A stretch of 40,415 bases of DNA. Source: Candidatus Neomarinimicrobiota bacterium. GTDB lineage: Bacteria; Fidelibacterota; SORT01. The DNA is taken from positions 1-40,415 of the forward strand of contig JACZTG010000020.1 of NCBI GenBank assembly GCA_022573815.1, written 5' to 3'. The number at the start of each line of letters is the position of its first letter. Within the stretch, counting starts at the first letter, position 1. Positions 1 through 40,415 of this stretch are shown one piece after another. The position numbers were made by a program, and so were the translations under genes. Below the pieces are notes generated by a model. The model ran no database searches. It saw only the letters and a list, made by a program, of their open reading frames with translations, and had not been told where the DNA came from.

Positions 1-28
1 TTGACATTATACCACAAACTTCTAAATT
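1..28 (+). promoter_or_regulatory. Probable sigma70-type promoter of tRNA-Leu
   Basis: TTGACA at 1-6 is a perfect -35 box. TAAATT at 23-28 follows after 16 bases and would start transcription near 35, just before the tRNA at 39. Two other candidate promoters in the window use TAAATT or TTAAAT as the -10 box, which supports this reading. Confidence 0.45.
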
Positions 29-38
29 CATATCCGAC

Positions 39-122
39 GCCGAGGTGGTGAAATAGGTAGACGCAGGGGATTCAAAATCCCCCGCTCGCAAGAGCGTGCG
101 GGTTCGATTCCCGCCCTCGGCA
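39..122 (+). tRNA. trnL: tRNA-Leu, anticodon CAA
   Basis: The acceptor arms GCCGAGG (39-45) and CCTCGGC (115-121) pair completely, with discriminator A at 122. The anticodon loop is TTCAAAA with CAA at 73-75, reading UUG leucine codons. A long variable arm (GCTCGCAAGAGC) marks a class II tRNA, and the T-loop is GGTTCGATTCC. CCA is not encoded. The 84-base length is normal for tRNA-Leu. Confidence 0.97.
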
Positions 123-469
123 CTCATACAATATTTCCTCATTATTAAACCGCTCAAATATCCTCGCTAAAAAGACGTCTAACAAAAACGATTTTACATA
201 AATATGAACTTGAATTGAATTTACTGACTTGCGCAGCTTTATTCAAGAGATAAATTTAATGCGGAAATTCCGATTTGAATTAAATATCTTACTCTCCCCC
301 CTAACCTCAAAAACATCTGCTAATTATCAACTTAAAAACAGCTTCCGGATGTTACTTATTAAAAACCCTTTGTCCTATAAAGTCGCTCGATTTGAATATT
401 GTTCACGGATTTGGACTAACGGAGTAAATAACCCGGCTTATTCCATTATTTACTTAGGTAAACGACTAA
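123..469. other. Intergenic region without a recognised gene
   Basis: This AT-rich stretch lies between the tRNA and the stop of the next minus-strand gene. The only open frame (229-477, TTG start) has no ribosome-binding site and no protein-like pattern. One perfect 9-bp inverted repeat, AGTAAATAA (423-431) with TTATTTACT (446-454) around a 14-base loop, lies just beyond the stop of the minus-strand gene. It could act as a weak transcript end but has no clear U-tract. Confidence 0.4.
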
Positions 470-838
470 TTACATAGATTTTGCAACATCGATCTTTACC
501 CACTTATTACCATCCAGAACTTCGAGATTAAGGGGTTTAATCGATTGTGACGCTTCATGAATCTCACCGGTAACTTTAACAGTTTTTGCCATATATTCGG
601 CTACCTCTGACGATGCTAATTGCAAGGTATATATTTTCCCGTCTTTAGCAACTATCCCGACGGGTTTCCCTAACTTTGCACAGGTAACTGCACACATTTG
701 ATGCTTTGAACCGCTTGCACCGTGTACGTAACAGCTGATATCGACCAGTTCGCCTTCAATTGTTTTATCTCCGGCGCTAACCACGCTAGCTGAAGCTAAC
801 AACATTACGATCAGAAAAGTAAATCTAATATTTTTCAT
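470..838 (-). CDS. Small exported protein with conserved Cys residues
   Basis: This is a 122-residue protein with a clear signal peptide (residues 1-22, ending ASVVSAG), so it is periplasmic or secreted. The mature part begins with a beta-rich stretch (TIEGELVDISCY) and has Cys36, Cys49 and Cys53 in the pattern CxxHxxxxxxxHQMCAVTC followed by GKPVGIV. That pattern recurs in small uncharacterised exported proteins of many phyla, and the Cys and His residues could bind metal or form a disulphide. An AAGGAA ribosome-binding site lies 7 bases before the ATG. It stands alone between the tRNA and the gene at 1117, so context does not help. No enzyme family is recognised. Confidence 0.8.
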   Translation of the reverse strand: MKNIRFTFLIVMLLASASVVSAGDKTIEGELVDISCYVHGASGSKHQMCAVTCAKLGKPVGIVAKDGKIYTLQLASSEVAEYMAKTVKVTGEIHEASQSIKPLNLEVLDGNKWVKIDVAKSM

Positions 839-1051
839 CTTTAGTTTCCTTTTGTTGATAATTAACCCGGTATAAAAACGTAAAGTAATTTATTACCATA
901 ATCAATGGTAATTGTTTAGTTAAGTATCATACTATCCTTTGCTTCTCCCTCCAGCTAATTTGGAAGCACACCTAACATAAATATTAATACACCCATATAC
1001 AGTCTTCCTAATACAGGGCTGATTTCAGGGCTATTAGGCGTCAAATCATGG

Positions 1052-1072
1052 TCTCCGATATAAAATCGGAGA
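1052..1072. repeat. GC-rich 8-bp hairpin, possibly a dispersed repeat
   Basis: TCTCCGAT (1052-1059) pairs perfectly with ATCGGAGA (1065-1072) over a 5-base loop. There is no U-tract on either strand, so it is not a standard terminator. It sits alone in the gap 839-1116. No second copy occurs in this window. Confidence 0.35.
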
Positions 1073-1116
1073 GATTCGGCGTGACACTTGCGAATGGCTT
1101 CTAAATATTATTTAGA

Positions 1117-1305
1117 TTAAGAAGCTTTCCCATCCATACTGGCTACCCTCTTGATGGCGCTGGCAATCATATCACCTATTGCTATAATAGACATCGATAC
1201 AATAAACGTATCCATCTCTATTAGATTTTGGCTTAATAAGAAAATTGCAGCGATTAGTACAACTCCCATTACCATGAGGTCTACGAGCGAGTGAATTTTT
1301 TCCAT
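1117..1305 (-). CDS. Small two-helix inner-membrane protein
   Basis: This 62-residue protein has two predicted hydrophobic helices, about residues 8-26 and 32-52. It has acidic and basic caps and a lysine-containing tail. A strong ribosome-binding site (AGGAGA) precedes the ATG, which makes this a real gene despite its size. It starts 15 bases after the stop of the small lipoprotein-like frame at 1321-1503, and both follow the RRM gene on the same strand, so the three may be co-transcribed. No function can be assigned. The overlapping frame at 1172-1360 is a shadow. Confidence 0.65.
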   Translation of the reverse strand: MEKIHSLVDLMVMGVVLIAAIFLLSQNLIEMDTFIVSMSIIAIGDMIASAIKRVASMDGKAS

Positions 1306-1320
1306 TATGATATCTCCTGT

Positions 1321-1503
1321 TTAAGCGTGGATGTTTATGGTGTAATTTAAGTATTGCCAAAAAAGAATGGAATACAACAGTTGAGAGTAAAAGTTCATAC
1401 GAGAAGAATTTTTACGATAATCTTTAGCGCTGGATGTGGGTGTCAATTTGCTTCTACCGCAAGACACGACTACAATTAAGAATAGCAATGAAAATTTCTT
1501 CAT
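1321..1503 (-). CDS. Possible small lipoprotein, perhaps truncated
   Basis: This is a 60-residue open frame. Residues 1-15 look like a lipoprotein signal peptide ending in the lipobox VVSC, so Cys15 would be lipidated. The rest is unremarkable, and after residue 37 it is rich in Tyr, Ile and Asn, unlike a folded domain. The true protein may therefore end earlier or be frameshifted. No good ribosome-binding site precedes the ATG. Position supports it: it lies between the RRM gene and the two-helix protein, 15 bases from the latter. Confidence 0.35.
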   Translation of the reverse strand: MKKFSLLFLIVVVSCGRSKLTPTSSAKDYRKNSSRMNFYSQLLYSILFWQYLNYTINIHA

Positions 1504-1538
1504 CCCGGCTTCAATTTTAGTTCATCAAAATATAATTA

Positions 1539-1862
1539 TTACTTCCTTCTATCACCATTGCGCCGATCAGACGGTTTTGTGCGTTTTGCAGGATTTCGTC
1601 TGCTAACTCCGGACCGCCTGGGGGCGTTTCGTCTGTCACTTAGTTTGAGAAGATGTCCACCCACTTCACTTCCATTTAATGCTCTGATTGCGGCGCTGGC
1701 TTCAGTTTCATCCGGCATTTCTATAATACCAAAACCTCTTTTTTTGCCGTCGAATTCATCAGTTATTATTGTTACGGAAGCCACCTTTCCGTGAGATTCA
1801 AAAGCAGTTCTCAAATCGGCGCTAATATCAGCATGGGATAGATTACTTACATAAACATTCAT
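1539..1862 (-). CDS. RRM-domain RNA-binding protein
   Basis: This is a single RNA-recognition-motif protein of the small bacterial glycine-rich/RBP type. RNP2 is VYVSNL (residues 3-8) and RNP1 is KRGFGIIE (41-48), with the usual beta-alpha-beta spacing and the second helix ASAAIRALNGSEVGG. A basic tail follows with repeated RRN/DRR units, likely to strengthen RNA contact. I chose the ATG at 1862 (107 aa) over the in-frame GTG at 1868 because GAGG directly precedes it and the GTG lies inside that ribosome-binding site. Relatives are often cold-inducible RNA chaperones; that role is family knowledge and is not shown here. Confidence 0.92.
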   Translation of the reverse strand: MNVYVSNLSHADISADLRTAFESHGKVASVTIITDEFDGKKRGFGIIEMPDETEASAAIRALNGSEVGGHLLKLSDRRNAPRRSGVSRRNPAKRTKPSDRRNGDRRK

Positions 1863-2177
1863 CTTCACCTCAAAGGGTTTAGTTTGGGGTCTATCTAATT
1901 ATAATCACATCTAACTGCTTATTATTAAGTTAATTTATACAAATTTATATAACAAGCCTAAGTCTAATGATAAGCATATTGAATCTTGTAAGGAATAAAA
2001 ATATTTAATTCAGAATAATGATGTTATGTGTATATTTATCAATAGCATACCAGATATTTATATAAACGATCTTAGTGTGTAATTCGTGCTATTTGTGATA
2101 TACGTCATATTTCTGAACATTGATAAATGTTATTATAAGGCTGTAGAGATATAGAATACTGTTAGGGAGAGACTAAA
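1863..2177. other. Divergent promoter region with CRP/FNR-like and inverted repeats
   Basis: This 315-base AT-rich region separates the RRM gene (minus) from the pilin-like gene (plus). It holds TGTGA-N6-TCATA (2094-2109), a 4-of-5/5-of-5 match to CRP/FNR-family half-sites. It also holds the 10-bp inverted repeat ATTTATCAAT (2034-2043) with ATTGATAAAT (2119-2128). The latter overlaps a small palindrome, ACATT-gata-AATGT (2117-2130). A -10-like TATAAG at 2134-2139 would put the CRP-like site near -44, close to a class II activator position. No open frame worth calling is present. Confidence 0.35.
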
Positions 2178-2567
2178 ATGAAACAAGATAATCTTACAAT
2201 TATAATGAGTTTAGCAATATTTGCGGGAATTATTGTTGCCATATTTTTTAATAGTTTTACCGCTGGAGCTGCACTGAATCCAACCGCACAAGATTGGAGT
2301 GACGATGTTAGTTACATTGCGCTCAAGGCATCCGAATACTGGCGTACACCATCCGTAATTGGTGGCGGATCTGAAAGTTTCAACGGTATAAAAGATATTT
2401 CTGATTTTGGAATCACGATTTCAAGTTTAAAAGTGCATTACACAATATCTGAAGTTTCGGATTTTGATTTTGTTATATCAACTAACGACATCATAAATGG
2501 TTCGGTAGTTCAAACCAGAGTAAATTTTCAGGGTATAGCAGGATTACCCATTATAAAATCATTATAG
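2178..2567 (+). CDS. Pilin-like membrane-anchored small protein
   Basis: This 129-residue protein has one N-terminal hydrophobic helix (about 6-27) and then an exported domain. The layout resembles type IV pilin-like proteins of FCB bacteria: a charged start, a long hydrophobic helix, an alpha segment (WSDDVSYIALKASEYW), then the Gly/Ser-rich turn GGGSESFNGI (62-71). It lacks the classical prepilin peptidase site (G before F plus Glu5), so cleavage and assembly are uncertain. AGGGAG lies 9 bases before the ATG. It is one of only two confident plus-strand protein genes in the window and stands alone behind a CRP/FNR-like site. Confidence 0.75.
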   Translation: MKQDNLTIIMSLAIFAGIIVAIFFNSFTAGAALNPTAQDWSDDVSYIALKASEYWRTPSVIGGGSESFNGIKDISDFGITISSLKVHYTISEVSDFDFVISTNDIINGSVVQTRVNFQGIAGLPIIKSL

Positions 2568-2582
2568 ATTGACATAAAGAAG

Positions 2583-2600
2583 TAGGCAGTCTTCAGCCTA
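2583..2600 (+). terminator. Weak candidate terminator after the pilin-like gene
   Basis: TAGGC (2583-2587) pairs with GCCTA (2596-2600) and is followed by TTTT. A second hairpin, GATTGA/TCAATC, follows within 25 bases. The stems are short, so the call is tentative. Confidence 0.3.
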
Positions 2601-2618
2601 TTTTCGATTGAGCCGGGT

Positions 2619-2855
2619 TCAATCATATTTTAAAATAAGATTTCCCTCTGCATCAACAAAAGAATCACCCTTAATAAATTCTACACTGCCATCTTCCCGC
2701 ACAATAGAATTACTTTTTTCATCAGGAGAACCATAATAGGCTGAGTTATCAATACCCACAATACAGTCGGCTATGTCCTCCAACAATTCGTTAACCCATT
2801 CAACGATTTCATCCTGTTCCCAATCTTGTCTATCTACCTTGTATTCAAATATCAT
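2619..2855 (-). CDS. Small acidic cytoplasmic protein of unknown function
   Basis: This 78-residue acidic protein has no signal peptide or membrane helix. An amphipathic helix (WVNELLEDIADCIVGID) is followed by a beta-rich C-terminus with DGSVEFIKGDSFVDAEGNLILKYD. A strong AAGGAG ribosome-binding site lies 7 bases before the ATG, which supports expression. The perfect palindrome TGTGA-N6-TCACA begins 26 bases upstream, so a CRP/FNR-family regulator probably controls it. It is not recognised as a known family. Confidence 0.7.
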   Translation of the reverse strand: MIFEYKVDRQDWEQDEIVEWVNELLEDIADCIVGIDNSAYYGSPDEKSNSIVREDGSVEFIKGDSFVDAEGNLILKYD

Positions 2856-2880
2856 TTTTCTTCTCCTTCTTGGTTAATGA

Positions 2881-2896
2881 TGTGACCCGCATCACA
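2881..2896. promoter_or_regulatory. Perfect CRP/FNR-family operator TGTGA-N6-TCACA
   Basis: TGTGACCCGCATCACA is a full palindromic match to the classic CRP half-sites. It lies 26 bases before the start of the minus-strand gene at 2855. A -10-like TATATT on the minus strand (2901-2896) abuts it, so the site would cover the transcription start, which would fit repression. The promoter placement is inferred. Confidence 0.6.
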
Positions 2897-3022
2897 ATAT
2901 AGCTCCAATATCGTCCCAAAAAGCAAGAAAGTTAAATAAAAATAATGACTTAGCGGTTTATTCGGTCATTTCGAGCATTTCTACTCTAATGTGTTTTTAG
3001 CGTTTCCAGGTGGTAGAAAAAC

Positions 3023-4060
3023 TTATTTGGCAAACGTTTCCGATAGATAAAACAGTATTAGATTTAGATCATATTCATTCGCAGTTAAACCGTTCAATAT
3101 CATTCTATCGACCAGGGAATTGACTTCTTCTTCAGATGTAGGCGGATTATTTTCAACATTGCTTAAAAAATGACAAGCTGAGCACTTCATTTCATAAACA
3201 CTCGCCGCTTCGGTTAGAGAAATTTTATCCATTTCAAACTCGGTTATAGCAGTTACCTGTCTTGAGGAAACGATTGATTTATCTTCTTCTAGTTTGGACT
3301 TAAATCCTCTGTGCAGCTCGGGAGATAGTGCGATAAGATAAGCCGATACCCACCATTGTTCTTCCAAATATATCGGTTCAGCAACAGTCCTCTCGGACAT
3401 CCTTTTTACAGTTCTGACCCAATCAGATGGTGTGCGGGGTTTGACAAGTACGGTTCGCAAATCGTGGCATTGAACACATTTATTAAGCAGAACTGCTCTT
3501 CCCTTGAGAAGAAATTCTTTCTTGGATAATTTATTTAGCGGTACTTCATCAGAAAACCCTGCGTTAGAGACAAGCCGCTCAATTCTTATTATATTTTTAT
3601 CGCTGAATACATCTCCTCCAACGACACTTTTTCTCAGCTGATATTCTTTAAAAGCCATTGGAACAGATAATCCGGCAAGTAATACTGTCGAGATCATAAG
3701 GAGTGTCCCAAAAAAAGGTGCGAATCTTGATTCTAAATGCTTAAAGAACCTAACAACCATAAATTTCAGAAAGAGAACGATGCCGATCAGGATTCCGAAC
3801 GTTAAATGGATAACTGTTCGAGCAGGAAACTCAATTTGGTAATTCCAAAGACGCGGCACCATTTGCCACATGAGAATCAGATATATTACAATATAAAGAT
3901 ATCCGATGATCCGATGAAGGATGCGGAGAGAAATAGGCGCTTCGCTTTTAAATTTATTATGGTCATAAGGAAATCCCCAGAGCCAATACATTAATATCGT
4001 CCCTGCAAAAGCCAGTCCGACAAAAGCTATTCCTAAAATCGCATTCAGCATCGGATCCAT
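3023..4060 (-). CDS. Four-helix membrane protein with two haem c sites
   Basis: This 345-residue protein has four hydrophobic helices (about 6-28, 48-68, 83-105, 113-135), with His49, His85 and His108 in or next to them that could ligate haem b. A C-terminal exported part carries CVQCH (195-199) and CSACH (293-297). Around the first haem is an (L)KPRTPSDWVRTVKRM segment typical of small cytochromes c that read quinol-linked pools. It is the last gene of the cytochrome locus. It lies directly behind the intrinsic terminator at 4094-4122 with no room for its own promoter, so it should be expressed by read-through. GGGAAG precedes the ATG. A role as a membrane-bound electron shuttle is inferred. 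Confidence 0.85.
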   Translation of the reverse strand: MDPMLNAILGIAFVGLAFAGTILMYWLWGFPYDHNKFKSEAPISLRILHRIIGYLYIVIYLILMWQMVPRLWNYQIEFPARTVIHLTFGILIGIVLFLKFMVVRFFKHLESRFAPFFGTLLMISTVLLAGLSVPMAFKEYQLRKSVVGGDVFSDKNIIRIERLVSNAGFSDEVPLNKLSKKEFLLKGRAVLLNKCVQCHDLRTVLVKPRTPSDWVRTVKRMSERTVAEPIYLEEQWWVSAYLIALSPELHRGFKSKLEEDKSIVSSRQVTAITEFEMDKISLTEAASVYEMKCSACHFLSNVENNPPTSEEEVNSLVDRMILNGLTANEYDLNLILFYLSETFAK

Positions 4061-4093
4061 AAAAATCTTCCCTTATCTGTTTCTTTCAAACAA

Positions 4094-4122
4094 AAAGAGA
4101 GGGTTAAATAAACCCTCTCTTT
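4094..4122 (-). terminator. Intrinsic terminator after the P460 gene
   Basis: A perfect 12-bp stem (4094-4105 with 4111-4122) closes a 5-base loop. On the minus strand it continues into TTTTTG. It lies between the P460-type gene and the downstream di-haem membrane protein and probably acts as an attenuator. Confidence 0.85.
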
Positions 4123-4146
4123 CCAAAACATATTATATTTATTCTA

Positions 4147-4701
4147 TTACTTTAAACTTCCAATCATTACAAAATCATTGTCAGCTTTTGCACCGTGACA
4201 GGTGACGCAGCCTTTCGGAATTCCCGCGGCATCAACTGTTCCGTCAGGCTTATATTTCGCCCAAAACCAGTCGGCAGCATCAGGATTAAAGCCTTCTACT
4301 TTATACATTACCGTAATTGCGGCAAGAGTTGTATCAGGCATAAAATTTTCTTTGACAATAATTTGACCGTTTTCAAAGGTTCCCTTTTCCGGATCTTGGA
4401 CATTATGAGCTCCGTGCCCGCTAAGGTATGTTCGGATTATGGCGCCATGAGGAGCATTACCTGCTACATGTCCTTCTATGCCGGGCCAAAAGTCCCATTC
4501 TCCATATGGACTTGTTTCTGTAATATATTTCCATAGTTCAGCGGCATCCGCTCCTGGTAGGGTTGCTTCTTCATGCGTAGATTCTGATGTAGAAACCTCA
4601 TCGGCTTCCATTTCTTCTATATCTTTTTTACCTTTACCGCAAGAAATAACTAATAAGAGGGATATAATCAGTATACTTGCAAACATTAAAACTTTGCTCA
4701 T
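4147..4701 (-). CDS. Cytochrome P460-type haem lipoprotein
   Basis: The signal peptide ends in the lipobox LVISC, so Cys21 (numbered from the chosen start) would be lipidated. An acidic linker leads into a cytochrome P460-like domain: WKYITETSPYGEW, WPG, the HGAIIRTYL and NGQIIVKENF strands, then YKVEGFNP and DWFWAKY, ending in the haem site CVTCH (165-169). Family members oxidise hydroxylamine or bind NO, or act as cytochrome c'-beta; which applies here is unknown. I chose the second ATG (184 aa) because AGGAGA sits right before it and overlaps the first ATG at 4713. The gene has its own promoter (4814-4842) and terminator (4094-4122), so it forms a separate unit within the locus. Confidence 0.85.
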   Translation of the reverse strand: MSKVLMFASILIISLLLVISCGKGKKDIEEMEADEVSTSESTHEEATLPGADAAELWKYITETSPYGEWDFWPGIEGHVAGNAPHGAIIRTYLSGHGAHNVQDPEKGTFENGQIIVKENFMPDTTLAAITVMYKVEGFNPDAADWFWAKYKPDGTVDAAGIPKGCVTCHGAKADNDFVMIGSLK

Positions 4702-4794
4702 CGTTCTCCTCATTTGTTTGATATTAAATTAGGTCTTCCAGCTTTTAATTTTAGACCCCTCTTAACACTCCTATACCCGGTGTATCGGTTTCAT

Positions 4795-4810
4795 AGCAGG
4801 TTAAGCAGGT
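4795..4810. repeat. Tandem AGCAGGT repeat at the P460 transcription start
   Basis: AGCAGGT occurs at 4795-4801 and again at 4804-4810, a 9-base period. It covers the predicted start of transcription (about 4807) and lies right beside the -10 box, where a regulator could bind. Binding is inferred. Confidence 0.3.
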
Positions 4811-4813
4811 CAT

Positions 4814-4842
4814 ATGATAAGCGCAATAATTATGCTTGTCAA
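4814..4842 (-). promoter_or_regulatory. Strong sigma70-type promoter for the P460 gene
   Basis: On the minus strand, TTGACA (4842-4837), a 17-base spacer and TATCAT (4819-4814) match the sigma70 consensus at 11 of 12 positions. Transcription would start near 4807, giving a leader of about 106 bases before the start codon at 4701. Confidence 0.65.
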
Positions 4843-4862
4843 GAATAATTTATTTAAACTGT

Positions 4863-7430
4863 TTAATATTTTTGCTTTTTGTCTATTTCTTTGATTTTCA
4901 ACCAGAGAGAGAATGCCAATACGGTTAAAATCAGCGTGGAGATACCTAATCCCATCTTTCTGAAATTAAATTCGTCTAAAGCGGCTAAACCGATTTTTTC
5001 AGCCTCCCCGACCGCCTTTGTTCCTTTATTTATCTCTTCCTCGACATAATCGAGATTGAACGAATGAATTCGAGTCCGGGATTGCAGCAATGATTGCCTG
5101 GCTTCGCTTAAACTAAAAAGTGCGTCAGAAATTTCTACGCCTTTTTGCTCGGCATCGTGTATAATAGCTCGCGTGGTTTCCATTTTCTCTTTTAGTCCAA
5201 CAATCATATCCCGCATTTTAATAGATATTATACCGCCATCGTCATCTTCTTCGTGACATTCTGCACAAATCGAGCCTTCATGCACTCCAAGCATATCGTC
5301 ATTCGGTTTGGCAATAGCGTGATTCCCATGGCAAGTTTCACATCCCCGCTCCCCTATATCATGAAAGGCTATGGACATAGGACTTTTCTCAAAGAGCTCA
5401 TAATTATTCAAGTGACATGTACTGCAAATAAGTGATTCGTCAGTCACTGTCGGCGGAATCACTCCATGATCACCGTGGCAATCGTTGCAAACAGGAGATC
5501 CCATATCACCTTTTTCATAAAGAGCGATACCGTGGACACTCGTTTTATATTCTTCAAACTGATTTGATGGTAATCCATAAGCAGTCATCAGAGTGCTATT
5601 TCCATGGCAACGGTCACAGGTAGCAGCTATATTTTTAGGGTAAACAGGAGATTTTGGATCTGAAGATGATCTAATACCGTGGGCAAAGTGACAGTCACTG
5701 CATTGGGCAACGTTTTCATCTCCTGCAATTAACATTTTGCCGTGAGCGGATAAACTGTATTTTTCTACCTGGTCAATCGGTATAGATACATTGTAAACTT
5801 TCATATATTCAGCATCACTGTGGCATTTACCGCAAAACTCGGGAATCTCTTCTTTTGCCGGAACTCCAAACCAATCATCAGCATCCCACATAGCTTCATC
5901 TTCGTCATCTGAGTTAGGATTTCCGCCATGACAATCGGCACACGTTAAACCAGCCTCCTCATGGACATCTTTTTTAAATGCCTCTACAGGAGCGAGATAT
6001 TCGTCTTCCAAATCAGAATGACAAATTACACACTCGCTTGTGGAATTGCCCTGTGCGGAAACAGTTGACGGAAACAGAAAACTACTTCCTAACATCAGTA
6101 TACCGACGGCAGTAGGAATACCGCCTTTTTTATGTAAGAGTTTTTTCAATATCTTTTTGTATATCAGAGAAATAAACCATGCTAAAATAATTATGCCTGC
6201 GATGCCGGCTACGAGTATAGACAACCAGCGTAGCATTCCTCCAAAACCAAGTAAAAAGTTGTAAACTCCGCTTGCTCCTTCCGCAGATAATCCAAAGAAA
6301 TTTAACAGAGAAGAAAAACCCATTGCAAGATTATCAAAATAACCTACAAAAGTCATGTAGAGCATATAAAATACCCAGAATTTCGCTCCTAAAATTAGTT
6401 TCCTGTTTTTTCTGCCCCTTTGTACTCGGGTGTCAATAAACGGAACTAAAATCCACAATAGAATCGCAAGATTGAACATCATTATGCCAAACACTTCCCC
6501 CTCCATAAATAGAAAATGCGCAGGTATTATTTTAAGCGTTTCAAACATAAACATAAAAAACCACTCAGGTTTTATTCCGGCGGGAGCAGACGAAAATGGA
6601 TCTGCCTTAATACCAAGTTCCCAGGGGAAATATACAGCCAGAATCGCAAGCACATTAAGAACTATCAGCCATAAAAGAAGGTCTCTCAAAGCGAAGTTCG
6701 GGAAAAATGGCATGCGCTTCATTTCTTTAGGTCTTCCTTCCTTTTCTCCTTTTTCCCATTCGAGAGGAATACTCATTCCCTGCACCTGAACAAGAAACAG
6801 ATGTAAAGACAGCAGAACAAAAAACAGTAACGGCAATATGGCGACGTGCAGTCCGAAGAACCGTGATAACGTCGCTCCGGTGACGTCTTCTCCGCCACGT
6901 AATAAGTTGAGCATAGCATTGCCTACATAGGGAATCGAACCGGCGATATCGGTACCGACTTTTGTTGCGAAAAAAGCGAGTTCATTCCACGGCAACAGAT
7001 AACCAGAGAATCCGAATCCGAGTGAAAGTAATAGCAGTAGCATCCCGGTTACCCATGTCATTTCACGTGGCGGACGATACGCTCTCGTGAAAAAAACACT
7101 GAACATATGAATAAATATCGCTAAAACCATAAGATTTGCCGACCATGAGTGAATAGACCTAATGAGCCATCCAAATTCCACTTTACTCATAATAAATCTA
7201 ATGGATTCGAACGCTCGGTCGGGATCAGCATTGTAATACATCAGCAAAAGAATTCCGCTTAAAACCTGAATTATAAATAAAAATAACGATACGCCGCCAA
7301 AATAATACCACAAGAATTCACCACTGACAGGAACCGTTTTCTTCTTAAAAAACTCTAACCAATCGGAGATTCCCAACCGTTCATCAAACCACTCAAAGAG
7401 ATTCGCTTTGACCCTGTCAATTGTTCCCAT
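4863..7430 (-). CDS. Cytochrome b fused to a nonahaem cytochrome c
   Basis: This 855-residue fusion begins with a full cytochrome b core (about 1-440). The haem b ligand pairs are His94/His108 and His195/His210. The second pair has 14 residues between the ligands, as in b6-type proteins. The quinol-site motif PEW is at 288-290. A hydrophobic segment ending in TVSAQ (about 440-460) looks like a former signal peptide. Then come nine CxxCH sites at 467, 497, 533, 577, 605, 648, 669, 697 and 722, a charged coiled coil (about 735-815) and a final membrane helix (827-845). The product would be the quinol-oxidising or -reducing subunit with its own periplasmic wire. The start ATG overlaps the Rieske stop (TAATG), so the two are translationally coupled. 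Confidence 0.95.
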   Translation of the reverse strand: MGTIDRVKANLFEWFDERLGISDWLEFFKKKTVPVSGEFLWYYFGGVSLFLFIIQVLSGILLLMYYNADPDRAFESIRFIMSKVEFGWLIRSIHSWSANLMVLAIFIHMFSVFFTRAYRPPREMTWVTGMLLLLLSLGFGFSGYLLPWNELAFFATKVGTDIAGSIPYVGNAMLNLLRGGEDVTGATLSRFFGLHVAILPLLFFVLLSLHLFLVQVQGMSIPLEWEKGEKEGRPKEMKRMPFFPNFALRDLLLWLIVLNVLAILAVYFPWELGIKADPFSSAPAGIKPEWFFMFMFETLKIIPAHFLFMEGEVFGIMMFNLAILLWILVPFIDTRVQRGRKNRKLILGAKFWVFYMLYMTFVGYFDNLAMGFSSLLNFFGLSAEGASGVYNFLLGFGGMLRWLSILVAGIAGIIILAWFISLIYKKILKKLLHKKGGIPTAVGILMLGSSFLFPSTVSAQGNSTSECVICHSDLEDEYLAPVEAFKKDVHEEAGLTCADCHGGNPNSDDEDEAMWDADDWFGVPAKEEIPEFCGKCHSDAEYMKVYNVSIPIDQVEKYSLSAHGKMLIAGDENVAQCSDCHFAHGIRSSSDPKSPVYPKNIAATCDRCHGNSTLMTAYGLPSNQFEEYKTSVHGIALYEKGDMGSPVCNDCHGDHGVIPPTVTDESLICSTCHLNNYELFEKSPMSIAFHDIGERGCETCHGNHAIAKPNDDMLGVHEGSICAECHEEDDDGGIISIKMRDMIVGLKEKMETTRAIIHDAEQKGVEISDALFSLSEARQSLLQSRTRIHSFNLDYVEEEINKGTKAVGEAEKIGLAALDEFNFRKMGLGISTLILTVLAFSLWLKIKEIDKKQKY

Positions 7431-7870
7431 TACGATTTCCTCGAAACGAATACTTCACCGTTTTTAATGCGCACATCGTAAGGATCAAGTGGTGACGGCG
7501 GCGGACCACCAACGTTTTTTCCATTTAGATCGTAAATTCCATTATGACACGCGCACCAGATACTTTCCATATCGCTCCGATACTGAACGATGCAATCAAG
7601 GTGCGTACAGATAGCGTGAAATGCTTTTAACTCCCCCTCAGACGTGCGTATCAATATTCCCGGTTTTCGCCCGAACTTAAATATCTGTCCGCTATCGAGC
7701 GGAATGTCGAGTAATTTACCTATTTTGACGGACGAAACTGTGGATTCGGCGATTTTGGGTGGGACAAGAAATCTGATTACAGGATATAATACTGATACAG
7801 TCCATGCGATAAAACCGCCGCCCAATAGAATATTTAAAAAGCTTCTTCGCGTAGTAGATTTTTCACTCAA
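7430..7870 (-). CDS. Rieske iron-sulphur protein
   Basis: This 146-residue protein has a twin-arginine motif (TTRRSFL, 7-13) and one N-terminal membrane anchor (about 14-36), the normal export route for Rieske proteins. The [2Fe-2S] ligands are Cys88 and His90 in CTHLDC and Cys106 and His109 in CACHNG. Cys93 and Cys108 are the expected disulphide. Box 2 reads CACHNG instead of the common CPCHGS, so the redox potential may differ. The start is TTG, preceded by GGGGTGG. With the overlapping cytochrome b gene it forms the core of a bc/b6f-like quinol:cytochrome oxidoreductase. Confidence 0.95.
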   Translation of the reverse strand: MSEKSTTRRSFLNILLGGGFIAWTVSVLYPVIRFLVPPKIAESTVSSVKIGKLLDIPLDSGQIFKFGRKPGILIRTSEGELKAFHAICTHLDCIVQYRSDMESIWCACHNGIYDLNGKNVGGPPPSPLDPYDVRIKNGEVFVSRKS

Positions 7871-7923
7871 GTCGCCACCCCAATTTTTACAAATATTATA
7901 TTGCTCTGATTAAATTATTTTAT

Positions 7924-8610
7924 TTATAACTCACATTCACCGTCTGAGAAGTTTTTGTCTTGATGCTCCTCATAATTTTCACGCCTTATCATTTCATTTT
8001 CTGATATTTTTCCGTCCCACCATGATAATGTTCCGGGGAATCGGCCGGGTTTTAAAAAAATCGAATATAAATGCCATGATAATAATAGTAATCCTACGAG
8101 TAAGCCGTTATAACTATGAAACTCCAACATCCAAACATAAAGTTCCCTTGAAAGATAATTGATGGAAAAGTGATGAGCAAGCCTCAAAAATCCTGTAGCA
8201 AGCATCAAAACTATATATGTACCGATCACCCAATAGGTGACTTTTTCCTGTAACCCGAATCTGCTTTTTTCTTTTAATCCCTTTTGATGTCCGAGCCTGA
8301 TAATCGATTTGAATTCACTTCGCTTTAAAAACATCTGCATAAAATCATTATGGCCGTAGATACTGAAAAGAATATAGAATAGGTGCCAGAATAAAGTTAT
8401 GCCTAAGATAACTCCCGAAATTACGTGAATCTGTCCCCAGTCAACAGTGTTTGTGAAGAAAAAGTATGATTCGGAATTCTGATTCACTCTTATGCTGTAT
8501 AGCACATAACCGCTGAGCATTAATCCGATGACGGACACCGTAAGAGCCATATGCTGGAAAACAACTGATTTTTTAAATCTCACATATTCTCTAATTTCCT
8601 TCCGGCTCAT
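7924..8610 (-). CDS. Cytochrome b, four-helix b561/FdnI-like type
   Basis: This 228-residue protein has four membrane helices (about 16-40, 60-84, 123-143, 160-186) with haem b ligand candidates His20, His62, His76, His165 and His180, the arrangement of FdnI/hydrogenase-type di-haem b cytochromes. The tail WWDGKISENEMIRRENYEEH recurs in cytochromes b encoded beside multihaem proteins. The start ATG overlaps the stop of the 11-haem gene by four bases (ATGA), so the two are coupled and probably form one quinone-linked module. It would exchange electrons between the quinone pool and the periplasmic haems. Confidence 0.9.
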   Translation of the reverse strand: MSRKEIREYVRFKKSVVFQHMALTVSVIGLMLSGYVLYSIRVNQNSESYFFFTNTVDWGQIHVISGVILGITLFWHLFYILFSIYGHNDFMQMFLKRSEFKSIIRLGHQKGLKEKSRFGLQEKVTYWVIGTYIVLMLATGFLRLAHHFSINYLSRELYVWMLEFHSYNGLLVGLLLLSWHLYSIFLKPGRFPGTLSWWDGKISENEMIRRENYEEHQDKNFSDGECEL

Positions 8611-9890
8611 CTATTTTTTCTCCGATATGCCTTATAAATATCACCAAATATCGTTATCAAGATAATACTCATTGTTCCATAAACCAAAATCAGCATAGCA
8701 ATACGAGCAACATTAATTCCATTATCACTTTCACCTGTTGCCGATAGGTGAACTAAAGAAGTTGTGAAATCCGATGACGCGTTGGGATGACAACGCCCGC
8801 AGTTTTCAGATATTTTAACTGCTACTATTTCCGGTGACTCCTCTGTGAACGAGTTGATTTCATGGATTCCGTGGCATGATGAACAATTTTGAAAAGTAAG
8901 ATTCCCGTACAAACTTTTTATACCGTGAAATGACTCGATTTTTTCCGTATATCCTCTTGCATTCAGCGCAAATTGGCTTGTAATCTCTACAGGCGAATGG
9001 CATTCAAGACATTTGTCAGTTAGAAGCGCATCAGATTCTTCTTTTCTAACGAAACTAATATCAGCGTATTCATGCTCAATATGGCAATCAGAACATTTTA
9101 AATTCACATCTCCGATAACTGAACTGATTGACGCCGTTGAATGAACGCTGTTGTTGAACGAAATTAATTCAGTTGTATGGCATTCCCCGCAGAAATCATT
9201 TTCTGTTGAATAATTCTCTTTCCATTCTGCGCCGAGTTCAGCGCTTAACGAATGAATACCATGACATTCGCTACAGGTAAGCGAATTGTTATTCCCGCTT
9301 TTACTAATTTTATCGGAATGTAATCCTTTCGTAAAAAAAACGTTACCATTTTCAGGTTTGGTTTCTCTGTGAGATCTATCATCATTGCTGTCCATCGCTG
9401 CTGTTTGATGGCACTCTGTGCAGGTTGCCCATTCATTACTTTTATGGACTTTTGATAATGGATCTGAAGAACTTCTCATCCGGTGTAGAGCATGGCAATC
9501 TGAGCATTTCGGAATTGATTCAAACGAGGCAATAGATTGTGTGCCGTGCGGACTATTTAAGTAATCACTGTATTCTGTAGAATGACATTCTGAGCATTGA
9601 ACCATTCCCATTGCTTCCGGATGAGGATAGCCGCCCGGATCCGCATGACAACCCGTACATCCCATCTCATTATGCATGGAAATTTCTTTAAAATCGCCGG
9701 GCACGAGAAAGGTGAAGTACTGGTCAGTCAATTCACTTAATTTATCTATGTCGCTGTGGCATTCAAAACATCCGGAATCCTCAATAGTTTCCTGCGCTTT
9801 AGCTATAACGGGAAGTAAAAAAACGCTTTTGACCGAGATCAGAAATAATATTATCAAAAAATAACTGATACAACTCCTACGATTTGTCAT
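8607..9890 (-). CDS. Undecahaem cytochrome c with C-terminal membrane anchor
   Basis: This 427-residue protein has a signal peptide (to about residue 32) and eleven CxxCH sites, at 41, 78, 99, 129, 157, 206, 234, 266, 294, 336 and 364. A single C-terminal helix (396-415) with a basic tail anchors it facing the periplasm. The block CSDCHxxHxxRSSSDP at 129-143 is shared with the nonahaem part of the cytochrome b fusion (577-591 there), so the two are related. It abuts the tetrahaem gene and overlaps the cytochrome b gene. It probably takes electrons from the b subunit and relays them along the haem chain. Confidence 0.93.
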   Translation of the reverse strand: MTNRRSCISYFLIILFLISVKSVFLLPVIAKAQETIEDSGCFECHSDIDKLSELTDQYFTFLVPGDFKEISMHNEMGCTGCHADPGGYPHPEAMGMVQCSECHSTEYSDYLNSPHGTQSIASFESIPKCSDCHALHRMRSSSDPLSKVHKSNEWATCTECHQTAAMDSNDDRSHRETKPENGNVFFTKGLHSDKISKSGNNNSLTCSECHGIHSLSAELGAEWKENYSTENDFCGECHTTELISFNNSVHSTASISSVIGDVNLKCSDCHIEHEYADISFVRKEESDALLTDKCLECHSPVEITSQFALNARGYTEKIESFHGIKSLYGNLTFQNCSSCHGIHEINSFTEESPEIVAVKISENCGRCHPNASSDFTTSLVHLSATGESDNGINVARIAMLILVYGTMSIILITIFGDIYKAYRRKNR

Positions 9891-10451
9891 CTACGGAATT
9901 GGATGAGCTATTTTCGCCCACATTTCTTTGAAAACAAACTCTTTGGGAGTTGGACTATCGGAGTTATGACACCTCTTGCACGTAGATTCATCAGGTATTA
10001 TAAGACCTACACTTGCGGGTTCTATAGTGCCGGCTCTTAACCCTTTCATTACTTTTGATTTGTAATAATCACCGCCGGCGCCGTGACACGCTTCACATCC
10101 TACACCTTCTGTAATATCGAATTTCTTCCCTCGCAATTCCGCTGGAGCATCATAACCCGCTGTATGGCAGCGGAGACATTTAGGGTCTTCCTGTGGATTT
10201 TCCACTCCTCTTTTCTTCGCGACTTCCATTGCTTCAGGAGATCCAAGTAGCTTATAAGCTTTTGAATGAGCGCTGCCTCGCCATTTTTCGAATTGTAATC
10301 CTTTTTTTGCCTTTTTATGGCACATTTTGCACTTGGCAACGCCTATAAATTTGTGCTGTTTTTCATCGCCATCGATGGCTGATGATATTTGCGCTGTGAA
10401 TAACACCAGAAGTGCGATTATAATTATATTTATGCTGTTTCTAATTTTCAC
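9891..10451 (-). CDS. Tetrahaem cytochrome c554-like protein
   Basis: This 186-residue exported protein (signal peptide 1-25) has CxxCH sites at 41, 92, 119 and 158. The surrounding pattern FIGVAKCKMCHK...QFEKWRGSAHSKAY and EGVGCEACHGAGGDYYKSKVMKG matches the cytochrome c554 family, which in ammonia oxidisers takes electrons from hydroxylamine oxidoreductase and is common as an electron shuttle elsewhere. The start is GTG, with GGAG seven bases before. It directly abuts the 11-haem gene. A role as a soluble periplasmic carrier is inferred. Confidence 0.9.
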   Translation of the reverse strand: MKIRNSINIIIIALLVLFTAQISSAIDGDEKQHKFIGVAKCKMCHKKAKKGLQFEKWRGSAHSKAYKLLGSPEAMEVAKKRGVENPQEDPKCLRCHTAGYDAPAELRGKKFDITEGVGCEACHGAGGDYYKSKVMKGLRAGTIEPASVGLIIPDESTCKRCHNSDSPTPKEFVFKEMWAKIAHPIP

Positions 10452-10500
10452 CTTATCGCTCCAGACAACAAATATTTCTTTGTTAATTATCTATTCTTAC

Positions 10501-10863
10501 TTATTCAGCAAGGTTGTCTTCTACTACCCACTGAACGACCTTATCAATTTCTAAATCTAAATTATAAAAACCATTCATACTGCCGCCTTCTATGGATTTT
10601 TGAACCAAAGTGGACGAGGCATCGCCTGCGGTGGCTTTTGTAATAACTCCCGCGTATGTAGCCATATCGTAATTTGCCTGTGGAGTTGTTCCGGAATGAC
10701 AGGATATGCAATTTTGGTCAAATATCTCTTTCATGTCGTTAGTGTATGTTAAGTTTTCCGCAATTACTTCAGGAGGCGCATCGTTCAATTCACTACACCC
10801 CGTTTGAATCAATAATAAAACTATGGGAATCAAAGTATAAGGAAATCTAACTTTTGCCGTCAT
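10501..10863 (-). CDS. Monohaem cytochrome c lipoprotein
   Basis: This 120-residue protein has a signal peptide ending QTGC, making Cys23 the likely lipidated residue (the -3 Gln is atypical for a lipobox). A single haem site, CISCH, is at 52-56 after the helix MKEIFDQN, the usual start of a small class I-like cytochrome c. There is no obvious distal Met near the C-terminus apart from Met96, so the sixth ligand is unclear. It begins 5 bases after the stop of the 14-haem gene. A lipid-anchored carrier at the outer or inner membrane fits the context. Confidence 0.85.
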   Translation of the reverse strand: MTAKVRFPYTLIPIVLLLIQTGCSELNDAPPEVIAENLTYTNDMKEIFDQNCISCHSGTTPQANYDMATYAGVITKATAGDASSTLVQKSIEGGSMNGFYNLDLEIDKVVQWVVEDNLAE

Positions 10864-10868
10864 TTAAA

Positions 10869-12035
10869 TCAATCTCCTATATCACCGTGACAATAACCGC
10901 AAAATCCTATACCGGAGCTGAATGTTCCAACAGTATGGCAGTTATAACATAAATAATTCTGATCGGAGTGCCATTCTCCCTTCACATCGTTCATAAATCC
11001 GAGTTCATGAGTTTTAGTGTCGTTATTAGGACCAAACGTTATATCCATATGGCATTGTAAACAAACAGGATCTTCTCCATCCAAATCATGGCACGACGCA
11101 CAAAGTTCCATATCTCTTCTCGCCATTTCTCCGTGTCTCGCATTGAGCGATACCCAATCCACGCCGCCGTGCCAAGCCGGCTCAAACCGATGATCATCAT
11201 CTTCCGGATTATGGCACGTGGTGCAAAACTCGTTTGATTCATGGCAAACGGCGCAATCCGAAAATTTACCTTTTGCGTCAAATGAGTGGGTAAATCTGTA
11301 ATCCAGCTGATGCACTCTGTTTAACGCCTGCCCAACAGAGCCACCCGATGTTGTTTCATTCGGCGAATATGAATCTGATAATTCTCCACCCACCAGCACA
11401 AGCTGGTCAACATCGTGGCAATCCTGACAAAAACTCTCCTGATGGCACATCGAACAGTCATTTGTATTAAATCTTGCGTCCAGCGCATGGCTGCGAGACC
11501 AATCGGCTAAATGAGTTGAAGGCTTTAGCAATGCAATATTCGTTTCAGAATGACAGATTGCGCACTCGCTTGACGCACTTTCGTCATTATGGCATTCCAT
11601 ACATTGAGTCATTTCCGGAAGTTGCTCAGCAGCGCTATAGTCAACCTCGTTAATTCCTTTATGGCATATGATACATTCTAAATTGCTATCTTCCAGATGT
11701 AATGAATGATTAAATTTTATCTCTCTTGGTGGATTTATAAATTCCACATATTCTTCCGTAACGTGGCAATATTCACAATCGGTATCATCTTCATCATGAC
11801 ACGTATAGCACTGGGCCATTATAGGAAGTAAATTACTCTCTGCCGTCATACTACTTTCGACATTCACATGACAATCCAAACATTCTGTTCCTACTTCTTC
11901 AGCATGAAACTTATGCGAAAATATTATTACTTTAGAGCGATCCTGCTGATTATCGTATCCCTTAGCGGGTGAATAATCTCCAATTAGGAAGATTGCGACA
12001 ATTGCCACTATGGAAATGCAGTTCAAGACTTTCAC
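10869..12035 (-). CDS. 14-haem periplasmic cytochrome c
   Basis: This 388-residue exported protein has fourteen CxxCH sites (52, 76, 87, 121, 145, 158, 194, 203, 261, 271, 312, 325, 363 and 379), about one haem per 28 residues. Repeats of the c7/c3 type are visible: FSHKFHAEEVGTECLDCH and FNHSLHLEDSNLECIICH each place a HxxH before the haem site, as expected for distal His ligands. The signal peptide spans about 1-26. The GTG start overlaps the stop of the beta-barrel gene by four bases (GTGA), so barrel and cytochrome are made together. That coupling suggests a porin-cytochrome partnership, although no family match to known conduits can be claimed from sequence alone. Confidence 0.9.
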   Translation of the reverse strand: MKVLNCISIVAIVAIFLIGDYSPAKGYDNQQDRSKVIIFSHKFHAEEVGTECLDCHVNVESSMTAESNLLPIMAQCYTCHDEDDTDCEYCHVTEEYVEFINPPREIKFNHSLHLEDSNLECIICHKGINEVDYSAAEQLPEMTQCMECHNDESASSECAICHSETNIALLKPSTHLADWSRSHALDARFNTNDCSMCHQESFCQDCHDVDQLVLVGGELSDSYSPNETTSGGSVGQALNRVHQLDYRFTHSFDAKGKFSDCAVCHESNEFCTTCHNPEDDDHRFEPAWHGGVDWVSLNARHGEMARRDMELCASCHDLDGEDPVCLQCHMDITFGPNNDTKTHELGFMNDVKGEWHSDQNYLCYNCHTVGTFSSGIGFCGYCHGDIGD

Positions 12036-13396
12036 TTTCTATATCTTCCTGCTTTGAACTTATAATTGACCCTCGCAAACAAACGAATATCCTTAGAATA
12101 GCCGAAGAAATCTCTTTGACTGTTAATCTCCTGTGATAAATATTGAACATCAATGTTTGCTGAAACTGTCTTATTAAAATTATGAGTACTGCCTAAAAAG
12201 AGCGTAACAGCATTGTTATTTTTTTCTGCATCAGAATTTATTTTATAGATGGAATAATTTCCTCCGATACGGAGAATACCTTTATTTCTTACCCGAGTAG
12301 AAAATGATAAAGCAGTTGAAACACTTTCTCCGGCATAGCCGCTTCTATTCGAAATCGAAAAAGATATTTTATTCCAATTAAGCCCCGCGTTTATTCGTAA
12401 ACTTGAGTCATCCAAGTTATCAAATTTGACTGTTTCTTTGTAGGAGAGCAGGGATAATCCTCCGGACAACGATAAATTTGAATTGATTCGATAATATATT
12501 CGCCCTGCCGTTTCGCTGAATGTTTTTTGATTGAATACCCAGAATATACTATTTTCATTTAACCGGGGTCTTCTGATCAGATATTCGGCAGTCAGCGTAA
12601 TATTCCTATTATGCCGATACCTGGCTGTAAGATCAAATCGTTGGAAATTGCGAAAACCTGCCTTTCCGGAACCAATAAGAGGAGCGCCATAGTTCAATAA
12701 TATCCGTGAATATATACTAAAGTTATCGTTGATATTTCTTTTTAAAGCAGCGCCAAGAAACCGCTCCTGAGTTGCCTGTCGCCTCAGAAATGTATTAGTG
12801 AATTCGCCCGGTTCCGAATAATCATTGGGCTTTCTTCTGATATCGGAATAGGAAAGAGAGCCATCGAAACCGAATAAATTGTTATACGATGTTTTAATTC
12901 CTAAAACTTGATTGCTCCTTAAATCAAGCAGATCAAATCCCCTGTTAATTGGAATGTTTGTCCCCCAATATCCATCAACAATCAAATTAGCTGTTTTCTT
13001 ATAAATTAAACGAATTCCATCGAAAGCGGCAGTAGCGGAATTAGTGTAAACTCTTTGTCTGCCGATATATAAATAATTTGAATTTAGAAATTTATATTTT
13101 AGGTAAGCGCTGATTATCCTAAATCGAGGATCATTTTGAGATTCAGTAACAATGTCCGTTGAGTAACTTAAATTTGCTATTAAGGAAAGGTTTTTATTAG
13201 CAAGATTATTCGCTTTCAAATATGAGCGTTGATATACTCGAACATGACCCGATGAAGTTGTGGGAGAATCCTGTCTTTCCCAGCTATATATAGAAGTCGT
13301 AAATCTACCGGTGTAAACTTGGGCGAATATTACCTGTGGAACAATCAGCAATATGGCCGCTGTTACTGATATATTACGATACGAAGCGGTATTCAT
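12032..13396 (-). CDS. Outer-membrane beta-barrel paired with 14-haem cytochrome
   Basis: This 454-residue protein has a signal peptide (1-25, ending VIFAQ) and then alternating polar/apolar beta-strands throughout, with many Tyr, Arg and Asn in short turns, as in a barrel of about 16-20 strands. Examples are LKYKFLNSNYLYIGRQRVYT near the N-terminus and a terminal strand IRLFARVNYKF. It contains no Cys and no haem site. GGAAG precedes the ATG. It is the first gene of the cytochrome operon and overlaps the 14-haem gene. A role as the porin sheath of an electron conduit, comparable to MtrB/OmbB but not evidently homologous, is inferred from context; a plain porin is the alternative. Confidence 0.85.
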   Translation of the reverse strand: MNTASYRNISVTAAILLIVPQVIFAQVYTGRFTTSIYSWERQDSPTTSSGHVRVYQRSYLKANNLANKNLSLIANLSYSTDIVTESQNDPRFRIISAYLKYKFLNSNYLYIGRQRVYTNSATAAFDGIRLIYKKTANLIVDGYWGTNIPINRGFDLLDLRSNQVLGIKTSYNNLFGFDGSLSYSDIRRKPNDYSEPGEFTNTFLRRQATQERFLGAALKRNINDNFSIYSRILLNYGAPLIGSGKAGFRNFQRFDLTARYRHNRNITLTAEYLIRRPRLNENSIFWVFNQKTFSETAGRIYYRINSNLSLSGGLSLLSYKETVKFDNLDDSSLRINAGLNWNKISFSISNRSGYAGESVSTALSFSTRVRNKGILRIGGNYSIYKINSDAEKNNNAVTLFLGSTHNFNKTVSANIDVQYLSQEINSQRDFFGYSKDIRLFARVNYKFKAGRYRK

Positions 13397-13471
13397 CTTT
13401 GACGCTTCCGGCTTTTAATACTAAATTATTAATTAAATTAAATAATTATGGAGTAAATTTATTCGATATTA

Positions 13472-13500
13472 AACTTACGCATTATGTTCGTCTGTTTCAA
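13472..13500 (-). promoter_or_regulatory. Candidate promoter of the cytochrome operon
   Basis: On the minus strand TTGAAA (13500-13495), a 17-base spacer and TAAGTT (13477-13472) form a plausible sigma70-type promoter about 75 bases before the barrel gene. No sigma54 site with correct spacing was found here. Confidence 0.4.
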
Positions 13501-13532
13501 TTATAATTCTTCTCATTGCATGATTAATCCTA

Positions 13533-13895
13533 TTAATTATTAACACTTCGAACTATGTTTATAAAATGATTAATCTCTAACGGTTTGTATAGCACAGCAT
13601 CTGCCGCATCTCTTATGCTTTGTCCGGGTTCTTCAACTGATTCGGTATATACATACAATAAGATGATTTTTGTATTAGGACTTTTTTTGTGAATCTTATC
13701 GAGTTGTGCTCGATTCTTCATTTCATCCGGATTAAGATCAAGAATAAGAGTATCTACTTTATGCTCAATGGCATTTTTTACCGCCTCCTCAAGCGCCGAA
13801 GCTGTGATAATGATAAAATCATCTTCAAGAACAAGAGTAAGACTTTTGCTGAGTTCACTATCAGGTTCGTAAATCAGAATCGTACCACTTTTCAA
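13533..13895 (-). CDS. Stand-alone response-regulator receiver protein
   Basis: This is a 120-residue single receiver domain with no output domain. The acidic pair is Glu10/Asp12, the phosphorylation site is Asp53 (in LILDLNP), the switch Thr is 84 and the conserved Lys is 104 (YKPL). All key residues are present, so it should be phosphorylatable. The start is TTG. A sigma54-like site 41-56 bases upstream (13936-13951) separates its transcription from the NtrC-type gene. It lies between that gene and the cytochrome operon and could act as a phosphate sink or as a second target of the histidine kinase encoded at 15433. Confidence 0.85.
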   Translation of the reverse strand: MKSGTILIYEPDSELSKSLTLVLEDDFIIITASALEEAVKNAIEHKVDTLILDLNPDEMKNRAQLDKIHKKSPNTKIILLYVYTESVEEPGQSIRDAADAVLYKPLEINHFINIVRSVNN

Positions 13896-13935
13896 ATCAG
13901 ACCGCCACAGTTAAGTTCATCTCTGATTTATATAC

Positions 13936-13951
13936 GACAAACTTCGTGCCA
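13936..13951 (-). promoter_or_regulatory. Sigma54-type promoter before the receiver gene
   Basis: The minus strand reads TGGCACG-AAGT-TTGTC. The -24 element is perfect and GG-N10-G spacing is correct; the -12 element has T in place of the final C of TTGC. Transcription would start near 13925, giving a leader of about 30 bases. A sigma54 activator is encoded directly upstream. Confidence 0.5.
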
Positions 13952-14074
13952 TCTGTTTATAATATTGTTATACGAGGTGTATATCTATAAATAACAACAT
14001 ATTACGATTGTTATTCAATTTGCTTAATTTAGATTTTATTCTTCCTACTCATAAGAAGCGTTCGCTTTCGATTA

Positions 14075-15436
14075 TCAGCTTTGGGAATTTATATTAAACT
14101 GCTCCATCTTCCTGTATAATGAAGAAAGAGAAATACCCAACTCTTCCGAAGTTATTTTCTTATCCCATTTGTTTCGATTCAGCACTTCATAGATGTGTTG
14201 TTTTTCAAAATTATTAACTGCCGAGCTTAACTCTGCTGTTGTAGTTTCATCAAAATGATCACCATGAGCTAACACAGAATCCGGAAGCTCGTCAACGGTT
14301 AATTTCTGCCCTTCTGCGAAAATCATCCCCCTTTCAACTATATTTTCGAGCTCTCTTACCTCGCCTTTCCATTGATGATTTTTAAGAGCTGCTAAATAGG
14401 ATTTATCCATCCCCTGAATATTTTTTCCCATCTCGTGATTAAATTTGTCAATAAAATGATCTGCGAGAAGTTTAACATCATCACCTCTTTGCGAGAGCGA
14501 TGGCAAACAAATTTCTACCACATTCAACCGATAATATAAATCTTCCCTGAATCGTCCTTCAGATACCTCTTTTCCTAAATCCTTATTTGTAGCGGCTATA
14601 ACTCGCACATCCAATTTTATCGGAGTTGTTGCACCCACAGGGGTAATTTCAAATGATTCCAATGCTCTTAATAGCTTAACCTGAAGATGAATCGGCATTT
14701 CGCTAATTTCATCGAGAAAAAGCGTTCCTTTATCAGCTGCCGTAAACAGACCTTTTTTGTCCTTCACCGCACCGGTAAAGGAGCCTTTCAAATGACCGAA
14801 TAATTCCGATTCTATCAGCGTCTCGACTATTGCCCCACAATTTACCGTTATGAGCGGCTTTCCACTCCTTGGTCCATTATAGTGAATCGCTTTGGCGACA
14901 AGTTCTTTCCCTGTGCCGGTTTTTCCCGTGATCAGCACAGTGCCTTCAGAATTGGAAACTTTTTTGATTATGTCATAAACATTTTGCATAGCCTCGGACT
15001 TACCGATGATATTGGAAAAATCATATTTTTTATTTACTTCCCTTCTTAATATCTGATTTTCTTTTGCAAGCGATTTATACTCGAAAAGTCTTTTCACTTT
15101 CAGTATCACATCGTTAAAATCCAGCGGTTTTATCAGATAATCGTAAGCGCCGCTTCTAAGAGCAGAAACGGCGGAATCAATTGAAGCATAAGCGGTAATA
15201 ACAATTGAAAAGATATCACTGTTCTTAGCCGATATTTCTTCGAGCAGTTCAATACCGCCCATTTTCGGCATCTTAAGATCAGTTATCACAAGATCATAAT
15301 CATGCTCGCTTATCTTTTCCAAAGCATCTATTCCGTTAATAGCTCCATCAACTTCATACTTTTCCTCTTTAAGTATATATGTAAGAGAATCCCTGATTAT
15401 CTCTTCGTCATCAACAATTAATATTTTTTCGTTCAT
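14075..15436 (-). CDS. NtrC-family sigma54-dependent response regulator
   Basis: This 453-residue regulator has three domains. The receiver (1-120) has Asp9/Asp10, phospho-site Asp53 and Lys103. The AAA+ domain (about 142-370) has Walker A GKTGTGKE (171-178), the sigma54-contact loop GSFTGA (218-223, Ser replacing the usual Ala) and Walker B GTLFLDEI (237-244). The C-terminal Fis-type helix-turn-helix (about 410-450) has the EELGISLSSLYRKMEQF signature. It activates transcription by sigma54-RNA polymerase. The ATG overlaps the kinase stop (ATGA), so kinase and regulator are a coupled pair. Two sigma54-type promoters in this window (13936, 27566) are candidate targets. Confidence 0.95.
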   Translation of the reverse strand: MNEKILIVDDEEIIRDSLTYILKEEKYEVDGAINGIDALEKISEHDYDLVITDLKMPKMGGIELLEEISAKNSDIFSIVITAYASIDSAVSALRSGAYDYLIKPLDFNDVILKVKRLFEYKSLAKENQILRREVNKKYDFSNIIGKSEAMQNVYDIIKKVSNSEGTVLITGKTGTGKELVAKAIHYNGPRSGKPLITVNCGAIVETLIESELFGHLKGSFTGAVKDKKGLFTAADKGTLFLDEISEMPIHLQVKLLRALESFEITPVGATTPIKLDVRVIAATNKDLGKEVSEGRFREDLYYRLNVVEICLPSLSQRGDDVKLLADHFIDKFNHEMGKNIQGMDKSYLAALKNHQWKGEVRELENIVERGMIFAEGQKLTVDELPDSVLAHGDHFDETTTAELSSAVNNFEKQHIYEVLNRNKWDKKITSEELGISLSSLYRKMEQFNINSQS

Positions 15437-16911
15437 GCAGTTTTCCTTTTTGATCTAAGCGGTATTGAAACAGTGAATGTTGTTTCGCTTCCCTCTTCGG
15501 ATTTTACACTAAGGCTGCCGCCAAAAGAATTAATAATTCCTCTGCTTACCCAAAGTCCGAGACCCGTTCCCTTTCCAACTTCTTTGGTAGTGAAAAACGG
15601 TTCAAATATCCGTTCTATTTTATCGGAAGAAACGCCGATTCCGTCGTCAATAACCTCAATTATAACACTGTTATTGACTTCTTTGGATTTTAATTTAATC
15701 ACGCCTGCGCCGTTTTTGACGGCATCAAGAGAGTTAAGGATTAAATTCAGTATTACCTGAAACAACTGGTCGGCAATTAACACCGGTTCCGATAACTTAG
15801 CTGCCAGTTCTATTTTAAAATCCACATTTTTCGATTTTTCATCAATCAAAACAATTCTTACCGCTTTTTCAATTTGGGCGTTAATGTCGGTAGGTTCTTC
15901 TTCTAAATCTGATGGTCGAGAAAAATCCACTAAATCTCTTATGATTTGAGTGATTCGTCTTGTTTGGCCTATAATCAAATCCAGCTTATCTCGAGTAGCG
16001 CCCTCCTTGGATTGTCTTTGCAGCACCTGAACAAGGGAGGAAATGGAAGTGAGCGGATTTCCGACCTCATGAGCGATTCCGGCCGCCAGTTGACCCAGCA
16101 CAGCCAATTGTTCAGACCTGCCTATTTTTTGACGTAGTGTAAGAAATTCTGTCATATCCTGCCCAATTGCAAGCACACCGCTGATATTGCCATTTTCATC
16201 TTTCAGTGTGGTGATACTCCACAAAATGGTTCGCGTTTCTCCTGATTTAGTCAATATTTCGTTTTCATATTGTAGAGGGCCGCCCGATTGCAATAAGCTA
16301 TTATAGACAGCCTCATCATTTTTTCTTTTTTCCTTATCGGAAAATAGTTCAAACCAGTTTTTATTGATGACTTCTGTTTCTTTATAGCCGAGAAATGACT
16401 CGCAATAAGAATTAAATATGATGATTTTTCCCTCTGTATCAAGCGATATGACGAGACTGTTGACCGTGTTGAGCAATGATTCAGAGAAACGCTTCTCAAC
16501 AACCAACTCTTTGCCCAACTGATATTTTTCGGATAAATCAATAGTTAAACCCATATATCCCGTTAATTCCTCGCTTTCGTAAATTGGCGTAATCGATACA
16601 TAAACGGGAATTTCAATACCATCTTTTGTTTTATTAAAAAGTTCACCTTTCCACTGATTTTTGGTTAATAGACTATTCCACATCTCGACATAAATATTAT
16701 CTTCAGTCACCGATGATCGTAAAATTCTGTTAGTTTTTCCAAGAGCCTCATCGGATGAATATCCATACATTTTGGTAAACGCCGGATTAATATCCTTAAT
16801 TATACCATCTTTATTTGTGAGGACTATCGCGTCTGTGGAATGATGAAAAGCATTTGAGAGGCGTTGAATAGTTGCCGTGGATGGTGAAGCTATTGTTTTA
16901 TTTATAACCAT
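15433..16911 (-). CDS. Soluble PAS-PAS histidine kinase
   Basis: This 492-residue kinase has no membrane helix. Two PAS domains (about 15-130 and 142-255) are followed by a HisKA dimerisation helix with the phospho-His in AAGIAHEVGNPLTSI (His281) and a HATPase_c domain with N-box NLILNSLDAVKNGAG, G1 DDGIGVS, the F-box FEPFFTTKEVGKGTGLGLWV and the final G-box. The PAS domains carry no CxxCH, so the ligand (haem b, flavin or none) is unknown. It is the cytoplasmic partner of the overlapping NtrC-type regulator. Sensing of redox or respiratory state is inferred from the neighbouring cytochrome genes. Confidence 0.93.
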   Translation of the reverse strand: MVINKTIASPSTATIQRLSNAFHHSTDAIVLTNKDGIIKDINPAFTKMYGYSSDEALGKTNRILRSSVTEDNIYVEMWNSLLTKNQWKGELFNKTKDGIEIPVYVSITPIYESEELTGYMGLTIDLSEKYQLGKELVVEKRFSESLLNTVNSLVISLDTEGKIIIFNSYCESFLGYKETEVINKNWFELFSDKEKRKNDEAVYNSLLQSGGPLQYENEILTKSGETRTILWSITTLKDENGNISGVLAIGQDMTEFLTLRQKIGRSEQLAVLGQLAAGIAHEVGNPLTSISSLVQVLQRQSKEGATRDKLDLIIGQTRRITQIIRDLVDFSRPSDLEEEPTDINAQIEKAVRIVLIDEKSKNVDFKIELAAKLSEPVLIADQLFQVILNLILNSLDAVKNGAGVIKLKSKEVNNSVIIEVIDDGIGVSSDKIERIFEPFFTTKEVGKGTGLGLWVSRGIINSFGGSLSVKSEEGSETTFTVSIPLRSKRKTA

Positions 16912-16980
16912 CTAAATAAGATACAAAACCAATTTTCAAATCTATTAGAATACCCCCTATTCAATAAACTTTCGTTTATC

Positions 16981-17355
16981 TTATATTTCTATGTTTAATT
17001 CCTCATCAAAATCAGATGTTTCTTCCGATTTACTTCTAAGCATTTCCAAAACTTTTCCAGCCTGTTCTTTTAATCTCTCAATAAAAATATTCGCATCAGA
17101 TTTATGCGCAAACAGTAAGATTGTACTCTCATTGGATTTGATATTCAGTCGCACTTTTGTAGCAGGTCTGCTTGCTGTTAATGTATGCCCTCTTTCTCTT
17201 GCGCCATTCACATGAAGTGCTATTATAAAATCCTCATCAAAATACTTAGTTAGTAGAGATTCATCGGAAGAAATGTCGAAATCAATCGTGACTTCATAGA
17301 ATTGAGTGTCCTTCATCAAACTAATCACTTTTTTCTTAGAAATATTAAGAAACAT
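16981..17355 (-). CDS. Conserved-looking cytoplasmic protein, unknown function
   Basis: This 124-residue protein has no signal peptide or membrane helix. It appears as alternating beta-strands (QFYEVTIDFDI, FIIALHVNGARERGHTL, TKVRLNIKSNESTILLFAH), then a helix (ANIFIERLKEQAGKVLEMLRS) and an acidic tail. AGGAG precedes the first ATG, so I kept that start. It lies 33 bases after the MgtC-like gene and 69 before the kinase, on the same strand, probably in one transcript. I do not recognise the fold. Confidence 0.7.
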   Translation of the reverse strand: MFLNISKKKVISLMKDTQFYEVTIDFDISSDESLLTKYFDEDFIIALHVNGARERGHTLTASRPATKVRLNIKSNESTILLFAHKSDANIFIERLKEQAGKVLEMLRSKSEETSDFDEELNIEI

Positions 17356-17388
17356 TTTTAACTCCTACCTATTAAAAATAAATAATAT

Positions 17389-17835
17389 CTACTCATCTTT
17401 TGAGTTTCCCCCTTCATCCGATGAGGTGGCTCCTAAGTTCAAGTGATTCAGCACTATATAGCCAAGAATCGCCGCTATCACCGCTTCTATTATTTCTCCT
17501 GCGCCCACAAGTATTCCAAGCGATGCGGAATATAATAATTTGATCCCGGAGAAGATCCCTGACGTATTGGATTGAGCATTAATCATCTTCGAGGATAAAA
17601 TTGCTATCGCAACGAGAATTCCTGTTATAACGAAACCAAGCATAAAATCGTTTGAATCGCTACCTGACTTGGTTGAGGCCATAACGAGCATAGAAGACAG
17701 TGTTCCGGCCAATACATAAGCCTTTAAATCAGTTGAATTGTCATCCTTTAGCGCCTGCCATCCCATTACACCGCTAACGAGAGCAGACAACAACAATTTG
17801 AAAGAAAATATTATCCAATCCCCGATAAAACCCAC
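17389..17835 (-). CDS. Divergent MgtC/SapB-like membrane protein
   Basis: This 148-residue protein has four to five hydrophobic helices. The N-terminal LLLSALVSGVMGWQALKDD and TDLKAYVLAGTLSSMLVMAS mirror the MgtC pattern (a conserved helix, then a segment aligned to GLRTHMLVALGSALFM). The C-terminal SASLGILVGAGEIIEAVIAAILGYIVL resembles the MgtC helix SIWVTAAIGLAVGAG. The family signature GIGFLGAG and the first acidic residues are lost, so it may not act in Mg2+ stress as MgtC does. The start is GTG with AAGGAG six to nine bases before it. A promoter lies at 17914-17942. Confidence 0.6.
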   Translation of the reverse strand: MGFIGDWIIFSFKLLLSALVSGVMGWQALKDDNSTDLKAYVLAGTLSSMLVMASTKSGSDSNDFMLGFVITGILVAIAILSSKMINAQSNTSGIFSGIKLLYSASLGILVGAGEIIEAVIAAILGYIVLNHLNLGATSSDEGGNSKDE

Positions 17836-17913
17836 TTAATGCTCTCCTTGTAGATAATTGATAACGTGATATAGCAATAATCTGCCGCATCACAGTTGAT
17901 TCCACTATCTTAA

Positions 17914-17942
17914 ATTTAAAGCTTACTCTTAGCGATTGTCAA
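17914..17942 (-). promoter_or_regulatory. Sigma70-type promoter for the mgtC-like/two-component genes
   Basis: On the minus strand TTGACA (17942-17937), exactly 17 bases, then TTAAAT (17919-17914). The start would be near 17907. The downstream segment CCGCATCACA (17884-17893) repeats one half of the CRP-like operator at 2881-2896. Confidence 0.5.
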
Positions 17943-18008
17943 CTTATAATGCAATAATCACAACGGAAATTACTTAACTTTATTAGTAATTGATAAGGCT
18001 GAACAGAA

Positions 18009-19271
18009 CTAAACTGAAATATCGCTGTCTTCAAGCGTAAAAATCGTAATTTCCGGCGTAGAATTTAATCTGATAGGCGGACCCACAGTTCCAATTCCTC
18101 TGTTTACATAAAGTTTTGAATTGCCGATACTGAATTCCCCTTTAATATAGGGAGTAACAAGATTAACAAAGCTGTAATGATTTCCAAGCAATTTCACTCC
18201 CACCTGACCTCCATGCGTATGCCCTGAAAGTGTCAGGTTTACATTCCGATTTGCAGCTTCGGGAAATGTATCCGGGTTGTGAGACAAGAGAATCACCATA
18301 TCTGAACTTTCTGTGTCAGCAAGAGCGGCATCGAAATCAGGCTTTCCAACCCAAAGATCATCTAATCCGGCAATGGATAATTTTTCACCCCGAATGACAA
18401 TCTCCTCAGAGGAATTCAGAAGTATATTTATCCCGATTGATTCCATTTGTTTTCTGACTTCTTTTGCGCCGGTATAATAATCATGATTCCCGAGACATCC
18501 GTAAACTCCATAGGGGGCATTTATCCGCTTCAATCCTAAGGCGGCGACCGGAATATATTTAACCGAATTCGAAACGAAATCACCTGTGATAACAATTATA
18601 TCGGGCTTCTCTTTAGAGATATTTCCCGTCAGCTGTTCCATATCGTACTGACCAATAAATTGATTTACATGAAGGTCGCTGACCTGCGCTATTTTCAGTC
18701 CCTTTAAACCTACAGGTAATCCGGGTATTTTCAGCGAGACTTTGTTCAATACAGGTTTGCTTTTAGCTATGATCGCAGCATATCCGAATGTAGTTATGGG
18801 AGCTGCCACTAAGCCGATTGAGACAATGGAACCGGTTTGGAGAAATTTTCGACGCTCGGAAGAAATCAGTTCCGGTTCATTTTCTGATTTCTTAAGATAA
18901 TTAAATAACCTCCTTCCAAATTTAACTGTTAATTGCAGCAGATCTCTGAGAATTAGAAATAAAAACATTGATATTGAGGATACTATCCAAATTATTAGCG
19001 GATAAAACAGGAAATATTTTATTACCACGGAACCGTTTGAATCGAACCCGAATAATAATGTAAACAATGCAGCAGAAATCAAATATACGAAAAAGATTCT
19101 CGCTAATAATATAAAACGTTTTTCTTCAGACGATTCAATTCCAAATTCCTTGATGAAATTTTGTAATCGTGAATAAAGCGACCATTGCAATCCAATAAAC
19201 GAAATAATCAGCGCTATAGGTATCAGTAATCGTATACCGCTAAGATGCATCGTCGTCCATTTCCAACTCAT
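18009..19271 (-). CDS. Membrane-anchored calcineurin-like metallophosphoesterase
   Basis: This 420-residue protein has an N-terminal domain of about four membrane helices (10-115), a linker with an internal twin-arginine-like RRKFLQTG segment and a fifth hydrophobic stretch, and then a metallophosphoesterase domain. Metal-binding motifs are DLH (199-201), GD (230-231), GNHD (261-264), SHNP and GHTHGG. This is the YkuE/YaeI/LpxG-like layout; relatives hydrolyse UDP-diacylglucosamine or other membrane-derived phosphodiesters. The start overlaps the preceding gene by 32 bases, and an alternative ATG at 19250 (residue 8) is equally plausible. Confidence 0.88.
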   Translation of the reverse strand: MSWKWTTMHLSGIRLLIPIALIISFIGLQWSLYSRLQNFIKEFGIESSEEKRFILLARIFFVYLISAALFTLLFGFDSNGSVVIKYFLFYPLIIWIVSSISMFLFLILRDLLQLTVKFGRRLFNYLKKSENEPELISSERRKFLQTGSIVSIGLVAAPITTFGYAAIIAKSKPVLNKVSLKIPGLPVGLKGLKIAQVSDLHVNQFIGQYDMEQLTGNISKEKPDIIVITGDFVSNSVKYIPVAALGLKRINAPYGVYGCLGNHDYYTGAKEVRKQMESIGINILLNSSEEIVIRGEKLSIAGLDDLWVGKPDFDAALADTESSDMVILLSHNPDTFPEAANRNVNLTLSGHTHGGQVGVKLLGNHYSFVNLVTPYIKGEFSIGNSKLYVNRGIGTVGPPIRLNSTPEITIFTLEDSDISV

Positions 19272-19791
19272 TAATTGTAAGAGATTTACTTATTTTGCCT
19301 GATGAATTAAACTCAATAGTTTTTAAAAGCATCTCCTCGAAATCTTCGCTATCATTCATAATTTCCTTTCTCACAGATATACCGATTTTCGGGAATCGTA
19401 AATTAAACAGATCTTCCATTATCTCTCTATCACTCTTTTGAGGATTTTTTGCCCGCAGATCCTCAACTTCCTTATAGATTTTCCGGATATAGCGCTTGTC
19501 ATCTTCTAATCCTTTTGAGATAATGGCTAAAACGATAATAAGAGCTAAGACGAATAGTCCCCTCATTATATTATCAAACATCATCAAAACTATTCCGTTG
19601 CCGATTAAAATTGTTGAGGCGAATGTCAAAACTACATATAGCCGATCTTCTTTATCGGTCATTACCCTTGAAAATAGTCCAATGATACCTAATGTGAGAG
19701 AAATGAAAATTATTAAGTTCAAGTATTCAAGTCTATTTTTAGTTTGAACCGCAGCTATGGTCACAGCCGCCAAGTTTACTTGGAGTTTCAA
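19240..19791 (-). CDS. Membrane protein with cytoplasmic acidic tail, unknown
   Basis: This is an open frame of up to 183 residues with three hydrophobic helices (about 25-41, 51-71, 77-93), then a charged helical region (DDKRYIRKIYKEVEDLRAKNPQKSDREIMEDLF) and an acidic C-terminus. The frame opens at a TTG at 19791 inside the upstream gene, without a ribosome-binding site. The true start is probably nearer residue 20 (about 19735), so the N-terminus is uncertain. It overlaps the metallophosphoesterase at its end. The same-strand overlaps on both sides suggest one transcript. The family is not recognised. Confidence 0.6.
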   Translation of the reverse strand: MKLQVNLAAVTIAAVQTKNRLEYLNLIIFISLTLGIIGLFSRVMTDKEDRLYVVLTFASTILIGNGIVLMMFDNIMRGLFVLALIIVLAIISKGLEDDKRYIRKIYKEVEDLRAKNPQKSDREIMEDLFNLRFPKIGISVRKEIMNDSEDFEEMLLKTIEFNSSGKISKSLTINELEMDDDAS

Positions 19792-20092
19792 GACAGCCGG
19801 TAACTAATGCGATAAGATATTCTAAAGGATACTTATCGGACAAATTAAATTTTTGATTTTCTCTGAACGGTTGCATAGAATATTCCTTTAATTCATCAAA
19901 AAACACCAGCATTCTTTGTTCCAGGCCGCGCCGGTAAAATAAATCGCCTATTAAAGCCCAATCATTTTCGTATAAAGTAGCTTCTTCAATGAGCTCCCAA
20001 TTATTTTCGGTGAGGGTATATTCTTCTTTTAACAATTCAACCAATCCAATGTTTTTGTGCCTATCTCTTTCTCTCTTTGTGCTTTTAATCAT
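19739..20092 (-). CDS. Small soluble protein with Cys-His tail
   Basis: This is a 117-residue protein from the ATG at 20092, five bases after the stop of the upstream gene. The frame is open further upstream, but that part overlaps the preceding gene. It is mostly helical (VELLKEEYTLTENNWELIEEATLYENDWALIGDLFYRRGLEQRMLVFFDELKEY). It ends in GGCDHSCGSN, a Cys-x-His-x-x-Cys cluster that could bind metal. It has no signal peptide. Function unknown; it belongs to the 18009-20750 cluster. Confidence 0.55.
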   Translation of the reverse strand: MIKSTKRERDRHKNIGLVELLKEEYTLTENNWELIEEATLYENDWALIGDLFYRRGLEQRMLVFFDELKEYSMQPFRENQKFNLSDKYPLEYLIALVTGCLETPSKLGGCDHSCGSN

Positions 20093-20096
20093 ATGA

Positions 20097-20750
20097 TCAT
20101 TCAGTTTTCGGAGCCGAACTATAGGCTCTGTCGATTTGATTTGGATAAATAAGAACCATTTCTGCGCCATGAAAAGTATATTTTAGTAATCCGCTGACCC
20201 TGACCTGACGGTAAAGGAAGAAACTATCTAACGGATAAGGAAATTCATCCGCGTCTTTCACGGAGATGACAGCGCGAAATTTCTCTCCTACAGGGTCCAT
20301 ATAGAAATAATAATATTTTGGGGTAAGTACAATCCGTTCGATATTACCTTCTACCGTAAAATTATTTCCTACCCAACGCCTTGATTCCTCCCATCCAATG
20401 ACTTTAAAAGGAGGAGGAAACCATTTTGAGTGGCTACTTAAAACTTTAGAGAATAAATCAATTATCTCGGGAGGCTCTGTAAGCGACAGATTTTTCAATC
20501 TCGTCCAACCTTTATATTTATCAGCATATAAAATATATGCCCATTCATCCTTTTCGGCGAGTATCTCTATCTCTTCACCGTATTGTAACTCAGCCACAAT
20601 ATCGAAGCCTCTATAGGTCTTTTCATATACATCTACCATTGAAGCTATTGCATATGCTTTTACTCCGGCATTGTCCTGACCATAAATAAACGAACTGCTG
20701 TGCAGAAATGTTTCAACCAATATCATTATATAGAATGCTGTTCTGTTCAT
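20097..20750 (-). CDS. Exported SH3b-domain protein
   Basis: This 217-residue protein has a signal peptide (1-25, ending SSFIYGQ). Residues about 32-85 form a bacterial SH3 domain (VDVYEKTYRGFDIVAELQYGEEIEI, then WAYILYADKYKGWTR), which usually binds peptidoglycan or other wall ligands. The second half (about 125-205) is beta-rich (VEGNIERIVLTPKYYYFYM ... VSGLLKYTFHGAEMVLI) and resembles an OB-fold. It leads a short minus-strand group that ends with the metallophosphoesterase. A promoter lies at 20786-20814. A cell-envelope role is inferred. Confidence 0.8.
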   Translation of the reverse strand: MNRTAFYIMILVETFLHSSSFIYGQDNAGVKAYAIASMVDVYEKTYRGFDIVAELQYGEEIEILAEKDEWAYILYADKYKGWTRLKNLSLTEPPEIIDLFSKVLSSHSKWFPPPFKVIGWEESRRWVGNNFTVEGNIERIVLTPKYYYFYMDPVGEKFRAVISVKDADEFPYPLDSFFLYRQVRVSGLLKYTFHGAEMVLIYPNQIDRAYSSAPKTE

Positions 20751-20785
20751 TATCGTCGCATATTTATTATATCTTGTTCCATCAG

Positions 20786-20814
20786 AATTTATTCTATTGC
20801 GCTATAAGTGGCAA
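20786..20814 (-). promoter_or_regulatory. Candidate promoter for the SH3b gene group
   Basis: On the minus strand TTGCCA (20814-20809), 17 bases, then TAAATT (20791-20786). The -10 box is the same as that of the tRNA promoter at the left edge. The start would be near 20779, 29 bases before the ATG. Confidence 0.4.
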
Positions 20815-20902
20815 GGCGAAGTTAAGCAGCGTGCAATTATATACGTTTTTCTCTAATGATTTATTTCAGCGAACCGATAATAGTACAAAGGAGAATAATA
20901 CT

Positions 20903-20971
20903 ATGAGAAGAATCGATAAAGCGTTTATAAACTTGCTGTGTGTCGCATACCTGATTAGAGATATATTTTAA
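20903..20971 (+). CDS. Possible 22-residue hydrophobic peptide
   Basis: ATG at 20903 is preceded by AAAGGAG at a spacing of 8-9 bases, better than most genes here. The predicted peptide, MRRIDKAFINLLCVAYLIRD plus IF, has a basic start and a hydrophobic middle. It could be a real small protein, a leader peptide or a relic. No neighbour explains it. Confidence 0.3.
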   Translation: MRRIDKAFINLLCVAYLIRDIF

Positions 20972-21097
20972 AAACAGGTAATTGGGTAATATTAAATATA
21001 ACGAAATAATATTATAGTAGAATAATAATTCGCTTTGAAATTCGGATAAGCTGCTCATAGATTCTCTGCATATCATGAATTTATACGACAGTAGAAG

Positions 21098-21550
21098 TTG
21101 AAACACATTTTCATTTTCATAATTCTCTTTGCGATTACTTCATCAGAGATATATGCGCAAGAACGTCTTAACTGCAACGATTATTATCTAACTGCTGGAA
21201 GAGATTATCAAGCCAACGATGATTATATTGCCGCATTATCTTTTTATTTCAAGCAAAGAAAGTATTATCCCGGTTGCCCCGAAACAGAAACAGCTCTATA
21301 CAATTCTATACAAATATTTCATGAAAAAATAATGGCTTCCAAGGGCGTAGAACACACAGCAGAAGCTCGTTCGCTTGTTATAGAATTTTCCGAAATATCA
21401 GATGATTCTACAATGATTGCTGATGTCAAGTCGTGGTGGTTTGATATTCAAACGAAAGAAAAGGAAATTACACTTACTGCAACGGTATTTTGGACGATTG
21501 TAGGCTCAATAGCCTTAGTAGTATTATATTTTACGGCAGCCGGCAGCTAA
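21098..21550 (+). CDS. Exported protein with TPR-like region and C-terminal anchor
   Basis: This 150-residue protein starts at TTG (21098). The signal peptide is residues 1-20 (ending SSEIYAQ). Helices resembling a tetratricopeptide repeat follow (YYLTAGRDYQANDDYIAALSFYFKQRKYYPGC), with Cys26 and Cys59. A single C-terminal membrane helix (about 125-147) ends the protein, so it would be anchored with the helical domain in the periplasm. It is convergent with and overlaps the next minus-strand gene by four bases at the stop. Function not recognised. Confidence 0.6.
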   Translation: MKHIFIFIILFAITSSEIYAQERLNCNDYYLTAGRDYQANDDYIAALSFYFKQRKYYPGCPETETALYNSIQIFHEKIMASKGVEHTAEARSLVIEFSEISDDSTMIADVKSWWFDIQTKEKEITLTATVFWTIVGSIALVVLYFTAAGS

Positions 21551-21813
21551 AGATTATCAAGAATAGAAGATACCCATTCATCCGATTGTTGTAGCTCCTC
21601 ATTTAGTATCCACTCCAATTCTCGGATAATTGCTCTTTCAATATGCAGCATTTCCTTGAACAGTCGATCTACTATCGCATCATCCTCGGGATTTACTTCT
21701 ATTTCTGCGGATTCTGATAACTCTTTCAATCTATTTTTGAATTGTTCTTTAGTAAAGGAAAGTGCTTCCCGGTGCATTTTGAGAGATGTTCTAATTTCCT
21801 CTTCATTTTTCAT
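21547..21813 (-). CDS. Small charged coiled-coil protein
   Basis: This 88-residue, highly charged protein looks fully helical (EEIRTSLKMHREALSFTKEQFKNRLKELSES, then RLFKEMLHIERAIIRELEWIL). It has no signal peptide. The ribosome-binding site is weak. It could be a small adaptor or oligomerisation module. It converges on the gene at 21098-21550. Not recognised. Confidence 0.5.
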   Translation of the reverse strand: MKNEEEIRTSLKMHREALSFTKEQFKNRLKELSESAEIEVNPEDDAIVDRLFKEMLHIERAIIRELEWILNEELQQSDEWVSSILDNL

Positions 21814-22410
21814 AATTATTGTCTTTCTAATTAATTATTAAATTCTATATAGATTAAAATGTAACCCGTTGGAAGTTTAATTTCAATATTGCCTCGCTTA
21901 TCAATTAAACAGCTATTACGCAATTTGTACAATAACATCGGCAGCATCATTAAGAACTTTAGTGAGTAATATAAATTTCTGTTAAATCAATAAGTTTTAT
22001 GAGCAATGGTTTAGTTTAATCGAATTATAGACAACGATTATATGATATTTATTAAATATTCCATATTAGCTGAACTTAATCTGTTGTATGACGATAATAA
22101 CAGTAAGGCAAAAACTGGATGAATAGAAGAAAAAGAAGAAGAAATGTCAAACGTGATAATTACATACCCTACAGAATGGGATGATTTCGAATCTGATGAA
22201 AAAGACAGGTTGGAGATTGAGGTTTGAAAGCTGCTTTCACTCTACAATCTTTTCCTTATTCACAGATAAAAATAGAAATTGTCGTCATTAACTTCTTATG
22301 CATTTATTTGCCTTACATTCTTCCGGTTATCTTCAATTAGTTAAATTCACTCTAAATTAAAAATTGGATAATTATTAAAATTAATGGCACAAAATATCAT
22401 TAATAAATAA
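21814..22410. other. Long intergenic region, mostly without genes
   Basis: About 600 bases of AT-rich DNA lie between the small coiled-coil gene and the chemosensory operon. The only protein-like trace is the broken small frame at 22088-22227. I see no RNA gene, repeat or strong promoter. Confidence 0.4.
22088..22227 (+). pseudogene. Possible frameshifted small acidic protein gene
   Basis: Two short frames join into one plausible protein. ATG at 22088 gives MTIITVRQKLDE and a stop. A second frame directly continues as IEEKEEEMSNVIITYPTEWD and on to EKDRLEIEV with a stop at 22225-22227. One inserted base near 22123 would fuse them into about 46 residues. The second frame alone, from the ATG at 22144 behind AAGAAGAA, would give 27 residues. 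No family is recognised. Confidence 0.22.
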
Positions 22411-22436
22411 GGAGTCTCCAACAGTATAGAGACTCC
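22411..22436 (-). terminator. Intrinsic terminator of the chemosensory operon
   Basis: GGAGTCTC (22411-22418) pairs with GAGACTCC (22429-22436). Three more A-T pairs flank the stem. On the minus strand TTATTTATT follows. It lies 25 bases after the cheW stop. Confidence 0.75.
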
Positions 22437-22460
22437 TTAATCATTTTATTCTGATATTTC

Positions 22461-22964
22461 TTAATCTTCAGCTGCCTCAAATAACTTATCCTTTTCAGAA
22501 CCTGAAAGGATTTTGTCAATATCAAGCAGCATTAGCAATTTGTCATCCAACTTACCTACCCCGAGGATATACTCCGCCTTATCGTCCGCTGAAATATTCG
22601 GAGCCGGTTCGATTTTGTCGGCAGGAAGGCGGATGATTTCAGATACTGCGTCAACTATAAACCCTACAGTTCTGTCACCAATCTCTCCCACTACGATGCG
22701 GGTCTGTTTATCGTATTCCTTGTGCGGCATATTGAACCTCTTCCTAAGGTCGATTATCGGTATGACATTCCCGCGCAGATTGATAACGCCTTCCACAAAG
22801 TCCGGAGACTGAGGGATTTTCGTTATCTCGGTAATCCTGTTTATTTCCTGAACCTTGAGGATATCGATTCCATACTCCTCATCATCGAGCTGAAACCCTA
22901 CGAGCTGGAGTAAGTCAGTCGTTTTTGAATTAGAATCGTTTGTGCTTTGTGTAGATTCGGTCAT
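22461..22964 (-). CDS. cheW: Chemotaxis coupling protein CheW
   Basis: This 167-residue protein has a short Ser/Thr-rich N-terminus and then the CheW beta-barrel fold: LVGFQLDDEEYGIDILKVQEI, IPQSPDFVEGVINLRGNVIPIIDLRKRF, GFIVDAVSEIIRLP and YILGVGKLDDKLLMLLDID. It links chemoreceptors to the kinase CheA, which is not encoded in the window. It begins 15 bases after the chemoreceptor stop behind AAGGAGTGAG, so receptor and coupler are made together. It is the last gene before the terminator at 22411-22436. Confidence 0.97.
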   Translation of the reverse strand: MTESTQSTNDSNSKTTDLLQLVGFQLDDEEYGIDILKVQEINRITEITKIPQSPDFVEGVINLRGNVIPIIDLRKRFNMPHKEYDKQTRIVVGEIGDRTVGFIVDAVSEIIRLPADKIEPAPNISADDKAEYILGVGKLDDKLLMLLDIDKILSGSEKDKLFEAAED

Positions 22965-22979
22965 GAACTCACTCCTTCT

Positions 22980-24731
22980 CTATTCTTTATGGGAACCACC
23001 GGTATGTGATTCGGTTGTCGCTTCGAGCTTGAACTTACTTACAAGCTCGCTAAGCACATCGGTATTCCTATTGAGCTCTTCAGCTGTGGTTGCCATCTGC
23101 TCTGCGCCCTGAGCGCTCTGCTTGGTCACCGAAACGATGTTACCTACATTACCGGAAATCTGCTCGGCAGTCGCCGATTGCTCATCCGATGCCGTAGCTA
23201 TCTGCTCGATCATATTCTGAACCTCATTTACCACACTCACAATACTGCTGAGGGAATCCCCTGCCTTTATGGCAAGTTCGGTACCGGTTTCAACCTGAGC
23301 GGTTCCCTCTTCCATTGAGGTGACAGCGCCGCTTGTATCCTCCTGGATACCCTTGATCATTGCTGCTATCTCAGCTGTTGCCTTTGTGGTTCGTTCGGCA
23401 AGCTTGCGGACTTCATCGGCTACAACCGCGAATCCTCTCCCCTGCTCGCCGGCGCGCGCCGCTTCTATAGCCGCGTTTAGCGCAAGTAGATTGGTCTGAT
23501 CCGCTATATCGTCAATAACCCCGATGATCTCACCGATCTCATCTGATCGTTTACCCAATTCACCGATGGTGGCTGCGGATGCTTTTACCGTTTCCGCTAT
23601 TCTCTGCATCCCTTCTATCGTCTCCTGAACGATTTTCCCACCTTCACCTGCTACTTCAGCGGCTTTACGCGCTGATTCAGTTGCCGATGCTGCGTTCTGT
23701 GACGATTCCACTATGGTTGCCGCCATCTCTTCCATAGAAGCGGATACTTCTCCCGCTTGTGCTTCCTGTTCACCTGCTCCGGCGGAAGATTGCTCTGCGG
23801 CGGAGGCGATTTCTGTGGCTGCGGATGCTACCTGCCCAACATTTGCTCGAACCTGAAACAAAAGCTCCCGTATTGAATTTGTAGCTTTATTAAAGGCAGC
23901 TGCCATAATTCCAAATTCGTCCTTGGTATCCAAATTAACATCCGTACTAAAATCATTATCCGCTAACCTCTCCATTCCTTCAATCATTGAATTAATCGGT
24001 TTGGTAAATACAACATTTAGTAGAAATATTAGAGTAGCAATTCCTACAACGATTATCCCGAATATTATACTTCCACTGGTTAGTGCAGCGCTGGCTACTG
24101 CCTTATCGACACCTGATAGCGGCATAATGAATTCAAATGCGCCATGTCTATCGCCTACTTTCCATCCTTCCATCTGGAATCCTACCGGATCTGTGGTAGT
24201 ACCGGTGACACTTTGTTCTATCGTACCGTGACACATCAAGCAGGCGTCATCTATTATCACTGAACTCATAAAATGAAGTTCGTTGGTTGCTTCGTTGATT
24301 TCCCAATACTCTTCTAAATTTTCAGATTCAATTTTTCTGAGCATTTCAGCTTCAAACGCAGTAGGATCATTCTTCGGATTTCTCGCATCAAATGCCGGAA
24401 CCCTGAATTTAAGTTCTGTACCCTCAACCAGCCCATTTCCGACCGCAAAAGCTCTAACTACAGGTACTGCTTGTAATAACTTTTCCGGATCGCTGAATAG
24501 ATCATCCCAATTGTAAAAATCTTCTTCAAACAGTTTTGCGCTGTTTTCGCGAACCTGTACTAATGCCGTAGTCATGGATCTTCCGTTAGAGGCAGCGTTT
24601 TCAATGGCGTCTTTTTTCATTTGCTTACTTGATACATAAAAATTGAGAACAAACCCTACAACGAATATCGTTGAAAAAACAACCAGAATTTTAATTCTCA
24701 CAGTAGTGTTTCTTAATAATTTCTTAATCAT
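22980..24731 (-). CDS. Chemoreceptor (MCP) with haem-binding Tll0287-like domain
   Basis: This 583-residue receptor has TM1 (about 11-33) and a periplasmic domain (34-215) containing CLMCH (164-168) in the context [14 protein letters not shown] ... [21 protein letters not shown]. That is the pattern of the DUF3365/Tll0287-like haem domain. TM2 is at 217-241 and a HAMP domain at about 242-293. The long signalling coiled coil has the conserved tip [20 protein letters not shown] (about 417-436). A C-terminal CheR pentapeptide is absent. A covalent haem in the sensor suggests redox or NO/O2 sensing, which suits the nearby cytochrome locus. The ligand is inferred. Confidence 0.95.
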
Positions 24732-24771
24732 TGCTCCTTTCTCCCATTTATACCAAAGTTAATCCCACAGT

Positions 24772-25716
24772 TTATAAAGTTTGAGTTATACTTTCTATAT
24801 AACTCACTAAAACATAAACATGTCCCGGCAGCACTTTGGTATTTTTAACCCATGAACTGTATTTGAACTTCTCCGTTCTGCTGAGTTGGATTTTACCCGC
24901 TATATATTTTAGCTCACCGGTGGCTATTTGAACAAGATCAAAAACGTCAATAGGTGTTATATTTTGTTTATCGGCTATGTCCTCAAGCACAACGGGAGTA
25001 TAGCTTCTATCGGTAATCTTCACGTAATAGTTTGATAATGAATTATGTGCTGAAGTTATCTTTGAAAACACATCTTTCGGCTTTTTCCCGCTTTCAGCCG
25101 AGACGGGATGATTGTATTTGGAATATTCAACACCGTGATCATTGGCTAACTTTTGCACTCCCGCTAAAAAAACCAAATAATTCGCTTCATATACACGACC
25201 AGCCGACCAAAGCGAATTTACATTTAATCCTTTTTTATCCGATGCCTCGCTAATATGAGCGGATAACTGCCGTAGTAGCTGAAAAACGTCACTTGGTTTT
25301 TTTGGACTAATAGCATCAGTTGTCGTACTGAAAGAATTATTCTTATTAAGGGCATCTTTCATCATTGAAACCAAATCATATACATCAGACGCAAGAGGGT
25401 TATTTCCGACTTTGCCGACCTTACTGCTAACCAGCTTTGTGGATATTGATTTCGGATAAAGAGTATTAAATTCAGCAATTACGTTAGCTATTTTTTGGTA
25501 AACATTCCGTGGATTAACGTTTAATGAAAGCGGCTGCTTATTGAATTGCGAACTCAACCCGTTATCTTTCATTAAAGACTCATCTACACTCTTCACAAGA
25601 TAATAGACATCCGTAGGCGTTACATTCCTATTTATCGCTCCGCCGGCACTGCCGATGAAATATATCTGTGTAAATATAAGCCCTGCTGCAGCGATTAGTT
25701 TTAATTTTGTGCTCAT
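24772..25716 (-). CDS. Exported protein with eight PxDVxxLV-type repeats
   Basis: This 314-residue protein has a signal peptide (1-26) and no other membrane segment. Eight copies of a motif of the form P-x-D/N-V-Y/F-x-x-V/I, each opening an amphipathic helix, occur about every 35-43 residues: PTDVYYLV (34), PRNVYQKI (69), ASDVYDLV (109), PSDVFQLL (141), a weaker AGRVYEAN (172), PKDVFSKI (213), PIDVFDLV (255) and PGHVYVLV (297). The protein lies between a porin gene and the chemoreceptor gene in one operon, so it may be a periplasmic scaffold or ligand-binding partner of the receptor. No known family is claimed. AAGGAG precedes the ATG. Confidence 0.8.
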   Translation of the reverse strand: MSTKLKLIAAAGLIFTQIYFIGSAGGAINRNVTPTDVYYLVKSVDESLMKDNGLSSQFNKQPLSLNVNPRNVYQKIANVIAEFNTLYPKSISTKLVSSKVGKVGNNPLASDVYDLVSMMKDALNKNNSFSTTTDAISPKKPSDVFQLLRQLSAHISEASDKKGLNVNSLWSAGRVYEANYLVFLAGVQKLANDHGVEYSKYNHPVSAESGKKPKDVFSKITSAHNSLSNYYVKITDRSYTPVVLEDIADKQNITPIDVFDLVQIATGELKYIAGKIQLSRTEKFKYSSWVKNTKVLPGHVYVLVSYIESITQTL

Positions 25717-25735
25717 CTTATTACTCCTTATTGTT

Positions 25736-27112
25736 TTAAAATTTTATTTTTGTTTGCACGAAATAAAAGCTGGCGTCATTTTCCGATGCAGAAACTACAT
25801 CATCTACATATGCGCCTTTGAAAAATTGACTTACTCCAACTACGCCGACAATTCTTTTATTATAAAACGGGTACTTTACCGTTATATCGATTTCACTTCC
25901 GACATAAGAACTAACATCGGCTCCGTTTGCATTTCTCATGGCAGCCGAGCCGGCATTATACCATGCATCATTACTTGCCCGGTGAAGCCAAAACCCCTGG
26001 TATGCGACTCTTAAGCCTAATTTAGGAAGAGGATTATTTTTAAATGTCACTTCAAAATTATGAATATTCTGAAGAGAAAATAAATCCATATATCCGTAAT
26101 AGGCGTGATTTAGAGGGTATAAATTATCAAACGTAGAATGGGTTTGATCATTAGGTACACCATCTCCGCTGCCGAAATTATAGGCGGTGCCAACTTTCGC
26201 ATTATTAAACACACCGGTTTTATATTCAGTGCCAATATGAGCCATAAAAGCTTTATGGGTAAAACCGCTATAAGTTCCACTTTGAGCTGCTGCTTCCCCT
26301 TCGAATAACCATGAATCTTTAACAGTAGTAAACCGTGTTCCAAAAGTATAAACATTGTCATCAATTTGGCTTTCACGTCTTAACATCAAGTAACTTTCCC
26401 ACTGAGTATTCGGAATGGTTATTTTATCGGTATAATATAGAATATGAAACTGACTGTTAAAGTATCGACTTTTGGTCCTTGAGTAATCATTGATGCGATT
26501 AGGCGAGACAGGGACTAAACGAGAAGCTATAATATCTAAATTTCTGCTCTTCGCATTGCCTACGGTTACTCGTACCCCGTCCCATACACGCGCTGTATTT
26601 ACCCATTCCAATGATGCAACGAGCCGTTGCGTTCCGAGGTTGAATTTCTGCCTTCCTGCTCTAATCTTAACCGGTGTTCTGTTTGCGGAAAAATTAACGT
26701 CCACAAATCCTTGATGGAGATCAAATTGATCTGCAAATATATTTGGTGTGGCGTCCCGATTGATACTTGGAATAGCGGTAATTTCTTCTCCCATTACACG
26801 CGCATCCTGTCCTTCTAAAAATATTTTAACATTTTCTGAGGCTTTCCAAGAAATATTCAATCTTAACTGGGTCAGCATATAATCCTGATTGCTGTCAACA
26901 AAATTGAAACTGTTCTTGTCTTCTGCCCTTACTCTTAGGGACCCGCCAATTTTTAGATTTGGAGATATATTATGCCAATCAGTTTTGACTTGCTCGGAGC
27001 TTTCTTCTTTTTTTTCTTCATCAGAGTCGGCTGCTATCAGCAAACCTGGTATCGTTAGCATAAGTGAAAGTAAAAGACTTATACCTATTTTTATTAAATG
27101 ATTTCTTTCCAA
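25736..27112 (-). CDS. Alginate-export-family outer-membrane porin
   Basis: This 458-residue protein has a signal peptide (1-28) and a charged linker (DSDEEKKEESSEQ), then a beta-barrel of the alginate-export (AlgE/Alginate_exp) type. Family signatures are LTQLRLNISWKASENVKIFL, EGQDARVMG, LHQGFVDV, RAGRQKFNLGTQRLVASLEW and ARVWDGVRV. The last strand ends in Phe (VQTKIKF), as expected for BAM-dependent insertion. Start TTG behind GGAGGGG. Substrates in this family vary widely, so alginate itself is not implied. A frameshifted relative lies upstream (27180-27522). The gene heads the functional part of the chemosensory operon. Confidence 0.88.
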   Translation of the reverse strand: MERNHLIKIGISLLLSLMLTIPGLLIAADSDEEKKEESSEQVKTDWHNISPNLKIGGSLRVRAEDKNSFNFVDSNQDYMLTQLRLNISWKASENVKIFLEGQDARVMGEEITAIPSINRDATPNIFADQFDLHQGFVDVNFSANRTPVKIRAGRQKFNLGTQRLVASLEWVNTARVWDGVRVTVGNAKSRNLDIIASRLVPVSPNRINDYSRTKSRYFNSQFHILYYTDKITIPNTQWESYLMLRRESQIDDNVYTFGTRFTTVKDSWLFEGEAAAQSGTYSGFTHKAFMAHIGTEYKTGVFNNAKVGTAYNFGSGDGVPNDQTHSTFDNLYPLNHAYYGYMDLFSLQNIHNFEVTFKNNPLPKLGLRVAYQGFWLHRASNDAWYNAGSAAMRNANGADVSSYVGSEIDITVKYPFYNKRIVGVVGVSQFFKGAYVDDVVSASENDASFYFVQTKIKF

Positions 27113-27179
27113 TCTACCCCTCCATTAATTTTTTATCGTTAATCACCTCTATTTCTAATTTTATCGGCTACCTACAAAA

Positions 27180-27522
27180 AACTTTAATATCAAAATTGTT
27201 TTAGATATTTTAAAGGAGCGATCGATATTATGCCGGCCCACAGAACCCATGAGCGGTTGATTAGCATACGCTGATTCCTGCCTGCCAATCCTAATATCAA
27301 GGCCCTTTGTGTGAATACGTCTGAGACATTAAAGTATGCCTGATGGTAATCAGTGGCATCCGCGCTTCCGTCATCAAGTGTATTGGTCTCAGATCCAAAA
27401 ATCCGCGCATCCTGAACTTGAACGAAAGCATAGCTGCCCTCATTATTGAATTTCAGGTTTAGACGGCTCCTCAGATAGCTGATTCCATAATTTAGCACTA
27501 TACCGGTAAGCATTTTATTCAT
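27180..27522 (-). pseudogene. Frameshifted remnant of an alginate-export-type porin
   Basis: The open frame from ATG 27522 (AAGGAAT before it) reads YLRSRLNLKFNNEGSYAFVQ, QDARIFGSETNTLDDGSAD and YHQAYFNVSDVFTQ, which align with the intact porin at 25736-27112 (LTQLRLN, GQDARVMG, LHQGFVDV). Near 27301-27316 the frame shifts: another frame continues as KGLDIRIGRQESAYANQPLM and GSVGRHNIDRSF, matching IRAGRQKFNLGTQRLVASLEW of the intact gene. The gene is therefore a relic with a lost signal peptide, a frameshift and no C-terminal barrel. Its promoter (27566-27581) is intact. Confidence 0.8.
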
Positions 27523-27853
27523 TTATATTCCTTGCGGAGTTTCTATATTATAATAATTATTGTATTGCAATTTATGTGCCATTTTGTATTAACTTGGCAG
27601 GATGAACTACCGATTGATAACTAATTCAGTATTAAATCTATAACGATGACGACGGAATAATTATACATTACAGTTATTTTCGATGAGAGGATCAAAAGGA
27701 GAAATATTAAAAATAATCTATTTATATACATTTTTATTATCTTAAAACTTAACTATTTGACAAGAAATGCAACATATCGACAATATACTGCCACCTTTAT
27801 ATAGAGATAATAGGGACTACACACTATTTCAATGATGTAAGATATTAATTAAT
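27523..27853. other. Intergenic region holding the sigma54 promoter
   Basis: This 331-base AT-rich region contains the sigma54 site at 27566-27581. On the plus strand, AAAAGGAG (27694-27701) precedes a 33-codon frame that could only start at ATT (27706). A TTGACA at 27757-27762 has no convincing -10. No upstream activator-binding repeats are obvious. Confidence 0.4.
27566..27581 (-). promoter_or_regulatory. Sigma54 promoter, perfect consensus
   Basis: The minus strand reads TGGCACA-TAAA-TTGCA, matching TGGCAYR-N4-TTGCW at every position. Transcription would start near 27555, 33 bases before the ATG of the porin relic. It should drive the relic, the intact porin, the repeat protein, the chemoreceptor and cheW. 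The NtrC-type protein encoded at 14075-15436 is a candidate activator. Confidence 0.85.
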
Positions 27854-27886
27854 AACAAAGCCCCGATAATCTATCGGGGCTTTGTT
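27854..27886. terminator. Strong bidirectional intrinsic terminator
   Basis: A perfect 15-bp stem (27854-27868 with 27872-27886) surrounds a 3-base loop; the GC core GCCCCGATA is followed by TTTGTT on both strands. On the minus strand it ends the M13 peptidase transcript, whose stop is at 27913. Confidence 0.92.
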
Positions 27887-27912
27887 GCACATATATTACT
27901 TTAGCTAACTTA

Positions 27913-29961
27913 TTACCATATCTTAACTCTCTCTTCTACCGGCACAAATAACTTATCACCTTCCTTTACGTCGAACGCTTCATAAAATTCAGGCATATTT
28001 TGGAGTGTGCCGCTAACACGATAAAATCCTGGCGAGTGCGGATCTATGAGAATTAATTGACGCGCTCTCTTTTCACGCACGTTCCGTCTCCAGACCTGAG
28101 CCCAACCCATAAAAAATCGTTGCTCACCCGTAAATCCGTCTATTATTGGCGCTTCTTTTCCATTCAGCGAGTTATTATAAGCTCGAAATGCGATGGTAAG
28201 CCCAGCCAGATCACCTATGTTCTCTCCAAGAGTGAGTTCGCCGTTTACATTAACGGAATCGTAAGGTGTGAAACCATTAAACTGCTCTACCATCACCTGC
28301 GCACGTTCATTAAATTTGGTTTCGTCCTCTTCGGTCCACCACTCCTTGAGGTTGCCGTCGCCATCGGACTTTCTTCCTTGATCGTCAAAACCGTGGCTGA
28401 ACTCATGTCCTATTACAGCGCCTATCCCACCGTAATTTACAGCATCATCAGCCTCCATATTGAAAAACGGCGGCTGCAAAATAGCTGCCGGAAACACTAT
28501 TTCATTCATAGGCGGATTATAATAAGCATTTACCGTTTGAGGTGTCATGAACCATTCCTTCCGGTCGATAGGACCTGATAATTTTGCCATCGCCCGATTA
28601 TGTTCAAATTCATTGTATCTAATGTAATTGCCGAGAAGGTCGTCGTCTTTGATTTCGAGAGCAGAATAGTCTCTCCAATCGTCCGGATAACCAATCTTGG
28701 AATTGAATTTAGCCAGCTTGGTAAGCGCTTGCTTTTTGGTCTCGGGTCCCATCCATTCCAATTCGCTAATTCGTTCCTCTAACGCCACTTCAAGATTATG
28801 CACCAACTCTTTCATTCTCGTTTTGGCTTCAGGTTTGAAATGTTTCTCAACATAGATTTTCCCAACCGCTTCACCGAGAATATTATTAACCGCACTCACA
28901 CCTCTTTTCCAACGAGGTCGAATTTCTTCAACTCCACGCAGTGTTTTGCTGTATATATCAAAGTTCGCATCAACAAAATCTGATGGTAGCTGATCGGCGA
29001 ACGCATCATAAAGATGCCATGTGAAATATATTTTCCAATCTTCAACGGTAAATTTCTTCCACAGATCATTAAAAGCTTTAAGATAACTTGGCTGCCTGAC
29101 TATGATATCCTGAGTTTCCTCAACTTCTAAACCGGCAAAAAGGGCTTTCCAATCAAAATTAGGAGTAATATCGTTCAATCCGTCAATATAGTACTTATTA
29201 TATGTTTTATCTCTATCCCGATTTTGAACCGGAGTCCACTGCGGTTCGGCAAGAGCTGTTTCCATTTTCATGACAGTGGCAGCTTTGGTTTCCGGGTCGC
29301 TCTGTCCTGCGAAAGTGAAAACCTTTCTAAGATGTTCAACATATTTAGTTCTAATATTCTTGAATCGGGCATCTTCCTTTAGATAATAATCCCTGTCGGG
29401 TAGTCCAAGACCCCTTTGAGTAGCAAACAGAGTATATCGTGTGGTCTCTTTAGAATCTTGATCTACAAATAAGCCGAATGGCATTTTTACACCAACTTTC
29501 TGATAATGGACGAATAATCCTATCAGATCATCATAGCTGGATACTTTTTGGATATAAGCCAACTCAGCATCCAAAGGTGTTGTCCCAAGCTCCTCTATCA
29601 ATGTAGTATTCATGAAACTATTGTAGAGGTCTCCAATCTTCTTCAATTCGGGGTTTTGTTCGCCCATACCCGTTGCTGCTTCGTCAATTATTGCTTTCAC
29701 CCGTTCCTCGCTCAAATCACTTAGCTCGGTAAAAGAGCTATAGCTTGATTTATCAGCGGGAATATCATTATTCGCTAGCCATGTACCGTTTACATATTGA
29801 TAAATATCATCTTGTGGCCGCACGGTTGTATCAAAATTTGATTCATCGATTCCTGACGACAGCGCCGCTCCCGAATCATGAGATTCCATCTTTGAGCCTC
29901 CTGTCGCGCAGCTGCTTATTAGAATCAATGAAAACAGCAAAAAAGTAAATATCCTTAACAT
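27913..29961 (-). CDS. M13 (neprilysin/PepO-type) metallopeptidase lipoprotein
   Basis: This is a 682-residue zinc endopeptidase of full family length. The lipoprotein signal ends at LISSC (Cys18). The zinc site is HEFSH (519-523) with the third ligand in ENIGDLAG, and substrate-binding NAYYNPP lies upstream, all standard M13 features. It would act as a periplasmic or surface oligopeptidase. I chose the ATG at 29961 because AGGAG precedes it and it places the signal peptide at the N-terminus. An in-frame ATG at 30030 also has a GGAG, but would add 23 residues before the signal. A promoter lies at 30121-30150 and a strong terminator follows, so it is monocistronic. Confidence 0.95.
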   Translation of the reverse strand: MLRIFTFLLFSLILISSCATGGSKMESHDSGAALSSGIDESNFDTTVRPQDDIYQYVNGTWLANNDIPADKSSYSSFTELSDLSEERVKAIIDEAATGMGEQNPELKKIGDLYNSFMNTTLIEELGTTPLDAELAYIQKVSSYDDLIGLFVHYQKVGVKMPFGLFVDQDSKETTRYTLFATQRGLGLPDRDYYLKEDARFKNIRTKYVEHLRKVFTFAGQSDPETKAATVMKMETALAEPQWTPVQNRDRDKTYNKYYIDGLNDITPNFDWKALFAGLEVEETQDIIVRQPSYLKAFNDLWKKFTVEDWKIYFTWHLYDAFADQLPSDFVDANFDIYSKTLRGVEEIRPRWKRGVSAVNNILGEAVGKIYVEKHFKPEAKTRMKELVHNLEVALEERISELEWMGPETKKQALTKLAKFNSKIGYPDDWRDYSALEIKDDDLLGNYIRYNEFEHNRAMAKLSGPIDRKEWFMTPQTVNAYYNPPMNEIVFPAAILQPPFFNMEADDAVNYGGIGAVIGHEFSHGFDDQGRKSDGDGNLKEWWTEEDETKFNERAQVMVEQFNGFTPYDSVNVNGELTLGENIGDLAGLTIAFRAYNNSLNGKEAPIIDGFTGEQRFFMGWAQVWRRNVREKRARQLILIDPHSPGFYRVSGTLQNMPEFYEAFDVKEGDKLFVPVEERVKIW

Positions 29962-30316
29962 TACTCCATCTCCTGAGTTTATTTGTTTGCATTCGTTTAA
30001 TCCTTTATAGGTAAATATTTTCGTGTTCATTCCGTTTACTCCAACCTGATATTATCAATATTTGCGTCAGCCGTACTATAAAATAATGATTCAAGTTCTC
30101 GTATAAAAAAAGCGCTGAAAATAATATGAATGAAATGAACCTAAAGTCAACAATTTTACTTTAATATTCACGGTTTCTAATTCACTTCTGTAAACGATTA
30201 TTATCTTTCTTAAATCCTATAAAATTAGATATTGGTTTTTTAATATACGAAATATGGTTAGAGTTGTTTCACAACTGCGAGCATAAATATGGAGAAAAAA
30301 TGTTTTTCTGATGTTT
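29962..30316. other. Intergenic region upstream of the M13 peptidase
   Basis: This 355-base AT-rich region between the CsgG-domain gene and the peptidase contains the peptidase promoter at 30121-30150 and an optional upstream start codon at 30030. I see no separate gene and no clear terminator for the CsgG operon. Confidence 0.4.
30121..30150 (-). promoter_or_regulatory. Sigma70-type promoter of the M13 peptidase
   Basis: On the minus strand TTGACT (30150-30145), 18 bases, then TATTAT (30126-30121). The start would be near 30114, giving a leader of about 150 bases to the start at 29961. Confidence 0.5.
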
Positions 30317-31783
30317 TTAAAAGTAATTTTTCAGACTTGTAAATTTGTATCCCACAGAGATATAAAAACCGGATATATCAATCTCCGGTGTATTACCGAT
30401 CCAGACAGCTTCATAATCGGGTTCATCCTCTTCACCAAGATTATTCCAGCTGCTCGAGCCGGAATCAAACCTATAACCTAATTCAAATGATAAGTCTCTG
30501 CCGCCGGATTTGAAATAATCAATATTTAAGCCTAATATCGAAGAAACAGAAGCTGAGTTGACTAATGCGCCTGCATCATCCCTTTTGAAAAAGAACAAAC
30601 CGCCGAATCCCCCAAAAATTCTTACCGAAAATAATCTTTTATTGATAATTTTCAGACTCGGTCCGATATCAACGCCAATACCGTTATCTACCTCATCCCT
30701 TGAATCTTTTCCTCTTATAAACCTAATACCAAGTCGCCCTGACATCCTGTTAAACGGTAGAAATTCAGGTACTATATTCAATGCCCAGGTGCCTGTATTG
30801 AATTGTGTGAAATAAAAAGCGCTGGCAATTATGGGGCGATGAAACTCAATCGCTTTGTACCCTGATTTTATCGGTTTCCAAACTTTTATAGGTTTAGCCA
30901 GGTTACCTTCATCAAGAAGCTCAGACGCTTCAACAAAAGCCACTCTTTCCCCCTCAAAAGTATAGGTCTTACCTCTTACGTTCAGGTTCTTCGTTTCACT
31001 GATAATCTCGAATAATGTACCTTTTTTAACTCCAATCTCGTATCCGGCGGGAATAAATATCCTACCATCCGGTAAAACTTCAACGCCGGCTGTTAATAGA
31101 TAAAAGTTTTTCATCTCTATGACGGCTCTTCTCTTAAATTTATTTATTGTCTTATTCTTAGATTTTCCTCTGTTGCCACCGGTATGACTCACGCTTATGG
31201 TGACTGATTGTTGGGTAATACCTGTTTCTATATCTATTTTATTTATATTAACCGTTAATGAGGTTTGAATGTTATTGGGATATTGCTCTTTCCCATGATC
31301 TTCATGACTGACAATTGCTCTGACAATGCCTCCAAATATTGAGCCTATGATTGAATGGTCGTCATCCTCATCGCTATCATCATTATCATTATCTTTCTTA
31401 GGCACTCCCTTTTGCGAAAAATGAGATATAGTTACTAATATACCATCTTGCGCCGCTGAGATATTACCGATTTCTGTTATCATTGATTCATTAATCAGGC
31501 CGCTCAGCTGAAGTTTCTGCTCTTTCACAATAGATTCAATGTTATTCCGGTCTATAACCTCAAATCTACCAAGGTTTGTTGCTATATCAGCAATATATCC
31601 CGTTATCTCTTCTTCTATCGAATGCTCTCCAAACTTACCTATTTTAGCCGGTAGAATAAGTATTTTTACCTTTTCAGGGCTTTTGAGTTCTACATTTTCT
31701 TCTGCTTGCGCTTTCAATTCAGCATATGATAAGGGGGAAATAATTAGCGTGAATATCACTAATCCAATCAGTCTTTTAAGCAT
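30317..31783 (-). CDS. CsgG-domain protein with C-terminal outer-membrane barrel
   Basis: This 488-residue protein has a signal peptide (1-21). A CsgG-like domain (about 37-230) shows KVKILILPAKIGKFGEHSIE, IADIATNLGRFEVIDRNNIE and AAQDGILVTISH, interrupted by an acidic insert (129-143, almost all Asp/Glu/Asn/Lys). A basic KNKTINKFKRRAVIEMKNFYL segment follows. The C-terminal half (about 330-488) is beta-rich with repeated GxRF, GLNID and ELGYRFD strands, as in an 8-10-stranded barrel. CsgG-family proteins act at the outer membrane (curli secretion, LpoB-like regulators, flagellar FlgO/T accessories). It follows two LPP20 lipoproteins in one operon, 15 bases from the second. Confidence 0.8.
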   Translation of the reverse strand: MLKRLIGLVIFTLIISPLSYAELKAQAEENVELKSPEKVKILILPAKIGKFGEHSIEEEITGYIADIATNLGRFEVIDRNNIESIVKEQKLQLSGLINESMITEIGNISAAQDGILVTISHFSQKGVPKKDNDNDDSDEDDDHSIIGSIFGGIVRAIVSHEDHGKEQYPNNIQTSLTVNINKIDIETGITQQSVTISVSHTGGNRGKSKNKTINKFKRRAVIEMKNFYLLTAGVEVLPDGRIFIPAGYEIGVKKGTLFEIISETKNLNVRGKTYTFEGERVAFVEASELLDEGNLAKPIKVWKPIKSGYKAIEFHRPIIASAFYFTQFNTGTWALNIVPEFLPFNRMSGRLGIRFIRGKDSRDEVDNGIGVDIGPSLKIINKRLFSVRIFGGFGGLFFFKRDDAGALVNSASVSSILGLNIDYFKSGGRDLSFELGYRFDSGSSSWNNLGEEDEPDYEAVWIGNTPEIDISGFYISVGYKFTSLKNYF

Positions 31784-31798
31784 AGGCGGCCACCGGAA

Positions 31799-33238
31799 CT
31801 ACAGCTTTTCGATCACGGATGTGAGTTCTTTCAGCAATTCTTTTTTAAACTTGGTCGTGCCGTTCATAATGGCTTTGTTCAGAGCCAAACTCTCGCTTAA
31901 TCCGGCGCCTTTGACACGATTCATTACATTGCTGAAAATAACTTCATTTTTTTGATTATCTTTTAAGGTGAAAGTATAGCTTATATAAGAAAAATAAATT
32001 CCATATTCATTAGCAGGCAGTGATTCTGATATCCCTTTGACCTCCAAACTGAAATTGCTCCTGGCAGAATTATCCGTAAAAGCTATTCCGAGACTTTTCG
32101 TCAATCCGTCACGAACTGATTCTTTTATGATATTAACGGCATCCTTTGGAACATTGCTGCCAAATTCATAAGTGTCAGTCATTAGAATATTGGCTACATC
32201 TATCTTGAAAGTAACTGAAGGATTTGGGAGATTGCTTAAAGATTTCAATATAATATTTTCTAATTCTTTATCTTCCGTCGAACCGCTGACAATTTTTCCT
32301 AAATCTATTTTTGCAATCACATACTGTACATCCTTTTCATCGGTAAGTCTGTACACAGTTGACCGAGCTATATTATCATTCCTGGCAATGACGGCGGTTT
32401 GCAAGTCCATTTTTATATCAACCGGTTGAAATGCCACCGGAATTCCTGAAGTTGAAGGTGACATATTCGTACCTTCATAATCCAAAATAACTTTTAACGG
32501 AGTCGAAAGCGACCGCTGAAATTGACCCTCAATAACTGCATCATTTAACTTAGTCAACTTTAATCCGTGCAATACTTCTTCGATACTCTGCGTTAATGCG
32601 TTGCTTAAAACTATTGGCTGACCGTCATAATTCACTTTTAAGGGCTCATTCAGATATTCAATAATATTAGCGTAGCCTTCAATAAACGAACTTAACGCAG
32701 AGCCTATCATACCGGCTGATAACGATTCGTTTCCCCTTTGATAATTCGATTTCGCTAAATTCTTCGCATTCTCCTTTTTGATTCGCGCTTTTTCTCTTAA
32801 TAGCCGTTTGGATAATCGAACATAAACCCAATACCCTTCTTTTTTCGCTTTCTTAGTCCATGTATCGACAATTTCAACGTCTTCAAGAACCATATCAACG
32901 CTGCTTTTAACGTGATAGTTCATTATATCTGTTGAAATTTCGCTGCTCTCTGTTACTATATTTTCTGTGCTGCTTTCAATCTGAACTCTCAAAGAAGCAG
33001 CAAGATTATTATGAGCGTTTTCTGTTGCTCTCCGCAAATCCTCTTCAATATTTCCGGTATAATTTGCGATACCGATGCCGATATAATAGTCTGATGAACG
33101 CGGAGGATTTCTTACCCAAGCGGGCTTATTATCTGCTATTGAATTAGAATAATTACTGCTACAGCCGAAAGCCGACATAATGAAAAGTATAAGCAAACTA
33201 TTCATTAGAGATAGTTTAATTTTATTCAATAATTTCAC
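31799..33238 (-). CDS. Large LPP20-domain lipoprotein
   Basis: This 479-residue protein has a signal peptide with Cys26 (AFGC) as the likely lipidation site. The N-terminal LPP20 domain (about 38-165) has the family pattern KPAWVRNPPRSSDYYIGIGI and then helix ATENAHNNLAASLRVQIES. A large second part (about 225-479) is beta-rich and resembles the repeated domains of FlgP/CsgG-associated proteins. The start is GTG without a good ribosome-binding site; an ATG at residue 12 (33205) is possible. It lies 15 bases before the CsgG gene and 69 after the smaller LPP20 gene. Confidence 0.8.
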   Translation of the reverse strand: MKLLNKIKLSLMNSLLILFIMSAFGCSSNYSNSIADNKPAWVRNPPRSSDYYIGIGIANYTGNIEEDLRRATENAHNNLAASLRVQIESSTENIVTESSEISTDIMNYHVKSSVDMVLEDVEIVDTWTKKAKKEGYWVYVRLSKRLLREKARIKKENAKNLAKSNYQRGNESLSAGMIGSALSSFIEGYANIIEYLNEPLKVNYDGQPIVLSNALTQSIEEVLHGLKLTKLNDAVIEGQFQRSLSTPLKVILDYEGTNMSPSTSGIPVAFQPVDIKMDLQTAVIARNDNIARSTVYRLTDEKDVQYVIAKIDLGKIVSGSTEDKELENIILKSLSNLPNPSVTFKIDVANILMTDTYEFGSNVPKDAVNIIKESVRDGLTKSLGIAFTDNSARSNFSLEVKGISESLPANEYGIYFSYISYTFTLKDNQKNEVIFSNVMNRVKGAGLSESLALNKAIMNGTTKFKKELLKELTSVIEKL

Positions 33239-33307
33239 CCGCTTCAGTGAAACGATAGCAGAAGAACGTGTAAAAGGAATATTTATTTGAAATAATTCTA
33301 TATGGAG

Positions 33308-33850
33308 TTATTTCATATTCCTAATTGCTTCTTGAAGCCTGTCAAATCCTTGCTCTGCCTTGAATTCATTGAAAAGCGCTTCTTCTTTTTTAGCGGCTTC
33401 CAAAGTAGCGTTTCTGTACGAATCTTTTGCGTATCCCACAAGAACGTACCAGGTTCCATCTTCCGTCATATAAGTTTTTAATATGATAGAACCCTCCAAG
33501 GTATTTGCAGTTACCTGATTGCTGACGTTTTCGGTGTACTCTATCGCTTGAGCATTCTCGCCGATTCCGCTTTCTGACATAAAATCTCTCATAAGAGTTT
33601 CAACTTGCAGTCTTATGCTTTGGGAAATTTCATCACGAGCTCTTAAAGTAGCGGCCTTCTTTGCGAGCATAGGATTTTGTTTTTTGGCAAAGCCAACTCC
33701 AAAAAGACTGTCCGGGCTTGAAGGCGGAGTCAATATAAACGAAGGCATCTTAGGTTCCTTCGTAAATTCCTCGGTACTGCCGGATCTATGTTTTGAGCCT
33801 CCACACGAAATAACACTGAATATCAAACCTAATAAGAATATTTTTTTCAT
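33308..33850 (-). CDS. LPP20-family lipoprotein
   Basis: This 180-residue lipoprotein (lipobox VISC, Cys16) has an LPP20 domain: PPSSPDSLFGVGFAKKQNPM, then the helix KKAATLRARDEISQSIRLQVE and the strand VLVGYAKDSYRNATLEAAKKEE. I chose the second ATG of the pair (33850), because GGAGG overlaps the first ATG at 33862 and is correctly spaced for the second. It opens the LPP20-LPP20-CsgG operon. LPP20 domains occur in Helicobacter lipoproteins and in Vibrio FlgP, a flagellar outer-ring protein, so an envelope-ring role is possible. Confidence 0.88.
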   Translation of the reverse strand: MKKIFLLGLIFSVISCGGSKHRSGSTEEFTKEPKMPSFILTPPSSPDSLFGVGFAKKQNPMLAKKAATLRARDEISQSIRLQVETLMRDFMSESGIGENAQAIEYTENVSNQVTANTLEGSIILKTYMTEDGTWYVLVGYAKDSYRNATLEAAKKEEALFNEFKAEQGFDRLQEAIRNMK

Positions 33851-34111
33851 CATCTCCTCCATTTATTTTTCATTACGCATTGAATTATCAAAAGTTGTAT
33901 AATCCTCGTCTGAATTTACCAATATGACCTTTCTTACATTCCCCCGTTTCTGATATATACGATATAGTCTTTATTATATAATGCCACCTATTTAAAGCCT
34001 TGTTTTATATATAGCAGTATTCAGAGAATTAGGCAAGTATTATGTTCTCTGATCTGAAGTTATTCAGCTCTAATAGCCGCTGTTATTTCAATTTCTCAAA
34101 AAATCCGGAAG
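33851..34111. other. Intergenic region between the propeller relic and LPP20 operon
   Basis: This AT-rich stretch must contain the LPP20 operon promoter, but no convincing -35/-10 pair was found. Other frames downstream of the propeller relic were translated to look for its continuation and nothing recognisable appeared. Confidence 0.35.
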
Positions 34112-34264
34112 TTACGAACAAGTGCCGTCCCTATCTTTTGTAATAACATTTATAACATTATTATTATAATTTGAATCAAGCTTCGAACTGACAATTGAAT
34201 CTGTTGAATAATCATGCCTATTTATATTGCCGAATAAATCTCCTATCCAAATATTACCAACCAT
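34112..34264 (-). pseudogene. Truncated Reg_prop beta-propeller remnant
   Basis: This is a 50-codon frame whose ATG overlaps the stop of the permease gene (TAATG). It reads MVGNIWIGDLFGNINRHDYS and, further on, NVINVITKDRDGT before a stop. This is the two-component-regulator propeller (Reg_prop) signature, normally DRDGTLWIGT..GGLNRYD, spanning parts of two blades. The stop falls where LW(I/V)G is expected. A full protein would have many blades and often a sensor kinase output. It is best read as the end product of decay, or a deletion remnant, of a propeller-containing sensor tied to the sugar operon. Confidence 0.6.
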
Positions 34265-35130
34265 TATCCTTTTATCCCGGACATGGCAATCCCTTTGGAA
34301 AAGGATTTCCGGAAGAAAAAGAATAAAATCAGAATCGGCACAGTTAATAGAACGGCGCCGGCAGTTTGGATACCCGGATAAGAACTATATTCGCCTCTTG
34401 TATAAAGACCTAATAACGCGCTCAAAGGCATCAAATCATAATCCTTAGTGACAATAATATACCACATGAATTCATCCCAAGTGCTCATGAAAGTGAAGAT
34501 TGCTACGATTGCGGTGACCGATTTAGATAAGGGAAGCATCACGGAAAAAACTATCCTCAGTTCCGAACAACCATCTATTCTGGCTGCATCAATCAACTCC
34601 TGCGGAATAGTCTTATAAAATTGTACATAAAGAAAAATTGCCCAGGCGCTTACCATAAATGGAGAAAACATTCCCTGGTATGTATTTATCCAGCCTAATT
34701 CCAACATCAGCAGAAATCGCGGGATTAAAAACAAAATTGCCGGAAAAAGCATTTGGAACAGTACAAAATGATTCAAAAAATCCCGCCCTCTAAACCGTAA
34801 ACGAGCCAGCGCGTAACCGGTAATAGAACCAATAAAAACAACAGAAAACGTGGCTATCGAGGATATAATTAAGCTGTTGAAAACTGACCTTATGAATGGA
34901 TTGTTGAAACCGCTTTCTCCGGCTGAAAACATCAAATCATAATTTTGCAAAGTGAAGCGTGAAGGGAAAAATCTATTATAGATTTCTGATGGGATCTTGA
35001 ATGAAGCCAGAATCATCCAGACGTAGGGGAAAACCATAATGATTAATCCTAATACGAGAAGAGTATAAACAATAGACAGTCCGATTACTCGTGATCGCTT
35101 TTTACTTTTCATTTCTTGGATTGCGATCAT
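34264..35130 (-). CDS. Sugar ABC transporter permease, MalG-type
   Basis: This 288-residue permease has six membrane helices and the EAA loop IPQELIDAARIDGCSELRIVFSVMLPL, which docks the ATPase. The C-terminal GIAMSGIKG is characteristic of MalG-family permeases. The start overlaps the MalF-type stop (ATATGA), so the two permeases are coupled. It belongs to the CUT1 family for oligosaccharides. The ATPase gene is absent and a shared MsmX-like ATPase would be needed. Confidence 0.95.
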   Translation of the reverse strand: MIAIQEMKSKKRSRVIGLSIVYTLLVLGLIIMVFPYVWMILASFKIPSEIYNRFFPSRFTLQNYDLMFSAGESGFNNPFIRSVFNSLIISSIATFSVVFIGSITGYALARLRFRGRDFLNHFVLFQMLFPAILFLIPRFLLMLELGWINTYQGMFSPFMVSAWAIFLYVQFYKTIPQELIDAARIDGCSELRIVFSVMLPLSKSVTAIVAIFTFMSTWDEFMWYIIVTKDYDLMPLSALLGLYTRGEYSSYPGIQTAGAVLLTVPILILFFFFRKSFSKGIAMSGIKG

Positions 35131-35978
35131 ATTACGTCCCTTTCCACTGTTTTCTTTATTACAAAGACAAATATGAAACTGATGGCAGCAATAATAATTG
35201 CGAAGCTGGATCCATAGCCGGCGTGCAGCGCAGTGAACGTTTGATGATAGATTTGCATAACAAAAGTCTGAGTACTGTCAAGCGGTCCGCCACCTGTGAT
35301 CATATAAGGTTCTGTAAATATATTGAAAGACAACATAATGGCAAAAACCAGAACAATGGTAAAGGAAGGGTTAAGAAGCGGAACGGTGATCCTGAAAAAT
35401 TGTACCCAGTCGCTCGCCCCATCAATTGATGCCGCTTCATACAGAGATTTCGGTATTGCCTGTAATCCAGCCAAAAAAATCAGACTATAGTAACCCAAAA
35501 ACTTCCAAACGACGATTAGCGCGATGGAAGCCATTGCAATATTCGGGTCAGAGAACCACGGAATAGATATATTTATTTTGCTCAGCCATGTATTTATAAG
35601 TCCATCACCGGAGAATAGAAGTCTAAAGATAATGGAATAAGCGACGCCTGCCGAGATATAGGACATCAAATATCCGGTGGCAAAGAATGATTGTAATACT
35701 TTAATCCGGCTGAGTAACAATGCCACTACGAGGGCAGAGATAATAGACAGCGGGACATATACTACCATAAAATAAAGGGAATTTTTAAAAGATATCCAGA
35801 ATAAGGGATCATAGAAAACACCAATGAAATTACTTAAGCCGACGAACTCTTTTTCGGGAGAAATGATATTCCATCTTTTAAAAGCAATGACCAAACCCCA
35901 CAGAAAAGGATACAGCCAAAAAATAACCGTGTGAATAATGTATGGGGCAACAAGCCCAATACCTGCTATTTTATTCAA
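35127..35978 (-). CDS. Sugar ABC transporter permease, MalF-type
   Basis: This 283-residue permease has six helices and the EAA loop IPKSLYEAASIDGASDWVQFFRITVPLL. GGGPLDSTQTFVMQIY near the C-terminus is typical of CUT1 MalF-like subunits. The start is TTG because an in-frame TAA lies two codons upstream; the ribosome-binding site is weak, so coupling to the binding-protein gene 27 bases before is likely. Confidence 0.95.
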   Translation of the reverse strand: MNKIAGIGLVAPYIIHTVIFWLYPFLWGLVIAFKRWNIISPEKEFVGLSNFIGVFYDPLFWISFKNSLYFMVVYVPLSIISALVVALLLSRIKVLQSFFATGYLMSYISAGVAYSIIFRLLFSGDGLINTWLSKINISIPWFSDPNIAMASIALIVVWKFLGYYSLIFLAGLQAIPKSLYEAASIDGASDWVQFFRITVPLLNPSFTIVLVFAIMLSFNIFTEPYMITGGGPLDSTQTFVMQIYHQTFTALHAGYGSSFAIIIAAISFIFVFVIKKTVERDVI

Positions 35979-36005
35979 TTCTTATCCGGAAATATCGTCA
36001 TTTTA

Positions 36006-37307
36006 TTATTTATGAAAAATCCGAGGTCCCGATTCGAGTATCCTCTGAATAGCCGTATTCGCATCTTTCGATGCTTGCGCCGGTGATTTAACGCCGAAAA
36101 TTATCGGCTGCCATAATTCCCTGTTGAGAATCGTCTGAATTTCAATAGTTTTTGCCGTCATCACATGAGAAACTGAAAAGTCCAGATTATCCGCATATAA
36201 CTTTGCTTTAGGATTTTCATCAAAATAGGTTGTAAATACGGGATTAGTTGTCAAGTCTTCCCGCGCGGGAAGATAGTTGGTCAAATCTATCCAGAGGGAA
36301 TCATGTTCTCCGCTGAAATACCATTTCATGAATTCCCAAGCCTTATCCTTATTATTTGAGGATTCAAAGATCGCCATACCTTTAGAATCAGCAAGTGTAT
36401 AGATAGGCGCATCCTCCGGGTAATAATCAGGTACCAATAACGGGGCTATCTTATATTTCAGGTCAGGGTATAATTTTTTTATTCTTACCGTACTTCCTGT
36501 ACCCTTTATGGAAGCAAAGAAAACTCCTTTTTCAAATCCGTCCTGTATTTCAAATCGAGGCGCGTATCCTTCATCAAACAATCTAAAATAGAACTCGGTA
36601 ACCGCATTCCCATATTTGGTGTCAAGAAATGCCTCGTTTTCATCTATATCAATGAACGGTTCACCTCCTGATGCGCTGGCGTAAAGGGTTAGATAATCGA
36701 ACCACCTGCTGTACCACTTTGAAGAAACGTCAACCGTCAATCCATAAACCTTGTTAGGAATACATACCTTCTCCAGCAATGCAAAAAACTCACTATAAGT
36801 TCTCGGAAGTTCGGTGATTCCGAATTTATCGAGCATTTCTTCGTTATACAAGACCATCACAGGATTTGTATAGCTCGGCATCACATAAACATGTCCTTTA
36901 TAAAACCAGTTGTTCCGGACGATATTCGTCATTTTTCGCATTTCCACAACATCCCAGAAACCGGGTAACGTGTCCAGTGCGACGATTACGCCCGCATTGG
37001 CAAGCTGGGCGGCAAACCCTCCGAAGATGTTTGAAATGACATCCGGACCGGTTCTGGTGGCAATCGCCGTGAGAATTACTTCTTCAGAGGTAATACCGGC
37101 AGGTATGGTTTTCCAATCTATCTGAGTATCTTCGTGGGTGGAGTTCCATTTTTCTACTATCACTTTTTCAAATTTCGACATCTCTAAGCTCGGCGCTGTC
37201 CAATACTCAATGCCGTTGGAACCGGCATCTTTTTCTTCTGAACCGCAGGACACAAACATAGCGCATAGCGCTATTGAAATAACTCCGAATGATAAACTAT
37301 TGATCAT
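36006..37307 (-). CDS. Sugar-binding lipoprotein of the ABC transporter
   Basis: This 433-residue extracellular solute-binding protein (family 1, MalE/UgpB-like) has a lipoprotein signal ending MFVSC (Cys21). The fold is recognised from IEYWTAPSLEMSKFEKVIVE, a VYVMPSYTNPVMVLYNEEML hinge strand and the C-terminal KAWEFMKWYFSGE and QPIIFGVKSPAQASKDANTAIQ segments. It would capture oligosaccharides and deliver them to the two permeases encoded downstream. Its neighbours upstream are the GH130 enzymes. In-frame TAG precedes the ATG directly, fixing the start. Confidence 0.93.
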   Translation of the reverse strand: MINSLSFGVISIALCAMFVSCGSEEKDAGSNGIEYWTAPSLEMSKFEKVIVEKWNSTHEDTQIDWKTIPAGITSEEVILTAIATRTGPDVISNIFGGFAAQLANAGVIVALDTLPGFWDVVEMRKMTNIVRNNWFYKGHVYVMPSYTNPVMVLYNEEMLDKFGITELPRTYSEFFALLEKVCIPNKVYGLTVDVSSKWYSRWFDYLTLYASASGGEPFIDIDENEAFLDTKYGNAVTEFYFRLFDEGYAPRFEIQDGFEKGVFFASIKGTGSTVRIKKLYPDLKYKIAPLLVPDYYPEDAPIYTLADSKGMAIFESSNNKDKAWEFMKWYFSGEHDSLWIDLTNYLPAREDLTTNPVFTTYFDENPKAKLYADNLDFSVSHVMTAKTIEIQTILNRELWQPIIFGVKSPAQASKDANTAIQRILESGPRIFHK

Positions 37308-37367
37308 CTATTTCGGGATGTCCCTCAAATTATGATAATTCTTATAATCAGTGTCCGGAAATAAAGA

Positions 37368-38258
37368 CTATAAAAAATCCAAAACTTCTTGCTTGCCAAC
37401 TGTCGCGACGCCTATAACCGTATCAGCGCCACCATAATAAACATAATAGGTGTCATCAATCTCCGCGACCCCGCAATTGAACACAACCTTAGGAACATCC
37501 CCCTCCAATTCCCATTTCTCTTCGGGTTCAAGAATCGGTTCCTCCTGCCTCGCAATTAACTTTGCCGGATCCTCTAAATCAAATAGCGCTATCCCGAGTC
37601 TATAGAACCTATCCTTATCCACACCGTGATAAAATAAAAGCCATCCTTTATCAGTCTTTATCGGAGGCGCGCCTGCACCTATCTTTTCACAATCCCACAG
37701 TCCCTTTCGCGGCTCCATAACTTTTTTATGGCCGGTCCACTCAATAAGATCGTCTGAATATCCTATCCATATGTCAGGCATGGTTCTGTGATATATGACG
37801 TATTTTCCATTTACTTTTTCCGGGAAGATAACTGCATCTTTATTTTCCATATCCGGCAGAATTATGCCAAGCCTCTCAAAATTACGAAAGTCAGTCGTAG
37901 TGGCAAGGGCAACTCTGTTGCCGGAGCCTGACCATGCGCGATTTGAAAGAGCAGTATATGTAATATGATATTTACCGTCTATCCGAGTTATCCTTGGGTC
38001 TTCACAGCCGAACCGTTCATATTCCTCCTGAGGTTCGAATACCGGCTGATCATGGCTCTGAAAACTAAAACCGTCTGTACTTACTGCATGTCCTAACGAA
38101 GAAATATAGATGTCATATTCACCGATAGCGCGGTAAAGCAAATGGGTCTTCTCACCGTCATAAACCGCGGCACAGTTAAAGACCGCGCCACATTCCCATT
38201 TATTCTTCTTTACAGGTTTCAAAATTGGATTCCCTGAATAACGTTTAAGTTTTACGAT
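37368..38258 (-). CDS. GH130 glycoside phosphorylase-family enzyme (second gene)
   Basis: This GH130 five-bladed propeller of about 296 residues includes the proposed ATC start at 38258. Family marks are NPIL (10-13), KWECGAVFNCAAVYD, the acid GCEDPRIT (Asp87, the probable catalytic Asp), KDAVIFPEKVNGKYVIYHR, GAGAPPIKTDKGWLLFYHGV and the final VFNCGVAEIDDTYYVYYGGAD. GH130 enzymes phosphorolyse (some hydrolyse) beta-1,2- or beta-1,4-mannosides. The first canonical start, TTG at 38222, would remove the NPI strand. ATC lies 5 bases after GGAGGGG, and the gene overlaps the stop of the first GH130 gene by 7 bases. Confidence 0.9.
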   Translation of the reverse strand: MVKLKRYSGNPILKPVKKNKWECGAVFNCAAVYDGEKTHLLYRAIGEYDIYISSLGHAVSTDGFSFQSHDQPVFEPQEEYERFGCEDPRITRIDGKYHITYTALSNRAWSGSGNRVALATTTDFRNFERLGIILPDMENKDAVIFPEKVNGKYVIYHRTMPDIWIGYSDDLIEWTGHKKVMEPRKGLWDCEKIGAGAPPIKTDKGWLLFYHGVDKDRFYRLGIALFDLEDPAKLIARQEEPILEPEEKWELEGDVPKVVFNCGVAEIDDTYYVYYGGADTVIGVATVGKQEVLDFL

Positions 38259-39238
38259 ATTTTCCCCTCCGAAAGTAAGTCTTCGATAAATTCATCCAAG
38301 TTAACCGAAGCAGCGCAACAAACTTTGTCCGCGGCGCCATAAAAAACTATGAGCGATTTGTCAACGACAACCATTCCTTCCGGAAATACCACATTGGGAA
38401 CATCACCATATAATTCAAAATCTTCAATCGGTTCTAAAATGGGTTCCCGCGTACGGGCCAGCACATTCCATGGCTCTTTCAAATCCAATAACGCAGCTCC
38501 AGCCCTGTAAACTTTATTATTATCAACGCCATGATAAATCAAAAGCCAGCCGGATTCCGTTTTTATGGGAGGAGGTCCGGCCCCCAGCTTATTTCCCTCC
38601 CACTCTGCTTCCGCCTTCATTACAAGCTTATGATTTGTTATCTTCTGGTCAAGGCTATCGGTGGTGGCATACCAGATAGACGGACCTGAAGTTCCGTATT
38701 TTTCTCCTACCCAGTTAGCCGGTCGATCGAAGAAAGCATATTTTCCGTTAATTTTTTCTGGGAATAATACGACATCGCGTTCATCAGCGCCATACGGGGT
38801 GATGATTCCGTAGCGCTCAAACTCCCTGAAATTTTTGATCTTAGCTAAGGCGGTTCTGGGATGCGCGCTAAATTTTGGCATCGAAAGGCCCAACCGATGT
38901 CGTACCGCACCGGGAGGATTTGGGGTTGGTGTCACAATATACGTCAGATAAAAATCTCCGTCGATTTCAGTGACCCTTGGGTCTTCTAACGACCTCTCCC
39001 ACATTTTTGCATCCGGAATCATCACAGGTTCCGATTGTCGCTCAACTAAATTTAAATCTTCATCAAATACCGCATATCCAAGATTTGAAGTGTATGGGAA
39101 ATAATCTCCCACTGCGCGATAATAAAGGTGTATTTTGCCGTCTTTATAGACTGCTGACGGATTGAAAACAGCCACAAACTCCCAATCATCCCCTCTCGGT
39201 TCTAAAATGGGATTGCCGATAAAACGTTCTAATTTAAT
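38252..39238 (-). CDS. GH130 glycoside phosphorylase-family enzyme (first gene)
   Basis: This protein has about 328 residues from the proposed ATT start at 39238. It shows NPIL (9-12), WEFVAVFNPSAVYKDGK, the EDPR motif (Asp86), RDVVLFPEKINGKYAFFDR, GAGPPPIKTESGWLLIYHGV and VFPEGMVVVDKSLIVFYGAAD. A loop with TPTPNPPGAVRHRLGLSMPKF is longer than in the second gene and may shape the acceptor site. The first canonical start (GTG 39175) would cut off the conserved NPIL and W-E region; ATT sits 7-8 bases after AGGAGA, and an in-frame TAA lies upstream. Phosphorolysis of a mannoside is the family expectation; the linkage is unknown. Confidence 0.9.
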   Translation of the reverse strand: MKLERFIGNPILEPRGDDWEFVAVFNPSAVYKDGKIHLYYRAVGDYFPYTSNLGYAVFDEDLNLVERQSEPVMIPDAKMWERSLEDPRVTEIDGDFYLTYIVTPTPNPPGAVRHRLGLSMPKFSAHPRTALAKIKNFREFERYGIITPYGADERDVVLFPEKINGKYAFFDRPANWVGEKYGTSGPSIWYATTDSLDQKITNHKLVMKAEAEWEGNKLGAGPPPIKTESGWLLIYHGVDNNKVYRAGAALLDLKEPWNVLARTREPILEPIEDFELYGDVPNVVFPEGMVVVDKSLIVFYGAADKVCCAASVNLDEFIEDLLSEGKIS

Positions 39239-39277
39239 GGTACTATCTCCTTAGTTTGTCTTTGTTTGGATTTTACC

Positions 39278-40363
39278 TTAAAATTCAAAGGCTATTGAGA
39301 AGCTTTGAGTGTTTATCAATCTTCCAAATTCCTGATAGCTATAGTCGAACTTAATGATTACAGAGTTATTAATATTATATACAATCCCTGCACCTAAAGT
39401 TAAGTTTTCTTCGCTGTCATTCAGAAAGAGATTTTTATAACCACCCCTTAAAAATAAACGCCCATCATAGGAATATTCCATTCCTAAATTCATATACTCC
39501 GAGTTGTCGTTAGGATGAGCAGCATCCACTGCGAGTGTCACTTTATTAAGCTCGCCATCGACAATATCCATCGCTAAACCGACCCGCGAAATAAGAGGCA
39601 ATGGAAAAGTATCCGTCTTTAGATTTGCTGGAATTCGGTCATTACTTCCATCTTGAGAAGGCGCTAAATCAAAATTGATAAACGTATCCTTGCCGAGCAT
39701 TTGTAACTTACCGCCAAAATTCGAAATGCTCATTCCGATCTTCATACCGTTAAATTGTGTGGTAAAGAGAGTCCCGAGGTCAAGAGCAAATCCGGTAGCG
39801 CTCATATTCCAGATATTTTGTCGAATATACTTGGTATTAATCCCGATCGAGAACTTATCCGTGAGATTCCTTGCAAAGGCAACGCCTATAGCCAGGTCGC
39901 CTACACTAAATCTTTCGCCTGTTCCTTCGGGCTTATCAACCGTTCGTACCATCATTTCTTCTGTGCTCAACGAAGTAATGCTGATCCCTAAAACACCTGC
40001 ATTGCCCATTGGAATCGCAGTTCCTAAATAATTATAATTGATTCCGGCAATCCACTCCGTGTGAATAAAAATCATATCGCTTTTCTTCAGGCGCGCTATT
40101 CCGGCAGAATTCCAATATAGCGCAGTAGCATCATCGGCAACGGCTACAAACGCACCTCCCATTCCGGTAGCCCTGGAACCAACGCCTATTTCTAAAAATG
40201 CCGCAGCCGTGGTCGCCACCTTTGAAACGTTGCCGAGAGGCTGCCCAAAGAGAGGGTATGATATGGTTAATATTCCTAAAAAGATGAAAATACGAGACAG
40301 GTTACCAATTGCTGAAGATATTCGGCTGAATATCCGTTGCTGATTTCGTCCGGAGAATGTCAT
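39278..40363 (-). CDS. PorV/PorQ-like outer-membrane protein
   Basis: This 361-residue protein has a signal peptide (about 1-40, ending PLFGQ) and the typical opening AAAFLEIGVGSRATGMGGAF and AVADDATALYWNSAGIARL of the PorV/PorQ (UPF0164) family, followed by beta-strands of a FadL-like barrel ending in SIAFEF. In Bacteroidota such proteins work with type IX secretion; in related phyla they lie in sugar or secretion loci with unknown role. Its ATG overlaps the stop of the upstream gene (ATGA), so it belongs to the same transcript. Confidence 0.9.
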   Translation of the reverse strand: MTFSGRNQQRIFSRISSAIGNLSRIFIFLGILTISYPLFGQPLGNVSKVATTAAAFLEIGVGSRATGMGGAFVAVADDATALYWNSAGIARLKKSDMIFIHTEWIAGINYNYLGTAIPMGNAGVLGISITSLSTEEMMVRTVDKPEGTGERFSVGDLAIGVAFARNLTDKFSIGINTKYIRQNIWNMSATGFALDLGTLFTTQFNGMKIGMSISNFGGKLQMLGKDTFINFDLAPSQDGSNDRIPANLKTDTFPLPLISRVGLAMDIVDGELNKVTLAVDAAHPNDNSEYMNLGMEYSYDGRLFLRGGYKNLFLNDSEENLTLGAGIVYNINNSVIIKFDYSYQEFGRLINTQSFSIAFEF

Positions 40364-40415
40364 TTAATCACCGCAAATTTGCCGATAGTTTCGCCGACTC
40401 CCGGCGCATCGATAT
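40360..40415 (-). CDS. C-terminal end of an upstream gene, cut by the window
   Basis: In the frame ending with TGA at 40362-40360, the sequence reads IDAPGVGETIGKFAVIK and a stop. The stop overlaps the PorV ATG (ATGA), typical of coupled genes. Only the tail is inside the window, so no family can be named. Confidence 0.55.
   Translation of the reverse strand, partial: IDAPGVGETIGKFAVIK

What the first reader, a model, noticed from the sequence alone, without database searches (positions are those of the whole stretch)
10869..13396. Beta-barrel and 14-haem cytochrome made by coupled translation: possible new outer-membrane conduit
The barrel stop and cytochrome GTG start overlap (GTGA), and a monohaem lipoprotein gene starts five bases further on. 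Porin-cytochrome conduits pair exactly such proteins, but the barrel does not look like MtrB or OmbB and the cytochrome has c7/c3-like repeats. It may be an independent solution to the same task.
Basis: inference. Interest (0 to 1): 0.7.

Follow-up and report, generated by a model that had tools for sequence, protein, structure and literature searches.

The report
Outer-membrane electron conduit with one-haem port
A marine-type bacterium carries a three-gene kit (a protein barrel, a 14-haem wire and a surface-anchored one-haem protein) that probably carries electrons through its outer membrane; a relative of this kit was already predicted in Ignavibacterium, but here the usual many-haem surface protein is reduced to one haem and the kit sits in a run of genes with its own quinol-oxidising machinery.

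Summary
Barrel (12032-13396), 14-haem cytochrome (10869-12035, GTGA overlap) and monohaem lipoprotein (10501-10863) lie head to tail on the minus strand. The barrel-cytochrome pair holds in 39 of 39 testable loci across Fidelibacterota (Neomarinimicrobiota), Ignavibacteriota, Calditrichota and KSB1, nearly always with a haem lipoprotein beside it. AlphaFold2 gives the barrel 22 strands with good confidence. It has no detectable sequence relation to MtrB or to any Pfam/NCBIfam substrate porin. The best reading is a porin-cytochrome (Pcc) conduit. It is not an unknown independent invention: Shi et al. 2014 already listed the Ignavibacterium album cluster IALB_1840-1837 (porin plus 14-haem cytochrome) as a divergent Pcc. 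What looks new: (1) presence in Fidelibacterota, with no earlier report found in the held library; (2) a surface partner with one haem instead of 6-28, explained by a fusion protein in a related locus that joins both forms; (3) the gene run continues through periplasmic and inner-membrane cytochromes to a Rieske/cytochrome-b complex, a complete predicted quinol-to-surface path. Direction of flow and insertion of the cytochrome in the barrel are inferred, not shown.

The parts
12032..13396 (-). Outer-membrane beta-barrel, 454 aa with signal peptide, predicted 22 strands; putative conduit sheath
10869..12035 (-). Periplasmic 14-haem c-type cytochrome (GTG start, GTGA overlap with barrel stop), c7-type repeats, 12 conserved distal His; putative wire through the barrel
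10501..10863 (-). Monohaem class-I-like cytochrome c lipoprotein (lipobox TGC at Cys23, CXXCH 52-56, Met96 invariant in nine homologues); putative surface electron port
9891..10451 (-). Tetrahaem cytochrome c554-like periplasmic protein; putative shuttle; counterpart of the tetrahaem gene beside the barrel in Ignavibacteria (IALB_1840 by gene order)
8607..9890 (-). 11-haem cytochrome with C-terminal transmembrane anchor (inner membrane predicted)
7924..8610 (-). Cytochrome b561-type membrane subunit (Ni_hydr_CYTB), overlaps the 11-haem gene; putative second quinol dehydrogenase with it
7430..7870 (-). Rieske [2Fe-2S] protein
4863..7430 (-). Cytochrome b (b6/petB + petD) fused to a 9-haem c-type domain; putative quinol oxidase feeding the conduit
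4147..4713 (-). Lipoprotein with cytochrome P460-like domain and one CXXCH; same strand, role unknown
3023..4060 (-). Membrane-anchored dihaem cytochrome; same strand, role unknown

Best explanation
The three genes encode a porin-cytochrome (Pcc-type) outer-membrane electron conduit of the Ignavibacterium-album type. A 22-stranded barrel holds or docks the 14-haem cytochrome, which brings electrons from the periplasm across the outer membrane to a lipid-anchored monohaem cytochrome on the cell surface. The downstream genes supply the electrons: the Rieske / cytochrome b-9-haem complex and the 11-haem / b561 pair oxidise quinol in the inner membrane, and the tetrahaem c554-like protein carries electrons across the periplasm to the conduit. 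Shown here: gene content, conservation, predicted barrel fold, haem and ligand counts, domain fusion. Inferred: that the cytochrome sits inside the barrel, that the lipoprotein faces outward, and that flow is outward to an external acceptor (about 65% versus inward). The confidence below is for the conduit reading, whichever the direction.
For: Barrel and cytochrome are immediate neighbours in 39 of 39 testable loci, found by searching with either partner, although order varies: the lipoprotein lies upstream of the barrel in KSB1, Calditrichota and L022, downstream elsewhere. The paralogue in the same genome keeps the triad. Pairwise distances of barrel and cytochrome mirror each other (r 0.96, 23 loci, best of 2000 permutations 0.46). 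AlphaFold2 barrel: mean pLDDT 84, pTM 0.77, 22 strands, within the 18-22 motifs reported for Pcc porins. Calculated backbone radius 20.0 A, versus 15.5 for 16 and about 24 for 26 strands. Lumen-facing residues are more conserved than lipid-facing ones in 19 of 22 strands (sign-flip p 0.00025), as expected if a partner fills the pore. Fusion in L022: residues 10-127 match the window's monohaem lipoprotein (HMM 8e-21, blastp 7e-14) and 131-363 match the Ignavibacteria multihaem surface lipoprotein (38% identity, 8e-49). The profile of the cytochrome matches a dodecahaem wire protein and alternative complex III subunits in the PDB. Among 13 genomes (own plus 12 relatives), a close cytochrome b homologue occurs in exactly the five with the 14-haem type conduit or its 11-haem variant in G010. 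Published precedent: IALB_1840-1837 as a Pcc cluster.
Against: No structure of the complex could be predicted: the cytochrome model was poor (pLDDT 50). One haem at the surface is unusual for a conduit that reduces minerals, and no other multihaem surface cytochrome was found in this genome. In G002 the cytochrome b-9-haem gene and the conduit lie on different contigs, so their linkage is not obligatory. All functional evidence is by analogy; no member of this lineage has a mutant phenotype in the papers read.
Confidence: 0.8

Rival explanations
1. The same conduit works inward: electrons from an external donor (for example Fe(II) or a partner cell) enter through the monohaem lipoprotein and barrel-cytochrome and are passed to quinone or to a terminal oxidase.
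For: The genome has two COX1-family genes. Known Mto/Pio conduits run inward (established knowledge). A single haem with an invariant candidate Met ligand suggests a relatively high potential.
Against: The gene run contains two quinol-oxidising type modules (Rieske/cytochrome b and 11-haem/b561). Ignavibacteria with the homologous conduit include an Fe(III) reducer, Melioribacter (PMC6137239). No MtrB-type system was found; cyc2 was not searched.
Confidence: 0.25
2. The barrel is an ordinary solute porin, co-transcribed with periplasmic cytochromes that act on the imported substrate; no electron crosses the outer membrane.
For: Foldseek finds only generic porin-like barrels (best hits FimD, AlgE, Occ; TM about 0.4-0.5). 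There is no direct evidence of barrel-cytochrome contact.
Against: No Pfam or NCBIfam substrate-porin match; only the generic OMP_b-brl model passes its cut-off, over 75 residues. Strict pairing with the cytochrome in all testable loci, a haem lipoprotein in nearly all, and the published Pcc assignment of the I. album cluster.
Confidence: 0.1
3. The barrel exports or anchors the cytochrome as an extracellular filament, rather than holding it as a fixed wire.
For: The cytochrome resembles the dodecahaem wire protein 3ov0 in its first half.
Against: One-to-one gene pairing and mirrored evolution fit a fixed complex; no filament-forming cytochrome family matched; no secretion accessory genes beside it.
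Confidence: 0.04

Closest known systems
Pcc cluster of Ignavibacterium album, IALB_1840-1837 (Shi et al. 2014, PMC4245776)
   Same: Porin, 14-haem cytochrome of about 400 aa, an outer cytochrome and a periplasmic cytochrome in one cluster; described as divergent from other Pcc. The Ignavibacterium sp. locus L031 shows this order and its barrel and cytochrome are homologous to the window's.
   Different: Outer partner is a multihaem lipoprotein there (6 haems in L031) and a monohaem one here; no Rieske/cytochrome b complex was seen beside the Ignavibacteria loci read here (by ORF list only).
Geobacter OmbB-OmaB-OmcB and ExtABCD / ExtEFG conduits
   Same: Barrel plus periplasmic cytochrome plus lipoprotein cytochrome in one cluster; reported strand numbers of 18-22.
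   Different: Geobacter outer cytochromes have 5-12 haems; no sequence relation could be tested, as no OmbB/Ext sequence was available.
Shewanella MtrCAB
   Same: General logic of a barrel with an internal multihaem wire and an outer cytochrome.
   Different: MtrB is a larger barrel (26 strands in the solved MtrAB structure, own knowledge; 28 predicted motifs in PMC4245776), with no sequence match; MtrA and MtrC each have 10 haems; the 14-haem cytochrome does not reach the MtrA/DmsE family cut-off.
GSU1996-type dodecahaem cytochrome (PDB 3ov0; the GSU1996 name is own knowledge) and alternative complex III subunit ActA
   Same: c7-type FxHxxH / CXXCH repeats; best PDB relatives of the cytochrome profile (E 9e-28 for 3ov0, 1e-15 for 6btm subunit A).
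   Different: These are not barrel partners; only the first half of the 14-haem protein aligns.

Membership tests
Pcc-type porin-cytochrome conduit | Outer-membrane barrel, periplasmic multihaem cytochrome and outer cytochrome encoded together | tested here: met
   the outer cytochrome has only one haem
Pcc-type porin-cytochrome conduit | Barrel of 18-22 strands | tested here: met
   22 strands in AlphaFold2 model, pLDDT 84; range
Pcc-type porin-cytochrome conduit | Periplasmic cytochrome with 5-14 haems | tested here: met
   14 CXXCH
Pcc-type porin-cytochrome conduit | Multihaem outer-surface cytochrome | tested here: not met
   one CXXCH only. Not a strict criterion: clusters accepted as Pcc in Anaeromyxobacter and Kuenenia lack any outer cytochrome gene
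[quoted passage not shown]
   needs biochemistry
I. album-type Pcc lineage | Homology of barrel and 14-haem cytochrome to the Ignavibacterium proteins | tested here: met
   L031 barrel 28%, cytochrome 39% identity to window; IALB sequences themselves not held, matched by genus, gene order, length and haem count
Mtr/Mto/Pio (MtrB family PF11854) | Barrel matches PF11854 | tested here: not met
   no PF11854 match in the genome or 20 relatives; none in hmmscan
Mtr/Mto/Pio (MtrA/DmsE TIGR03508) | Periplasmic decahaem cytochrome over family cut-off | tested here: not met
   17 bits against cut-off 192
OmbB / ExtB / ExtE porin families of Geobacter | Sequence or profile relation of the barrel | not testable with these tools
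   no sequences available; PMC7399161 reports OmbB-like porins in two Ignavibacteria genomes by its own HMMs
Substrate-specific porins | Match to a specific porin family or close fold | tested here: not met

The most novel reading that the evidence does not exclude
In Fidelibacterota the Pcc conduit has been rebuilt with a single-haem, possibly His/Met, surface port in place of the multihaem cytochrome, and is wired to a Rieske/cytochrome b-9-haem quinol complex, giving a proton-motive Q-cycle route to an external, relatively high-potential partner in a phylum for which no such system was found described.
Probability: 0.4. Interest if true: 0.65.

Novelty: new variant of a known kind. Interest (0 to 1): 0.45.

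Why it matters
Outer-membrane conduits are known in detail mainly from Shewanella and Geobacter. This lineage spreads one homologous barrel-cytochrome pair over at least four phyla of the FCB group while the surface cytochrome changes from 1 to 28 haems, which makes it a natural series for asking what the surface module adds and how small a port can be. A complete quinol-to-surface path in a Fidelibacterota genome suggests that part of this little-cultured phylum exchanges electrons with its surroundings.

Tried and rejected
A single-sequence scan of genome contigs with the barrel found nothing; the cytochrome alignment worked. AlphaFold2 of the 14-haem cytochrome was not usable beyond residue 165, so no fit of wire into barrel could be modelled. 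Foldseek gave only generic barrels. A search for the multihaem surface domain elsewhere in this genome found none, as did MtrC-type domains outside the window. A first CXXCH pattern was mis-typed and void, then repeated correctly. Sigma-54 sites: matches with two mismatches are not above chance. Searches for reports of Marinimicrobia with extracellular electron transfer gave no paper in the held library. Weak barrel hits G241, G146, G159, G036, G161, G237 and the fragment in G243 were not examined. The idea that the barrel-cytochrome pair is an invention with no precedent was dropped after reading PMC4245776.

Full report
What is there. The window is the whole of contig 20 of a 2.39 Mb draft genome. 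Its phylum is Candidatus Neomarinimicrobiota, now Fidelibacterota, as shown by named relatives such as L021 (65% identical cytochrome). On the minus strand lie, in order of transcription: a barrel (12032-13396), a 14-haem cytochrome (10869-12035), a monohaem lipoprotein (10501-10863), a tetrahaem c554-like protein (9891-10451), an 11-haem membrane-anchored cytochrome (8607-9890), a b561-type subunit (7924-8610), a Rieske protein (7430-7870), and a cytochrome b fused to nine haems (4863-7430), then a P460-like lipoprotein and a dihaem membrane cytochrome. The junctions from barrel to cytochrome b are tight: GTGA overlap, 5-base gap, 49-base gap, adjacent, 4-base overlap, 53-base gap, one-base overlap.

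Conservation. Searching relatives with the barrel and all species genomes with the cytochrome gave 40 loci holding the barrel. In 39 of them the cytochrome follows directly on the same strand; in the last the contig ends inside the barrel. Apart from its nearest relative L021 (55% and 64%), barrels are only 20-31% identical to the window's and cytochromes 35-41%. A haem lipoprotein is next to the pair in nearly all loci whose flanks are held (not in L047; L023 is cut upstream), downstream in Fidelibacterota and Ignavibacteriota, upstream in KSB1, Calditrichota and L022. Its haem count varies from 1 to 28. Barrel and cytochrome distances mirror each other at r 0.96 over 23 loci; this shows co-inheritance and is compatible with, not proof of, physical contact. 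The genome has a second triad on contig 16 with an 11-haem cytochrome.

Barrel. AlphaFold2 with 24 sequences gives mean pLDDT 84, pTM 0.77 and 22 strands. For n = 22, shear 24, the standard barrel formula gives a backbone radius of 20.0 A, between a 16-strand porin (15.5) and a 26-strand barrel (23.5-24.1). Barrels of 22 strands enclose plugs of about 150 residues in TonB-dependent transporters (established knowledge), so the pore is not too narrow for part of a multihaem chain. Lumen-facing positions are more conserved than lipid-facing ones in 19 of 22 strands (p 0.00025); this would also hold to some degree for an empty porin. A conserved RxPxxxxNSIFxVF loop (275-288) lies between strands 13 and 14. 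No PDB sequence matches the barrel profile and Foldseek finds only generic barrels with TM about 0.5 or less. PF11854 (MtrB) is absent from this genome and 20 relatives.

Cytochrome. Fourteen CXXCH motifs; 12 further histidines conserved in at least 89% of 27 homologues, plus Met142 (85%), so nearly every haem has a candidate sixth ligand. The first half aligns with the dodecahaem protein 3ov0 and with alternative complex III subunits. The contig-16 type has lost the last two haems. The structure model is not reliable.

Lipoprotein. Nine homologues share the lipobox Cys, CXXCH and an invariant Met, the pattern of a class I cytochrome c. The key link is L022, whose upstream lipoprotein is a fusion: residues 10-127 match the window's monohaem protein (HMM E 8e-21, blastp 7e-14 over 106 residues) and residues 131-363 match the Ignavibacteria and Calditrichota multihaem lipoproteins at 35-41% identity. 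This ties the window's small lipoprotein to the surface cytochrome of the conduit. No stand-alone multihaem domain of that kind is in this genome, and closely paired CXXCH motifs occur only at the two conduit cytochromes. In L022 the Met is not evident at the aligned place, so the axial ligand is uncertain.

Electron supply. Cytochrome b homologues of the high-similarity type occur in the same five of thirteen genomes that have the 14-haem type conduit or its G010 variant; in some genomes of families f3, f11, f15 and f21 a molybdopterin/FeS/NrfD complex with 4- and 5-haem cytochromes also flanks the conduit (domains checked in L079). In G002 the cytochrome b-9-haem gene lies on another contig than the conduit. 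A similar association of an NrfD-type cluster with a porin-cytochrome complex was reported in one metagenome-assembled genome (PMC10732223). I infer outward flow from quinol; inward flow remains open, as the genome also has two COX1-family genes.

What is known. Shi et al. 2014 (PMC4245776) listed the cluster of I. [quoted passage not shown] Locus L031 (Ignavibacterium sp.) reproduces this order with homologues of the window's proteins. Later papers repeat the Pcc assignment for Ignavibacteria and Melioribacter. The finding therefore belongs to a known kind. I found no report of it in Fidelibacterota in the held library, which is limited to open-licence papers.

Verdict. Observation confirmed; interpretation as a conduit well supported; claim of a wholly new or independent solution not supported. 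The one-haem port, the fusion that explains it, and the gene run to a Rieske/cytochrome b complex make it a new variant of a known kind.

Noticed in passing
L015:7897-10631 (G000 contig 16); also L013, L046: Second conduit triad in the same genome: barrel, 11-haem (12 in relatives) cytochrome, monohaem lipoprotein, followed by an OPT transporter, a LonB-like protease and a 2-oxoacid:ferredoxin oxidoreductase in all three family members.
   Followed up: partly
L021:5404-6534, L016:6364-7326, L079:14799-15788, G006:C55:716-1459, G011:C82:13470-14261: Protein with an ethylbenzene-dehydrogenase haem-binding domain (PF09459), often a lipoprotein, sits beside the conduit in several Fidelibacterota genomes; three members elsewhere in this genome. 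Could be another surface haem protein.
   Followed up: partly
L078-L082, L017, L032: Molybdopterin / FeS / NrfD complex genes directly upstream of the conduit in other families of the phylum, with 4- and 5-haem cytochromes.
   Followed up: partly
window 14075-16911: PAS histidine kinase and NtrC-type regulator upstream of the barrel on the same strand, plus a lone receiver domain (13533-13895); Ignavibacteria loci L027, L028, L034, L038 carry a PAS-like gene just after the conduit. Homology between them not tested.
   Followed up: no
window 27566-27581 (-): Perfect sigma-54 promoter consensus TGGCACATAAATTGCA 44 bases before ORF 27190-27522.
   Followed up: no
L027:9210-11834, L033:9112-11889, L050:3524-6178: Outer lipoproteins with 25-28 haems beside the same barrel-cytochrome pair, the large end of the surface-module range.
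   Followed up: no
window 4147-4713: Lipoprotein with a P460-like domain and one CXXCH at the end of the electron-transfer gene run; role unknown.
   Followed up: no
window 25736-27112 (-): A second, unrelated outer-membrane barrel: Alginate_exp family (PF13372).
   Followed up: no

Follow-up and report, generated by a model that had tools for sequence, protein, structure and literature searches.

In Escherichia coli, the unusual AUU start codons of infC and pcnB are rare and regulatory. Non-canonical initiation has also been described in Staphylococcus aureus, where cvfC1 starts at AUU and both ccpN and infC start at AUA; the available text of that report lists only four such sites and states that S. 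aureus and B. subtilis share the AUA codon of ccpN (PMC13009471). As far as the accessible part of a further study goes, reading of AUU by the CAU anticodon was disfavoured by IF3 in a reconstituted system (PMC10158994). A literature search combining Candidatus Neomarinimicrobiota with "start codon" or "translation initiation" found nothing relevant.

The window analyzed here (40,415 nt, the entire contig 20 of a draft genome of 2.39 Mb in 65 contigs) comes from a bacterium placed in Candidatus Neomarinimicrobiota by its relatives. As shown in Table 1, it carries two adjacent genes whose products score far above the curated cutoff of 26 bits of the GH130 family model. The best NCBIfam model, the beta-1,2-mannobiose phosphorylase equivalog NF052550, gave 241.7 bits for gene 1 and 394.4 bits for gene 2, both below its cutoff of 450. 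The best solved homologue of gene 1 is a 1,2-beta-oligomannan phosphorylase, in an alignment that begins at residue 1 of gene 1, and that of gene 2 is a beta-1,2-mannobiose phosphorylase. Permeases and a substrate-binding protein are encoded downstream of the pair. A tRNA gene lies right at the contig edge (positions 39-122) and scores 54.6 bits, exactly as much as a tRNA near the end of another contig (G000:C4:146215-146298); these are perhaps copies of a repeat that broke the assembly.

Table 1. Features of the GH130 locus (window coordinates) and other genes of the source genome lacking a usual start codon.
Feature	Position	Strand	Start codon	Basis or state in relatives
Gene 1, GH130, 328 aa from ATT	38252..39238	-	ATT	PF04041 175.4 bits; dN/dS 0.10-0.20
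Gene 2, GH130, 296 aa from ATC or 295 aa from GTA	37368..38258	-	ATC or GTA	PF04041 248.7 bits; dN/dS 0.05-0.07
Sugar-type ABC substrate-binding protein, downstream neighbour	36006..37307	-	ATG	PF13416
PorV/PorQ-family protein, upstream neighbour	39278..40363	-	ATG	NF033709 218.1 bits (cutoff 90)
Putative start codon of gene 1	39236..39238	-	ATT	ATG in 12 of 13 readable relatives
Gene 1 Shine-Dalgarno site AAGGAG (8 nt upstream of ATT)	39247..39252	-		Read from sequence
Candidate start of gene 2 (choice of the sequence-only reading)	38256..38258	-	ATC	Read from sequence
Codon of gene 2 homologous to the start in relatives, overlapping the gene 1 stop TAA (38252-38254)	38253..38255	-	GTA	Relatives
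Gene 2 Shine-Dalgarno site GGAGGGG (distance to ATC 5 nt, to GTA 8 nt)	38264..38270	-		Read from sequence
M28-type lipoprotein, source genome			ATA	G002 orthologue ATG
Gene at L056 +15657, source genome			near ATT	G002 ATG
Deacetylase-like gene, L056 -13765, source genome			not assigned	G002 GTG
HdrC-like protein, source genome (L051)			CTG	TTG and ATG in relatives
TrmA-like protein, source genome			CTG	TTG in relatives
Two exported proteins, source genome			ATC (or GTT in one)	
Sensor kinase, source genome			ATA	
infC, source genome			ATT or ATA	In-genome precedent

Both GH130 genes appear to be functional and to start at near-cognate codons, namely AUU in gene 1 and AUC or the next codon, GUA, in gene 2. 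The 5' region of gene 1 reads TAA (39253-39251), GGA GAT AGT ACC, ATT (39238-39236), AAA TTA GAA CGT TTT ATC GGC AAT CCC ATT, and the earliest in-frame ATG, GTG or TTG is GTG 39175 (codon 22). In gene 2 an in-frame TGA is followed by GGAGGGG, 5 nt and ATC GTA AAA CTT AAA CGT TAT, and the earliest usual start is TTG 38222 (codon 12 counted from GTA). The sequence-only reading had proposed that both conserved N-termini lie ahead of any usual start codon, each behind an in-frame stop and a well-placed Shine-Dalgarno site, and that the aspartates of the EDPR motif fall at residue 86 (from ATT) and 87 (from ATC). All of this was confirmed, the place of the starts being fixed by relatives.

Sixteen related loci were found, three of which (L046, L049 and L050) have no readable start and were left out of the counts. 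None of the 13 readable relatives has ATT at the start column of gene 1; the single one without ATG there (L045) has CTG in this column and ATG two codons upstream. The source genome also contains a paralogue of gene 1 (L002, G000:C24:215-1186; 84% identical, near a contig end), with GTG at the homologous position and ATC directly before it (ATC GTG). Of the 12 loci readable for gene 2, 11 have ATG or GTG in the column of GTA 38255; the remaining one, MT.SAG.2, an independently assembled single-cell genome of another genus, has GTA. The conservation expected of a regulatory non-canonical start was therefore not seen, with ATT recurring at none of the 13 loci and GTA at one of the 12. The proposed check of orthologues for the same codons thus spoke against a conserved codon in gene 1, while the ATC-GTA pair of gene 2 did recur.

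The start of gene 2 was placed by the sequence-only reading at ATC 38258. That a non-usual codon is used stood up to comparison, but the codon aligned with the start of relatives is GTA 38255, one codon later. In MT.SAG.2 gene 2 reads TAA ATC GTA AAA CTT, and its earliest usual codon lies 38 codons after GTA. Given the stop before ATC and the absence of a usual codon over this distance, the start of the gene in that genome must be ATC, GTA or something more exotic. In gene 2 of sister genome G003, ATC likewise stands before a normal start (ATC ATG), as it does in the gene 1 paralogue, so ATC may be a mere spacer, and an old one, in gene 2 as well. GTA has likely descended from GTG. With respect to the CAU anticodon, ATC has a mismatch in its third base alone, which favours it, and GTA combines a third-base mismatch with first-base wobble; homology to the starts of relatives favours GTA. 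Gene 2 would thus initiate at one or the other, and ATC is not its certain start.

Analysis of substitution rates indicated that the N-termini are translated. Whole-gene dN/dS against three sister genomes was 0.10-0.11 (gene 1) and 0.05-0.07 (gene 2), that of gene 1 against its own paralogue was 0.20, and pN/pS of codons 2-22, which extend just to GTG 39175 in gene 1 and beyond TTG 38222 in gene 2, was 0.03-0.21. This purifying selection on the N-termini makes decay or error unlikely. Initiation further downstream, at GTG 39175 and TTG 38222, would have the merit of using the earliest usual in-frame codons, yet it would cut off an N-terminal segment that is under selection and present in the solved homologues, and in MT.SAG.2 it would have to skip 38 codons of gene 2; we regard it as extremely improbable. 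A sequencing or assembly error at both start codons is conceivable in a draft genome of this many contigs, but the identical ATC-GTA in an independent assembly, as well as several more intact frames with unusual starts, makes it very improbable. Sequencing error, decay and downstream starts were accordingly rejected on the strength of the orthologues and the selection, and both unusual starts are very likely real.

Approximately a third of the source genome (843 kb, made up of the window, one locus and 40 stretches) was surveyed for genes in which a conserved N-terminus or a signal peptide is encoded with no ATG, GTG or TTG ahead of it. For comparison, 798 kb of sister genome G002, 250 kb of E. 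coli and 400 kb of G008 and G018, which belong to a different family of the phylum, were read as well. Gene names in the survey were assigned by reading the sequences by eye, except for infC, which was found with Pfam IF3 models. This analysis revealed eight further genes without a usual start in the source genome, plus infC (Table 1), and four in G002 (PepQ-like, gatB, UbiA-like and PorV-like). In G002 gatB (L253), the first usual codon comes 34 codons after the conserved GLEVH, and AGGAG is located 7 nt before ATC; gatB starts with ATG in G003 and in the source genome. Three genomes of two genera, G002, G003 and G001 (L214, L215 and L217), have no usual start near the N-terminus of the PepQ-like gene, which has GTG in the source genome and ATG in four genomes of outgroup families. 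Most of the unusual codons are one base from ATG, GTG or TTG and change between close relatives; two of the eight genes of the source genome and the UbiA-like gene are without a clear Shine-Dalgarno-codon pair.

Several candidates were discarded. In the source genome, a usual codon can serve at L104 +5123, L108 +10094, L056 +17572, L058 +13717 and the PorV-like L108 +7843, and for L051 a start at ACT was given up because orthologues indicate CTG. In G002, L139 -9165 (minus strand 9165-10971) proved to be a frameshifted gene whose N-terminal part continues in another frame, and L102 -13922 was dropped since it resembles a broken frame.

By eye and not blind, and omitting infC and the two GH130 genes that prompted the survey, we counted 8/627 genes in the source genome, 4/524 in G002, 0/249 in the other family and 0/181 in E. 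coli. The difference between the family (12/1151) and the controls (0/430) gives a Fisher p of 0.02 for these non-blind, curated counts. Among 182 E. coli genes inspected by eye infC alone qualified, in a set that included one stretch picked for containing it; the E. coli scan recovered infC and also picked up the yedS pseudogene and the frameshift of prfB. Automatic counting alone gave no excess, either of frames whose first 40 codons hold no usual start (7/630 in the source genome, 11/524 in G002, 5/249 in the other family, 5/182 in E. coli) or of genes with a coding score of at least 5 upstream of the earliest usual start (5, 3, 0 and 3, respectively). Of 144 orthologue pairs between the source genome and G002, 10 showed no usual codon on the source side up to nine codons from where the relative starts; five of these source genes, including the two prompting GH130 genes, were judged real by eye. 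Scoring of codons by their Shine-Dalgarno context was weak on its own, ATA and ATT leading with 8 genes each versus 5 for AAA and TTT. The G008-G018 pairs (median 86%) are too similar for upstream conservation to be judged. Taken together, a family-wide looseness of start codons in this one Candidatus Neomarinimicrobiota family is probable.

The components of the initiation machinery were also inspected. IF3 is encoded in all five genomes of the family, which excludes its loss as the cause, and the aligned sequences look intact, including the tyrosine taken as Tyr75. An unusual initiator tRNA is not indicated by the one found, which carries the anticodon CAU (within GGGCTCATAACCC) and looks ordinary. 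The acceptor end of this initiator-type tRNA-Met (L187) was paired by eye as C1/U72, still mismatched as in initiators, where C1-A72 is usual.

In 16S rRNA, the checked P-site positions and the anti-Shine-Dalgarno core match E. coli, and no family-specific change was detected at 1338/1339, 790, 926, 966, 1400 or the anti-Shine-Dalgarno sequence. Within a very conserved stretch, however, positions 700-702 (E. coli numbering) are CAU instead of the usual GUA (G700C/U701A/A702U) in the source genome (L265, G000:C8:3183-4752) and in G003 (L264). The site is contained in 24 of the 245 genomes of the phylum, as GTAGA in 21, ATAGA in one and CATGA in these two, which belong to different genera. The change is thus present in 2/2 family genomes with the site and 0/22 others of the phylum, and represents one event in one clade, no 16S having been recovered from G001, G002 and G004; 76 further 16S positions also differ. 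According to the available text of PMC5037330, IF3 protects G700, U701 and G703; the IF3 residue that stacks on nucleotide 701 ahead of full tRNA acceptance is Tyr75, and its mutants lose fidelity. Contact between IF3 and h23 at 700-703 also appears in the accessible part of PMC4611024. Since the change lies inside the IF3 footprint and covers the nucleotide involved in this stacking, relaxed proofreading by IF3 is proposed for the family. The altered 16S rRNA would weaken the h23-IF3 contact, initiator complexes on mismatched codons would be rejected less strictly, and weak start codons might thereby still yield enough protein. As the cause of the looseness this is a sharp yet tentative hypothesis, built on one correlation in one clade.

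In the reading that we consider the better supported, start codons in this family drift by a single base from AUG, GUG or UUG, and the resulting codons are tolerated; the GH130 pair are two of many cases. Its extension, a ribosome evolved towards weakened IF3 proofreading, on which AUU, AUC, AUA, CUG and perhaps GUA would be ordinary starts of housekeeping as well as metabolic genes, gatB of one genome among them, is possible and held with reserve. The sequence-only reading had suggested that expression is held low on purpose. A regulatory device of this kind, in which weak, IF3-sensitive initiation keeps GH130 levels low as with infC and pcnB, could account for unusual codons behind good Shine-Dalgarno sites in both genes of one operon and for the ATC-GTA shared with MT.SAG.2; moreover, AUU and AUA gave approximately 10% of AUG activity in S. 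aureus reporters, by the available text of PMC13009471. Lower expression of the GH130 genes is thus plausible. However, the codon of gene 1 is unconserved, its paralogue has GTG, and unrelated genes of the genome and family also have unusual starts, which lineage-wide looseness fits better than a GH130-specific switch. We therefore consider such a device unlikely, and a purpose specific to the GH130 pair lacks support.

It is also possible, if somewhat doubtful, that the codons drift neutrally under ordinary initiation, a slow-growing lineage keeping weak starts in little-used genes on an unchanged ribosome. The single-base distance of most codons from a usual start, their turnover between close relatives, the ordinary-looking initiator tRNA and the retention of IF3 throughout the family all agree with this, but gatB of G002 and the PepQ-like gene (three sisters) are not obviously dispensable, and the 16S change falls within the IF3 footprint.

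If tolerated drift with relaxed proofreading is correct, the stringency of start codons is an evolvable trait of a lineage, a natural rRNA variant sits precisely at the contact whose alteration in laboratory mutants of IF3 impairs fidelity, and the old question of why bacteria keep to AUG, GUG and UUG becomes directly testable in E. coli ribosomes. Gene finders limited to ATG, GTG and TTG would truncate or miss such genes. Prodigal is designed to disregard ATA, ATT and CTG (PMC2848648, in the text available), so the environmental genomes of this clade would then carry wrongly shortened proteins.

The enzymes closest to genes 1 and 2 among solved structures are the GH130 1,2-beta-oligomannan and beta-1,2-mannobiose phosphorylases (9fj8 and 7fip, respectively); both gene products fall below the NCBIfam equivalog cutoff. 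With infC and pcnB of E. coli the GH130 genes share a start other than AUG, GUG or UUG behind a Shine-Dalgarno site, and infC of the source genome itself has ATT as one reading of its start; here, by contrast, sister genomes differ in these codons, which are also seen in unrelated genes. The AUU and AUA starts with strong Shine-Dalgarno sites of S. aureus cvfC1, ccpN and infC are similar in kind, whereas at least 11 sites, mostly unconserved, were found by eye in a third of the present genome, and the ATT of gene 1 differs from the conserved AUA of ccpN. The IF3 Tyr75 fidelity mutants and the 700-703 footprint concern the same h23-IF3 contact, as far as the available texts describe it (PMC5037330, PMC4611024); in this family it is the rRNA side that is altered, in nature, with the tyrosine retained and the effect predicted from sequence.
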